NCBI GenBank assembly: GCA_003045895.1
Contig: PZPC01000005.1
Span: forward strand, 62,001-126,000
Length of the DNA stretch: 64,000 nucleotides
Origin: Bacteroidota bacterium
Lineage (GTDB): Bacteria; Bacteroidota; Bacteroidia; Chitinophagales; Saprospiraceae
Direction of reading: 5' to 3'
The notes beneath the pieces are model-generated. The model searched no databases. It was given only the letters and a program-made list of their open reading frames with translations, and was not told the origin of the DNA. Shown here piece by piece: positions 1 to 64,000 of this stretch. Position 1 is the stretch's first letter, and every line of letters starts with the position of its first letter. The translations under genes and the position numbers were made by a program.

Positions 1-288
1 GCCCTGGGCGTGCAAATGAACGGAGACCCGGTACTGGGCCGCAACCAGTTTGAAACGCCACCGGCTATCGGCGACCGGATCGGGTTTTGCGAATATGGCC
101 TCTGGGACGTAACCTCCGACCCGACCCAAACCTATCTGGAGGCCTACCGGATCGGCGCCCAGCAATTTGGACCCGCCCTGACCGAGCTCAAAAGGCTGGC
201 CACCGCAGTGAGCGCCCTGGAGCTGTTGCTGGAAATGCACGATGCGCCTTATACGCCAGGGCGCTGGCCGGAATGGAAGGGGAACTGA
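1..288 (+). CDS. C-terminal fragment of a BNR/VPS10-like glycosyl hydrolase (sortilin-type) family protein, truncated by left window edge
   Basis: Reading frame open to the window edge; C-terminal residues 'LNGDPVxGRxxFETPPxIxDR...PTQTYLEAY...PYTPGRWPEW' resemble the tail of Bacteroidetes BNR-repeat/VPS10 proteins. Confidence 0.55.
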   Translation, partial: ALGVQMNGDPVLGRNQFETPPAIGDRIGFCEYGLWDVTSDPTQTYLEAYRIGAQQFGPALTELKRLATAVSALELLLEMHDAPYTPGRWPEWKGN

Positions 289-457
289 TGAAAGGCGGTG
301 GCGCTGGGCCTTAGTAAACCCAGCGCCACGCTTTTAACAACTTTTTACCACTGATAGTTAAAAGGACATTTCAACAATAAACCCTTCCTCAACTCGCTGA
401 CGCTGCGCCAGCCTACTGCAAGCGTCGGGGGATTCATCAACTTTTTAAAACGACTTC

Positions 458-3400
458 ATGAAATTTTTCACCACGTTTTTCGCCCTGCTTTTGCTGGCGG
501 GCAGCCACGCCCAAACGCCTCCCCTGGCACACTACCCGGCCCTGAGTCCCGACGGTAGCCAGTTGGCCTTTTCCTATCAGGGAGATATCTGGACGGTAGC
601 GACTACCGGCGGCGTAGCGCGCCGGCTCACCATCCACCAGGCCTACGAAAGCCATCCCCAGTGGAGCCCCGACGGGCAGCAGATCGCCTTCCAGGGCAAC
701 CGTTACGGCAACGACGACATCTTCGTCGTAAGTGTAAATGGTGGCGAAGCCCGCCGCCTCACCTTCCACTCCGACGCCGATACCGAACCCCAATGGACCG
801 CGGATCAACAGGTGCTATTCAACGCCAACCGCGAATTTCGGCAGATTGAAGGGGAACGCGAAATCCTGCGGGTGCCCGCCAGCGGCGGTACGCCTCAGCG
901 GGTGCTCAACGCTGTAGGGCTGGTGCCTTCGCCCTCGCCCGACGGGCGGTTCATCGCTTTTGTAAAAGGAAACTGTCGCTTCGCCCGGGAGGCCTACACC
1001 GGCCCCGCCAACCGCAACATTTTCCTCTACGACAGCCAGACAGACACTTACTTCTCCATTGTGGAAAATGATGCCCAGGATACCAACCCCGACTGGGATG
1101 CCAACGGCAACCTCTACTACCTGAGCGCTACCAATGGCCGCTACAATGTGTACCGGCAGGCGCTGAGTGCCAATGGCCAAGCCCAGGGGGCAGCCGTGGC
1201 CCTGACGGCCTTCGAAGACGAAGGCATCCGCAATTACGATGTCAGCGCCGACGGTACGACGCTGATCTTCGAGCGCGGCAGCGGCATCTTCACCCTATCC
1301 ATCGACGGAAAAGCAGCTCCGGTGCAGGTCGATATCCAGGTATCGGCCGACTACCGCTTCGATCCGGTCGAGCAGCTGACCCAGACCAAGGGGGCTACCG
1401 AAATGGAGTTGTCGCCCAACGGCAAGTACCTGCTCTTCGGCGTGCGTGGCGACCTGTTCGTCATGGCCAACGACAAGGAAAAGAGCCGGGCCGTACAGCT
1501 GACACGCCACCCCTTCCGCGACCAGGACGGGCACTGGCTCAATGACAGCACGGTGGTCTTCACCTCCGACCGCGACGGCAACAAGGAATTGTACCTCGTG
1601 GAATCAGGTGACGCCGCAGCGTCCAACCTCTTTAAAACCCTCAAGTGGTCGGTGCGGCGCCTGACGACGACGACTGCCGAGGAACAAGACATCATCCTCT
1701 CGCCCGACCGCAGTAAGATTGCCATGGTACGCGGCCGCGGCGTTCTGGTGGTGGCTGATATTTCCCCGAAGGGCATCAGCAACGAAAAAGTCCTCCTCGA
1801 CGGCTGGGCAACGGCCGAAGGCCTGAGCTGGAGCCCCGACAGCAAGTGGCTGGCCTACGCCCTGCCCGACCTGGATTTCAACGACGAGATTTACATCCAC
1901 GCCGCCGACGGCAGCCAGCCGCCCGTCAATGTGAGCATGCACCCCCGCGCCGACAGCGACCCGTTTTGGAGTGCCGACGGCAGCAAGCTCGGCTTCCGCT
2001 CGATCCGTAACAACGGCGATGCCGATATTTGGTTTGCCTGGTTGCGGGCGGCCGACTGGCAAAAGACCAGGCAAGACTGGGAGGACGACGAAAGTGAGGA
2101 AGAACCGAAAAAAGACAAGGACAAAAACGGCAAAAAGGAAGTTGCGCCCATCACCATCGACCTGGCAGACATCCACGAACGCCTGCAGCAGGTGACGCGC
2201 CTGCCCGGCAACGAGGGCGACCTGGTGATCAGCACCGACGGCGAGACCTTCTTCTTCACCACCAACAATGGTGACCGCGCGGGCTCACCGGGTGAATCGG
2301 CCTTGCACAGCATCCAATGGGATGGTAGTGACCTGAAAACCTTGTCGGAAAAAGCCGAACTGCGGGCTTTGGCGATCGACGACAACGGCAAAAACCTCTA
2401 CCTCCTCAAGTCGGCGGGCACCCTGGCGAAACTCAAAATCGACGGCGGCAAGCTGGAATCCCTCGCCTTCAGCGCCAAAATGACGGTAGATCACTACCAG
2501 GAGCGGCAGCAAATATTCCGCGAGGGCTGGAGCAGCCTGCGCGATGGTTTCTACGATCCGCAATTCCACGGCCAAGACTGGACGGCCCTGCGCGCGCAGT
2601 ACGAACCGCTCGCCCTGGCAGCCTCCACGGCGCAGGATTTTCGCAACATCTTCAATACCATGCTCGGGCAGCTCAACGCCAGCCACATGGGCATGTCGGG
2701 CCCCAGCCCGGAGGAGACCCAGGAAGATAAGACGGGTCGCCTGGGGGTGGAAGTTGTTCCCGTAGCCGGGGGCGTCCGGGTGACCCACGTGGTGACCAAT
2801 GGCCCGGCGGATCGGGCCGCGAGTAAGCTGGCGGAGGGTGACCTCATCGCAGCTGTAAACGGCACCCCCCTAACGGCCAGCACCAACCTCAACGAACTGC
2901 TCAACGGTACGGTCAACGAACGGACCCTCCTGCTCGTGCGCAACGGCGCTACCGAACGCGAGGTGGTCATTCGCCCCGCCACCAGCCTCCGCGACGAGCT
3001 GTACGAAGAATGGGTGGCCGAACGCAAGCGCCTGACCGAGGTGTACTCCAACGGTCGCCTGGGCTACATCCACATCCAGGGCATGAACTGGCCCAGCTTC
3101 GAACGCTTCGAGCGCGAACTGACGGCCAGCGGCCTGGGCAAGGACGGTATTGTGGTAGACGTTCGCTACAACGGCGGCGGCTGGACCACCGATATGCTGA
3201 TGGCGGTGCTCAACGTGCGCCAGCATTCCTACACGGTGCCCCGGGGCGCGGCCGCCGACCTCGACAAAGAAAACCTGCAATTTGTGGATCATTACCCTTA
3301 CGGGGAACGCCTGCCGCTGGCCGTCCTCACGAAACCCGCCGTGGCGCTGTGCAACCAAAACAGCTACTCCAACGCCGAGATTTTTTCCCACGCCTTCAAG

Positions 3401-3655
3401 GCGCTGGGACGCGGATCCCTGGTGGGTATTCCCACGTTCGGCGCCGTGATCTCTACTGGCGCCCAACGCCTGCTGGACGGTAGCGCGGTGCGCATGCCTT
3501 TCCGGGCCTGGTACGTGAAAGCGACGGAAGAAAACATGGAACACGGGCCCGCCGTCCCCGATTTCATCGTCGAAAATGCGCCCGACAGCAAGGCCAAAGG
3601 CGAAGACGAGCAACTGCGCAAAGCGGTGGACGTGCTGCTGGCGGAGATGAAGTAG
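458..3655 (+). CDS. Tricorn-type S41 family serine protease with TolB-like beta-propeller repeats and PDZ domain
   Basis: 1065-aa ORF; signal peptide; TolB/WD40-like 'YPALSPDGSQLAFSYQGDIWTV', 'SWSPDSKWLAY'; PDZ 'LGVEVVPVAGGVRVTHVVTNGPADRA'; S41 core 'VDVRYNGGGWTTDMLM' and 'NQNSYSNAEIFSHAFK'. Confidence 0.93.
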   Translation: MKFFTTFFALLLLAGSHAQTPPLAHYPALSPDGSQLAFSYQGDIWTVATTGGVARRLTIHQAYESHPQWSPDGQQIAFQGNRYGNDDIFVVSVNGGEARRLTFHSDADTEPQWTADQQVLFNANREFRQIEGEREILRVPASGGTPQRVLNAVGLVPSPSPDGRFIAFVKGNCRFAREAYTGPANRNIFLYDSQTDTYFSIVENDAQDTNPDWDANGNLYYLSATNGRYNVYRQALSANGQAQGAAVALTAFEDEGIRNYDVSADGTTLIFERGSGIFTLSIDGKAAPVQVDIQVSADYRFDPVEQLTQTKGATEMELSPNGKYLLFGVRGDLFVMANDKEKSRAVQLTRHPFRDQDGHWLNDSTVVFTSDRDGNKELYLVESGDAAASNLFKTLKWSVRRLTTTTAEEQDIILSPDRSKIAMVRGRGVLVVADISPKGISNEKVLLDGWATAEGLSWSPDSKWLAYALPDLDFNDEIYIHAADGSQPPVNVSMHPRADSDPFWSADGSKLGFRSIRNNGDADIWFAWLRAADWQKTRQDWEDDESEEEPKKDKDKNGKKEVAPITIDLADIHERLQQVTRLPGNEGDLVISTDGETFFFTTNNGDRAGSPGESALHSIQWDGSDLKTLSEKAELRALAIDDNGKNLYLLKSAGTLAKLKIDGGKLESLAFSAKMTVDHYQERQQIFREGWSSLRDGFYDPQFHGQDWTALRAQYEPLALAASTAQDFRNIFNTMLGQLNASHMGMSGPSPEETQEDKTGRLGVEVVPVAGGVRVTHVVTNGPADRAASKLAEGDLIAAVNGTPLTASTNLNELLNGTVNERTLLLVRNGATEREVVIRPATSLRDELYEEWVAERKRLTEVYSNGRLGYIHIQGMNWPSFERFERELTASGLGKDGIVVDVRYNGGGWTTDMLMAVLNVRQHSYTVPRGAAADLDKENLQFVDHYPYGERLPLAVLTKPAVALCNQNSYSNAEIFSHAFKALGRGSLVGIPTFGAVISTGAQRLLDGSAVRMPFRAWYVKATEENMEHGPAVPDFIVENAPDSKAKGEDEQLRKAVDVLLAEMK

Positions 3656-3686
3656 CCGGGTTTATACAGCTGGCTTAAAAAGCAGG

Positions 3687-3724
3687 GCGGCAGCCACGGA
3701 CTCATCCGTGGCTACCGCTTTTTT
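3687..3724 (+). terminator. Rho-independent terminator of the tricorn protease gene
   Basis: gcggcagccacgga-ctca-tccgtggctaccgc followed by a T-run just after the stop codon. Confidence 0.8.
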
Positions 3725-4085
3725 ATGGGCTGATGTGGAGGAGTTGGGTGTTAATTCTTTCGCTATAAAAGGATTAAAAAAAAGACCAAAGCGCCTAAAA
3801 TTAGGATGTAAAATAAGCGCCAAAAATAAGGCCTGAATTCCCTGGCGAAGGCTAAACCTATGAGCCAGGACCACTTCTTGATCCAGGGCAACGGTAGTTG
3901 TCCTGATTGGTTTCATCAAGTCAGCCAGGAGCAACAGCGCCAGGAACAGGAAAACAATACTGCCTATTTTTGCGAAGTTTCTGCTCATGATTTTTTATTT
4001 ATGGCCCCCGCCCGCCTTTGGCGAGAACGCCGCCCAAATCACTGGCTGGCGGTTACACGTAAAACACCCCAGTTGGGCGGTTAAA

Positions 4086-4396
4086 GAAAGAAATTTGAAC
4101 TGGTCCTACCTATTAGACTTGTTCTGCTGGATTGAATGGGAATGGGGGGTGACTGGAAGGGAAGACTTGCCGAGGCGGCACAGCAGCCCCTTGGGAGGGG
4201 CCCACCCTGAAGGCCTGAACGCCGGCCCCGCTTCCGACCCACTGGTCGTACGGGGCAAACCACCACCATTGCTGCCAGTTATGCACTGCCAACAACCAAG
4301 CAAGGAAAACAAAACCGCTGAATGCCCTTGCTGGCCTGGCGAAAGGTGTCCGCCGCAAGGGGTAGTTACCGATGAGTAAGCTGAAAGGTAGTCAAA
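4086..4396. repeat. Intergenic dispersed repeat, copy A (copy B at 9211-9501)
   Basis: About 239-bp core (4158-4396) nearly identical to 9264-9501, with a more diverged 5' part starting 'gaaa(g)gaatttgaa(c/g)tggtccta'. Confidence 0.9.
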
Positions 4397-4543
4397 AAGA
4401 ATTTGCTTTCAGGTTACCTGATAAATATACTTTAAATAGTTTGTTTTTGCAAATAAAAAAACAAATATTATAAATATTTTCTAAAAAACCTGGTGAGTCG
4501 TTGCACTGTACGCTGAAGGACTACGATTGGGACACATTTCTAC

Positions 4544-5044
4544 GGCTGCGGCCGGGAGGCCGCCTGATACTTCATCGTAGACTTCAGCCTACGACGATTT
4601 TGGTAGTCCCAGCTGGTACGCCAAATAGTGCGAAGTGCCGTAGGTACGGCATCTAAATCGATAGCACGCAAGCATATTCCGTACCTACGGCACGGCTAAT
4701 CAGCCCGTGAAACAATTTTCTACCGATATCGCGTACCTAAAGGCACGCTTCCCTGATAATAACGCACCGTTAACTTGGCTCGTCTCGGTCTGTGACCGAG
4801 CGGCAATAGGCTCATCTTACTTCTGGCCAATACATATATTGAGCGCATCGTATCGCGGATACAATCCGCGACAATCCAAGAGTAGACCTCCGAGGTTGGT
4901 ACCATTCACGGGAGAGCAGGAAGTGAAGATATCGCTTCGCGGCGTGGGTGACCGCAGCGCGGTCAAATTACGTAAACGATAAGATTAACTGAGGTCATAC
5001 ATTAGTAGACTGCAACTTGTGTGATAGCTGTAGTCCTGTAGGAC
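4544..5044. repeat. Cluster of short palindromic (REP-like) hairpins
   Basis: Multiple hairpins: tcgtag..ctacga (4575-4594), tgccgt-aggt-acggca (4636-4651), ctcggtc-tgt-gaccgag (4784-4800), tcgcggat-aca-atccgcga (4853-4871), acctc-c-gaggt (4886-4896), accgc-agc-gcggt (4951-4963), gtcct-gt-aggac (5033-5044); 15-bp perfect IR gtgccgtaggtacgg/ccgtacctacggcac (4635-4649 / 4679-4693). Confidence 0.75.
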
Positions 5045-5053
5045 GCGAAACCA

Positions 5054-6454
5054 CTAACCCAGCTGCCGCAACAGCCAGTCGCGGTCGGTTAGCAGGGAGG
5101 TTGTTTTGATGCGTTGCTCCAGCGTGGGCAACTGCGACGACCGGCCGCGGACGATTTGGTAGAGGATTTCGCAAAAGTGCAGGTAGGTTTTTTTGATATT
5201 GAGGGAAATATCCTTGTTGCGCTTGAGGAAAATCTGGAACGCCGCCAGCAGGGACAGCAGGGATTCGGTCTCCTCTGTTTCGTAGTAAATTTTCGCCAGC
5301 AATACCCGGGCGCCCAGGTAGAAGTTGAGGTCGGTGTAGGATACTTCCAGCAGGGCTTGTTGGGCATCCTGGTAGCGATGCGTATAATAGTAGAGTTCGG
5401 CCTGGTTGTAGTAGAGTGCATCCGATCGGAAGGATTCCGGCAGAAAAGATTGGTAGGTCTGCATAAAAGACTCGATCCAGGAAAAGCGCTCGAGACGCAG
5501 CGCCAGTTTGACGACGTTGTTGAAAGTCCAGGGCGAAAGCACACCCTCATCAAACAACACCTTGTCCTCAATACCTTTGCGGTAAAGATTCAGGGCCGGT
5601 TCGAGGAAGCTGGTCAGCCCACGCCGGATACTACGGGCACAGTAGTTGATGGCCGCCAGCATGGCCGACCGCATGACCTGCTTGCTGATCTTCCCAGACA
5701 GGTCGTCGATCAACTGGCGCAACTGGTGGAAGTGGTCTTCTATTGTTTCGTGGCATTGCATCTGGTAAATGACATAATAAAGCTCGATGTGAGCATCGCC
5801 GAAAAACTGATGCGCTTCGAGGTGGCGCAACCAGTGATCCGAGATGGGCAAGTCGTACTCGCCCCGCAGAATAGTCTGACGATCGAGCATCCCACAGGCG
5901 TAGGTAAGCTGTTGTAGAAAGTAGAACCGATCGAGTTCGGTGGCTGCCTGTTGAATGCGCAGGTCGAACTTGCGCACCCGCTGCCGCTCAAAATGAAGTT
6001 CCTCCTCAGCCGCAAACGCATAATCGAAATAGTAGTCGGCTGGCTCGGTAATCCCCTGGGCAGCCTGCTGCTGCCGCCACTGTTCGGCGCGTTGATCATA
6101 AAGTTTGTTCAGGCCCCGGGTAGACAAAGCAGTGAGTACCTCCAACTCCTGGCGGGGTGCTTTCTTTCTAAATTGTTCCACCGTCCAGAATTGTTCGACC
6201 ACCCGGCAGGTGTCGCTCAGCAAGTAGCGCAAACGTTTGTCTTCGTAAGCCTCGCCCGGAAAAACAGCCGTAAAGATTGCAGCTTTGCTACAGGTTTCGG
6301 AGTCCAGGTCGGGCCATTGCGCACTGAGGTAGTTCAGCCCCTGCCGCACCGCATCCTGGGTACAAAAATAAGACGACTCCGCAAACTTCAGCAAGCGATT
6401 CAGCTCGTATTTATCGAAGGTCTGGAGGTATTGGAATATTCTCAGCTGGGCCAT
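5054..6454 (-). CDS. Conserved hypothetical protein, alpha-helical/TPR-like
   Basis: 466-aa ORF with good coding character and many helical/TPR-like segments; no catalytic motif recognised. Confidence 0.8.
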   Translation of the reverse strand: MAQLRIFQYLQTFDKYELNRLLKFAESSYFCTQDAVRQGLNYLSAQWPDLDSETCSKAAIFTAVFPGEAYEDKRLRYLLSDTCRVVEQFWTVEQFRKKAPRQELEVLTALSTRGLNKLYDQRAEQWRQQQAAQGITEPADYYFDYAFAAEEELHFERQRVRKFDLRIQQAATELDRFYFLQQLTYACGMLDRQTILRGEYDLPISDHWLRHLEAHQFFGDAHIELYYVIYQMQCHETIEDHFHQLRQLIDDLSGKISKQVMRSAMLAAINYCARSIRRGLTSFLEPALNLYRKGIEDKVLFDEGVLSPWTFNNVVKLALRLERFSWIESFMQTYQSFLPESFRSDALYYNQAELYYYTHRYQDAQQALLEVSYTDLNFYLGARVLLAKIYYETEETESLLSLLAAFQIFLKRNKDISLNIKKTYLHFCEILYQIVRGRSSQLPTLEQRIKTTSLLTDRDWLLRQLG

Positions 6455-6743
6455 ACCTGATTCATTGGAGCAGTCAAAACTGCGCTACGACCCGTTTCAG
6501 GGCTTGATGCGTGTAATTTTAATCCGTTGCAAGAATACTATTTTTCCGACAAACGTGCATTTTTTATTTTAACTTAATTTTAAAAAACACAATAAAAACG
6601 AAATTTTAAAATAGTTTAAAACTTAACAACCGCTATTCAATGTCTGATATTTTTCCGACAAAATTGATTATTTGTATTTGTCTCTTATGACAATCAGGCC
6701 TAAGTTTGTGGTATCAAAAAAAAAACAGCCCGCCAAATCAGCT

Positions 6744-7862
6744 ATGAAAAATAAAAACCACTATATCATCCTACTGTTGCTGCTAACCACTGTCCTGGGG
6801 CTGCAATTGGGTCAGGCTCAGCCGATCTGGCCGGGAGACATCAACAACAATGGCGAAGTGAATGGCGTCGACGCCTTGTACCTTGGCCTGGCTTATGGGG
6901 CTACCGGCCCACAGCGTACAGACCCTACAAACAATTGGGACGCGCAAATTCCACCAGCCAACTGGGTGTTATCTTTTCCTGATGGACAAAACTTTTACTT
7001 TGCCGACTGCAACGGCGACGGCGTGGTGAACGAAGACGACATCAGCGATGGTATTGACGACAACTACCTACGCACCCACGATGTCTTCCTTGGCGACGGC
7101 TACGCCAATGCGACCGCGGGCACCGGGCCGACCCTGCGCCTGGAACCCTCGGCCAGCACAGTAGGTGAATTTACCCAAGTCGATATCAATCTCTTTTTGG
7201 GTACCGAAACCGCACCGGTGGAAGATTTTTATGGCATCGCGCTGCAATTGTCCTTTGGCATGAGCCAGGGAAGCAATTACAATGACTTTGCTTTTGACCT
7301 GCTGCCCGGCAGCTGGGTAGCCCCCGGCAACACGGAAGCTTTTGCCTTCTTCAATGACGACGATAATACGGGACGGGCCGACCTCGCCGTTGTCCGCAAC
7401 AACCAACAGCCCGTAGCCATGGGTAACGGCCAGATCGGTGCCTTTTCCATCATTATGGAAGACATCATTGTAGGGCTCGAAGCAGATACCTTCCTCATCG
7501 GGATAGATAGTGTCCGCTTGATCAGCAACGACCTGACGACCACGGCTGTGGTTCCTGCCAGTACTTTTATTGTGGTCTCGCGAAAGCCCAATGTGGTCAG
7601 CAGTGAAGAAGCACCAACCGCCGGTTTTCTGCTTTTCCCCAACCCTGCCGGGGATTTGGTAAATGTATATACTGACGGCCCCATCCGCGAATGGACCTTG
7701 CTAACCACCCAGGGACAGGTTGTCCCACTTGGGCAACGCCAAATGAACGACCGAAGCTACCAACTGTCCTGGCCCGTAGATCTTCCGCCCGGTATTTACT
7801 ACCTACGCGGCAGTGGCGACAACTACCACCAGACCGAAAAATTAATTATCCATCCCCGCTGA
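6744..7862 (+). CDS. Secreted protein with dockerin type I-like repeats and T9SS type A sorting domain
   Basis: Signal peptide MKNKNHYIILLLLLTTVLGLQLGQAQ; 'GDINNNGEVNGVDALYLGLAYG' and 'DCNGDGVVNEDDISDGID' (Ca-binding dockerin-like); C-terminus 'LFPNPAGDLVNVYTDG...GIYYLRGSGDNYHQTEKLIIHPR'. Confidence 0.85.
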   Translation: MKNKNHYIILLLLLTTVLGLQLGQAQPIWPGDINNNGEVNGVDALYLGLAYGATGPQRTDPTNNWDAQIPPANWVLSFPDGQNFYFADCNGDGVVNEDDISDGIDDNYLRTHDVFLGDGYANATAGTGPTLRLEPSASTVGEFTQVDINLFLGTETAPVEDFYGIALQLSFGMSQGSNYNDFAFDLLPGSWVAPGNTEAFAFFNDDDNTGRADLAVVRNNQQPVAMGNGQIGAFSIIMEDIIVGLEADTFLIGIDSVRLISNDLTTTAVVPASTFIVVSRKPNVVSSEEAPTAGFLLFPNPAGDLVNVYTDGPIREWTLLTTQGQVVPLGQRQMNDRSYQLSWPVDLPPGIYYLRGSGDNYHQTEKLIIHPR

Positions 7863-7980
7863 ATTTTGCCCCAACGGGCCAACGACTTGTAACTATTTAT
7901 TAACCAACCTAATTGTGGCGTGTCCAGCTTGCTGCTTGAAAGCGGCTGGGATCCCCTTTACTTCTTCAAAAAAAACGATT

Positions 7981-9033
7981 ATGAAAAAGCTAAGTTTCTT
8001 ATTCGCCATGTTCCTCGTGGCCCTGAGCTTCGATGCCTGTCAAAACGCCCCCAATGACCCCGCAGGCGATCCGCCCGCACAAAGTCCGCTGGAAATCACC
8101 ATCAGTCCTTGTGACCTTGCTACCCCCATCAGCGCCAGCGACCTACCAGCGGCTGCCCTAACCTACCTCCAGGACAACTACCCCAATAGCACCATCCGCC
8201 AGGCCTACGAATACAGCCTCGGCAATGGCACCTTCGCCTACGGCGTAGAACTGTCTGGGGATCGCGAATTTCTCTTCGACCAGGCCGGCTTGCTGGTCAG
8301 TTCTGGCGTTGACAACGACGACGAGTATTTGGGTATCGACAACCTGCCGACAACCACGCTCGCCTACCTGGACGCCAACTACCCCAACTGGCGGGATGCC
8401 GCTTTCCAGATCCAATGGGAACATGAATACGGTGTCAATTTCTTCGAAGTGGAACTGGCGGGCGTATTTGAAATCTACTTTTCGCTGGACGGCCAGTGGC
8501 TGTGCAATGACGACGACCACGGTGATGACAACAATGGCGATGACAACAATGGCGATGACAACAATGGCGATGACGACAATGGTGACGACGACAATGGTGA
8601 CGACGACAACGGCAACAATCAAAACTGCCCCACCGCTGACCTACTGGCCATCGTGACGCCAGGTCTGAACTTGTTGTTCAACCAATACACCATTGACGAG
8701 ATTGAGTGCGAAGACTGGTGTGAAGATAGTCCCCGCCTGATCGAAGTGGATTTGGAACAGGTAGAAGATGACTATTTCTTCAGCCTGGAAGGCGAATACC
8801 TCTTCCGGGCCGATGATATCCGTGCCAATCAGTTGCCCGCAGCTGTGGTCGGTACCCTGAATGGCCAGTTTCCCAATCTGAATCTGGACGAAGAAGAGGA
8901 CGACATCGACCTGATGACCTTCCCCAATGGTGATACCGCCTACCGGCTGCGCTTCCATCCGTCGCCCAACGGAGGTAGCCGGGTCAAGCTGGTCATCGCA
9001 GCCGACGGCAGTATTTTGTGCCTGAATCCCTAA
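7981..9033 (+). CDS. Putative lipoprotein with PepSY-like domains and Asp/Asn/Gly-rich linker
   Basis: Lipobox-like 'LVALSFDAC'; repeated 'LPAAALTYLQDNYPNSTIRQAYEY' / 'LPTTTLAYLDANYPNWRDAAFQ' / 'LPAAVVGTLNGQFPNLN' motifs typical of PepSY-like (DUF2874) proteins; (NGDDN)n linker. Confidence 0.8.
   Translation: MKKLSFLFAMFLVALSFDACQNAPNDPAGDPPAQSPLEITISPCDLATPISASDLPAAALTYLQDNYPNSTIRQAYEYSLGNGTFAYGVELSGDREFLFDQAGLLVSSGVDNDDEYLGIDNLPTTTLAYLDANYPNWRDAAFQIQWEHEYGVNFFEVELAGVFEIYFSLDGQWLCNDDDHGDDNNGDDNNGDDNNGDDDNGDDDNGDDDNGNNQNCPTADLLAIVTPGLNLLFNQYTIDEIECEDWCEDSPRLIEVDLEQVEDDYFFSLEGEYLFRADDIRANQLPAAVVGTLNGQFPNLNLDEEEDDIDLMTFPNGDTAYRLRFHPSPNGGSRVKLVIAADGSILCLNP
8521..8619 (+). repeat. 15-bp coding tandem repeat (GGYGATGACAACAAT)n, about 6.5 units
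   Basis: Direct reading: ggtgatgacaacaatggcgatgacaacaat... encoding GDDNNGDDNNGDDNNGDDDN. Confidence 0.95.
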
Positions 9034-9084
9034 CAAATATCCCCCTGATTAAAGGGCTATATAAAATTCTGGGTGAGTTTACTA

Positions 9085-9126
9085 AGTGCCCCGCAGTGCA
9101 ATTCGCACCTGTGGGGTACTTTTTTT
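9085..9126 (+). terminator. Rho-independent terminator downstream of the PepSY-like gene
   Basis: agtgccccgcagtgc-aattc-gcacctgtggggtact followed by a T7 run. Confidence 0.8.
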
Positions 9127-9210
9127 AGGATCGCACAGGGAAAAGTAGTGCTTGGAGGCTTTTGTTGAAAAAGGCCGGTGGCTGCACGCAACACGCCACC
9201 GTTGTGCGGC

Positions 9211-9501
9211 GAAAGGAATTTGAAGTGGTCCTAACCTACAGCCTGTTTGTGCGGGGTTGAAAAGGGAAGACTTGCTGATGAGGCATAGCAGCCCCTTGGG
9301 AGGGGCCCACCCTCAAGGCCTGAACGCCCGCCCCGCTTCCGACCCACTGGCCGTACGGGACAAACCACCACCATTGCTGCCAGTTATGCACTGCCAACAA
9401 CCAAGCAAGGAAAACAAAACCGCTGAATGCCCTTGCTGGCCTGGCGAAGCATGTTCGCCGCAAGGGGTAGTTACCGATGAGTAAGCTGAAAGGTGGTCAA
9501 A
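9211..9501. repeat. Intergenic dispersed repeat, copy B (copy A at 4086-4396)
   Basis: Near-identical core 9264-9501 to 4158-4396, same orientation. Confidence 0.9.
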
Positions 9502-9518
9502 TTAAAAGACCTGGTTAC

Positions 9519-9685
9519 CAGTGGTCTGTCAAGTGTTAATTTTCCGGTTGAGTGTGAGCGAATTTTAGGGCCAATCAAGGCGGGGGTTCCCGCGCATAGC
9601 ACCGCTACGTAAGGGGTTCTCCAACGCAGAGTGGCAGCAAAAGACGCCACAGGCTACCTGAAGTTTTAGCCTTGACAGACCACTA
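9519..9685. mobile_element. MITE-like element with 14-bp perfect terminal inverted repeats and 5-bp TSD
   Basis: agtggtctgtcaag (9520-9533) / cttgacagaccact (9671-9684); flanked by gttac (9514-9518) and gttac (9686-9690); no transposase ORF inside. Confidence 0.7.
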
Positions 9686-9732
9686 GTTACACCGCGCCCT
9701 AAAGGACGCGGAACCAACGCGAAACCGGCACG

Positions 9733-10788
9733 TCAATCCAGGCCCAGTAGCCGTCGGTTGCTTGCCTGATCCGTGGTGCTGCCGGCGAAATCGTCGAAGG
9801 CTTTTGCGGTAACCTCAATGAGGTGCTGCTGGATGAAGGGTGCTCCTTCGCGGGCACCTTGTTCGGGGCTTTTGATGCAGCATTCCCATTCCAGCACGGC
9901 CCAGCCGTCGTAGCCGTACTGGGACAGCTTGCTAAAAATGCCTTTGAAGTCGACCTGCCCATCGCCGAGGGAGCGGAAGCGGCCCGCGCGGTTGATCCAG
10001 CTCTGGTAGCCGCCGTAGACGCCCTGCTTCCCGGTAGGGTTGAACTCAGCGTCCTTGACGTGAAAAGCAAAAATGCGCGCGTGGTAGTGATCGATGAAAG
10101 TCAGATAGTCGAGCTGCTGCAAGACGAAGTGGCTGGGATCGTAGTTGATGCCCGCGCAAGGGTGCTGATTCACGGCGTCGAGGAAGAGCTCGAAGGTGAT
10201 GCCGTCGTGGAGGTCTTCGCCGGGGTGCAGCTCAAAACCGATCCGGACGCCCGCTTCCTGGTAAGCGTCGAGGATAGGCAACCAGCGGCGGCCCAGCTCA
10301 CCGAAGCCTTCCTCCACCAGTCCGGCGGGGCGTTGGGGCCAGGGGTACACAAATGGCCACAGCAGGGCACCGCTGAAGCTGACGTGGCTGTGCAGGCCCA
10401 GGTTCTGGCTGGCCAGGGCGGCCCATTTCATTTGCTGTACAGCCCAGGCGGTGCGGGCGGCAGGGTTGCCGTGTACGGCCGCTGGTGCAAAAGCGTCGAA
10501 AGCAGTGTCGTAGGCCGGGTGCACGGCCACCAACTGCCCTTGTAGGTGTGTGCTAAGTTCCGTGATGGTTAGTCCGTAGCTGGCCACTTTACCGCGCAAC
10601 TCATCGGCGTAGGTCTTGCTGGTAGCGGCTTTCTCGAGGTCGATCAGGCGACTCTCCCAGGTCGGGACCTGGATACCTTTGTACCCCAACCCGGCCGCCC
10701 ACTGGCAGATGGCGTCGAGGCTGTTGAAGGGGGCGGTATCGCCCATGAACTGGGCGAGGAAGACGGCGGGGCCCTGGATGGTTTTCAT
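9733..10788 (-). CDS. Sugar phosphate isomerase/epimerase (AP endonuclease 2-like TIM barrel)
   Basis: 'YKGIQVPTWESRLIDLEKA', 'GFELHPGEDLHDG', 'GINYDPSHFVLQQLD', 'FHVKDAEF', 'GYDGWAVLEWECC'; start at MKTIQGP chosen over the ORF-track start. Confidence 0.88.
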   Translation of the reverse strand: MKTIQGPAVFLAQFMGDTAPFNSLDAICQWAAGLGYKGIQVPTWESRLIDLEKAATSKTYADELRGKVASYGLTITELSTHLQGQLVAVHPAYDTAFDAFAPAAVHGNPAARTAWAVQQMKWAALASQNLGLHSHVSFSGALLWPFVYPWPQRPAGLVEEGFGELGRRWLPILDAYQEAGVRIGFELHPGEDLHDGITFELFLDAVNQHPCAGINYDPSHFVLQQLDYLTFIDHYHARIFAFHVKDAEFNPTGKQGVYGGYQSWINRAGRFRSLGDGQVDFKGIFSKLSQYGYDGWAVLEWECCIKSPEQGAREGAPFIQQHLIEVTAKAFDDFAGSTTDQASNRRLLGLD

Positions 10789-10887
10789 GGTAGTAGCAAT
10801 TTTTTTATAGATGTGAGTGCTAAGCTGGACTTTCGGCATTAAGTTGCGGCTAAGATAAAATTTTAACCACAAGGGGAAAATCCCCCG

Positions 10888-12039
10888 TTAAAACATCGTC
10901 CATTTCTCCTGGCTCTGGTTGGAAGCTACCACCCGTTCAATGAATTGCATGCCGCGCAGGCCATCGTGGACGGTCGGAAAATCGAGGTACAGCGGATCGG
11001 GCTCCTGCCCCAACAGGCGGGCTTGCAGGCAGTAGGCGACGTTGCGGTAAATATTGGCAAAAGCCTCCAGGTAACCCTCTGGGTGACCGGCTGGAATGCG
11101 GGTATGGGCCTGGGTGGCAGGGTAGAGCTCCCCTACCCCGGTACGGCGCAATTCGGTGGGTTTGTCCAACCACCTTACGACCAGCGTATTGGGCTCCAGC
11201 TGGCGCCAGTGCAGGCCGCCCCGGGTGCCGTAGACGCGGATATTGAGGTCGTTCTCTTCACCGGCGGCGATCTGACTGGCGTGCAGGATGCCCTTGGCGC
11301 CGTTGTTGAAGCGCAGCAAAACATTGCCATCATCATCCAGTTGGCGGCCGGGCACGAAGGCCGTCAGGTCGGCACACAGTTCCGTTATCTTCAATCCGGT
11401 GATGTACTCGGCCAGGTTTTCGGCGTGGGTTCCGATATCGCCCATGGCCCCGGCCATGCCGGAGCGGGTGGGATCGGTACGCCAGTCGGCCTGCTTCTGC
11501 TCGGTGTCTTCGAGCTTGGTACTGAGCCAGCCCTGCGGATATTCCACTACTACTTTGCGGATCTGCCCCAGTTCGCCAGCGTGGATCATGGCGCGCGCCT
11601 GCTTGACCAGCGGATAACCCGTGTAGTTGTGGGTGAGGGCAAAGAGCAGACCAGTGGATTCGACCAGGGCTACGAGTTCCGTGGCTTCCGCCAGGTTGAA
11701 GCACAGGGGCTTGTCGCAAACGACGTGAAACCCGTGTTCCAGCGCCATTTTAGCCGGCGCAAAATGCAGGTGGTTCGGCGTGACGATGGCGACAAAATCC
11801 ATGCGCTCGTCGGGCAGGTGACGCTCGATGGTGATCATCTCGGCGTACGATCTGTACACCCGGTTGGCTGGCAAATGAAAATCTTCACCCGACAGCCGGG
11901 AACGTTCCGGGTCGCTGCTAAACGCGCCGCAAACCAGTTCTATCTGTCCATCCAGGGCCGCAGCCATGCGATGTACCCCGCCGATGAAGGCCCCGCGGCC
12001 ACCGCCGACCATGCCCATGCGTATCTTTCGTTTTATCAT
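10888..12039 (-). CDS. Gfo/Idh/MocA family oxidoreductase
   Basis: N-terminal Rossmann '[22 protein letters not shown]'; '[37 protein letters not shown]'; '[16 protein letters not shown]'. Confidence 0.92.
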
Positions 12040-12272
12040 TTTTTGTATTGTCTTTTTAGCTACACCTCTTCCGCTTCGCCCGCCCGCTTGGACGCGCGTA
12101 ATCCTTTGATTGCTCAGCCTGACGTCGGTCTTGCCCCACGTTTACACGCTTCCACCTTTCCACCTTTGCCCAGTCTAAAACCTCCGACTTCCCACCTCCG
12201 ACTTCCGACTTCGAGCAACCTCCCACTTTCCGTTTACACCTTTACACGCTTCCCTGTTTACACTTCTCCCCC

Positions 12273-13655
12273 TTACACTTTCTCCACCGTCCGGTTGTGG
12301 CGGCTTTGTTCGGCGAGGAAGCCTATGCGGTGGCTTTCCATGGAAGTAGCCAGGGTGGACGTGAGCAGGGCGGCATCTTGTTGGTCGACGGCTTGCAGCC
12401 AGTCGCGGACGAGGCCCCAATCGCCACCGCCGTGGCCGGAGTCGAGGGCGGCATGCTCATGGACATTCCATTTCTCTTGTTCGCCGGTGCGGAAGTCGGT
12501 GACCAGCAGGTCGGTTTCGTCGCCTACTACGTCGCCCATGCTGCCCATGATGCGGGTGCGGCGGCCCTGGTAGTGGGTGAAAGCTTCCATGTTGAAGTTG
12601 GCGGTAATCTGATTGGCAAACTGGAGGGACACGACCTGGTGGTCGGGCACGTCGTTGTCGCAGTGGTAGACACACCGCCCGTAAGGGCCTTCGGTGATGT
12701 TTTTCAGGATGGCCTCGCCGCGGGCGGGTTCGGCTTCTGGAAGGTCAAAATGGTGAAGCCAGGTGCGTTTTTCGTAGTAGATTTTTTTGGCCGAGTAGGG
12801 GCAGGTGGCTTCAACGGCGCACCCATCGGTACAGCGCAGGGTGCTGCCGGGTGGGGCGTTTTCGGCTTTGAACCACTTCAGGGAGCCGAAGGAAGACACG
12901 TATTCGCAGGGCTGGCCGATCCACCAGCGCATAATATCGAGATCGTGGCACGATTTAGCCAGGATGATGGGGTTAGTATCGGCTTCGCGACGCCAGTTGC
13001 CGCGCACGTAGGAATGGGACATGTGCACGTGCTGGATGGGCTCGAAGTGCTGCAGACTCACCAGTTCGCCCAGGACGCCGCTGTCGATCACCGCTTTCAC
13101 CTTGCGGTAGTAGGGCGAATAGCGGAGGACGTGACAAACGGCTACAATACGGTTGTTTTTTTCGGCCAGGTTCAGAATATCCTGACATTCCTGCCAGCGC
13201 TGGGCAATGGGTTTTTCCAGGAGGAGGTCGTAACCCATGGCCAGGGCCGCCATCGCAGGGCCGTAGTGCAGGTTGTCGGGGGTGGTGATAATGACCGCAT
13301 CGGCAAACTTGGGTTGTTTAAAGACGTCTTCCCAGGTGACGAACCGGTGTTGGTCGTCGATGTTGTGTTTCTTGGCGAACCGGTCGTTGCGCAGCGGAAT
13401 GGGTTCGGCAACGCCCACAATATCCAGCTGGGTGGGGTATTCGGCCGCATAATTGCCGTACACATTGCCGCGGTTGCCGGCGCCACAAACAATGGCCGTA
13501 ATGGTTTTGGACAATTGGGGCGCTACCGGCGCAGCGGGCGCCAGGTGGTAGGTGCGATCTACGGTTTTGCCAAAAGCGGTGCCGCCCAGGGTAGTACCCA
13601 GCGAAACCAGGCCAAGTGCCTTGAGTGCCGCACGACGGGAGTGGGAATCTGCCAT
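12273..13655 (-). CDS. Gfo/Idh/MocA family oxidoreductase with Tat-like signal
   Basis: N-terminus MADSHSRRAALKALGLVSLG (Tat-like); 'DAVIITTPDNLHYGPAMAALAMGYDLLLEKPIAQ'; 'KSCHDLDIMRWWIG'. Confidence 0.92.
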   Translation of the reverse strand: MADSHSRRAALKALGLVSLGTTLGGTAFGKTVDRTYHLAPAAPVAPQLSKTITAIVCGAGNRGNVYGNYAAEYPTQLDIVGVAEPIPLRNDRFAKKHNIDDQHRFVTWEDVFKQPKFADAVIITTPDNLHYGPAMAALAMGYDLLLEKPIAQRWQECQDILNLAEKNNRIVAVCHVLRYSPYYRKVKAVIDSGVLGELVSLQHFEPIQHVHMSHSYVRGNWRREADTNPIILAKSCHDLDIMRWWIGQPCEYVSSFGSLKWFKAENAPPGSTLRCTDGCAVEATCPYSAKKIYYEKRTWLHHFDLPEAEPARGEAILKNITEGPYGRCVYHCDNDVPDHQVVSLQFANQITANFNMEAFTHYQGRRTRIMGSMGDVVGDETDLLVTDFRTGEQEKWNVHEHAALDSGHGGGDWGLVRDWLQAVDQQDAALLTSTLATSMESHRIGFLAEQSRHNRTVEKV

Positions 13656-13745
13656 AATTATTGCGTGTTTATTGATTCATACCAGCACTAATAATACGGC
13701 TATTTTAATTTTTCACCTAATTATTAGCGACCAAGTAGTGGGACA

Positions 13746-13846
13746 AAAACAGATTCAGAATTTCCTAAGTCAAATAAATTGGATAAAACACTTGAAATGA
13801 ACCGTTTATTTATCAAATTGTCTTTGACAAATTCTGAATCTGTTTT
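13746..13846. repeat. 18-bp perfect inverted repeat in divergent intergenic region
   Basis: aaaacagattcagaattt (13746-13763) / aaattctgaatctgtttt (13829-13846), 65-bp spacer. Confidence 0.85.
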
Positions 13847-13886
13847 TTTAGTGTCCCTAATAACAAATCCAATCCCTCCCGTCTAT

Positions 13887-13894
13887 TACCTTTG
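13887..13894 (+). promoter_or_regulatory. Bacteroidetes -7 promoter element (TACCTTTG) for the E1 gene
   Basis: Matches TAnnTTTG consensus, 32 nt before the ATG at 13927. Confidence 0.5.
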
Positions 13895-13926
13895 CCCCAT
13901 ATTTAACGACCAAGTACCACCACGAT

Positions 13927-15921
13927 ATGGCTACCACCACGAAACCGATGATTTTCAACCGCCAGGATTTATCGAAAGAAGTATTGCTGCGGTTGTACGA
14001 AGACCTGCTGCGGCCCCGCATGATCGAGGAGAAGATGCTCATCCTGCTCCGCCAGGGACGCATTAGTAAGTGGTTTTCCGGCATTGGACAGGAGGCCATC
14101 AGTGTTGGAGCAACGAATGCCTTGCTGGCCGACGAATTCATCTTCACCATGCACCGCAACCTGGGCGTTTTCACCAGCCGGCAGATGCCACTGGCGCGCT
14201 TGTTTGGCCAGTGGGAAGGCAAGGCCACGGGCTATACCAAAGGGCGCGACCGCTCCTTCCACTTCGGGGCGCCGGAGCACCACATTGTGGGTATGATCAG
14301 CCACCTGGGCCCTCAATTGGCCCTGGCGGCGGGGGTCGCACTCGCCCACAAACTGAGCCAGGAAGGCCGGGTTTCGCTGGCCTTTACGGGTGAAGGCGGC
14401 ACCAGTGAGGGCGATTTCCACGAAGCCCTGAATACGGCGGCGGTGTGGCAGTTGCCGGTTATCTTCATCATCGAAAACAACGGCTACGGCCTCTCGACCC
14501 CCGTCAGTGAACAGTACCGCTGCGAAAACCTGGCCGACCGCGGCCTGGGTTATGGCATGCGTTCGGTCATCCTGGACGGCAACAATATCCTGGAGGTGTA
14601 CCAAACCCTGCGCCAACTGGCGGCAGAATTGCGCGAGAACCCCGAACCCGTGCTGGTGGAATGCCGGACGTTCCGGATGCGCGGACACGAAGAAGCATCG
14701 GGTACCAAATACGTTCCCCAGGCTTCCCTGGACGAATGGGCTCAGCGCGACCCGCTGGACAACTACGAGCGGTATCTGCTGGCCGAGAAAGTCCTGACCA
14801 AGGCCAGCATTACCCGCCTGCGGGAGCAGATCAAAGCAGAAATTGAAGCCGGGCTGGCGAAAGCTTTTGCCGAACCCCGCATCATCCCCGACCTGGCTAC
14901 CGAGCTCAATGATGTCTACGCGCCCTGGCAACAACCCACCCATGCCCCCGGCACCGAAACCAAAGAACTGCGTTTTGTGGACGCCATCAGCGATGGCCTG
15001 CGGGAAGGGATGCGCCGCCATAACGACCTCGTGCTCATGGGCCAGGACATTGGCGCCTACGGTGGGGTTTTTAAAATAACCGATGGCTTTGTCGCCGAGT
15101 TTGGTGCGGAACGCGTGCGGAACACCCCTTTGTGTGAAAGTGCGATTATCGGGATCGGCCTGGGCCTGAGCATTAAAGGGCGGAAATCCATGGTGGAAAT
15201 GCAATTTGCCGATTTCGTCAGTGTCGGTTTTAATCAAATCGTCAATAACCTGGCGAAATCCTACTATCGCTGGCAGCAAAATGCCGACGTCGTGATCCGG
15301 ATGCCGACGGGTGGCGGGATGGCTGCCGGACCTTTCCACAGCCAGTCAAACGAAGCCTGGTTCTTCCATACCCCTGGCTTAAAGATCGTTTACCCCTCCA
15401 ATCCGGTGGACGCCAAAGGTTTGCTGTTGGCAGCACTGGAAGACCCCAACCCGGTGCTGTTTTTTGAACACAAAGGCTTGTACCGCAAAATCAACGCAGC
15501 CGTTCCGACGGGGTACTACACGACGGAGATTGGCAAGGCCCAGCTGGTTAGGGAAGGGGAAGCGCTTTCGATCATCACCTACGGCATGGGCGTACACTGG
15601 GCCTTGCAGGTGGCGACTGAATTGGGCGTTGCGGCCGACATCCTGGACCTGCGCAGCCTGGTGCCGCTCGACTACGAAGCCATTGCAACTACGGTGCAAA
15701 AAACCAACCGCGTGCTCATCCTCCACGAGGCCACGCTCACGGGTGGCGTCGGAGCAGAAATTTCGGCCTACATCAGCGAACATCTTTTTCAGGCGCTCGA
15801 TGCCCCCGTGGTGCGGGTAGCCGGCCTGGATACCCCCATTCCTTTTGCTGCTGAACTGGAAAACCAATTTATGCCCGTACAGCGCCTGCGCGAGCAAGTG
15901 GTACAACTACTCGGTTATTAG
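13927..15921 (+). CDS. 2-oxoacid (branched-chain type) dehydrogenase E1, fused alpha and beta subunits
   Basis: E1-alpha TPP region 'GEGGTSEGDFHEALNTAAVWQLPVIFIIENNGYGLSTP' and E1-beta 'MGQDIGAYGGVFKITDGF...CESAIIGIGLGLSIKGRKSMVEMQFADF' in one 664-aa ORF. Confidence 0.95.
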   Translation: MATTTKPMIFNRQDLSKEVLLRLYEDLLRPRMIEEKMLILLRQGRISKWFSGIGQEAISVGATNALLADEFIFTMHRNLGVFTSRQMPLARLFGQWEGKATGYTKGRDRSFHFGAPEHHIVGMISHLGPQLALAAGVALAHKLSQEGRVSLAFTGEGGTSEGDFHEALNTAAVWQLPVIFIIENNGYGLSTPVSEQYRCENLADRGLGYGMRSVILDGNNILEVYQTLRQLAAELRENPEPVLVECRTFRMRGHEEASGTKYVPQASLDEWAQRDPLDNYERYLLAEKVLTKASITRLREQIKAEIEAGLAKAFAEPRIIPDLATELNDVYAPWQQPTHAPGTETKELRFVDAISDGLREGMRRHNDLVLMGQDIGAYGGVFKITDGFVAEFGAERVRNTPLCESAIIGIGLGLSIKGRKSMVEMQFADFVSVGFNQIVNNLAKSYYRWQQNADVVIRMPTGGGMAAGPFHSQSNEAWFFHTPGLKIVYPSNPVDAKGLLLAALEDPNPVLFFEHKGLYRKINAAVPTGYYTTEIGKAQLVREGEALSIITYGMGVHWALQVATELGVAADILDLRSLVPLDYEAIATTVQKTNRVLILHEATLTGGVGAEISAYISEHLFQALDAPVVRVAGLDTPIPFAAELENQFMPVQRLREQVVQLLGY

Positions 15922-16074
15922 GGGGGGGTCGTTGAGAAAAAGGTCGTGTCCGGCATTTAACATATCAATAATTTTTACCTTTTAATAAAAAGGTTTACAT
16001 TTGACAAGCTTTGAGCAGCAGACTATTTATTACATACCATTTCATTCCAGACGAAATCATCGCTGATTAGTTTG

Positions 16075-16082
16075 TACTTTTG
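16075..16082 (+). promoter_or_regulatory. Bacteroidetes -7 element (TACTTTTG) upstream of DUF5606-like gene
   Basis: TAnnTTTG match, 24 nt before ATG 16107; no clear -33 partner. Confidence 0.4.
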
Positions 16083-16106
16083 CGGTTCGGACTAAACTAC
16101 AACTGT

Positions 16107-16529
16107 ATGAACTTAGACAATCTGATCGCAGTGAATGGCCTGAGCGGCATTTACCGAATGGCTGCTAACCGCAGTAACGGATTGATCATTGAAGATTTGG
16201 AAACGGGCAAACGGCGTTTCGCCAGTTCCAGAAAGCACCAATTTACCCCCCTGGGATCGATCGCTATTTTTACCAGCGATGGTGACTCCGTGGAATTAGT
16301 GACCGTATTCCAGAGCATGCGCGATCAATACGAAGCGCAGCCGCCGGTGGATCCCAGCGTCAGTACGGAAGAACTTTTTGCCTACTTCACCAAGATCCTT
16401 CCCAACTACGATCCTGAGCGGGTGTACCCTGGCGACGTCAAAAAGGTAATTAAATGGTTTAATAGTTTACACAGCAACGGCTTGCTCAAGGATTCCGAAG
16501 AAGAAGAAGAAGAAGAAGAAGAAGAATAG
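16107..16529 (+). CDS. DUF5606-like conserved protein with poly-Glu C-terminus
   Basis: 'MNLDNLIAVNGLSGIYRMAANRSNGLIIEDLETGKRRFASSRKHQFTPL' resembles the Bacteroidetes DUF5606 family; C-terminal E10 tract. Confidence 0.8.
   Translation: MNLDNLIAVNGLSGIYRMAANRSNGLIIEDLETGKRRFASSRKHQFTPLGSIAIFTSDGDSVELVTVFQSMRDQYEAQPPVDPSVSTEELFAYFTKILPNYDPERVYPGDVKKVIKWFNSLHSNGLLKDSEEEEEEEEEE
16497..16526 (+). repeat. (GAA)10 microsatellite encoding poly-Glu
   Basis: Direct reading of ten GAA codons before the TAG stop. Confidence 0.98.
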
Positions 16530-16615
16530 GGGTATTTTCGTTGCTAATCATGTCATGATTCCCAAAATTGCCGAAGAAGCCCGTAAAATCGGCCCTTCTG
16601 ACAACAAGTCATCTT

Positions 16616-18343
16616 ATGAAAGCAACTGCCCCTCCGCGATTGAAGCGTAGGACTTATCTTCCCTCCAGGTTCCGACTTACTGTTTGGGATCAGCTTGCGC
16701 CTTTTTTCGAAGAATTACGCCAGCGTGAACTAAGTACCCTCAAGGAACTAGAAGAATGGTTATTGGATCGCAGCGAACTAGACGCCTTCATCAGCGAGTC
16801 CTTTGCCTGGCGGTACATCAATATCTCCAGTGACAGTTCCAATGAACAAGCCCAAACCGCTTACCAACAAGCTGTTCAGGAGCTTTCTCCCAGAATTTCC
16901 GATTGTACCGACCAGCTGAACCGCAAACTGGTTGACCACCCCATGATGGCGCAGTTGGATCCTACCCAATTTGGCATTTACCTGCGCGCCGTTCAAAACC
17001 AGGTCAACCTCTTTCGGGAAGAAAATATTGCGTTGGAAACCGAGGTACAGTTGACGAGTAAAGACCATGGAAAAATCTTTTCGAAGATGACCATTGCCAT
17101 AAAAGAGGTCTATCTCACGCTGCAGAAAGCAGGTACCTTGCTGGAGGAACCTGATCGCAATTACCGGGAAGGGGTATACCACAAAATTAATCAACGCATC
17201 CTACAGGATAGCGAAGAGCTGGAAGACCTTTTTGACCAGTTGCGTATTAAGCGGCACCAAATCGCCCGCAATGCGGGGTTTGACAATTTTCGGGATTATC
17301 ATTTCCGCAAGCTAGGACGCTTCGATTACACCCCAAATGATTGCTTCGACTTCCACGACGCTATCCAGCAGGAAATTCGCTCCCTGGTGGAGCAGCTGTA
17401 TACCTACCGCAAAGAACAACTCCACCTCGACCGCTTACGCCCCTGGGATTTACACGTTGATACCAGCGGGAAAAGCCCCCTGCGACCTTTCCAGAACATG
17501 GACGATCTGGTGAATAAAGCCACCATCTGTCTGCAACGAGTGCATCCGCAATTCGGCGAAGTACTCACCAAAATGCGGGAAATGGGTCACCTCGACCTCG
17601 ATTCCCGCCCCGGCAAACGCCCGGGAGGATACACTATGCCTTTGCTGATGACAGGGGTTCCCTTCATTTTCATGAATGCCAGTCGTTCGCTTGGCGATAT
17701 GCGTACCCTCTTACACGAATGCGGACACGCGGTGCATTCCTACCTCACCCGGGACCTGCCCCTGAGTTTTACCCGCCGCGTACCTTCGGAAGTGGCCGAA
17801 CTGGCCGCCATGACGATGGAACTGCTCACTATGGACTACTGGGACGTGTTCTTCCCCGATGAAGAAGATTTGCGCAGGGCTAAAATTCATCAGTTGGAAA
17901 CCGTCCTGAAGGTACTTCCCTGGATTGCGACGATTGACAAATTCCAGCACTGGATCTATACCCATCCTGAACACAACCGGGAAGAACGCAAAGTCGTCTG
18001 GACACAACTCTTCAAGACTTTCAATTCCGACATCATCGACCACGAGGGCATCGAAGAATATGCGGCCCACCTCTGGCACAAGCAATTGCACCTCTTTGAA
18101 GTCCCTTTCTATTACATTGAATACGGAATTGCTCAACTGGGGGCCATTGCGATCTGGAAACAGTACCGCTCCCAACCCGCACAGACCGTAGAGCGCTTCC
18201 GCACGGCTTTGCGCCTGGGATATACCCGCAGCATCAGTGAAATTTACCACACCGCCGGCATTGAATTTAATTTTTCCCGCGAATACCTCCACGACCTGGG
18301 CCAATTTGTGAAGGCCGAAATCGATGCCGTCATCAACAGTTAG
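16616..18343 (+). CDS. M3 family oligoendopeptidase (PepF-like)
   Basis: Zinc motif 'RTLLHECGHAVHSYL' and downstream 'RVPSEVAELAAMTMELL'; M3 fold signatures. Start at MKATAPP chosen because the ORF-track start is TTG. Confidence 0.9.
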   Translation: MKATAPPRLKRRTYLPSRFRLTVWDQLAPFFEELRQRELSTLKELEEWLLDRSELDAFISESFAWRYINISSDSSNEQAQTAYQQAVQELSPRISDCTDQLNRKLVDHPMMAQLDPTQFGIYLRAVQNQVNLFREENIALETEVQLTSKDHGKIFSKMTIAIKEVYLTLQKAGTLLEEPDRNYREGVYHKINQRILQDSEELEDLFDQLRIKRHQIARNAGFDNFRDYHFRKLGRFDYTPNDCFDFHDAIQQEIRSLVEQLYTYRKEQLHLDRLRPWDLHVDTSGKSPLRPFQNMDDLVNKATICLQRVHPQFGEVLTKMREMGHLDLDSRPGKRPGGYTMPLLMTGVPFIFMNASRSLGDMRTLLHECGHAVHSYLTRDLPLSFTRRVPSEVAELAAMTMELLTMDYWDVFFPDEEDLRRAKIHQLETVLKVLPWIATIDKFQHWIYTHPEHNREERKVVWTQLFKTFNSDIIDHEGIEEYAAHLWHKQLHLFEVPFYYIEYGIAQLGAIAIWKQYRSQPAQTVERFRTALRLGYTRSISEIYHTAGIEFNFSREYLHDLGQFVKAEIDAVINS

Positions 18344-18360
18344 CCCGTAATTTTGCTGGC

Positions 18361-19098
18361 TTAAAACAAGGCTTTTAACGGATTTTCAGCGTCCGTATAG
18401 GCCGGGAAACGCAGGTCGAGGATCGGTACATCAAGGATGGCGCTCTGGTGGAGCAGGGCCACCTGCGGGAGGGCACCGCCGCCGGTCCAATCTTCCCAGG
18501 TGAAGGTGAGCCCACCAACCGGAATTATACCCACCCACATTTGCCAGGCGCGCGGACGCCCGGTGGAATCCAGCAACCACAAATAGCTGTCGCCAGGGGT
18601 GACGCCGCCCGAACTGTAATGCACCAACAATGCTTCCGTTCCATCTTCCTGGATACAAATTTTCCGGGAAGTGCCCGGATCGAACACTTTCATAGGAGCA
18701 CAAAGCCAGAAGCTGTCGTTGGCAAATTTTCCCCAGGCCTCCTCCAGCCGCTTTTGCTTCTCCGCCTTGTTCTTCACCTCCTGGCCTTCCTCGTAAACCA
18801 ACCCCGTACGATCGGTGGTACGGAGCAATACCTGGTAATCACCCCACTCCACCCGGACCACCTGTTCTGCTTTATCCCACAGGTAGGTCGTTCCGGTACG
18901 GAATTTCCAGCTGACAAACCGCGTCTGATCCCAGGCTGACTTATTCACTGCTGCCTCCATTTTTCGCGCCAGGGCATCCGCTTCCGGGCCTGCTTTTCCA
19001 CTTGTTGGCAAAGGCTGATGAGCAATATATCCCGCTATTACAGCAGTTAAAACAACTATTACGACTATTAGTCCAATATATTTAAACAATTTAATCAT
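18361..19098 (-). CDS. Hypothetical membrane-anchored protein
   Basis: 245-aa ORF with N-terminal TM helix (IGLIVVIVVLTAVIAGYIA). Confidence 0.75.
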   Translation of the reverse strand: MIKLFKYIGLIVVIVVLTAVIAGYIAHQPLPTSGKAGPEADALARKMEAAVNKSAWDQTRFVSWKFRTGTTYLWDKAEQVVRVEWGDYQVLLRTTDRTGLVYEEGQEVKNKAEKQKRLEEAWGKFANDSFWLCAPMKVFDPGTSRKICIQEDGTEALLVHYSSGGVTPGDSYLWLLDSTGRPRAWQMWVGIIPVGGLTFTWEDWTGGGALPQVALLHQSAILDVPILDLRFPAYTDAENPLKALF

Positions 19099-19357
19099 TT
19101 TACTCTATTTTTGAGCGGCAAAAAAATAGCCCGCGTGGACTAGTCCTGATCAATATTTATCCCTTTAAGTGGGTAAAGAAAGCTGTTTTTTAAAAAAAAC
19201 CTTTCTTTAACTTTATATTATTTATCTTTATACATCTTTTTCGACTTTTTCGCGTTTTATAGTGATAAAATGTTATTTTGGGCACACAAACGGATACAAT
19301 AGCTAAAAATATACTTTTGAATATTAATTCCATTTGTCGTTGATTTTGCAATTTTTT

Positions 19358-19391
19358 TTTGGCTCGAACTTGTTTTTATCTTGTATCTTTG
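19358..19391 (+). promoter_or_regulatory. Candidate Bacteroidetes promoter (TTTG-N22-TATCTTTG)
   Basis: TTTG at 19358-19361; TATCTTTG at 19384-19391 (matches TAnnTTTG). Confidence 0.55.
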
Positions 19392-19397
19392 TGAACA

Positions 19398-19530
19398 CGT
19401 TCAAATTGAGTCTGCGCAATCTAATAGAATCAAGTTGATTCTTAAAAATATAAGGCTTTCGAGCCGCAAGACGTTAATAGGGTTTTAGGTGTTTATTTTG
19501 GGATCGGTACTATGTACCGATCTTTTTTTT
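19398..19530 (+). ncRNA. Candidate small RNA between promoter-like element and Rho-independent terminator
   Basis: No ATG ORF; hairpins agaatca-agt-tgattct, ggct-ttcg-agcc and terminator gatcggtac-tat-gtaccgatc. Confidence 0.45.
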
Positions 19531-19531
19531 T
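19502..19531 (+). terminator. Rho-independent terminator
   Basis: gatcggtac-tat-gtaccgatc (9-bp perfect stem) followed by about T10 on + strand. Confidence 0.85.
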
Positions 19532-19599
19532 GTCCTATCCGACCACTAATCTGATTCCGGTAGCATAAGCCCAGCCCAACCCAGCCAAGCCTGGCTGGC

Positions 19600-21021
19600 T
19601 TAGTAGGTGATGCGAACCAGTTTGAGGCGGTTCTTCCGCTCGCTGGGCACCACCAGGGTATTGGCTCCTGTTTGTACGGCGCTGCGAAAGCGGAGGCGGA
19701 GGTCGAGGTTAACCGTACTGAACAGGCTATTGCGGTCGTATTCGCCCAGGCCGTTGATCACGTATTCACTGACGGTATTTTCAACCCGGACTTCATCGTT
19801 GAAGAGAAACCGCAGGCGACCTGGCGTTTCAAAGAGGAAATAGCTGGAGAACATGCCGCCGTCGTCCTGGCTGTACTGTTTTTTGTGCATGATGGTCTGC
19901 CAGTGGAGTAGTCCGTCGGGGTGGATAGAGAGAACAAACACTTCTTCGAAGTAATAATCGACGAGATTGCGAATCCCATCATCGTAATAGACCCGGGTAG
20001 CCGTACCAGTACGCCGTTGAATTTCCCGGCTGCGTTCTCCCACGAGCAGCACGCCACCATCCCGGCGGAGCACAATTTCATTTACCCGGGCATCGTTCAG
20101 GCCCTTGCCTTCGCGGTAATCTTTTGTCTGCAGGTTGAGTAAAAACGCTTCCTCAAAACGCGTATAGGCGACAAAGGGCACATTGGCGGCGGCATAAGGT
20201 TGGTAGCGGAGGTAGAAATAGCCCATTACCCGCTCGGGATTGTCTTCGGCGAAGAGGCCCGCAGCTACCAGTTGGTTATTGAGGTTATCGGCTTCAAAGT
20301 GCATATCGTAGATGAGCCGGCCTTCGAGTGCGATATTTTTCGCGACGGGTTCTCCGTTGCCATTGTAGGAATAAACCTGGAAGTAGGCTTGCTTGTTGCG
20401 GGAGCGAAAATTGTCTTTCTCCAGGATGAAGGAAGCCTCTCCCCGGTTATCGACCACCGCCTGGGCAAAATCCCGGCCGTAGAGGAAGTCCTCGGGGGCA
20501 ATATTGCGCTCCCAGAGCAAGGATTGAGTGGGGAGATCAAAAACAAAAGCGTGGATGATGTCCTGGTTCTCCAGGTAGTAGAGCAATAGCTTGGAACGAT
20601 CTTCGGAGCGAACCAATTCGAAGCGGGGGGTAAAAAACAGGTAACCCAGGTTGACCAACAGGGAAGAATCCACCAGGTTGGCGGCCGGATCGTAGCGATG
20701 GGCCTTGATGAGGGTATTGCCCTTTTCCCGGAAGGAATAGATGAGGGTGAAGTCTTCCTGGGTAGGTAAAAGGCCCAACACTTTGGGTAGACGGCGGTCC
20801 AGGACCAGCTCTTTGGTCCAGCTTTCGCGCATCTGCGGGTTGAAAGCCGTGATCTTGAATTCCGTTTTGGAGTCGCGAAACAGGAGGATATGGTTGCCCA
20901 AATTACCAATCACATCATAGTTCACATCAGCATTCAAGGGGATTTCTTCCGAAACGGTTAATATTTGAGCAGGAGCCAAACAGCTATAGAGGAGCGCAAA
21001 CAGGAACAGGAATTTTTTCAT
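19600..21021 (-). CDS. Secreted hypothetical protein (possible beta-propeller)
   Basis: 473-aa ORF with signal peptide MKKFLFLFALLYSCLAPAQ. Confidence 0.78.
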   Translation of the reverse strand: MKKFLFLFALLYSCLAPAQILTVSEEIPLNADVNYDVIGNLGNHILLFRDSKTEFKITAFNPQMRESWTKELVLDRRLPKVLGLLPTQEDFTLIYSFREKGNTLIKAHRYDPAANLVDSSLLVNLGYLFFTPRFELVRSEDRSKLLLYYLENQDIIHAFVFDLPTQSLLWERNIAPEDFLYGRDFAQAVVDNRGEASFILEKDNFRSRNKQAYFQVYSYNGNGEPVAKNIALEGRLIYDMHFEADNLNNQLVAAGLFAEDNPERVMGYFYLRYQPYAAANVPFVAYTRFEEAFLLNLQTKDYREGKGLNDARVNEIVLRRDGGVLLVGERSREIQRRTGTATRVYYDDGIRNLVDYYFEEVFVLSIHPDGLLHWQTIMHKKQYSQDDGGMFSSYFLFETPGRLRFLFNDEVRVENTVSEYVINGLGEYDRNSLFSTVNLDLRLRFRSAVQTGANTLVVPSERKNRLKLVRITY

Positions 21022-21215
21022 AGTTGTTATTCAAATTACGGCACGAGGTAGCCGTAGCAATACCAAGTGGACAGAAAAGCGGATATCTGTACGGAAATTA
21101 GCAAAAAAGCTACTATTTTAACGTCTAACCAGCAAATTTAGTTCTCGGGCAAAAGCCCCGGGCTCCACTAGCGGCTAATGGGAAGTATTATGTCTTTAAA
21201 TTATAAATTTCATTT

Positions 21216-21223
21216 TACCTTTG
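21216..21223 (+). promoter_or_regulatory. Bacteroidetes -7 element (TACCTTTG) for trmB
   Basis: TAnnTTTG match 28 bp before ATG 21251. Confidence 0.5.
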
Positions 21224-21250
21224 CGGCCTTTAACCAATCGGTCTGCCAGC

Positions 21251-21940
21251 ATGAAGAAGCGGAATAAGCTCCAAAAATTTGCCGACATCCAGCGTTTTCC
21301 CAACGTCTATGAGAATTTCCACCACGACCAGCCCCAGCTGCTCGGGGAAGGCGGGGAACCCGTTAGCTTGCGCGGGGAATGGAGCGGGGAACATTTTCGG
21401 AACAACCAGCCCATTACCCTGGAACTGGCCTGCGGGCGGGGCGAGTACACCCTGGCGCTGGCTACGCGCTTTCCCGAGCGCAACTTCATTGGGGTCGACG
21501 TAAAGGGCGCGCGCATCTGGAAAGGTGCCCGCCTGGCCCTGGAGCAGCACCTGACCAACGCCGCCTTCCTGCGCACGCGGATCGAACAGCTGGCGCATTT
21601 CTTCACCCCGGGAGAAGTGGACGAAATCTGGATCACCTTCCCCGATCCTTTCCTCAAAAGCGGCAAAGACAACCGCCGCCTGACGAGCCCGCGTTTTCTC
21701 GATGAGTTTCGCAAGATCATGAATCCCGGCGGCGTGATTCACCTCAAGACCGACTCCCCCGAGCTCTACGCCTACACCCTGCGGGTGATGAGAACCTACG
21801 AACACGCCCAGTTGGAATTCCACCAGGACGACATCTACAGCCAGCCCCTGGCCATGCCCGAGCTGGCTTTCCACACCTACTACGAGCAGATGCACCTGCT
21901 CGAGGGCAAGACCATCAAGTACGTCCGAATCCGGATTTAG
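21251..21940 (+). CDS. trmB: tRNA (guanine-N7-)-methyltransferase
   Basis: 'LELACGRGEYTLALATRFPERNFIGVDVKGARIWKGA', 'IWITFPDPFLKSGKDNRRLTSPRFL', 'HLKTDSPELYAYTL'. Confidence 0.93.
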   Translation: MKKRNKLQKFADIQRFPNVYENFHHDQPQLLGEGGEPVSLRGEWSGEHFRNNQPITLELACGRGEYTLALATRFPERNFIGVDVKGARIWKGARLALEQHLTNAAFLRTRIEQLAHFFTPGEVDEIWITFPDPFLKSGKDNRRLTSPRFLDEFRKIMNPGGVIHLKTDSPELYAYTLRVMRTYEHAQLEFHQDDIYSQPLAMPELAFHTYYEQMHLLEGKTIKYVRIRI

Positions 21941-22021
21941 CAGGCCCCCGGACGAGGGATAGGAGCGGTAGCCCGACGCAGGAGGGCTAAGAGCGTATAG
22001 CCCGGTGGCCCCGCCAGAGCG

Positions 22022-22085
22022 GGGACACGGCCCCTATCGGGACACGGCCCCTATCGGGACATCGTCCCTATCGGGACATCGTCCC
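22022..22085. repeat. 17-bp tandem repeat, about 3.8 units, units self-complementary
   Basis: gggacacggcccctatc x2, gggacatcgtccctatc, gggacatcgtccc. Confidence 0.95.
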
Positions 22086-22092
22086 AAAAGAA

Positions 22093-22126
22093 ATCCCGAA
22101 CTTTGGACGGTACCAAAATTCGGGAT
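22093..22126. terminator. Bidirectional-type hairpin between convergent genes
   Basis: atcccgaactttgg-acggta-ccaaaattcgggat (13/14 bp). Confidence 0.65.
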
Positions 22127-22160
22127 GACTGTTATTTTGTGCTGGCTCTTCAGCAAATTT

Positions 22161-22832
22161 TTAAAGCTTATTCATCAGTTTGGTCACCAGTTGCTGGGCG
22201 TCGCGGTCGACCAGGCGCACCAGGTAAGTGCCCCGGGGCAGGTCGGAGATGTCGTACCACTGGCCATCGCCGTAGGTAAACGACCGCACCTGGCGGCCGG
22301 TGAGGCTGTACACCTGTACCGAAGCGATCTGCTTGTTCCCTTTCACGGAGAACAGGCCATTGGAAGGGTTGGGGTATACTTTAATCGTTTGGGGTGCCAC
22401 CTGGCGGGTACTGCTGGGCGTCGTATTGAAGTAGTACAAGTTAGACACCGACAGGGTGGTATCGGCCATATCCTGTACCGTCATTTCTACAACCGCCATT
22501 CCCTCCACGCCATTGGGATAAGCGTGCACATCCATCCGGCCAGCTTCACCGGGAGCCAGGACAAAATCCTCCGTACCTACCGGTGGTCCGTAGCAAAGGG
22601 TCTTATCACAGATCGCGATGTTCCACTGGGATGTTTTCTCGATGATATTGCGGGTCCAGCGAATCTGGCGTTGGGTAGCTGCGGTATTGGTGACCTCCGA
22701 GGCGGCAACGCCTTCAAAAGCATTTCCCGCCAATTGGCTGACAATGACGGGGCTGACGTTGAATTCCAATTGCTGGGCAAAAAGACCATTGCCCAGCAAC
22801 AAGACCAAAAATGGGAGTATATGTTGCTTCAT
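22161..22832 (-). CDS. Small T9SS type A sorting domain protein
   Basis: Signal peptide; C-terminus 'KVYPNPSNGLFSVKGNKQIASVQVYSLTGRQVRSF...LPRGTYLVRLVDRDAQQLVTKLMNKL'. Confidence 0.85.
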   Translation of the reverse strand: MKQHILPFLVLLLGNGLFAQQLEFNVSPVIVSQLAGNAFEGVAASEVTNTAATQRQIRWTRNIIEKTSQWNIAICDKTLCYGPPVGTEDFVLAPGEAGRMDVHAYPNGVEGMAVVEMTVQDMADTTLSVSNLYYFNTTPSSTRQVAPQTIKVYPNPSNGLFSVKGNKQIASVQVYSLTGRQVRSFTYGDGQWYDISDLPRGTYLVRLVDRDAQQLVTKLMNKL

Positions 22833-22901
22833 GAATCGTTTTTTAAAAAAAAATTAATAATTGCAAAAATAGGTTAATTCCAACGATCTGCAAAAACAAA
22901 G

Positions 22902-22933
22902 ACCCGTCCCGTCGGTTGGCAGACGGGACGGGT
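22902..22933 (-). terminator. Terminator of the downstream Omp28-like gene
   Basis: acccgtcccgtc / gacgggacgggt perfect 12-bp stem, followed on the minus strand by ctttgttttt. Confidence 0.75.
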
Positions 22934-22990
22934 TGGCTTACCAGCTTTTATCTCCGGTTTTAAAACCTGGATAAAGCGCCGTAATTAATT

Positions 22991-24754
22991 TTAGAAACGG
23001 TTAGCTACGATTACTTTTTGGGTACCGGAAACCTGGCCCGCCACGACGTTGATCAGATAGAAACCAGCACTTAAACCCGCCATATCGATGCGCACGTCGT
23101 GCGTGCCGGCGGCGAGTTTACCCAGCTGTTGGCTGCGTACCATTTGTCCGAGGTTGTTGATTACGGCCACCGAAGTAACTTCGCTGCTCGCCAGGGTAAA
23201 GCTCAGTTGGGCACGATCGACAATCGGGTTGGGAGCCACCGAAAATTTGGCGGTAAATTCCTGATCAGCTACATTTACCACTGGCGCGCTGGCTTCCAGG
23301 GGGCTGTCTTCGCGGGCCGAAAATTCGCCCGATCCGGAAAACATGACATTGTCTTCATTGTCTCGGACGGTATAACGACCTGCTCCGAATCCACAGCAAA
23401 TTCCGTCACCATAGTAATCGGTAATGGTAAACGTATAGCACCCCGCAGTGGGCAATGGGATTTCGGCTACAATCGTTTGGTTATTGCCGTAGGATCCGGC
23501 GTTAGCTGGGGGCGCCCCTGTTCCTCTGCCGATATTGTTCATACCGACTCCGGTATTGCCACCAGAAGCGACCACGTTGCCCTGGTCGTCGGTGACCTGC
23601 CAGTACGTTTCGTTGGCGTAGTTGTCCGTTACCAGGGTCAATTCTGCTGTGTTGGTAGACAAAGGAGCAGCTTCCAGGGCCACTTCCAGGGCACTGTCAT
23701 CAACGTTTTCATCTTCCATCCCGTTGGGGTTGGTGATCCGAACCTGAAGGATACTACCCTCGGGTGGGGAAACAAAAGAGATCGGGTCCAGGGTCACCTG
23801 GGTAGCAGCTAGGGTAGACAAGCTACCCGTCCAGTTGACGGTTTGTTCCTCGCCGCCATTCACACTGTAGATGATATCGGCGGAAACCAGGTCTTCATTA
23901 CCCCCATTCTGTAGTTTGAAAGTGGGTGCAATAGTCTGCTCACCAGCACAAAAAGACGTGGGTAAACCAGCTGTCGTCACCGCGATACCATTGTGGGTGT
24001 AATCGGTCGTAATCGCTATGTCCGTTACCTTGGTTGCCTGGTGGACGAACTTGTTGGTGTCATTCTGAACCCAGGCAATCACTTCCAGTGCATCAAAATT
24101 ATAGATATTGGTCGTGCCTAGCGCTAGGGTTTCGTTAATTTCAAACACATCGCCAATCGCCCAACTGTTGGCCAGGTCGATACCGCCTGCGCCACCAATA
24201 AAGCGCTTGAATACGTGGTGGTATTCCGTTTCGCCGTTGGTGCCACCAGGAGCATCTTCAATGGTGATCAAATCTTCTACCAACGCGATCCGCAGCTTGA
24301 AATTGCCGGTGGCAGCCAGCACTGCTTCCACGTTACCCCCTACCTGCAGGACACCGTTGACCACCTCGGCGGTGAGGGTCATGCTAAAATCTGCAGCATT
24401 GGCGGTCACGTTATTGATCTGATTCTGCGTAAAAGATTGGCCAGATGGGGATCCCTGCACCACAATGGTTGGTGCACCCGTAATGCCATAGTAGGATACC
24501 CGGCTGGCCACTTCCGTGGGATTATCCAGGTTCATTACGTCGTAGCCCGGCCAGGATACCTGGTACGCCATGAAAATAGTCGTGCTTGGATTGGCATTCA
24601 CCAGATTCTGGAAAGCAGGATTCTGGGAAAAACACGGTGGGCAGGAAGCCTGGGTAGCCTCCTCTACCAGTACCATTCTGGGTGTCTGGGCAGCGAGTTG
24701 GCTGATCGCCATTACGACCAGAAGTACAAGTAAATTTGTAGACAGTTTTTTCAT
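22991..24754 (-). CDS. Omp28-related protein with T9SS C-terminal sorting domain
   Basis: N-terminal 'RMVLVEEATQASCPPCFSQNPAFQNLV' thioredoxin-like CPPC; C-terminal 'FSVAPNPIVDRAQLSF...GFYLINVVAGQVSGTQKVIVANRF'. Confidence 0.87.
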   Translation of the reverse strand: MKKLSTNLLVLLVVMAISQLAAQTPRMVLVEEATQASCPPCFSQNPAFQNLVNANPSTTIFMAYQVSWPGYDVMNLDNPTEVASRVSYYGITGAPTIVVQGSPSGQSFTQNQINNVTANAADFSMTLTAEVVNGVLQVGGNVEAVLAATGNFKLRIALVEDLITIEDAPGGTNGETEYHHVFKRFIGGAGGIDLANSWAIGDVFEINETLALGTTNIYNFDALEVIAWVQNDTNKFVHQATKVTDIAITTDYTHNGIAVTTAGLPTSFCAGEQTIAPTFKLQNGGNEDLVSADIIYSVNGGEEQTVNWTGSLSTLAATQVTLDPISFVSPPEGSILQVRITNPNGMEDENVDDSALEVALEAAPLSTNTAELTLVTDNYANETYWQVTDDQGNVVASGGNTGVGMNNIGRGTGAPPANAGSYGNNQTIVAEIPLPTAGCYTFTITDYYGDGICCGFGAGRYTVRDNEDNVMFSGSGEFSAREDSPLEASAPVVNVADQEFTAKFSVAPNPIVDRAQLSFTLASSEVTSVAVINNLGQMVRSQQLGKLAAGTHDVRIDMAGLSAGFYLINVVAGQVSGTQKVIVANRF

Positions 24755-24838
24755 AAAAATCAGTTCATTTAAAGTTAAGAAAACGATATCTATCCAAACC
24801 TGAGAAAATCTTGTATAGATATTTACTCAATATTTCGC

Positions 24839-24846
24839 CAAAGATA
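24839..24846 (-). promoter_or_regulatory. Bacteroidetes -7 element (TATCTTTG on minus strand)
   Basis: CAAAGATA on plus strand, upstream of the gene starting at 24754. Confidence 0.4.
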
Positions 24847-25037
24847 TGATTCTTAAAATTTTAAATTAAACCTATTCTGCAATGACGCTGACAATTGACC
24901 ATCCCCGCCTGATATCCAAACAACCTATGGCAATCTTCTTTTCCAAACCAGCCTTTTTCTTCCATACTACCGCGGTGTGACCCAGGGCCAGTCACGCTGA
25001 TTGACCGCGCATAGCCCCCGCTATGGCCCCAAAAGCA

Positions 25038-25075
25038 ACAAACCCGCTCCCTTGGTCATCAAGGAAACGGGTTTG
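25038..25075 (-). terminator. Terminator hairpin of the second Omp28-like gene
   Basis: aaacccgctcccttggtcatcaaggaaacgggttt, just past stop at 25118 on the minus strand. Confidence 0.7.
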
Positions 25076-25117
25076 TTTGTGCGCTTCAGGCGCAATTAAA
25101 AAGCCTTGCTCAGGCTA

Positions 25118-27133
25118 CTAGTGCTGTACGATGAAGCGGCGGTTCAGTTCGCGGTCGGCGTTGAACAGGCGCAGGAAGTAGATCCCGCTGCTCAGTTGGC
25201 TGGCGTCGATGTCGAGCTGGTTCAAACCGGCCGGATAATCGCTGGCACCCAGGCTTTGAACCCGTTGGCCCATGGCGTTGAACACTTCTACCTGGAGGGG
25301 GCTGGCCACCTGCAGATTGAAGCTAACTTTCATGGTTTCCTTAGCCGGATTGGGGAACAGGGTGATTTCGCTTACTTCGGTCAGTTCTTCGGTAGCTACC
25401 ACTTCGCTGACGTTGATGTTGTCGAGGAAAAGGTTGTTGCCCCAGCCCGAGATGGCGTTGAAGCGGATATTCACTTCTTCGCCGGCGTAGGCACTCAGGT
25501 CGATGGTCTCGGTGACCCAGTCGGGCGCATTCGGCGAATAGAAGGGATCAATAGCCGCAGCCGTATTGAGGGCAGTGCCCTGGGCATCCCACAGCAAGGT
25601 AAAGGTAGCGGCACAATCGGTAGAGATCAGCACCTGCAGGCGGTCCGAAGACACGCCGTCACCGATGTAGCTCACACTGGCCCGATCAAAAGTCAAAGCC
25701 GGGCTGGTGGTACCGGCCAGGTCAACTTTCTGGTAGGTCAGCGAAGCATTGTCGGGGGTAGCACCGGCGGGATTCCACTGGTAGAAGTTGATCAAAATAG
25801 AACGGTCAGACAGGCCATAACCACCGATTGGGTCGCCGGCAGTAGCCGTCAATTCATTGCGGGCATAAACGATGAAAGAATTACCGCCGAAGTCGCCCAG
25901 GGGAATGCTCGGCGTCACTACGCCGGTGGCAGGATATTCCAACACGTAGGTTTCGTTGGTCTCCATCAGCTCTGTGCCAATGGGGGTTTCAGACAGCGCG
26001 CTGTAGGTGACTACGGGGGTAGTGTTGTTCAGGCTGTTGATATCCACACCCACGCCGTTGTTCACTTCCGTGATCACAAAAGCGAGGTCATTATTAGCTG
26101 CTGTCAGCACCAACTCAGAAAAGATAATCTGTACGGATGCATCGGGAACCAGCGTACCGATGTACTCGTAGGTTTCGACGGTAGTGCCGTTGATCTGAGC
26201 GGCAATTTGTGCCTGGGTAATGTCTACAGCGCCATTGTTGACGAATTCTACTACAGGAACAATCGTAGCACCGCACAGCCCCACGGGAGCAGCGGTCAGG
26301 TTGCCAACAAAGCCAGCATCAATTGCGTTGGGAATTTCCTGAACGTCGGTTACCGCAGCCTGCCAAACTTCGGTCGTGGTATGATCTTGTACAAAGGCAG
26401 CTACTCTCAGTTGGTTCAAACCATAAATGTAGCTGGGTACGGCACCGGTAATCGAGAATTCCCAGGTAGCTCCGGCAGCGATGGTAGGTACTGCAGAGCC
26501 ATTTTCGTTGGGATACATCTTGCGCATGACGTCGTAAAACTCAAATTCGTCGGTAGAACCCGGAGGAGAAGAAAAAATCACTTCGGCCTCCAATAAGGCG
26601 ATGTGCAGGCGTCCGTCAGCCATCACGAAATCAGTGGTGTCCACGTTGGTCACCGTTACGTTGATGGTCACTTCGGTCACGTCGGCATTGAGGGTGTGGG
26701 TGACGGTCATTTCAATGGGCGTGGTCTGCGCAGCGGCAAAATCCAGTACCGCCTGGTTGTAGCCGTAGGGGCCACCTTCGTAACCACCACCAGCGATATC
26801 CCATCCGCCAGCACCTCCGGCGTAGCTATCGCCAGGAGCCAGACCGTCCATCCAGGCCGTAGGTACACCATTCAGGCCGTAGTAATCACCCCGGTTGTTA
26901 ATCTCCGTCGGGTTTTGTTCCTGAAAAGGATCGTAGCCCGGAAAGTACCACTGGTACTTGATGGAGACCACCTGGTCGGTATTGGCATTCAACAGTACGT
27001 TAAAGGCTGGATTTTGAGCGGCACAGGGTACGCAGGAGGCGTTGGTCCATTCTTCCATGAGAACGGTACGTTGGGCCTGGCCCAACAGCAAGAGAGGTGC
27101 ACAAGCCAGTGCAATAAGTAGAAGTTTACGCAT
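25118..27133 (-). CDS. Omp28-related protein with T9SS C-terminal sorting domain (paralogue of 22991-24754)
   Basis: Start at MRKLLLIALACAPLLLLGQAQ; 'RTVLMEEWTNASCVPCAAQNPAFNVLLN'; C-terminus 'LFPNPAKETMKVSF...SGIYFLRLFNADRELNRRFIVQH'. Confidence 0.87.
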   Translation of the reverse strand: MRKLLLIALACAPLLLLGQAQRTVLMEEWTNASCVPCAAQNPAFNVLLNANTDQVVSIKYQWYFPGYDPFQEQNPTEINNRGDYYGLNGVPTAWMDGLAPGDSYAGGAGGWDIAGGGYEGGPYGYNQAVLDFAAAQTTPIEMTVTHTLNADVTEVTINVTVTNVDTTDFVMADGRLHIALLEAEVIFSSPPGSTDEFEFYDVMRKMYPNENGSAVPTIAAGATWEFSITGAVPSYIYGLNQLRVAAFVQDHTTTEVWQAAVTDVQEIPNAIDAGFVGNLTAAPVGLCGATIVPVVEFVNNGAVDITQAQIAAQINGTTVETYEYIGTLVPDASVQIIFSELVLTAANNDLAFVITEVNNGVGVDINSLNNTTPVVTYSALSETPIGTELMETNETYVLEYPATGVVTPSIPLGDFGGNSFIVYARNELTATAGDPIGGYGLSDRSILINFYQWNPAGATPDNASLTYQKVDLAGTTSPALTFDRASVSYIGDGVSSDRLQVLISTDCAATFTLLWDAQGTALNTAAAIDPFYSPNAPDWVTETIDLSAYAGEEVNIRFNAISGWGNNLFLDNINVSEVVATEELTEVSEITLFPNPAKETMKVSFNLQVASPLQVEVFNAMGQRVQSLGASDYPAGLNQLDIDASQLSSGIYFLRLFNADRELNRRFIVQH

Positions 27134-27188
27134 TTTCGAAATTTGATGATTAATGGAATAGGAAAGAAATGTTTGCAGTAGGTTAAAA

Positions 27189-27196
27189 CAAAGGTA
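27189..27196 (-). promoter_or_regulatory. Bacteroidetes -7 element (TACCTTTG on minus strand)
   Basis: CAAAGGTA on plus strand, about 56 bp upstream of the start at 27133. Confidence 0.45.
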
Positions 27197-27327
27197 ATAT
27201 TCTGCCGTAAATACCGGATTTACATTCGAAAAAAAACAAGGATTAGCCGTGCAACTGACTAAAAAAGAAATGGTTTGAGTGAACATTCAAAAGGAGACGC
27301 AAAAAAGCGAAGGCTGCGTTTGGCATG

Positions 27328-27807
27328 CTAACCGCGTTTGCTACGCGTCTTTTCCAGACTGAAAGTGACCTTACCGATGCCGGGCAGCGGGTTGCTGCGG
27401 GAAAACTGCTCGATAACCACCTGGTAGGTACCGGTTTGGTTGAAGAAAGCCCCTTCCTGAATGGGAATATCCAGGGTACACTGCTCGGCCGAGCAATCGC
27501 CCAGCCAGACCCCGCCTTTTCCGGCCAGTTCCAGGGAAAGCTGCTCGGTGAGGCGCTGCCCATCGGGAAAACGGGTGTGGATGCGCACGTAGAAGTTGGC
27601 GTAGGGGAAATCCGTCTGGTGCGCCAGCCGGAGGTGGAGGTTGTAGATGGTGGTGGTGTCGGTGATGTTAAAGGTAGCAACCAGGCTGTCCGGATAGGTC
27701 CAGCCCGTATCGGGCAGGGCCAGTTCCTGTTCGTACACGTAATTGGGGCCGCAGGACCACAGCGTCAGGGCGAGCAGGCAGGCAGACAACAAGGCAGTTA
27801 ATTTCAT
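27328..27807 (-). CDS. gldH: Gliding motility lipoprotein GldH
   Basis: Lipobox 'LTLWSC'; 'WTYPDSLVATFNITDTTTIYNLHLRLAHQTDFPYANFYVRIHTRFPDGQ' resembles the GldH family. Confidence 0.85.
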   Translation of the reverse strand: MKLTALLSACLLALTLWSCGPNYVYEQELALPDTGWTYPDSLVATFNITDTTTIYNLHLRLAHQTDFPYANFYVRIHTRFPDGQRLTEQLSLELAGKGGVWLGDCSAEQCTLDIPIQEGAFFNQTGTYQVVIEQFSRSNPLPGIGKVTFSLEKTRSKRG

Positions 27808-27821
27808 GGGTGGTAATTTTT

Positions 27822-28982
27822 TTAGTCCTTGAAATAATCCCGCATCCGGTCGAAGAACCCGCGGTCGCCCTTACCAGGATGGGGCTGGAAGTTGTTGCTT
27901 TCGCGCAATTTTTCCATGAGTTTCTTCTCTTCGTCGTTCATGTTTTTGGGTGTCCAGACGTTGACGTGGATGAGTTGGTCACCCTGTCCGTATTCCTGCA
28001 CGTGGGAAAGACCTTTGCCTTTGAGGCGGAAAATCTTGCCCGACTGGGTACCGGGTGGAATTTTGATCTTCACGCGGCCTTCAATGGTGGGCACTTCCAC
28101 GGAAGTACCCAGCGCTACATCGGCAATATTGAGGTAGAGGTCGTAGATGAGGTTCATCCCGTCGCGCTGTAGCTCTTCGTGGGGTTTCTCTTCGATTTTA
28201 ATGAGCAGGTCGCCGGCGGGGCCACCATTTCTGCCGGCATTGCCCTTGCCGCGCATGCTCAGTTCCATGCCGCCCGCGACGCCGGCGGGAATAGGAATTT
28301 CGATGAGTTCCTCGGCGTACATGCGGCCATCGCCTTTGCACTTGGTACAGCGATCCTTGACCATCTGGCCGCTCCCGTTGCAGGTAGGGCAGGTCGTTGT
28401 GGTTTGCATCTGCCCCAGGATGGTGGTGCGCACCTGGCGAACCATACCGGCTCCGCGGCAAGTGGTACAAGTGGTTACGGAGGAACTGTCTTTGGCGCCG
28501 GAGCCGTTGCACTGGTCGCAGGTGACCTGCTTCTTTACTTTGATCTTTTTCGTGACGCCCTTGGCTATTTCTTCCAGATCGAGGGTCACCTTGATGCGGA
28601 GGTTGCTGCCGCGCTCGCCGCGGGTCTGGGAACCACGGCCGCCGCCGAAGAAAGAACCGAACGGACCGCCGGTTTCACCAAAAATATCGCCAAACTGGGA
28701 AAAGATATCGTCCATGGTCATGCCAGCACCACCAAAGCCGCCGCCACCGGTATTCTGGCCGACGCCCGCGTGTCCGAAGCGGTCGTAGCGCGCTTTCTTG
28801 TCCTCATCGCTGAGGATTTCGTAGGCTTCGGCAGCTTCCTTGAATTTCTCTTCGGCTTCCTTGTTATCCGGGTTCTTATCGGGATGGTACTTGATTGCCA
28901 GCTGGCGGTAGGCTTTTTTGATCTCCTCCTTGCTGGCCGAACGGCTGACCCCTAATATTTCGTAAAAATCTCTTTTTGCCAT
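27822..28982 (-). CDS. dnaJ: Molecular chaperone DnaJ
   Basis: J-domain '[57 protein letters not shown]', Gly-rich region, four CxxCxGxG-type zinc motifs. Confidence 0.97.
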
Positions 28983-29113
28983 GTCTTTGTTGATGCTAAA
29001 AGCGGTAAAAGCAAAAACCCACGAGCCTTTTATCGCTTCGATTGCCGGGCTGGCATCTTAGCAAATAAATGACTGTTGGGTACGTTGCCAGCTGCCCGAC
29101 TTTTGGTCGATAT

Positions 29114-29683
29114 TTATTTTCCAGTTACCACTTTAGCGTGGCGAATAATCTTACCCTTGAGGCTATACCCCCGTTCAACGGTATCCACAATTTTACCCTT
29201 GAGTTCTTCGGTTGGTGCAGGGATTTCGGTGATGGCCGAATGCAGTTCGGGGTCAAAATCCTGGCCGGTGCTGTCCATGGGTTCCAGGCCTTTGCTTTTC
29301 AGCACATTGAAAAGCTTTTGGTACACCAAATGTATCCCTTCCTGGAAAGCCGGGGTTTTCTTCTGCTCGTCGGTCAGGTTCTGAGCCCTGTCAAAATCGT
29401 CTAAAACGGGCAAAAGGGCTGTCACCGTGTCCTGGGCGGCGGTATTGATGAGGTCCATTCGTTCGCGAACATTGCGCTTCTTGAAATTGTCAAATTCCGC
29501 CAGCAGACGCAGGTATTTGTCCCGCAATTCCTGGTTTTCCTGTTGCAGGCGAGCCAGGGCGTCATTTTCTTCAACTATCTCTGAACCAGCATCTTGCGAA
29601 TCCTCCTGAAGGACTTCGTCCGTCAACAAGGTTTCGTCTTGTGACTGCTCTTCCAAATTCGTGGGATGGTTATCGTTACTCAT
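29114..29683 (-). CDS. grpE: Nucleotide exchange factor GrpE
   Basis: 'LRDKYLRLLAEFDNFKKRNVRERMDLINTAAQDTVTALLPVLDDFDRA...MDSTGQDFDPELHSAITEIPAP...GYSLKGKIIRHAKVVTGK'. Confidence 0.95.
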   Translation of the reverse strand: MSNDNHPTNLEEQSQDETLLTDEVLQEDSQDAGSEIVEENDALARLQQENQELRDKYLRLLAEFDNFKKRNVRERMDLINTAAQDTVTALLPVLDDFDRAQNLTDEQKKTPAFQEGIHLVYQKLFNVLKSKGLEPMDSTGQDFDPELHSAITEIPAPTEELKGKIVDTVERGYSLKGKIIRHAKVVTGK

Positions 29684-29749
29684 TGAGTTGACCATTTTTT
29701 TTATTCTCTTTGTATAGGTAGCAATTACTTTGCCAAGGTTTGTCATACG

Positions 29750-30289
29750 TCATTTTGACAGCCGCTGCTGGAGTAGCCTTTCCAACTGACCGGGTTCCAG
29801 GTTGACCCCAATAATTTGTCCCTGGGGATCCAGCAGGTAGGAAGTAGGCACCTCGGTAATCCCGTACAGGGTAGCGATGGCACCATCGAAGAACCGCAGG
29901 TTGGCGGAGCGGTCCAGGATGTGGTACGGCCAGCGCAACTTGTCCTGAACGATGGCATTTTGCCAACGGTCGCGGTCTTGCTCTACCCCAATGCTGACGA
30001 TGGTGAAGCCCGCACCATCGGTGAAGCGCTGTTGGTGGTATTTTTGGTAGCTGGCCACCAGGGCCGGATTTTGAACCCGGCAAGGACCACACCAACTGCC
30101 CCAAAAATCGAGTAATACATACTTCCCGCGCAACTCCCGAAGCTCGAAACGGCGACCGTCGAGCAGTTCGGCCGAAAATTCGGGGGCGCTCCGGCCATTG
30201 GTATATTTGGGCATAAAATAGAAATAACGCCCCACGAAGTAGATCGTTATAACCAGTAAGACCAGGAGCCAACCGTATTTTTTGAGCAT
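29750..30289 (-). CDS. TlpA-like thioredoxin family protein
   Basis: 'LRGKYVLLDFWGSWCGPCRVQNPALV'; N-terminal TM; start MLKKYGW supported by CAAAGGTA promoter element at 30335-30342. Confidence 0.9.
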   Translation of the reverse strand: MLKKYGWLLVLLVITIYFVGRYFYFMPKYTNGRSAPEFSAELLDGRRFELRELRGKYVLLDFWGSWCGPCRVQNPALVASYQKYHQQRFTDGAGFTIVSIGVEQDRDRWQNAIVQDKLRWPYHILDRSANLRFFDGAIATLYGITEVPTSYLLDPQGQIIGVNLEPGQLERLLQQRLSK

Positions 30290-30334
30290 CGAGCCAGTTT
30301 TGAGTTGATCATGTAGGGCGGTGGGTAGCAGGCA

Positions 30335-30342
30335 CAAAGGTA
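30335..30342 (-). promoter_or_regulatory. Bacteroidetes -7 element (TACCTTTG on minus strand) for the TlpA-like gene
   Basis: CAAAGGTA on plus strand, 46 bp upstream of the start at 30289. Confidence 0.45.
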
Positions 30343-30358
30343 TAGAAACGTCCAGGAG

Positions 30359-31270
30359 CTACTTTCGGTTGCGCGGATGGAACTGTAAAATTGTTTCCCG
30401 CAGGAAGTGGGAGTCCAGGTGGGTATAGATTTCGGTGGTCAGGATCGACTCGTGGCCCAGCATATCCTGAACGGCCCGCAGGTCGGCACCACCTTCGATC
30501 AGGTGGGTAGCGAAAGAATGGCGAAAGGTGTGGGGGCTGACATTTTTTTCGATCCCCGCGGCCAGGGCGGCATCCTTCACGATGTTGAAGACCATGATCC
30601 GGCTCAGCCCCCCACCCCGCCGGTTGAGGAAGACGAGGTGGCGGGCGGCGGGCTTAATGTTGTCGAGGTGGCGGCGCACGCCTTCGAGGTAGAACCGCAG
30701 GTGCTTCAGCGCTTCTTCGCCCACGGGCACCAGGCGTTCTTTGTCGCCCTTGCCGATAACCTTCAGGAAGCCCGTCTCCCAGTACACATTGGTCAGGGCC
30801 AGCTGGGTGAGTTCGCTCACGCGCAGGCCACTGGCGTAGAGCATTTCCAGCATAGCGCGGTTGCGCAGGCCGTGGTTGGTACTCAGGTCGATGGTGGCGA
30901 GCAGGGCCTGGATCTCTTCATAAGTGAGCACCTCGGGGATGTAGCGCCCCAGTTTGGGTCCTTCCAGCAGATCGGTAGGGTCGGTCGTCAGCACCTCCTC
31001 GGTGTGCAGGTACTTGTAAAAAGTTTTGATACCCGACAGTACACGGGCCTGGGAACGCACTTCCAGCCCGAGGGCGTTGAGCCATTCCAGGAAACCTTCC
31101 AGTTGCTGGCGTTCGATCTCCCGGGGCGCTGTTTCCTGGCCGTGCAGTTCGAGGAAGGTCACCAGTTTGCGCACATCGTGTTCGTAGGCCTGGAGGCTGT
31201 GGTCCGACAATCCGCGTTCGAGCCGCAGAAAAGCTTTGAATCCCCTGATGGTAATTTCCCAGATCTTCAT
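30359..31270 (-). CDS. xerD: Site-specific tyrosine recombinase (XerD-like)
   Basis: 'LRNRAMLEMLYASGLRVSELTQL', 'GKGDKERLVPVG', 'SPHTFRHSFATHLIEGGADLRAVQDMLGHESILTTEIYTHLD'. Confidence 0.92.
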   Translation of the reverse strand: MKIWEITIRGFKAFLRLERGLSDHSLQAYEHDVRKLVTFLELHGQETAPREIERQQLEGFLEWLNALGLEVRSQARVLSGIKTFYKYLHTEEVLTTDPTDLLEGPKLGRYIPEVLTYEEIQALLATIDLSTNHGLRNRAMLEMLYASGLRVSELTQLALTNVYWETGFLKVIGKGDKERLVPVGEEALKHLRFYLEGVRRHLDNIKPAARHLVFLNRRGGGLSRIMVFNIVKDAALAAGIEKNVSPHTFRHSFATHLIEGGADLRAVQDMLGHESILTTEIYTHLDSHFLRETILQFHPRNRK

Positions 31271-31285
31271 GGTTTGCTCATCTTT

Positions 31286-32683
<1,398 letters not shown>

Positions 32684-32741
32684 ATATGGGGGCGTGACGC
32701 TTGGTAGAGTGCAGATGGAAGTGTGAATTTATTCTTTCCAT

Positions 32742-33353
32742 TCAAGCGTTCATAATTTCAATTAATTTGATTTTGAAACCAGGTAATACGCTGGAAGATA
32801 TTTCCTCTTCAAATTCTACAAATTGATCCAAAACATATTGGTTCTCCACTAATTTATACACCTCAACACTCCTATTTAGAGGGTCAACTATCCAATATTC
32901 AGGAACGCCATGCTCAGCGTATAAGCTTTTCTTTTCCATACGATCGCGCTTTATACTACCAGGTGATAATACCTCTATGATCATATCGGGTGCGCCATCA
33001 ACATATCCTCCCTCCTCCTTGAGGATATTTTTTCGCGTATTACTTACGAAAAAAAGATCCGGTTGCAGGACATTATAATCATCGAATTTTACGCCCATTG
33101 GAGCAAATAAAACTTCGCCGAACTTACTACTTTCGACAAACTTATCTAACGCTCTAAAGAGGTTCCGTACTGCACGTTGGTGCTGTAAGCTGGGAGCTGA
33201 TTTTTTCACGAGCACGCCGTTTAACAGTTCATAAATAGCGGTATCATCTTCCGGGAAATTCATCTCCCGAAAAGCCTGATACGTTATTTTCTCTGTGGCA
33301 ACAGTCATATTGTTCAAGTTATCCAGGTACCTGCTACCCGTTGTGTGGTACAA
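32742..33353 (-). CDS. Uma2-family (DUF820) putative restriction-endonuclease-fold protein
   Basis: 'NGVLVKKSAPSLQHQRAVRNLFRAL...LQPDLFFVSNTRKNI...GAPDMIIEVLSPGSIKRDRMEKKSLYAEHGVPEYWIVDPLNRSVEVYKL'. Confidence 0.9.
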   Translation of the reverse strand: MYHTTGSRYLDNLNNMTVATEKITYQAFREMNFPEDDTAIYELLNGVLVKKSAPSLQHQRAVRNLFRALDKFVESSKFGEVLFAPMGVKFDDYNVLQPDLFFVSNTRKNILKEEGGYVDGAPDMIIEVLSPGSIKRDRMEKKSLYAEHGVPEYWIVDPLNRSVEVYKLVENQYVLDQFVEFEEEISSSVLPGFKIKLIEIMNA

Positions 33354-33602
33354 TTAATGGAAAATCCCAAAGCATTAGGTTGGTTAACCTACTTTCATAA
33401 AGATAAGCATTCCAGGAAAAGGTTGCAAGAAAACTGTCCGTTTTTGAACACTCGTTGTCCATGTGCGCACATTAATAGCCTGCTGTTTTTGATTTTTTTT
33501 TAATTTTAAACAGCTGTTTATCAGTTATTTAATTTCATGACACAGGCCTTGGCTTGCGGCGTGAGTGAGGTGGACGAAGTGAGAAGTAAGTTATCAAAAC
33601 GC

Positions 33603-35309
33603 CTAGCCCGTGGCGCTAACTACGCTCTTTACCGTCAGGTATTCCGCCGTGAAATACTTACGCAGAAAGCGGTTGTTATTCCCGAACAAGATGCCGTTGA
33701 GCAGTTCTTCCGGCGTCTGGCCAAATTGCAAGGCGCGGACTTCGGCTGCTGGCAAGGGGTGGGCTTCTCCATTGTAAGCATAATAGAGCTCCTTCCCGTT
33801 TTGCAGGTAGGTGATCAACTCCGTTCTTAGCGCCTGAAAACTATCGACTTCCGGGAAACTGTTGATCGGTTCCACTACCCCATCATAATCGCTTCCCAGG
33901 GCAATCATCTTCCAGCCGTTGGCCGCCCGACCATCGTGTACCACTTTGATAATGTGAAAGATCGTGGACCAGATCAGCTTCAGGTAAAGGTCGTTCAACT
34001 GCCGCTCTAACACTTGCTGGAGGGTACTACCCTGCCGGGCTTTCTGCAACTTCTTCCTGATTTGGCGCACCTCCCGCTGCAAGCCTTCACCGGGCATGCG
34101 GCCTTCGTGCAAAACCACGCCAATGATGCCATCCGAATCGTACATCTCCAGAATATCTTCGTCGGTCAGGTTAATTTGCCAGCGGCTAAAAAAATGCCCC
34201 TGGTCCAATGCTGCGGTGTCTTCCTTGTCGCGCGCTTGCTCCAGGGTCTGCCACCCGTTGATGGCAGCGTGGCTGTGGATAATGGGTATAGGATCGTTCT
34301 CTTCCTGGCGTTTGCGGCGGATGATGCGGTAAAATTCCTGGCGGGTAGCCACGCTCATGTGCTTGGTATCGATCAGCACCCGGCGGCCCTGGTACCGGTT
34401 GAGGAAGAGCTCCAACACCTCCCGCCCCAGGGGCGTAAAGCCGCGATTCAGACCAGGCTCCTGGTTGAACAGGTGCCGCGAGCCGGGGCTCTGGATGCCC
34501 AACCCCAGGCTCGACTTGTCAGAAAAACTGCGGGCGTGGCCAGCCAGGAGGTTATTGAAATGGTGGCAAAAGGTGACGAAAAAAGGCGCCCGTTGCCCGC
34601 CGGCCTCAGCCTTTACGGTGCTAATATTCCGGAGCATACTGCTGCGCAGCACCTTTTGTTCGAGGGTATCCAGGTCTTCCCATTCTTTCTTATTGGTCGA
34701 CCGCTTGAGGTAATGCCCAAAACTGTGGCCACCTTCTACCGTGACCAGGCCAACGATCGTCTTTTCGTTGGTCAGCCATTCCTGCACCTGGGTGTAGTCA
34801 GTGGCCATCCGGAACCGGTAATCGGGAAAAATTTTAGACCGCGTACGGGTTTGTTCGAAGAGATAAGCGACCTCCTCGCGGTAAGCGGCGAAATAATCAT
34901 AACCTTCGTCGTGTACGTTGGCTACTTGTTTCAGAATAGCTTCCACCCGATCGAGGGGATACCCCGTAATGGCCGAACCCAAAAAGGAATGCTGCCGCCC
35001 TTGCAATAAGAGTTTGAATAATCGCCGAAAAGGTTCCTGGGGATCCAACTCAAACATTTGCCGTTCGATCGGATAAATGGAGAAGATAGGCATCCGCAAA
35101 TTGGCTTTCACGCAGGCATCCAGGTTGGCCTGCGAAGCCTTGGCCGTTTCTTTAATGGCGGCACGGAGGATGAGATTGAGCTGTCGAATGGCAGCTTCCT
35201 GCGGCGGGAAAAAATCCCAAATCGTAAAATCTTCATAGTCAGGATGCCCGGCAGCGCCAAAAGCCTTGAAGCCGCTGTGCACGTGTAAATCACTGATAAT
35301 CGGTGACAT
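33603..35309 (-). CDS. Membrane dipeptidase (M19) family protein
   Basis: 'ISDLHVHSGFKAFG', 'VEGGHSFGHYL', 'IDTKHMSVATRQEFY', 'IHSHAAINGW', 'IALGSDYDGVVEPINSFPEVDSFQAL'. Confidence 0.8.
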   Translation of the reverse strand: MSPIISDLHVHSGFKAFGAAGHPDYEDFTIWDFFPPQEAAIRQLNLILRAAIKETAKASQANLDACVKANLRMPIFSIYPIERQMFELDPQEPFRRLFKLLLQGRQHSFLGSAITGYPLDRVEAILKQVANVHDEGYDYFAAYREEVAYLFEQTRTRSKIFPDYRFRMATDYTQVQEWLTNEKTIVGLVTVEGGHSFGHYLKRSTNKKEWEDLDTLEQKVLRSSMLRNISTVKAEAGGQRAPFFVTFCHHFNNLLAGHARSFSDKSSLGLGIQSPGSRHLFNQEPGLNRGFTPLGREVLELFLNRYQGRRVLIDTKHMSVATRQEFYRIIRRKRQEENDPIPIIHSHAAINGWQTLEQARDKEDTAALDQGHFFSRWQINLTDEDILEMYDSDGIIGVVLHEGRMPGEGLQREVRQIRKKLQKARQGSTLQQVLERQLNDLYLKLIWSTIFHIIKVVHDGRAANGWKMIALGSDYDGVVEPINSFPEVDSFQALRTELITYLQNGKELYYAYNGEAHPLPAAEVRALQFGQTPEELLNGILFGNNNRFLRKYFTAEYLTVKSVVSATG

Positions 35310-35516
35310 AGGGTGTTAGGTTTAGGTCTTAGCTGGCTTTCGCCAACCGGAAAAATAGCTTGCGCTCCGTAAATAAAACACTACCATTTTTCCGATGGTT
35401 GGCAGGACCGCTTATTTTCCAGACCAGGAAGAAAACTTTAACCTTTCACCGCTTTTTTTCGGACCATACCGCCAGTCAGGTTGCGGTGGCTCCTACCGGT
35501 ATTGCCCGGGGAACAG

Positions 35517-37952
35517 CTACTCGCCCACCAATTCCGTAGCCGCTGCCTTCAGGCCGGCTGCACTGACCGCAACCCGGATTGCCCCTGGTGCGCCAGCTGC
35601 CTTCACGATCAACATGGCTTTTCCGTAAAAAAGTTGAACCTGCTCTCCCTGAAAAGGCGCCAGGGACTGTGGATTACCATTGCCCAATCCGGCGATCTGC
35701 CCGCCACCGGTAATGGACACCTGCACCTGCTGATCGGCCAGAGGAGCCAGGTTGCCCGCAGCATCGAGTGCTTCTACCAGGATGTAAGACAAGTCCATCC
35801 CATCGGATTGGATGCGCTGGCGATCGGGGGTTAACCTCAGCTGCGTCGGTGGCCCTGCCGTAGCCAACTGCTGTTCCCCCAGCACTTCACCGGCGCGGTA
35901 GGCAACCACCCGCAAGGTACCCGGCTGGTAAACCACGTCCTTCCACATCAGTCGGAAGCGGTCGACGGAGTGGGTAGATTTGGGATCTTTACAACGCATC
36001 CCCTGGGATTTTCCGTTGACAAAAAGTTCCGCACAATCCCCGTTGGTGTACACGAATACCGGCACCGGCAGCCCCACCCGCCCGGGCCAGTTCCAGTGGG
36101 GAAGGATATGGAGGGTCGTCTCCTCCGGTTTCCAGTAGCTCTTGTACAAATAATACCGGTCTTTGGGTATGCCCACCAGATCGACAATGCCAAAATAGGA
36201 GCTGCGGGCCGCCGCCGTGGCAGACAGCCCCATTTTTTCCACCGTCCCGTTGTCATAGGGCGTGGGTTCACCCAGGTAATCAAAACCGGTCCAGACGAAT
36301 TCTCCGGCAATGTATTCTTCTTCCTGTTGCCACATAAAATCATCGTCCGCAATTTCTGCCCAGGCGGGCGCATTTAAGTCGTAAGAACTCACCTGCAGGG
36401 AGCGGGTGAAGTGGGTCTTGTCTTCCGGTAGCGGCAATTCGTAGAACCCCCGGGTACTCACCGTCGAAGCCGATTCGCTGATGATCACCGACTTGTTGGG
36501 TTCCAGCTGGCGGGCCAGGCGGTAGCGGCGGTCGTAGTTCCAACTGTGGACATCGTAATAATCAAAGTGGCGCAGTTTGGCACTCTGCCAGCTGTCACAT
36601 ACCAGCGTAGTCGGGCGGGTGGGATCGTATTTCCTGACGTAATTGAGCATCGTTTGCAGGCGCTGAAAACCGTTGTCGAGGTTCCACTGCACATCGGGGA
36701 TTTCGTTGCCGACACTCCAGATGAACAGGGAAGGGTGGTTGCGGTCGCGGTGGACAAAATTCCGGATATTGCGCTGCGCAAATTCCTCGAAATCGGCCCC
36801 CTCCAGGAGGTCGGCCTTGGCGTCGTATTTGTCGAAAATTTCGTTAAAAAACAGCAGCCCCAGGCGGTCACACAGGGCCAACATTTCGGGAGCGGCTACG
36901 TTGTGGCTGGTGCGAATGGCGTTTACGCCCATGGCTTTCATCAGCTGCAGCTGTCGTTCCAGGGCGCGCGGGTGGAAGGCTGCGCCCAGCGGGCCCTGGT
37001 CGTGGTGGAGGTTGACCCCCCGCAGCTGCACCCGGCGATCATTGAGGTAAAAGCCATGATCCGCCGTGAAGCGGATGCTACGGACCCCAAAATCACTGAT
37101 CTCGGTATCGGTCAGGCGCCCACCGCTGAATACCTCGGTTTTCACCTGGTACAATACCGGCTGATCCACATCCCAACGCTGCGGCTGGGGCAGTGTAATG
37201 GTCGTTTCCAAATCCCGGTGCTGGCCGCCACCAATATAGCCGGCCACCTTTCCTGTTGCTACGACCTGTCCGTTGGGACTGATGAGCTGGTATTTCAACC
37301 GCACCGTATCTCCGGTGGGGGCATCATTGTTGATGGTAGAGCGGATGTTGACGTCGGCATAGTGCGGCTTCAACAGCGGCGTGGTAATGAAAGTGCCCCA
37401 AATGGCCACGTGTACGGGATCGACCAGAAGCAGTTGGACCTTGCGGTACAAGCCGCCGCCAGGATACCAGCGGCTGTCGTGCGCCCGGGTATCGGCGTGT
37501 ACCGCCAACAGGTTGGGCTGACCAAAGATGACCTGGTCCGTCACGTCCAGATAGAAGGAGTTGTAGCCGTAGTCCCATTCGCCAACCAACTGTCCGTTGA
37601 GGTACACTTTAGGGAAAGCCATCACCCCGTCGAAGAGGAGGTAGATGCGCTGGCCCGCAGCAGTGGCAGGAAGATCCAGGGTACGGCGGTACCAGCCTTG
37701 CCCCTGCCAGGGCAGTTTGGCGGTATTGCCATTCCCCAGGGGATCAAAAGGGCCGCTAATGGCCCAGTCGTGGGGCACACTCAGCGTCTCCCAACGGGTA
37801 TCGTCCAAAGTAGGGGAAGCACCGTTGGCTTGTTCGCCGCGGGCAAATTTCCACCCCTCCTGCAGGGTACTTATACTGCGCTCCTGGGCCTGAGCAGGGA
37901 GGAGCCAAAAGAGCAGAACAACAAGGCTAAATACGTTTTTCAAACCCGTCAT
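35517..37952 (-). CDS. Glycoside hydrolase family 2 protein (beta-galactosidase-like)
   Basis: 'RWETLSVPHDWAISGPFDP', 'GVNLHHDQGPLGAAFHPRALERQLQLMKAMGVNAIRTSHNVAAPEML', 'RDRNHPSLFIWSVGNEIPD'. Confidence 0.94.
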   Translation of the reverse strand: MTGLKNVFSLVVLLFWLLPAQAQERSISTLQEGWKFARGEQANGASPTLDDTRWETLSVPHDWAISGPFDPLGNGNTAKLPWQGQGWYRRTLDLPATAAGQRIYLLFDGVMAFPKVYLNGQLVGEWDYGYNSFYLDVTDQVIFGQPNLLAVHADTRAHDSRWYPGGGLYRKVQLLLVDPVHVAIWGTFITTPLLKPHYADVNIRSTINNDAPTGDTVRLKYQLISPNGQVVATGKVAGYIGGGQHRDLETTITLPQPQRWDVDQPVLYQVKTEVFSGGRLTDTEISDFGVRSIRFTADHGFYLNDRRVQLRGVNLHHDQGPLGAAFHPRALERQLQLMKAMGVNAIRTSHNVAAPEMLALCDRLGLLFFNEIFDKYDAKADLLEGADFEEFAQRNIRNFVHRDRNHPSLFIWSVGNEIPDVQWNLDNGFQRLQTMLNYVRKYDPTRPTTLVCDSWQSAKLRHFDYYDVHSWNYDRRYRLARQLEPNKSVIISESASTVSTRGFYELPLPEDKTHFTRSLQVSSYDLNAPAWAEIADDDFMWQQEEEYIAGEFVWTGFDYLGEPTPYDNGTVEKMGLSATAAARSSYFGIVDLVGIPKDRYYLYKSYWKPEETTLHILPHWNWPGRVGLPVPVFVYTNGDCAELFVNGKSQGMRCKDPKSTHSVDRFRLMWKDVVYQPGTLRVVAYRAGEVLGEQQLATAGPPTQLRLTPDRQRIQSDGMDLSYILVEALDAAGNLAPLADQQVQVSITGGGQIAGLGNGNPQSLAPFQGEQVQLFYGKAMLIVKAAGAPGAIRVAVSAAGLKAAATELVGE

Positions 37953-38255
37953 GTTTTTAGTTTTACCTTAGGATATTCAGGTCGTTAGCATGTAATACCA
38001 GCGCGAACCTAAATTAAAATGCCCAATTTCCGGGTATTACCAACAACATTATTTGCCCGCCCTGACACTGTTGTGGTCATTTATTTGTCGGTAAGGAGAT
38101 GACCTTGTAGGTTAAATTTACCCATTCCTGTTATAATAATATATATTTACAGCAAGTTGCTCATCTATGGTTTCAATTTTGGTGTTTTCTCCCCTTCTTT
38201 AACAATTTTCGTGGTCTAATACCTAAAATTCGCCGAATTACCATTTGGCTTTTAC

Positions 38256-40123
38256 ATGAGATTGATCTATTTTTTCTTCGTGGTTACTTTGTTCTCCTGG
38301 ACCCCGCCCCTGGTGGCCGGAAGACCAATAGCCGCTAAAGACATGACGGTCGTCGATCTGCTCAACGATGCTGCCTGGAGCCAGAAGAATTTTTCACCAG
38401 ATAGTGCTCTGGTGTTGGCAACGGCGGCACTAACCGATGCCTGCAAGCTGAACTATGCCCGAGGAGAAGCCGACGCGCTACACACCATCGGGATGATTCA
38501 CTGGCTGCGAAGCGACCTTCCCAAAGCACTGAATTATTATTTAAAAGCCTTGCATATTCGGAAAAAAATTGGTGACAATCTGGGTTTGGGACGTTCTTAC
38601 AACAACATTGGAAACATCTATTTTGACCAGGCAAAGTACGATACGGCCCTGGTTTTCTACCAGCAGGGGTTGGTGATTCGCAAAGCACTTAGGATACGGC
38701 GGGACTAATTTTTTCCCTCAGCAATATTGGCGATGTATCGGTGAAATACAAAAAACTGGCCGCCGCCAAACAAAACTATTTATTGGCTATGGGATTGGCC
38801 CAACAATTAAAAAGTGCCAGTGCTTTAGCACACGTGGAAGGGTGTTTAGGAAAATTAGCGCTGTTGGAAGGCAATTACAAATTAGCCTTAGCTTACTGGG
38901 AAATAGCCCTGGAAAATGTCAAACAGACACAAAATAAACGGCAAATAGCCATCTGCCTCCACGAAATCGTAGTTTTGGCCATGCTGAACGAAGCACTTAT
39001 CCTACCTAAGCACGAAGAATACGTAAAGGAAAGTAGCCGCCTGGCCACCGAAATTGGCACTTTTGACCTCCAGGCCGACGCGGCATTACTCCTGGGGCAA
39101 ATAGCCGTAGCCAAAGGTGACTTGAAGGCGGCCTATTTCTACCACGAACAGTACCGCCAGTTTGCAGCAGCCCTGATTAAGCAAAACAAAGACCAGGCCA
39201 TCACCGCCATTCAGGAGAATTTTACGGCCAAAAACCTGGCTCAAGAGCACCTGGTAGCAGCCCACCAGGACGGGGAGGAACTCAACCGCGCCAACACCCA
39301 ACTCTGGAATGCCCTCCTCTTGTGTATTACTGCTTTTTTGGGTATTCTTTTACTGACCTACCACCAGTCTTACCGCCAGCAGGCTAAACTGGCCCGAAAA
39401 CTGGAACACAACAACAAAGAATTGGCCGCCAAGAATATTGACCTGGAAAAATTTGCCAATATCACCTCGCACGACCTCAAAGAACCCCTGCGCAATATAG
39501 GCGCTTTTGCAGATTTATTAAATCGACGTTATCACGAAAAACTGGATCAGGATGGCAAAGATTACCTGGGGTTTATTCTCAGTAGCGCGCGCCACATGAA
39601 CCAGTTGCTCAACGACCTGCTGGCCTATACGAAGTTGGCCAATCCACCCCTAATAAAACCCTCCCCCATTCAACTGAAACCGCTAATTAATGAAGTTGTC
39701 CAACAATTCGAACTTACGCTGGCTTCCCGTAAAATAAACCTGGAGGTCGACACCCATCTGCCACAAGTAATGGGCTATCCCCACTTGCTGCGCGAGCTGT
39801 TCCGTCAGTTGCTGGACAACGCCATCAAATTTAGCCGGCCTACTGCCGCAACCATTTCCATTGGTTATCGCGTAACCACTTCGACCCACCTCTTCTGGAT
39901 AGAAGACAATGGTATTGGCATGCAACCCGTTTACCAAACCCAGATTTTTGACATTTTTCAACGGCTGGACAAACAAAACTACCAGGGTACGGGCGTCGGG
40001 TTAGCCATGTGCAAAAAAATCGTCGAATACCACGGTGGTAAAATTTGGGTAAAAAGCGCAGAGGATAACGGTTCCCAGTTTTTTTTCACCCTACCTCACA
40101 GCTCCAAGGGCCCTGGCAAGTAG
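38256..40123 (+). pseudogene. TPR sensor histidine kinase, interrupted by a frameshift near 38690-38725
   Basis: ORF 38256-38708 (TPR 'ARGEADALHTIGMIHWLRSDLPKALNYYLKALHIRKKIGDNLGLGRSYNNIGNIYFDQ') continues in another frame ('SLSNIGDVSVKYKKLAAAKQNYLLAMGLAQQL') into HisKA/HATPase ('ANITSHDLKEPLRNIGAFADLL', 'GTGVGLAMCKKIVEYHGGKIWV'). Confidence 0.8.
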
Positions 40124-40243
40124 CCCTCCAGATAATAGAGATCCTCCCGACCCCAGCGCGCCTGGCAACAGCCAGCGCGGCCAAACACACGTGCTTACCT
40201 TCCGGGCCAATGGCACTGAGAATGGCTGCCCAAATCTTAAAAA

Positions 40244-40287
40244 CAGGAAAGCGGAATCGCTCCATAAGGAGCGATTCCGCTTTCCTG
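40244..40287. terminator. Perfect 20-bp stem terminator-like hairpin between convergent genes
   Basis: caggaaagcggaatcgctcc-ataa-ggagcgattccgctttcctg. Confidence 0.85.
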
Positions 40288-40329
40288 ACGGATACGGCCC
40301 GGCTGGCTACCGGCAGCAGGCGCCGCCGA

Positions 40330-42351
40330 TTATTTGCCCTGCAAAAACGAATACCGCTGGGCGTAATCCAGCATTTGGGTCATAAAGTCGGCAGGGTATT
40401 CCACTTTCACATCGGTGATCACTCCAGCGGCGTCCATGACGGGCACCAGCTGCGGATTAATGAACCCACCATAAGGCGGAATGTTCAGCTTTTCGCTGCG
40501 GCTGAGTACTTCCTGGTGGATGTTCTGGTTGACCTGGACACCATAGTTTTCGATCAACGCCATACCAGCGTCGTAATCTCCCTGGCTCTTGATGCGCTGA
40601 ACTTCCCGCAACAACTCCCCGAACAGGGTCCGTAAAGCCGGATAGTCCTTGATGTCGATATAGGTTTTTCCATCGCGAACCGACATGGTGACCACACCAC
40701 TGGCCACGGCTTTTTCCATTACCCAGGCGCTCACCATCTGGCGGTTGCGCATGTGTGCCTGCTGGATATTTTCGCCGGGTTCGATGCGGCGCAGTTGCAG
40801 CATCATACCATTGAGGAGGTAATTGTCGTAGGCGGCTTTACCCACTTCGTCGCTCTCCACCAGCCCCAACTCCACCAGCTTGGGATCCATGATGTAGTAA
40901 AGGGCGAAAAGGTCGGCGCGCGCTTCCTCGAGGGGGGAAGCGTAGTTGACCAGGGTTTCGCCGGGCGTTGCTACCCCGGGTTCCAACTGACCAGAAGCGT
41001 GCCCCAATACTTCGTGGAGAGCGGTGATCATTTTCCCGGCCAGTTGGCCGTGTTTCTGCGCGCGGGCTTTTTCCTCCTCATCGTTGGCAAACTCGGCCCG
41101 CAATTCGGGGCCATCTGCCTGACTGTAAGCGAAGCTGATATTGCCCAGGCTCACCGACTTAGAGCCGTAATCGGCACGGATCCAGTCGGCATTCGGCAGG
41201 TTTACGCCAATGGGGGTGACGGGGCTGGCATCACCGGCTTCACCGGCTACGTTCACCACCTTGTAACTGACGCCAGAGACGGTCGGTTTCTTGTGCTGGT
41301 CCATGACCGGGCTGTTGTCCTCAAAAAACTGGGCATTTTCAGCCACCTTGGCCATCCGGGCCGAAGCATCGAAGTCGTTGATCTGAATGATGCTTTCGTA
41401 GCTGCCTTTCCGGCCCAGGGGGTCGAGGTAGACCTCAATGAAAGAGTTGATGTAGTCAATATCCCCCGCGGTAGCACCTACCCAGGCGATGTTGTAGGCG
41501 TCCCAATCGGCCAAATCACCCGTTTGGTAATACTTGATCAACTGGCGCAGCGCAGCGGCCTGCGGCTCGCTTTCGGCTACGGCAACGGCTTTCTGCAACC
41601 AACCGATGATCTGGGTTATCGCTGCCCCGTAGAGGCCGTCGGCTTTGTAGACTTGCTCGTACAAGGCGCCCTGCTCATTGCGGGCCAGACGGCTATTGAG
41701 GCCCATGCTCACCCGGGGATCGGGCAATTGGGTTTTCAGTTTGGCGTAAAAAGCCTCGGCCTCGGCCTGGGTAATGTCGGGGGCATAAAAATTGACTGCC
41801 GAGCCGAGCACCAGGTCTTTGCCCGACTGGGCTACTTTTTTGGCATCCCTGGCGGGATCGAAAATGGCAACCAGGGCATCCTCACTCAGCGTGCTGCCTA
41901 CATCGGCCATCAGCCCTTCGAGGTAGCTGCGGGAAAAGCCCGGTGTGAATTTGTCGTTGGAATAATGGTGGTGGATACCGCTGGCAAACCACACTTGTTT
42001 GGCGTACAGCAGGAAAGCATCCCACTCGGCGCCGCTGCGCTGGCCTTGATAATTGGCGGCGATCGCGTCAATGGCGGCGCGGATCTCCAGGTTGTGGCGG
42101 TAGTTCTGGTCGTAGATGATGTCGCGGCCAGCCAGCCCTGCCTCTGTCAGGTAGTAGACCAGCTTTTTCTGTTGCAGGCTCAATTGGTCGAACCCCGGAA
42201 TTTGGTACCGAATGATGCGTTTATCCGCAAAGGATTCCGGGCTCCAGACAAATTCTTCCGCAGGAGCAACCGTTTCGGTCGTTTCGGGCGCCGGAGCGGG
42301 TTGGCAGGCTAAGAGGCCCAGTAAGGGCAGTAAGAAAAAATATTGCTTCAT
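40330..42351 (-). CDS. Dipeptidyl-peptidase III-like (M49) zinc peptidase
   Basis: M49 motif 'TALHEVLGHASGQLEPG' plus 'EEARADLFALYYI'; lipobox-like N-terminus 'LLGLLAC'. Confidence 0.9.
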   Translation of the reverse strand: MKQYFFLLPLLGLLACQPAPAPETTETVAPAEEFVWSPESFADKRIIRYQIPGFDQLSLQQKKLVYYLTEAGLAGRDIIYDQNYRHNLEIRAAIDAIAANYQGQRSGAEWDAFLLYAKQVWFASGIHHHYSNDKFTPGFSRSYLEGLMADVGSTLSEDALVAIFDPARDAKKVAQSGKDLVLGSAVNFYAPDITQAEAEAFYAKLKTQLPDPRVSMGLNSRLARNEQGALYEQVYKADGLYGAAITQIIGWLQKAVAVAESEPQAAALRQLIKYYQTGDLADWDAYNIAWVGATAGDIDYINSFIEVYLDPLGRKGSYESIIQINDFDASARMAKVAENAQFFEDNSPVMDQHKKPTVSGVSYKVVNVAGEAGDASPVTPIGVNLPNADWIRADYGSKSVSLGNISFAYSQADGPELRAEFANDEEEKARAQKHGQLAGKMITALHEVLGHASGQLEPGVATPGETLVNYASPLEEARADLFALYYIMDPKLVELGLVESDEVGKAAYDNYLLNGMMLQLRRIEPGENIQQAHMRNRQMVSAWVMEKAVASGVVTMSVRDGKTYIDIKDYPALRTLFGELLREVQRIKSQGDYDAGMALIENYGVQVNQNIHQEVLSRSEKLNIPPYGGFINPQLVPVMDAAGVITDVKVEYPADFMTQMLDYAQRYSFLQGK

Positions 42352-42484
42352 GGTTAGGTAGGTTGAAATAGATAAAGATCCTGCTTAGCTATCCATCAGT
42401 GGTGCTAAGTAAGGGTAAATTAAGGCTTTTTTGGAAACATCCATTTACCCAACAGGGCTTTATCGCAAGTAACCTCCTTGAATG

Positions 42485-42958
42485 CTACGCGAAAAGCAGT
42501 CCGAAAGACCAACTGACAATCTGCCAGATCAGGTAAGTGGCAGCTATGATCATTCCGCAGAGTACGAGTACGATCAAAATGACAACCGGCCAGGCACTTC
42601 CCTGGTGTTCGCCAGTGGTATAATGCGCTTGCAACAGGTGCAGGTTGCGCCGGTTGGCCCGGAACGCCAGGTCAAAAATATCTCCTAAAAGAGGGATCGC
42701 ACCCACGATGGCGTCGAGCAGTATATTGCCCATCATTTTCACCACCACCATCCCGCTGGCGCCTTTGCGCGCCATGGTTCCCACCAGTAACCCACTGATA
42801 CCCAGGGAAACGATGTCCCCAAAACCGGGGATGAGGCCAATGAGGAAATCAAAACCAAACCGGATGTCGGTTCCCGGAATGCGGAAACTGTTGTCGAGCA
42901 GGCGGGTAGCGGTGTCCAGCCACCGGAGTTCGGGGGGGGTATCAGCCATGGGGACCAT
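42485..42958 (-). CDS. DUF4112 domain membrane protein
   Basis: 'LDTATRLLDNSFRIPGTDIRFGFDFLIGLIPGFGDIVSLGISGLLV...MMGNILLDAIVGAIPLLGDIFDLAFRANRRNLHLL'. Confidence 0.9.
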   Translation of the reverse strand: MVPMADTPPELRWLDTATRLLDNSFRIPGTDIRFGFDFLIGLIPGFGDIVSLGISGLLVGTMARKGASGMVVVKMMGNILLDAIVGAIPLLGDIFDLAFRANRRNLHLLQAHYTTGEHQGSAWPVVILIVLVLCGMIIAATYLIWQIVSWSFGLLFA

Positions 42959-43004
42959 GATTTACAGCGACGAATAGGCAGCGCCTGGTGAATTGAAATG
43001 AGGC

Positions 43005-43820
43005 TTAAGCCAGTACGCCTTCTCTGTGCACCACGGCCAGGGATTGCGCAATGAACTGGGGTAAAATCCGGCTGTAAGTGTGCATGATCCGCTTGGGATG
43101 GCGCATGTCGGCCAGTAGGCGATGGTATTTCTCGGCACCGTGTTCTTCGATAATGGCTTCGCGGCGCTCCGGATCAATGAAATGGGCGATCATCCCCTCT
43201 GGATCGGCTTCGGGATGAAACTGTACCCCCAGCATTTCTGGGGAAAAGCGGATGGCCATAATGGCGCGTTCCAACGGAACGTGGGGCCGGTTCTTCTCAA
43301 TGGCCAGCAGTTCAGCCCCTAACGCTTCAAAGCGCTCTTCGTTGGGTGAAATCACCTGATAACTCCGGAAGTCAGCCGCCCAGAAGGGGTTGTTCAACCC
43401 ATCAAATACGGGTTCGCACATCCCCGCGTCGGTGAGGTGTATCGGAAAAGTACCAAAAGACATGGATTTTCGCTCGCTAACGACAGCCAGGTTGAAAAAG
43501 GAAACTGCCATCTGAAAAGAATGGCAGATATACAGCACTGGCTTCTTGGCTTCCTGGTGTTTATTCCAGGTCCAGACGGCCTGCAACCAGTCGTAATACT
43601 TGACGTCCCAGTGGCCGTCACCTACGCGCGGGTCACCGGGGCCACCCGTAGAAATATAAAAATCGAAATCCAGGCCAGGAACTTCTGCCTTTCCCCGTAC
43701 ATCGAAAACCTGGTAAATCACCTGACCTCCAAAAGTATCAATAATATCTTTGATACAACGCATGCCCTGGTTGGGGGTGCCGTCGTACAGATCCAGAATG
43801 GCCAAACGTGCTTTACTCAT
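43005..43820 (-). CDS. Class I (type 1) glutamine amidotransferase-like protein
   Basis: 'FDFYISTGGPGDPR', 'KPVLYICHSFQMAVSFF' (Cys nucleophile), 'MLGVQFHPEADPEGM' (His). Start at MSKARLAILDLYDG. Confidence 0.85.
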   Translation of the reverse strand: MSKARLAILDLYDGTPNQGMRCIKDIIDTFGGQVIYQVFDVRGKAEVPGLDFDFYISTGGPGDPRVGDGHWDVKYYDWLQAVWTWNKHQEAKKPVLYICHSFQMAVSFFNLAVVSERKSMSFGTFPIHLTDAGMCEPVFDGLNNPFWAADFRSYQVISPNEERFEALGAELLAIEKNRPHVPLERAIMAIRFSPEMLGVQFHPEADPEGMIAHFIDPERREAIIEEHGAEKYHRLLADMRHPKRIMHTYSRILPQFIAQSLAVVHREGVLA

Positions 43821-44005
43821 AGTAATCGTAAATAATAATGAAATACGGACACTCAAGTTCCTGCTTCCAGGATTAATAAACAAAGCTTTGGCTAATTGGT
43901 TGGATGGCTGGTATTGAATGAAATCAAATCCAGAAAAATAAAGGTGAGGAAAAAAACCTGACTTTACAACCCGAAATATTCAAAAAATAGCCTTAAATAC
44001 AATAT

Positions 44006-44049
44006 GCAATCAGCAAGACGAGGTTGTAATGACCTGTCTTGCTGATTGC
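44006..44049. terminator. Perfect 14-bp inverted repeat between ATP-grasp and GATase genes
   Basis: gcaatcagcaagac / gtcttgctgattgc, extended internally by aggt/acct. Confidence 0.65.
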
Positions 44050-44074
44050 CTGGGCCTTTTTCCTACGCCGAAAC

Positions 44075-45061
44075 TCAACCCTTTTTAGGGGCGCGTTTGG
44101 CTTTGGCAGCTGGCTGGGTAGCAGCCGTGGCGTTGCGAATAAAATTGCCCCAGGTCAGGTTGTTCTGTCCGGGCTTATTGGCTTTGGCTTTCTCGATGGC
44201 AAAGGTGGCCGCGGTTTCGACTACCCATTCAAAGTTGTCGGGGCCTACCGAGTTGATTTCCGCATCAGGTGCAGGGTTGCAGAAGTCGATAGCTATCGGA
44301 ATACCATCGCGAATAGCAAATTCAACGGTATTGAAATCATAGCCCAACCCCTGGCAGATGGTCAGTACGAGGTCGTGCATCTGCTGGCGCAGCGCATCAC
44401 TTACCTGGTGCTTGGCCGCGTAGCGCAAGTGGTGTGGATTGCGGGGTTCGTAGTCCATAATATGGACGTATTTGCCCCCAATTCCGTAGCAACGGAAATA
44501 AGCGTCAAACTGAATTTCTTCTTGCAGCATCATCACCAGCCGGTCGGTTTCTGCGTACTTTTCAAAGAAATCCTGGGCGTTTTCCAGCCGGTACACACTC
44601 TTCCATCCGCCACCCGAGTGGGGCTTCATGTAGGCTGGAAAACCGATGTATTCAAACATGCCCTGCCAGTCGAGCGGGAAAGCCAGGTTGCTGAAAGAAT
44701 CGGCCGAAGTGTCCTCGGGATGTTCCTTCGAAGGCAGCAGCACCGTCTTGGGCACGGGCACATTCATTTCCGTTACGGAAAGGACATTGTTGAAAAATTT
44801 TTCGTCAGCACTCCACCAAAAAGGGTTATTGATGACGGCCGTACCGGTGGCTGCAGCGTTCTTCAGGTAGGCCCGGTAGAAGGGCACATCCTGGGAAATG
44901 CGGTCAATGATGACGGCGTAACCACTGGGTTCGCCCTGAACAACTTTGTCAATTTTGACGGCTTCGGCGATGATGCCTTTTTCTCCCTTGCTGTTGACAC
45001 GCTCAATAAAAGCCTCGGGGAAGGAACGCTCTTCGCCGTGTAAAATGCCGATCTTCTTCAT
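44075..45061 (-). CDS. ATP-grasp domain-containing ligase-like protein
   Basis: 'FPAYMKPHSGGGWKSVYRLENAQDFFEKYAE', 'MLQEEIQFDAYFRCYGIGGKYVHIMDYEP', 'NTVEFAIRDGIPIAIDFCNPAPDAEINSVG'. Confidence 0.85.
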   Translation of the reverse strand: MKKIGILHGEERSFPEAFIERVNSKGEKGIIAEAVKIDKVVQGEPSGYAVIIDRISQDVPFYRAYLKNAAATGTAVINNPFWWSADEKFFNNVLSVTEMNVPVPKTVLLPSKEHPEDTSADSFSNLAFPLDWQGMFEYIGFPAYMKPHSGGGWKSVYRLENAQDFFEKYAETDRLVMMLQEEIQFDAYFRCYGIGGKYVHIMDYEPRNPHHLRYAAKHQVSDALRQQMHDLVLTICQGLGYDFNTVEFAIRDGIPIAIDFCNPAPDAEINSVGPDNFEWVVETAATFAIEKAKANKPGQNNLTWGNFIRNATAATQPAAKAKRAPKKG

Positions 45062-45149
45062 TGGAAAAATGATAATGAGTTTGGAAATGCTAATTTACGA
45101 AAGTAAGTAATCCTGTGGTAAAACAGGCACCTGCTGCAAAAGATCTTGC

Positions 45150-45854
45150 TTACAACAAGCTCAGGTAATGGGGAAACATTTCGCGCCAGAGTGGCCAGTC
45201 GTGTTTCTGCCACCCCCGCACATCCATCCAGTGATCGATGCCCTTGGCGCTGAGAATGTCGGACAGGCGGCGGTTGGGTTCCAGACAAATATCCCATTCT
45301 GAGGTACCCAGAACGATCTTCATACCCCACAGCGCAGGGTCGTTGGCACTGGCCAAATAATCGACCGGATTATTGAAGTAGATATTGCTATCGTAGTAAC
45401 CGTCCAGAAAGCTCTTGATGTCAAAAGCACCACTCATACTGAACAAATGGCTGACCTGATTGGGATGGCGGAAAGCAAAATTGGCCGCGTGGTAGCCACC
45501 GAAACTCGGGCCGGCAACGGCAATCTTGTGCGCCAGGGTTTTCATCTGCAACTGGGGCACCAGTTCCTCACTCAGGAAGCGGTCATACTGGATATGATTC
45601 AAAACCTTTTGGGCCGGATGGATATTGCGGTTGTACCAGCTCTCGGAGTTGATACTATCGGGACAAAAAATCTGAACCAAACCCTGCTCGACAAACCACC
45701 GCACGGATTCTACCAGCTTAAAATCTTTGTTCTCATAATAACGTCCCATCGTGGTGGGAAACAAAAGAACCGGATAACCCCGGTCACCGAAAATGAGCAT
45801 ATCGATATCCCGGTCCAGGTGATGAGAATAGAATTGAATGAGTTGTTCCTGCAC
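45150..45854 (-). CDS. Esterase-family alpha/beta hydrolase
   Basis: 'YPVLLFPTTMGRYYENKDF', nucleophile elbow 'AVAGPSFGGYHAANFAF', 'WDICLEPNRRLSDIL'. Confidence 0.88.
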   Translation of the reverse strand: MQEQLIQFYSHHLDRDIDMLIFGDRGYPVLLFPTTMGRYYENKDFKLVESVRWFVEQGLVQIFCPDSINSESWYNRNIHPAQKVLNHIQYDRFLSEELVPQLQMKTLAHKIAVAGPSFGGYHAANFAFRHPNQVSHLFSMSGAFDIKSFLDGYYDSNIYFNNPVDYLASANDPALWGMKIVLGTSEWDICLEPNRRLSDILSAKGIDHWMDVRGWQKHDWPLWREMFPHYLSLL

Positions 45855-46173
45855 GAGCTTGAATTTTGTGGTGAAATTTCGGCAAAATTAGGGTGTTTAC
45901 GCCAAGTAAACAAGCTATCCACTTGGTTTACAAAGTATTACGAAATCCTTTTCCAAATTAACGAAAGGGAAGATAACAATAATTGGCTTTTTATTCCGCC
46001 CGGCCCGACAAAAGCGGTTTATTCTTCTCAAAACGATTGGCTTTTTGCCTTATTTTTATTCTTCGTTGGACTCAAAAACACCGGGCAACGCTAAAGCAGT
46101 CACCCGTTTTGCCAAAGAATCAAAAAATATACGACCTTCGGCACCCATTTTAAACTTCAAATACAGCACAACC

Positions 46174-47034
46174 ATGCCGGTGTCGGGATTGTCTAAATTA
46201 TTTAATTGGGTGTCGGATTTCCTGCGGGTGCCAGCTATCCGGCCAGTGGAAGTTCACGAACACCACCTGGACAGCCGCTACCTCGAACGGCGCCTACAGG
46301 TAGACGTTTATGCTCCCCAATCCGTTCGATCAACCTCCTTTCCCGTGGTCATTTTTCACGATGGCCAGGATCTGGTGCGGATGAACGCTGCTGCTATCCA
46401 GCAGGAATTGATGGCTTCGGCAGCCTGCCCCCCTTTCGTAATGGTTGGTATTCACGCCAACGAGCGGCGGATGCAGGAATACGGTACCATCCAGCAGGCC
46501 GATTATGCCGGGCGCGGCAAACTAGCCCCCCAGCATGCCCGGTTCGTGGTGGAAGAGCTCCTCCCCTACTTGCAACAGCACTACCCCGTGGAGAGCACCG
46601 CAGCGCAAACCACCATTGCTGGCTTTTCGCTCGGCGGGCTGGCAGCCTTCGACCTGGCCTGGCATTACCCGCAGCACTTTGGCCGGACGGGTGTTTTCTC
46701 CGGCGCCCTTTGGTGGCGTTCCCGCGCGTTTTCGGCCGCCGACCCCGACGGTCACCGGATTCTCCACACCCAGGTAGCCAAAGCCAAACGGGTACCTGCT
46801 TTGCGGTTTTGGTTCCAGACCGGCACCCTCGACGAAACCGACGACCGCAACCACAACGGCATCATCGATTCTATCGACGATACCCTCGACCTGATCCAGG
46901 CGCTGGAAACCAAGGGCTATCATCCCGTAAAAGACCTGCAGTACCTGGAAATAACCGGCGGACGGCACGAACCAGCTACCTGGGCAGTGGCCTTACCTCA
47001 TTTTCTGCGGTGGGCCCTCGGAAAACAACCGTAA
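46174..47034 (+). CDS. Esterase-family alpha/beta hydrolase (enterochelin esterase-like)
   Basis: 'FPVVIFHDGQDLVRM', 'TTIAGFSLGGLAAFDLAWHYPQHFGRTGVFSGALWW'; start at MPVSGLSK. Confidence 0.88.
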   Translation: MPVSGLSKLFNWVSDFLRVPAIRPVEVHEHHLDSRYLERRLQVDVYAPQSVRSTSFPVVIFHDGQDLVRMNAAAIQQELMASAACPPFVMVGIHANERRMQEYGTIQQADYAGRGKLAPQHARFVVEELLPYLQQHYPVESTAAQTTIAGFSLGGLAAFDLAWHYPQHFGRTGVFSGALWWRSRAFSAADPDGHRILHTQVAKAKRVPALRFWFQTGTLDETDDRNHNGIIDSIDDTLDLIQALETKGYHPVKDLQYLEITGGRHEPATWAVALPHFLRWALGKQP

Positions 47035-47100
47035 CTTCCGCCAGCAGCAGTACGCTCTTTCCGTATTTCATCCATCGTTCACCACCTAAATCTCACCCTA

Positions 47101-48311
47101 TGCCATCCGAAAAAATCACTTTTCCCAACCAGACAGGCCAGCAACTGGCAGCCCGCCTGGAATTGCCCGTCAACCAACACCCCCATACCTACGCGCTGTT
47201 TGCCCACTGCTTTACCTGTAGTAAAAACCTGACGGCGGTGCGCCACATCAGCCGGGCGCTCAACCAGGCAGGGATCGCGGTTTTGCGTTTCGATTTCACT
47301 GGTCTGGGCGATAGTGAAGGCGATTTTTCGGCGACCAATTTTTCCTCCAACTTGTCTGACCTGGTAGCTGCCGCCAACTACCTGCAGCAGAACTACCAGG
47401 CACCGGCCCTACTCATTGGCCACTCGTGGGGTGGCGCGGCCGTCCTCCACGTCGCCGACCAGTTGCCCTCCGTCAAAGCAGTAGCCACCATTGGAGCCCC
47501 CTTCGATCCTGCCCACGTCCGTCATCTCTTTGCCAACCAGCAGCACCTCATTGCCGCCGAAGGGGAAGCCGCCGTAAATATTGGGGGGCGATCTTTTTGC
47601 CTGAAGCAGCAGTTTCTGGACGACATTACCGAGCACCAGCAAACCCCTAAAATCGCTCACCTCAACCGCGCCCTCCTGGTCTTACACTCCCCACAAGACC
47701 TGACGGTGCCCATCGAAAATGCCGCCAAAATCTACCAGGCAGCCCACCACCCCAAAAGCTTCATTACCCTGGACGGCGCAGATCACCTGCTGAGCGATAA
47801 AGCCGACTCGCACTACGCAGGTCAGGTCATCGCCAGTTGGGCCCAACGCTACCTCCCTATCCCCCAAAGCGAAGCATTAACAACCAACCAGGAAGTAGTG
47901 GTCCGGCTGGGCGATACCGGCTTCACCACCGAGATCATGGCTCGCCAGCACAGCCTCACCGCCGACGAGCCCGTTGAAATTGGCGGCAACGATTTTGGCC
48001 CCTCGCCCTACGAACTCCTCTCCGCCAGCCTGGGCGCCTGCACTGCCATGACCATCCAAATGTACGCCCGCCGCAAAAACTGGAACTTACACGAAGTACG
48101 GGTCCACCTCAGCCACCGCAAAGATTATGCAACCGACATGGCTGCCGTGGAAGCGCACGCCAGTAAAATCGACTACTTCGACCGGATCGTCGAACTCCAG
48201 GGCGATCTCGATGCCACCCAACGGGCCAAACTCCTCGAAATTGCCAACAAATGCCCCGTTCACCGAACGCTGCACAGTGAGATCGTCGTGAATACCCGAC
48301 TGAGCGAATAG
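47101..48311 (+). CDS. Bifunctional alpha/beta hydrolase-OsmC fusion protein
   Basis: Hydrolase 'FDFTGLGDSEGDF...LIGHSWGGAAVLH' followed by OsmC 'GGNDFGPSPYELLSASLGACTAMTIQMYARRKNW...CPVHRTL'. Confidence 0.93.
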
Positions 48312-48409
48312 CATTGGTGTAATGTAATGGCCCCTTAAAACGCGACGGCTGCTCCCATTCATTAGCGATGAAAGCAGCCGTGCCGGAACGCCCCTTACAG
48401 CCGAATAGC

Positions 48410-51400
48410 CTAGAATTTCACCATCCTCCTGGTCACACTTTGTCCGGCAAAGGTGAGTTTATAAAATAGCACTCCAGCTGGCAACTGGCTGCCATCCACG
48501 ATGACCTGCTGGGCACCCGCAGGTACTACCGCTTGCCTACGTTGAAGTAATTTGCCGTTGATATCATTCACTTCCAGCAAGTATTCACCGGCCTGAGACA
48601 AGTAAAATTCTACGTACGTTTCCGTGTGGAAAGGATCCGGCTTATTGGCCAGCAGCAACAGTTTAGTTGGTCCGGTGCGGAATTCCAGGATCAGTTCATG
48701 GGCGGTCAGCCCCTGGTCATAAGCCACCGAAACCACCTGCTCGCTCAGGTGCAGCACCTTGGACAGTTGGTTATTGGCCTTGGCCCGGACCACCAAAGTA
48801 AACAGGGGTTGCTGCTGTGCAGCCACAGGGATAGTACCCGCAGCCCACACGGCTTTCAGTATCCCCCGGTTCAGGTTGGTTGTATTCAGGTCACCTGCCG
48901 TCAGGATGCCCGGTTCAATTTTCAGAACTTCCACTTGTTGCTGCTCAAAAGCCAGGGTTAATTCCGCGCCACTCCATTGTGCCAGATCGCTGGCGCGTAC
49001 CGGGATTTGGTAGCTGGCACCTTCGCGCAATTCCTGGTCATCGACCCGCAATGGCCAGGGGCCACGGCCACCGTTTTCATACCCGGTTAAGCTGCCGTTG
49101 GCACTGGCCGAACCGTTGAGGTCTCCTATTTTTACCCCGATAAAATCCTGGCCAAACTGGCAGTTGATCAGGTTGTAATAGTTGTACGAATCCGGCATAT
49201 CAGCGGCAATATCGGTAAGCGGATAGGCGCTGGGCACAAACCGCCAACTGGTGTTATTGGGAAATACCTGGATGCGATCCAGGAGCAAGGCCTGCATGAA
49301 CAAGAGATCCAGGGTGGTTACCTGCCCGTCGCGGTTGATGTCGGCTGCCAGCAGGGTGTAAGGATTGGCAATCACCGTTTGCAGCAACAGATGGCGCTGT
49401 AGGAGGATGAGATCCAATGCCGAAATGCCATTGCGGACATCGTCATTCTTGAAAGGTCGCACTTCGTAGTTGGTAGAAAAAGCCAGGTTGGAGAACTCAA
49501 ATTTACCATCCAGGGTGGTAAAAGTCTGTTCGCCTGGCACCTCATTCACCAATAATTCCACCATCACTTCACTGATGGGTTGGAGCCGCCGATCCCTGAT
49601 GACCCCTTCGATTTCCAACTCGCTGACGGCACAGGACGTGCAAACCTGCAAACTGTCCTGGAGGAATAGCTGAAGGGTACAATGCCGATAATTAGGCCCT
49701 CCCATACTGCCATCTGGCTGTAAGGCGAGGGGATTATAAGCCTGGTCCCGAACGACAATTTCGCGGGTAGCCGTGTAGCGGTCTTCGCACGTCAGGATCA
49801 GGCTCGTGTTCCCGAAATTGGGTGTCTGTCCTGGCTTGTTGACGGAAAAACGATAACTCCCCGAGCAGTCAAGGCCCGCCATTTCGGCCAGTAAGGCTGC
49901 CGATAAAACGACGGCGGCTTCGTCCAGGTCACCATCCCCATCCACATCAATGACCGGTACCACCGGAACCAATTGTACCTCCAGACCTATATCACAAAGG
50001 GGTTGCTCAATGAAACAATCCGCTACCGCGAAGGGAATGCGCTCGCTGGCCGTGTTCCCACAAGCATCTTCCGCTTGGAAAACAAAGGCGTGGTTGCCAA
50101 TGGGGAAGCGGCCATTGATCTGGTAATTGGGCCAGGTGCCACCTAGTACGGTGGTTGCGGACAGGTCAGCATCAACCGTGCCATCGTTGTCGGCGTCCAG
50201 GAACAAGCGAACCGGTGTGCGGCCGGGCAGGCACTCCTCGCCGATGGTTACCGCCAGGTTTACCGGTGCTTCACAGCTGTTGTCTACCGTACACACGGGA
50301 GTAGGCAAACGGTACGTCAGGCTGGGAGGTGTATTGTCGTTAAGCTCGATAATCTGGGTGTATTCCCAGGCACCAACATTGGGCAGGGAACGCCAGTAAC
50401 CGGCCGGATTGCCACAACTTGTCGCTGGCGGCAGCGGGTTGGTAGCCAGGCTATCGGCATCGATGAAAGCAGCCCCATTGTCGACCACCAGCCAGGTGTA
50501 GGATGCGCCAGCAGCGGCAGTACAATCTTCGCTGCGACTAATCACTACCGGTGCGCTGACCCCATCGTAAGTACAGGTATTGACCAGGCGGTAAGTTCGC
50601 TGAATGCGCAGACAACCTGCCCCTGCCGGATCCAGGTCGACATCTTCGTATTCAACCGTAAAATTACCGCAACCAGGCGCCATGAACTGAAGTTCTTCGA
50701 GGCCGTCGAGACAATCCGTTGTCAGATCTTTGGGTAAACGGATTCCGTAACTGTCATTGTTGCCAACGGTGATCAATTGTTCGTAGGGTACGGCAGTGGT
50801 ATTGCCGTAGGTGTCAGTAGCCACAAACTTGCGCAGAATACTGCCCAGTTCACAGTTATTCCAGCTGAGTTCGGGGCTTAACTCCACTACCGAAACCTGG
50901 CAATTGTCGGTAGCCACTGGCTGCCCAAACTGCGCCACCAGTTGCAACGAATCGGCCGGGTCAAAGTTAGCCGGCAAGGTCGCACACGGCAAAACCTGGG
51001 TCGTCAAACCACTCAACACGGGCGCGGTTTGGTCGCCAATATCAATGAGGGTCGTACAGCCATTGCGGTTGCTGTCCGCATCCATGACGCGGAGTTCGAC
51101 CAGGAAGGTCTGGCCCACGTCACAACAGGAAAAACCAATAGATTCCTGCCACGCGCCAAATCCTGTTGCCGTACCGGAACAGTCGGCGGTACCCGCTTCG
51201 TAGTAACGCCGGAGCAGCAGTTCAGGGGTATCGCAATTGTCGTTGCTGCCTAGATCGATCTGCCCGGGCAAGATCGCGAAAGGGGCATTGGTGTCCAGGT
51301 TGATGGTCAGGCGGTTCCGGCAAATGGCCGTAGGCACTTGCAGGTCAGCCACGCGCATGCGGCAGGTTTGCTCCACCCGCTGGCCGGTTCCATCTTCCGC

Positions 51401-53848
51401 CAGGTAATGCAGAAAATAATCGCCGCGTTCCAGGTTAGACACCGAGCGGCTTTCGTCCTGCTCCAGGGTTGCTACAATTTCTTCGTCGGTCACCCGGATG
51501 ATTTCGGTCGTAATGGTCCATTCATCGGCGCAGCTTTCATCGCAGAATCCCCGCAGTTCGGGCATCGGCACCACCACCGTGGCCGTACAGCTGAGCAGAT
51601 CGGTAGCAAAGAGCATAATGTCTTGCTGGATGATGGGGCAATAGTGATTGGACAGCGAGCAACTCAGGGTTGGCGGAAAGAAGTCGCCAATTTTGATGCG
51701 CTGGAGAATGACGTAAAGGGTATCGCCCGTACACACATCCGTGATGGTCCATTCGCGGGTAAAGTCCAGCACCATGTCGTTGTTCGTGGTATCGGGGAAG
51801 TTCTTGTAGCTGGACTGCAGGTTAAAAAATGGCGTATTCCGATCCATGGCCATGTATTCCGAGCCGGTATCCAGCAGTGGGTAGCCCGTGTCGTCGGGAT
51901 GGGGGTAGCCTTCAATATCGAGGCCATAATCGTCTCCACACTGGAGGGTTACCGTAGCGGGTGGCAAAACAATGTCATTGAATTCCGGCCGACGGAAGAT
52001 AATTTGTTGCGCACAGCTATCGATCTGATTCCCAAAGCCGAGCGTGAACGTCCGGTTGATATAGGCCTCATTACAATTGTCGTTAAAATCAAGTTGGTCA
52101 CTAAAAGACAAACGGTCCACCCCACAGTAAGGCTCCACAATGGCTTCCCCTAAAAAGGCCAGGCTGGCAGGATTATCCTGTGTCCAGAACAGGTTGAGAT
52201 AGGTGAGATCTGAGCGCAAATCCTGGTTGGGCCGGAATTCCGACGTGATGCCCGTACTTAAAACCGCGAGTGAATCTTCCTCTTCCGTGACAATAACCCA
52301 GGCAAACTTTCCGGTGGTCCCGGCTCCATAAGTCGTGGTAACCAGGGAGAAAGGTTGCCCCATCTTCAGGGAATGGGTAAACTTCTGCACCAGAACCATG
52401 TCCTGGGTAAACATCCCGGTGGTATCTACGTAGGGATTTTCAATGGTCAACCCCGCATCGTCACCCAGGGATGACGAATAGTTCATAGAAAAACAACAGG
52501 GATCGGTATAGCCCGTGTAATCCCCCCGGAACAACATCCCCGCACCGTCGGCATTGCCCACTGTGGCCAAATCTGATGGCAGGGCAATTTCGGAGAACAG
52601 GAAGAAATTGTAGACATTTTCCAGGGTATCGACATCGTCTGGCGTCAGGACATCCACACCCTGCATAAACCGGTCACCGATTGACATAGGCGTGGAGGTC
52701 AAAGCCAGAAAACAAGGTGCCTCCGGCAAAACTACGTCCTGCTCATTCAACTCCCCCCGCAGAATTTGCACGCTCCCCCGGAAAGCCCGCTGGTCGGTAT
52801 CGGGCGGGCACAAAAGTGCTGGCATCGGGGGATTTACAGAAAAAGTGGTCGTACAAAGTCCTTCGCTGTCCGTAACCATTAGGCTCAGGTTGCCTTCGGC
52901 GTAGCTGTGCCCAACCGATTCCACGACTTGCCCGTAATTGCCGCTGGTTCCATCACTGGCTACCCAGGTTCCCATGGCATTGTTGGCATCTACCCGTAAG
53001 GTATAGACAAAGGTATCATCGGTACCGTCCTCCGGGGTGCCCTGGTCCTGGCAATCGACGCTGAGTACCGTGGCGATCAACAAGCAACTGTTGGAGCAAC
53101 CCGGGGGCGGCACCGCAACGGAAGCCGAACACCCGGCCTGATCACTGTCGTTGAAATTTAAGACTACTTCACCGTCGGCAATAGCATAAGGACCAAAAGT
53201 GACGGAGCTGCCATAGGCGCCTGTTGCCCCGGAGGTGGTCTGCCAGGTCGTCCCCAGGTTAAAGCCATCCAGCACAACCGTAAAAGTAAAGGTGTCGTCA
53301 GTGGAATCACTGGCGGTAGCGCCCGGATCACAAACGATATTGAAAACGGTGGCGGTAATTGCACAAGCTGGCGGAAACAGTTCCACACAGTCGCCGTCAT
53401 CTTCATCACCCGCATCATCGGTACACTGGCCGTTGCCGTTGGTGTCCTCCCAACTGGAGAGGTTTTCTACAAAGCTGTTCCTATTAAAAGGGCCATGCAC
53501 CACCGCATTGTCGGAAGCACGCCGGATCTGGAAAGAATAGCTACTCGTACCAGCCGGGTTACCCCCTTCGGTATATTCCCGCGACAGCCCCAGGTAAAGC
53601 TTTTCTCCGGCCTCTTTAAACTGCAGGAATAGGCGGCTGGATGCCGGGCTATCTGCGGTAGCAAAATTTCCGTCGTTCGGATTCCCGCTCAACAACATGG
53701 CCTTATCCGATGACGAAGGTGCCACCTGCCGGATGCCTTCCGCTTTTACCCGGAAGGGAGACAATAGGGTGAACAGTGCCAGCAATAGCAGGACGCTCCT
53801 CCTACATGGCGGGTAGTTTAGTTGCGAGGTATGGTCTATTTTTTCCAT
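48410..53848 (-). CDS. Large secreted surface protein with Cys modules, dockerin-like and T9SS C-terminal sorting domains
   Basis: Start MEKIDHTSQLN; dockerin-like 'NGISALDLILLQRHLLLQ...AADINRDGQVTTLDLLFMQALLL'; T9SS tail 'LNDINGKLLQRRQAVVPAG...GVLFYKLTFAGQSVTRRMVKF'-type C-terminus. Confidence 0.88.
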   Translation of the reverse strand: MEKIDHTSQLNYPPCRRSVLLLLALFTLLSPFRVKAEGIRQVAPSSSDKAMLLSGNPNDGNFATADSPASSRLFLQFKEAGEKLYLGLSREYTEGGNPAGTSSYSFQIRRASDNAVVHGPFNRNSFVENLSSWEDTNGNGQCTDDAGDEDDGDCVELFPPACAITATVFNIVCDPGATASDSTDDTFTFTVVLDGFNLGTTWQTTSGATGAYGSSVTFGPYAIADGEVVLNFNDSDQAGCSASVAVPPPGCSNSCLLIATVLSVDCQDQGTPEDGTDDTFVYTLRVDANNAMGTWVASDGTSGNYGQVVESVGHSYAEGNLSLMVTDSEGLCTTTFSVNPPMPALLCPPDTDQRAFRGSVQILRGELNEQDVVLPEAPCFLALTSTPMSIGDRFMQGVDVLTPDDVDTLENVYNFFLFSEIALPSDLATVGNADGAGMLFRGDYTGYTDPCCFSMNYSSSLGDDAGLTIENPYVDTTGMFTQDMVLVQKFTHSLKMGQPFSLVTTTYGAGTTGKFAWVIVTEEEDSLAVLSTGITSEFRPNQDLRSDLTYLNLFWTQDNPASLAFLGEAIVEPYCGVDRLSFSDQLDFNDNCNEAYINRTFTLGFGNQIDSCAQQIIFRRPEFNDIVLPPATVTLQCGDDYGLDIEGYPHPDDTGYPLLDTGSEYMAMDRNTPFFNLQSSYKNFPDTTNNDMVLDFTREWTITDVCTGDTLYVILQRIKIGDFFPPTLSCSLSNHYCPIIQQDIMLFATDLLSCTATVVVPMPELRGFCDESCADEWTITTEIIRVTDEEIVATLEQDESRSVSNLERGDYFLHYLAEDGTGQRVEQTCRMRVADLQVPTAICRNRLTINLDTNAPFAILPGQIDLGSNDNCDTPELLLRRYYEAGTADCSGTATGFGAWQESIGFSCCDVGQTFLVELRVMDADSNRNGCTTLIDIGDQTAPVLSGLTTQVLPCATLPANFDPADSLQLVAQFGQPVATDNCQVSVVELSPELSWNNCELGSILRKFVATDTYGNTTAVPYEQLITVGNNDSYGIRLPKDLTTDCLDGLEELQFMAPGCGNFTVEYEDVDLDPAGAGCLRIQRTYRLVNTCTYDGVSAPVVISRSEDCTAAAGASYTWLVVDNGAAFIDADSLATNPLPPATSCGNPAGYWRSLPNVGAWEYTQIIELNDNTPPSLTYRLPTPVCTVDNSCEAPVNLAVTIGEECLPGRTPVRLFLDADNDGTVDADLSATTVLGGTWPNYQINGRFPIGNHAFVFQAEDACGNTASERIPFAVADCFIEQPLCDIGLEVQLVPVVPVIDVDGDGDLDEAAVVLSAALLAEMAGLDCSGSYRFSVNKPGQTPNFGNTSLILTCEDRYTATREIVVRDQAYNPLALQPDGSMGGPNYRHCTLQLFLQDSLQVCTSCAVSELEIEGVIRDRRLQPISEVMVELLVNEVPGEQTFTTLDGKFEFSNLAFSTNYEVRPFKNDDVRNGISALDLILLQRHLLLQTVIANPYTLLAADINRDGQVTTLDLLFMQALLLDRIQVFPNNTSWRFVPSAYPLTDIAADMPDSYNYYNLINCQFGQDFIGVKIGDLNGSASANGSLTGYENGGRGPWPLRVDDQELREGASYQIPVRASDLAQWSGAELTLAFEQQQVEVLKIEPGILTAGDLNTTNLNRGILKAVWAAGTIPVAAQQQPLFTLVVRAKANNQLSKVLHLSEQVVSVAYDQGLTAHELILEFRTGPTKLLLLANKPDPFHTETYVEFYLSQAGEYLLEVNDINGKLLQRRQAVVPAGAQQVIVDGSQLPAGVLFYKLTFAGQSVTRRMVKF
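52810..53375 (-). repeat. Two copies of the Cys module in the 1812-aa protein
   Basis: 'CAITATVFNIVCDPGATASDSTDDTFTFTVVLDGFNLGTTWQTTSGATGAYG...' and 'CLLIATVLSVDCQDQGTPEDGTDDTFVYTLRVDANNAMGTWVASDGTSGNYG...'. Confidence 0.7.
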
Positions 53849-53974
53849 AGCATGATAGGTGTTAAACATTTGGGCCGCAACAGGTAATAGGGTGTAAAAT
53901 CGACCCACAATATATTAAATTAAAATATAATGTATCGTACATCCCTGAAAAAACAGGTTTATGCAATCAACAAG

Positions 53975-56900
53975 TTATTGCGCAACAATCATTTTACGGC
54001 TCAACTGCTGCCCGGCAAAACGCAGGGTATAGAAGTATAAGCCAGGCGGCAACTGCCCGCGACGAATACGAACTTCGTTGGCACCGGCCGGAAACTGATT
54101 GCTGATCGTCAGTACCCGACGGCCTTCGGCATCGTGGATTTCAATAATCGCCGGGCCTGCGGCGGGCAATTCAAATGGAATAATCGTTTGTGCCGTGACC
54201 GGATTAGGTACATTCTGGTACAAAGCCATCCCCGTAGCAGTCTTGCCCAAATAGGCCAAACCGATGTTCATCACCTGGTCATCCTGGGTACGATCATAAG
54301 CTTCCGCCGCCGTGAAGGCAGAACTCAACCGAATGCCTTCGCTGGCCAGCCCGTCAGTGCGGGCACGAACCACCAGCGTAAACAGGTCACGCGTACCGGC
54401 CGGGGCAGCACTTCGCTCCCAACTGGCGGTGAGTAAACCGCGTTGCCGCAACACTTGCCCGAGGTGTTCACTTCCCAGCAAACCCGGTTGCACGTCGAGT
54501 AGTTCCAGCTGATCAGCAACAAAATCGAGCGTAAACTGGAAGCCGCTGACCTGGTCTAAATGCGGTGCCGCGAGGATAAGCTGATACGTCTGTCCGGCTT
54601 TCATCCAGGTATCTTCCAGCAGCAGCTGCCACTGCGCACGATCGCTGCGGTCAGCGCCCTGCTGCCCGATTCCCAAGCTGACCGCCGAGCCATTGATGTC
54701 ACCGATCTTGATACCGATGAAATTCTGGCTGAACATACAGTCCTCAAGCAAACCAGTGGTGATGAACTCGGGAAAGGGCGAAGCCCACGGGTTGGTGGCA
54801 TTCGGGAAAACAAAATCAGCAGGAATAAACCGCCAGCTGGTATTGTTGGCAAACTCCGTGATGTCTCCCAGAATCAGGCGGCGCAGTTGAATCAGGTCCA
54901 GGGTCGTCACCGAACCCGAACGGTTGACATCCGCAGCAATCAGCAGGTACGGGTTCGTGATCGGTTGGTTGCCCAGCAGGTGGCGCTGGATCTTGATCAT
55001 ATCCAGGGTACTGATGCCATTGGGGGTATCGTCGTTTTTGTAAGGGCGAACCAGGTAGGCGGTCATCCCCGGCAGGTCTTCAAAATGGTACCGGCCAGCG
55101 CTTTCCGTCAGCATGGATTGCAGCAAGGCGGCTTCGAGTTTCACCTCAACGCTCGACACCGGCGCCATCGCCATGGTGTAGATTTCACCGGCGATGGCCA
55201 TCTCGTCGGTGTCACAATCCTGGCAGTAAGCTCCCGGATCAGCCACCAGTATCTCTACGGTGCAGCTGGCGTAGTTCGGCCCTCCCAGCGTACCATCAGG
55301 TTGTACGGACAACGGATTGTAAGCCCCGTCCCAAACATAGACCTCCAGCATTAGGCTGGGTCGATCGGCACAGGTGAGGCCAATGCTTTCGCGGTTAATA
55401 TCCGGCATCTCCCCTACCCTGTTTACGGAAAACCGCAAGGGCAAGCTACATTCCTGCAGGTTACAACTGGCCAGCTGGTTGGCGTGCAACAACAATCCGG
55501 CAGCGTCCATTTCGCCATCGCCATTGATGTCCGTACCGGCCGGCAGTTCCAGCAGGTTGGCCTGCAGACCAGAGAAGCAGGTGAGCGCTGGAATGTAACA
55601 GTCTACAACCTGCAAGGGTATACTGACCGTGGTGGCGTTTCGGCAACCATCGGTAACCTGTACCGTCATCCGGTGAGCACCCAGTGGCACCCTGGCCTGA
55701 ATCAGGTAATTACTTCCCGCTACCAGCAAGGCTTCCTGGGTATCCAGTAGCTCGTCAGTGGTTCCGTTGCCATTGATATCGAGACGGAGCACAAATTCCA
55801 GGGCATCGGGCAAGCAGTATTCCGCAACGGAGAACGGAATACGAACCAGTGCCGTGCACGCGCTCGAATCCGTACAGAATGGTGCTACTGCCGTAAAGGA
55901 AACAGCGGGTGCCGTCGTATCAAACATCTTGATCCGTTGCGTGTACTGCCAGCGGCCGGTGCTGTTGACCTGGCGCCAATGCCCCCGCGGGTTGATCGTG
56001 CCGGTACAGCTTACTCCCCGCTCTCCAATGGATGGGATATTGTTGTTGAAAAAGGCATCGCGGTCCACATAAGCCGACGTCGGCGTGCGGATGGCCCAAA
56101 CCGCTTCTTCGCCTTCCACCCCATCGCAGTCTTCGTCGCGGGAGATCACCCGGGCAGGGTCGGTGCCGTTCCATTCGCACCAGTTGGTTACCGTGTAGGT
56201 ACGGGCCACGTAGTAACACTCGGCACCTTCTTCCGGCAAACGAACATCTACGTAGCTCACGGTGATGGCGTCACAACCCACCTCAAAGGCTTGTGCCGTT
56301 GGTATTTCTGCCACGCAATTGGTCGAAATATCTTGCGGGAACCGGATGGTATAGTTGAGGGTATATTCAATGGTAATCCGCTGTTCAAAGATGGCAGCCG
56401 ACTGGTTGCCCACCCGGTCTACGGCATAGAAGCGGCGGGTAATGGTGCCAGCACCACAATCGCTCAGGACGACTACCGGCTCCAACTCAAATGCTTCCGC
56501 CGAACAATTGTCAATGACTTCCGGATTCCCAAAGAGACCAGCCAACATGGTTGTGTTGGTCGGATCAAAGTTTGTGGGCAGTTCGTCACAGGTGATGGTT
56601 TCGTTAAATAACCCGGTACAGATGGGCAGTGCGTTGTCGCGCACCAGCACCTCGGTCCAACAAGTATCCGCATTGCCGCTGAGGTCGGTCACCCGCAGCT
56701 GTACGGTCACGTAGAGCCCGGCATCACAGCAGGAAAAGTCTACGAAAGTGCCCCAGTCGCTGTAAATGGGGGTGAGCAACGTATCACAAGTCAGCGGATT
56801 CCGGGTATAAGCCCGGCGAATTTCTATTCGATCAAAACCGCAATCGTCGTAACTGCCGTTATCGATGGTATTGGTAGCTACCCGCGAGATGCCGAAGGTG

Positions 56901-59900
56901 CCCAACGACACTTCAACGCCGCTGACACAAATGGCGGTGGGGGGGGCAAAGTCGGCTACCCGAATCCGGCAAGTGACCGGTGCAGCAGCATTCCCACAAT
57001 CATCGGTAACGGAATAGCGCAGCAGGTAATCACCCCGTGCTACTTCCGGGATGATGCGCAGTTCGTCGGCCCCAATGGTGTGCAGTACCGCGCCACCCAA
57101 GGTGACGAGTTCGGTTTCCACGCTCCAGCCCGAACCGCAGGCATCCGCTACCTGGGGATAGGGCACCTCAATCGTAGCCGCACACTCGAACGCATCAACC
57201 GGAAAAACGAGGATGTCTTGCCCCAAGGTTTCGTCAAAGAAGTTCGTTGGTGCACAGTTGACGACTGGCGCACTGGTATCATTGATGAAAATATTTTGGG
57301 TACAGGTTACCCGTTCATCGGTACTCAACCTAAAGGTAAAGGTGCGTACAATGGTTCCGTTGGCACAGCCCTCCTGGCTACTCCAGGTGTCGGTGAAGGT
57401 CATTTCGGAAATCGTACAAGCGGTGCTCGTAACCACCGGCTGGCCCGTCATGGCCAGGCTTGCCGGGTTGTTGAAGATCGCGTCTACCTCACCGCAGCTT
57501 AGGCCCAATGCTGTGCTGCTGGTATCCGGTGGACAGTCAAAAGTGCAATTATCAGGGACTTCCACACAGGGGTTGATCAACCGCACTTCCACCATACAGT
57601 CGGGGTTGATACAGTCGACAATACTTACCATTACATCACCCTGCGTCCCGAGGATCGGTCCTACAACCAGGAGCTCACCGTAAGTAGCCGTACGGGTCAC
57701 CCCGTCAATGGTGTAATTGAAACAATTGCTGGTGTTGGTGCCCGTTACCTGGAAGAAGCCCGAGAAGGTATCGTCAGCAGTTGTCGGGGTGTCCTGGTTG
57801 TCGCAGGCAAAGATTTGGGCGCTGGCGCTGATGCTGCAAACTGGCGGATCTACACAATCCGTTGGCACCGCAATGGTGACCGTTTCCGTACAACTGGCAT
57901 CGGCCAGATCCGTAAAGGTGATCACGACCGGACCGCTGTGGCTGGTTGGATACGTGGCGGTAAACATGGTGCCGTAAGTTCCGGTGTCAACCGTACCCAG
58001 GTCATCCGTTGCCTGCCAACCATTGGTACTCCCGTTAATGGCCGCCACGGGAATGCTGATGGTAAAGAATTCACTGTCGATACAATCCGTCGTAACCGTA
58101 CCCACCGAAAGCGCACACACCGGCGCACAGGGAGCAGGAGCCAACAGCAGCACGGTGGTTCCACAACCAGCAGTCGTACAATCTTCGATGACGACTTCCA
58201 CGTTGCCGTTTCCTATTGGCAAATCAAAAAGGAAGACCGGAACCTGGTAATTCCCCACGGTGGTCACGCCATTAACGGTATAGTTAAAGCAATTGCTGGT
58301 ACCCGTCCCCGTGACCGTAAAGGTGGCGAAGAAGGTATCATCAGCTGGCGTAGCTATTCCCTCGTCGTTGCAATCAAAAACCTGGGAGGTCACCGTCACG
58401 GCACAAGGTTCTGCGTCTGGCACAAAGCCCGCATCGAAAGTGACATTGGCGGAGCTCGAGAAAACCGGCACCTGGGCCGTCATGCCCCCCATCGTGGGGC
58501 TGGCATCGCTGTCCAATGCATCATCACCCAGGTTGGGGGTGGTGAAGTTATAACCGTTGGGCCGTTGGAAGGTAACCTTGTACAATCCCTCGTTCAGATC
58601 GGTAAACAGGTAACGGCCTGCAGCATTGCTCAGCGTGTTTCGCTCTACTGGCAGCCCCGTTTCCAGGTCGATACCCGTAAGGATAACCGGTACGTTGCCA
58701 AGTGGTAGCTCGCCATTATCCTGAACGCCATTGCCATTCGAATCGATCCAGGTATAATCACCCACCACCGCCTGGCCGAAGAAGCGCTCCTGAGCATCAC
58801 AGGTGACATCTTGCCAATCCGTTATGGTTACACTGATGTCCGTATTGGCCGAAACACCCAAAACTTCCAGGGGTATGCCGTATTCACCATTAACGGTCGG
58901 GCCGTTAAAAATTGACAATTGGTAATCGCCCGAAGCCCCCTCATTGGTGATCAGAAAAATATAATCGTAAGTATCATCCAGGTGATTCAACGGGGTACCA
59001 TTGTCGTGGTAGATTTGTTCCACTATTTCAATTTCAATCGCACACGGCAAACTGAAACAAGGCGCTGGCGGCGTGATCGTAAACTGTGTCCGGCAACTCA
59101 AGAAAGAAATATCCGCAATCTGGAACACTTCAGCCAGGCCACTGGCAGGAATTGGCCGGGGACCAATAGGAATAACCACGTTGTAAGGTCCACCGACGGT
59201 AAATACGCCGTTGCCCAGGACATAGCGCCAGCCGCTTCCGTATTGTGGGCCAGCCGGAATGACCCGGATAGCGGACGTATAGGTGTCGTCCGTAGAATCA
59301 AAAGGCGTGCCGTTGTCATTACATACTGCCGGGAAGGTCTCAATGGTCAGTTCGCAACCACTGGCATAGGCCGAAGGACTAATGAGGGCTACCAACACCT
59401 CGCATGCCGGATCAAGGGCATCCTGAATGACAATGGTATGGTTGACACCAATGGGGTAAGGGCCAAATTCAACGGGGTTTCCGCCGTATTGTCCACTACC
59501 TTGTGGCCATCCTTCATCGTCCGTTACCCAACCATCGAAGGAAGCATTGTTGCCGTTGATCTGCACGAATACGTAATACACATCGTCGGTAGGATCAATG
59601 GGCGTCCCGTTGGGATCACAGGTAGGCTGGCTGGCCAGTTCGATCGAAAGTTCACAAGCATCTGAACAACTCTCAGCCAGGGGGGTCACGGCCAGTATGT
59701 GGGAGCCACAACCGGGGCTTTCGGTATCTGTGAACACCACATTAAAGGATCCCGCGCCAAAATTCCGGAACGGACCTAAGGTAACTGGCACATTGTAGGC
59801 GCCGGTTCGGGTTGGGCTTCCCTGCCCATCTACTGCCGTCCAGGTTGCCCCAACATTCACACCGGCTACCGTCACCACTACGAAGTACGCGTCATCGCTC

Positions 59901-62900
59901 GGATTACTCGGCGTGCCGTTGTCATCACAGTATTGATTGTTGATCGTTGGAATAATTACACCGTCATTCGAACAGGCTTCGGGCATCACAATATTGACGC
60001 CGTTGGTACAGGCCCCGTCGCCGCTATCGCTGGCGGTGATGAAGACCATTTCGTTGGGCGTACCAAAGATAGCCAGTTGTAAGGTGATGTCTTCACCGTA
60101 AGTGCCCGTTATCGTCCGGCCCCGGAACGTCAGCCTGTACGTATCCGAAACGTTGATTCCCGTCACGTTAAGGGTAACGTTGACAAAGTCGTCATTCGGG
60201 TTGGTCGGCGTGCCGTTGTCATTACAACCGGATTCGTCCAATACTGCGATGATAACCTGACAGGGGATTTCAATACAGGTAACATCGCCATCATCTTCAT
60301 CCAGCGAATCATCTTCGCCATTGCCATTGGTGTCTGCACCATTACCGGAGGTAGAATCTACGTCTTGTTCGTTGGCTGTCGCCACGAAGGCTTCGTTACA
60401 GAAATCGCCGTTGGCAGCTACCGTTACGTCAATGGTTAAGGTAGCGGTACCATTCGTGGCCAAAGTTCCTACTGTCCAAATACCGTTGGCCGGATTGTAA
60501 CTGCCCAAGCTGGCCAGCGAACCTTCGAAAATAAAGCCACTCGGAATTACTTCACTCACGGAAACGCCGGTAGCGCTACTTGGTCCGGCATTGCGAATGG
60601 TAATCGTAAAGCTGACGGGATCACCAGCGGTCGCCTCGGCAACTGAAGCTGATTTCTCCAGGGACAAATCAATCAGGGCCTGGGGCGTAATTAAAACACA
60701 GTCGCTGTCGTCTTCGTCCTGTACCGCCGCATTACCCGGGGTAGAATCCGCATCCAATTGCCCCTGGATTTGCACTTCAGCACAATTCAAGTAGTTGCCT
60801 GTAGCATTCACCTGGGCCTGGATAGTCAAGACCACCGACTGATTAGCGCCCAGTGCGACAACCGTCCATAGCCCGGTTGCCGCACTGTAGTTCCCACCAC
60901 TGTGGCTTAAGTAGGCCAATCCACTGGGGAGTACATCGCGAACCACAATACCCGTAGCTACCGCCGGGCCAGCGTTGTTAAGCGTGAGGGTATAGGTTAC
61001 CTGATCGCCCACAAAAGGCGCGGTGTTGTCAACCGTCTTGGTCAGGCTCAGATCAACCAATGCCGTGACGGCAATCAGGGCTGGATCGTGGTCATCCGCA
61101 TCCCCAGCAGCAATACCACTGTTGACTGCTCCTGTTCCGTTCCCCTGTAGGTAATCATCGGCCGGGCTATTGGGCAGACCACCCGCGTCATTATTGACCT
61201 GGTCATATTCCGAATCGGCATCCGCGAGACCTAACGCATTGGTAGCCGCGCTGATCTCCGCGTAATTGACAATGTTTCCGCCCGCAAAAGCAGGATCAAC
61301 CTGGAAGGTAATCGCTAAAGGCAAGGTCTGACCGGCTGCCAGTGCGGGTAGTACCCGGGTTGCCAGGTTGCCATTAGGCGTCCAGTTGCCGTCCGTCAGC
61401 AACAAACCCGTGGGTATGTAATCGGTAATTTCAATGGCGGTAGCAGCTATATTACCTTGGTTGGTAACGAGAATATTGTAGGTGATCGTCGAACCCGGGA
61501 AATAGGGTGCTGGGGTAATTGGTGTCTTGATCAAAGCCAGGTCAAAACAAGTACGGGCTACACTGTAATTTGCCATGACGGTGCAACCATTGACATCGGT
61601 AATGCTCACACTGTAGTTGCCTGCCGCCAAACCGGTAATCACCGCGCCATTCTGTCCGTTGCTCCAGACAAACGTATAGTCCGGCGTGCCGCCCGAAACA
61701 TCCAGGGTGATGGTACCGTCATCGCCATCACAACTTATTGGGGTAACCAAAGCACTATTGATTACTATTGGACTTGCCTCAGTTACGCCAAACGTTGCCG
61801 TGTCTGTGCAGCCATTAGCATCCGTGACGAAAACCGTGTAGCTACCAGCAACCAAGCCCGCGAGGTCTGCCGTACTTGCACCGTTACTCCAGTCAAAGAT
61901 GTAATCCAGCATGCCACCACTAACGGCCAAAGTAATACTTCCGGTGCTGGCCCCACTACATGCTACGGCCTGCACGACTGTACCTGCCCCGTCAATTAGT
62001 AGAGCATCGGGCTCCGTCACGTCAAAGGTGGCCGTATCGCTACAAGTCAGGGCGTCCGTGACCACTACCGTATAAGTGCCCGCAGCCAGGCCGCTGATGT
62101 CTTCCGTCGTCGCGCCGTTGCTCCAGTCGAAGGAGTAAGGCAGCGTGCCGCCGCTGATGCTCAAGTCGATTTCACCCGTCGCCGTGCCGTTGCAGCTGGC
62201 GTCCGTCAGCAGGGTGCCCGCGACATCGATGACCAGCGTGGTCGGCTCGTCGATGGTGAACACCTTCGTGGCGCTGCATCCCCCCTCATCACTCACCACT
62301 ACCGTATAAGTTTCGGCCATTAAATTGGTGCGGTCCTGAAGGTCATTCCCACCAGGCAGATCACTCCAATCAAACACATAATTACCGGTACCCCCACCTA
62401 CGACAAGAAAAACACTTCCGTTTGCCGCTCCATTACAGTTGGCATCAGTGGAAGAGGAGCCCGTCAAAACGATTGGATCAGCTATATTGATATTGACGTA
62501 GGCGGTATCCGTACAGCCCCCATTGGCAAATACAATAACCTGGTAATTACCTGCTCCATTTGCGGTAAACGTAGCCGACGAAGTCAAGGAGAGAGGATTA
62601 TTTACATTATTAAGCGGTGACCAGATGTAGCCTGCGATAGCATCACCAGGATTAGCAGGAGCCACTGTACCGGTAGGGTTACCCGTCAAGGTCACTACTG
62701 TTCCCGCGCACACCAAGAGGTCTTCACCGGCATCGGCGATCGGGTTCAAATTGGGATCCACAATTACCGTAACCTGGTCGGTACGGACGCAGTTATTGAG
62801 CGTCACCGTCATCGTATAAACGCTGGTAACCAGTGAATTAGCCTGAGGTTGTGTTACCGTAGTATTCGAAAGGCCGGTACCGGGGCTCCAGGCGTAGCTC

Positions 62901-64000
62901 GCACCAAGCGGTGCCGAAACACCCTGAGGCAAACCTATCTGTACAGCTCCACCCTGACAGATGGAAAGATCAGGACCAGCATTGGCAAATACAACTGAAG
63001 AAATATTTACGTCTTGGGTATAAACTGCTACACACGCACCACGGGTTACCGCCAGGGTAATGGTGTACACACCGGCAGCCGTCCAGGATGTCGTGAAGGT
63101 CTCACTACTGCTGCTGGTAGTGGTCGCAGGACCAGAAGCTGTCCAGGCATAAACCGCGCCCGTCACCGGTGTAGCCGTATATTCAACTGGTTCTTCGGCA
63201 CACACGGAGGACAATCCGCTGATACCGGAAACAAACCCAGGATCTACCGTAATCGTCGTGGCGGCGATAGTGGAACAATTCCGTTGATCAGTAACGGTGG
63301 CCGTATAGGTTTGCGTAGTGGAAGCAGTGACTTGAACAGTATTACCCGTTAGGTTACCAGGTGTCCAGACGACGTTTAGGGTACCTGTTCCGCCTACTGT
63401 ATTAGCCGTAAGGGTTACCAGGTCGTCCTCACATACCGTTTGGTCGGCATTCACCGTGATGGTGGGGCCACTGAGTTCGTTGATGGTAACGGACGCTGTT
63501 CCCGTACAACCATTCATGTCTTGAACGGTCAGATTATAGGTGCCTACCGCCAAACCGGCAGCGGTTTCTGTGGTACTCACATTGGGCGACCAGTTATACT
63601 GGAACGGAACAGTTCCGTTGGTGATACTGACGGTGGCGGAGCCATTGTCCTGCCCACAAGCTGCATCAATTTTGGCAATGGAAGGCTGAGGGTTGGAGTG
63701 GACCGTAATGGCCACCTCATCCATATTCATTACATCGAACGCGAACGATTCCGCACCGGTCGTAGGATCAATGTACCACAACTCAGCCTGATACATGGCT
63801 ATATTGGTTGTGGAGGTGTTATAAATAACGGAATAATTCCAAACAAACTCCTCGTCGGAAATACCATCATTATTGTTGTCGATGAAATCGATGTAGCCAT
63901 TTCCGTTGAGGTCACTGTTGGTATCGAAGTAGAGTCCGCCGGGGATTAATATTTCTGGCAAGTTGGCGTCCTGGACACTGATTTCCCGCAACTGGATCCC
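53975..64000 (-). CDS. Giant secreted protein (>3340 aa, 5' end beyond window) with SprB-type repeats, DUF11-like domains, Cys modules, SdrD B-like domain, dockerin-like and T9SS sorting domains
   Basis: Frame open to the window edge (upstream codons read [10 protein letters not shown]; the ORF-track start is TTG); SprB-like '[39 protein letters not shown]'; DUF11-like '[46 protein letters not shown]'; T9SS tail '[20 protein letters not shown]...[22 protein letters not shown]'. Confidence 0.92.
   Translation of the reverse strand, partial: [3341 protein letters not shown]
57555..60265 (-). repeat. Array of about 8 ~95-aa Cys-containing modules ('CNDNGTPxxPxDDxY') interrupted by an SdrD B-like domain (~58410-58770)
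   Basis: Repeated translation patterns [109 protein letters not shown]. Confidence 0.75.
60290..61555 (-). repeat. Three DUF11-like repeats
   Basis: Three units starting '[30 protein letters not shown]', '[29 protein letters not shown]', '[29 protein letters not shown]'. Confidence 0.85.
61560..62480 (-). repeat. SprB-type repeats (at least four consecutive units)
   Basis: Units of 'SxxGTPxYxFxWSNGxxTxxIxGLAAGxYxVxVTDxxGCxxTATFxV'. Confidence 0.85.

Follow-up and report, generated by a model that had tools for sequence, protein, structure and literature searches.

A putative small-RNA gene of an undescribed family, with a conserved unpaired core before its terminator, in the Saprospiraceae

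Introduction

To our knowledge, what is known of regulatory RNA in the Bacteroidota comes mainly from gut Bacteroides, and no open-access literature on Saprospiraceae small RNAs with terminators was found. In the 64-kb stretch of Saprospiraceae DNA analyzed here (the window), a promoter-like sequence and a terminator-like hairpin of the same orientation stand between two genes of the opposite strand, and an earlier note, made from the letters alone, had proposed that they enclose a small RNA. Is this orphan pair a gene, and if so, what might its product do? Judging from the sequence comparisons below, the pair very probably marks a genuine small-RNA gene, which appears to be one of an undescribed family. 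The members of this family have in common an unpaired core, GGGUUUUAGGUGUUU, directly before the terminator hairpin, and usually carry a hairpin 5' of it. Most likely, and with somewhat better than even confidence on our part, the RNA acts in trans through this core as a seed on the start regions of mRNAs.

Structure of the Locus

The features of the locus are collected in Table 1, and the parts described in the earlier note were found letter for letter. The promoter consists of TTTG (19358-19361) and TATCTTTG (19384-19391) with a spacer of 22 nt; such a match is expected 0.03 times on the + strand of the 501-bp intergenic region, and the pattern TTTG-N18-23-TANNTTTG has four matches in the 64-kb window (0-3 in shuffled sequences). 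Both small hairpins lie exactly where they had been placed, as does the perfect 9-bp terminator stem, in which GATCGGTAC (19502-19510) pairs with GTACCGATC (19514-19522) ahead of T9. The transcript had been described as free of ATG reading frames, and the sole ATG of 19397-19531 is indeed at 19512, within the terminator loop. The two neighboring genes run on the minus strand, whereas a T-run is found on the + strand alone, and the terminator therefore serves neither of them, as had also been argued. We propose, on strong sequence evidence, that 19397-19531 would be transcribed from its own housekeeping promoter to its own terminator; at the level of sequence, promoter and intrinsic terminator bound a short non-coding transcript, as in trans-encoded sRNAs. 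A search of the sequence for tRNA and tmRNA found none.

Table 1. Features of the predicted small-RNA locus and its neighbors (positions in the window).
Feature	Position	Strand	Remarks
Sigma-ABfr-type Bacteroidetes promoter, TTTG-N22-TATCTTTG	19358..19391	+	Exact match; TANNTTTG at the equivalent place in 3 congeners
GAACACGTTC palindrome across the predicted start site	19393..19402	.	GAACRYGTTC kept in 4/4 congeners
Predicted small RNA, ~135 nt	19397..19531	+	Ends inferred from promoter and terminator
5' hairpin 1, AGAATCA-AGT-TGATTCT	19426..19442	+	Hairpin at the same place in congeners, stem sequence unrelated
5' hairpin 2, GGCT-TTCG-AGCC, directly 5' of core	19454..19465	+	Folds in congeners with other letters
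Core TTAATA-GGGTTTTAGGTGTTT, conserved, single-stranded	19474..19494	+	Candidate seed or protein-binding site
Intrinsic terminator, stem GATCGGTAC/GTACCGATC, loop TAT, T9	19502..19531	+	Stem covaries across 40 relatives
Flanking gene, 245 aa	18361..19098	-	No Pfam match; homologous neighbor in 4/4 congeners
Flanking gene, 473 aa	19600..21021	-	No Pfam match; homologous neighbor in 4/4 congeners

The start-site palindrome GAACACGTTC is a possible operator; GAACNNGTTC has a single occurrence in the window. The same palindrome GAACACGTTC is also seen upstream of a family copy at another locus (L013). Elsewhere in the window, a strong 12-bp terminator-like hairpin lies on the minus strand at 22902-22933, and a DUF5606/DUF6852 protein with a terminal run of glutamates is encoded at 16080-16529.

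Conservation of the Locus, Core and Terminator

Of 61 genomes searched by BLAST with 19340-19545, 18 gave matches, a count that includes the genome of the window. Genomes of the same genus keep both neighbors, the promoter, the start-site palindrome and an almost unchanged 3' part: TANNTTTG stands 94-98 nt 5' of the core in three congeners, and the sequence from GTTAATA through the T-run is nearly invariant. In the congeners the 5' hairpins still pair although their letters have changed (GGCT..AGCC of the window corresponds to AGCC..GGCT in the others), and in 82 copies the region 5' of the core has a more stable fold than shuffled versions (Wilcoxon p = 5e-9). Promoter, hairpins, core and terminator are thus kept together at the locus in three congeners, which supports the small-RNA reading as far as sequence can. 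The earlier note had staked that reading on conservation in close relatives, and it has held up, the core and the covarying terminator recurring in dozens of Saprospiraceae genera.

The most constant part of the family is the 15-nt single-stranded core, not the hairpins. With at most one mismatch, the core GGGTTTTAGGTGTTT was found in 275 of 398 family genomes, although many of the one-mismatch matches are due to chance according to the control columns. Among the fetched loci, a terminator follows 117 of 130 exact cores and none of 20 one-mismatch cores. Since most loci were collected by exact core match, the constancy of the core is partly a product of selection and its apparent invariance is inflated; less biased evidence comes from the BLAST matches, from this terminator contrast and from the drifted cores found after Hsp20-like genes. 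The terminator stem, by contrast with its controls, covaries strongly: over 40 copies of type A (defined below), 96.8% of cells are paired and the covariation is 0.85, as against at most 0.21 for slid and 0.34 for shuffled alignments, with changes on both sides in nine of ten pairs. A conserved unpaired stretch that may serve as a seed is therefore found together with covarying structure, a combination expected of trans-encoded sRNAs.

Named matches are almost all Saprospiraceae, Lewinella, Neolewinella, Phaeodactylibacter or Flavilitoribacter. A covariance model, with the window copy included in its training set, gave strong matches within the family and weak ones elsewhere in the order; the latter (model R1; best 43 bits, in G617, with an altered core) are terminator-like and were set aside. 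Of 396 genomes sampled across the phylum, three contained a longer core pattern; two of these belong to the Saprospiraceae, and the third (G950) carries one mismatch.

The earlier note had also suggested a comparison with Rfam, and Rfam 15 gave no family at its gathering threshold for the window and 15 related loci. Sub-threshold matches (ncr1241, the L20 leader, BTnc201) were judged to be chance matches to terminators. The Bacteroides sRNA BTnc201 (RF04177) shows a weak local likeness, GTGTTT-TTTTG before the terminator, and is not a match, since its 18.3 bits (E 0.69) fall short of the gathering score, which is 105. Because the core recurs in related bacteria and viruses and yet is absent from RNA databases, we regard the family as an undescribed one of putative regulatory RNAs.

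Possible Targets and Partners of the Core

In its predicted architecture, with a constant core left unpaired between hairpins, the RNA is as expected of a base-pairing sRNA. As a seed, the core would base-pair with several mRNAs around their translation starts and thereby lower their translation. In 2 Mb of congener G002, exact complements of at least 11 nt were found three times in start regions, versus 0.46 for shuffled cores, a count that 3 of 200 shuffled cores reached; the best predicted duplex in these 2 Mb has -23.2 kcal/mol, and energy tests on the same 2 Mb of this one congener gave a marginal excess. Genome-wide, the core complement, alone or before ATG, was not over-represented relative to the reversed control. 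Predicted sites for the core in G002 include those at 89777, 1108390 and 444735. The last of these, one of the sites of at least 11 nt, is kept in G003, and was rejected as a general target since the window's genome lacks the gene in question. Three further candidates were dropped: the DUF2851 mRNA, whose promising site is not conserved among the congeners; the Hsp20 start region, where shuffled cores did equally well (80 of 200); and an enrichment of secreted-protein mRNAs among targets predicted at -16 kcal/mol (6 versus 2.5), which 16 of 200 shuffles reached. Because the target tests were only weakly positive, mechanism and targets are what we infer.

It is for the same lack of a genome-wide excess, the unconserved DUF2851 site and the missing conserved candidate that a protein-binding role stays a serious rival, although we consider it rather unlikely. 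According to this explanation, the core is a site for an RNA-binding protein, such as an RRM protein, and the copies are a protein sponge or stability tag without mRNA pairing. The core is constant, as would suit a protein-binding site, and contains two UAGG-like repeats, target enrichment is not clear, and titration would suit the multicopy arrays described below. An RRM protein is present in all six genomes checked, the single RRM-domain protein (RRM_1) of the window's genome being encoded at G000:C140:32104-32313. However, the target excess is weak yet not nil, and RbpB of Bacteroides binds sRNAs that pair with mRNAs too (PMC11697453). For mRNA pairing through the core as well, the RRM protein of the window's genome is perhaps a partner and may be considered a candidate RNA-binding protein.

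Type A, Type B and Viral Copies

Copies of the family are of two types. Type A, to which the window copy belongs, has TAATA 5' of the core and is usually single copy; 41 of 94 such copies are found 3' of a co-oriented Hsp20 gene and none 5' of one (counts by tblastn, with PF00011 confirmed in two representatives), and others stand alone like the window's, some with TANNTTTG upstream. Type B typically has TTTTCATGATATGAATAT 5' of the core and forms tandem arrays of up to six copies, as in G082, where six copies lie ~147 nt apart. In 18 of 34 type B copies GTGAC-N15/16-CGTC is found upstream (0.04 expected by chance), which we take to be an ECF-like sigma promoter. Arrays of type B were recorded at L052 (G082:C1), L053, L054, L055, L067 (G000:C16), L178, L179 and L188; among the neighboring genes are lon in G082 and one for an FKBP isomerase in G021. 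The same GTGAC-N15/16-CGTC pattern also precedes genes for predicted secreted proteins at L257, L267 and L284 of the window's genome, which may form an ECF regulon.

The association with Hsp20 could also mean that the element is a mere 3' end, namely a stabilizer or terminator of Hsp20 mRNA, the window copy being a relic after gene loss. The one-sided position of the type A copies and the drifted cores, which likewise lie 3' of Hsp20-like genes, would agree with this explanation. However, promoter, palindrome and 5' hairpins are retained at the window copy and in its congeners in the absence of an Hsp20 gene, and no type B copy has Hsp20 upstream; we therefore regard a mere 3'-end element as improbable.

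Under a seed-carrying small RNA, which we prefer, the copies would deliver one seed under different signals: that of the housekeeping promoter for the window copy, heat shock for copies in Hsp20 3'UTRs, and the ECF-like promoter for the tandem copies. The window's genome has three exact or near-exact copies, and two copies of type B lie 122 nt apart in it at C16. In such multiplicity, seen also in the six-copy array of G082, the family resembles the multicopy paralogs of FopS/GibS in Bacteroides. Exact cores were found in addition on five IMG/VR contigs (L347, L348, L349, L350 and L351), most with a terminator-like hairpin, and phage-type genes lie near three of these five viral loci (RecT on L348 and L349, MuA/MuB-like proteins on L350). 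GenBank plasmid and phage records gave no DNA match.

That the conserved element encodes a short peptide instead of a functional RNA is very improbable. Type B contains an in-frame ATG AAT ATG GGT TTT AGG, and a 35-aa TTG-started frame overlaps the window copy; however, type A carries TAA TAG in that frame, the window RNA has no ATG outside the terminator loop, and indels distinguish the upstream part among relatives. All codon positions of the core are constant, the third included, and the core is therefore not coding. A chance meeting of promoter-like and terminator-like sequence is scarcely credible: by itself, the fold of the window RNA is just mildly more stable than that of shuffled sequence (z -1.9) and terminator-like sequences in the region are no more numerous than in shuffled sequence, but positional conservation in four congeners and family-wide covariation contradict it, and it is for this conservation that we rate the locus above chance.

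Comparison with Known Systems

By analogy of organization, the nearest described system in kind would be FopS of Bacteroides with RbpB. The FopS sRNAs comprise 14 paralogs that are bound by RbpB and pair near start codons, with the seed in their 5' region, and are reported to be conserved within the Bacteroidaceae; LhrC of Listeria and Qrr of Vibrio are multicopy sRNAs as well (PMC11697453). FopS/GibS of B. thetaiotaomicron and the window's family, both from the same phylum, are multicopy with a shared seed (a proposed one in the window's family), mix intergenic and 3'UTR-derived members and have sigma-ABfr promoters. A phage copy is reported for FopS/GibS and copies of the window's family are found on viral contigs, and an RRM protein is present on both sides, that of the window's genome as candidate binder. 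In contrast to the 5' seed of FopS, the core of the window's family is placed 3', just ahead of the terminator, and no Rfam model reaches threshold, the two having been compared by Rfam models and description only.

Other parallels are more distant. MicA and RybB of E. coli are Hfq-dependent proteobacterial RNAs that depend on sigma-E, the ECF sigma factor of envelope stress; they are ECF-driven small RNAs, as we propose for type B, whereas their sequence is unrelated and the promoter of the window copy is of the housekeeping kind. LhrC and Qrr are each encoded by a set of short, nearly identical sRNA genes that share a seed, and the multicopy one-seed plan is alike in the window's family, whereas sequence and lineage are unrelated.

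Implications

We tentatively suggest, at somewhat less than even confidence, a Saprospiraceae-wide RNA regulon in which one seed would be placed under several unlinked signals and also carried by phages, which would use it to regulate mRNAs of the host or of the phage. If the small-RNA reading is true, the locus belongs to a clearly delimited, undescribed sRNA family of the Saprospiraceae that occurs in several independent genomic settings. Family members are also present in culturable strains, and the core and its copies yield directly testable predictions.
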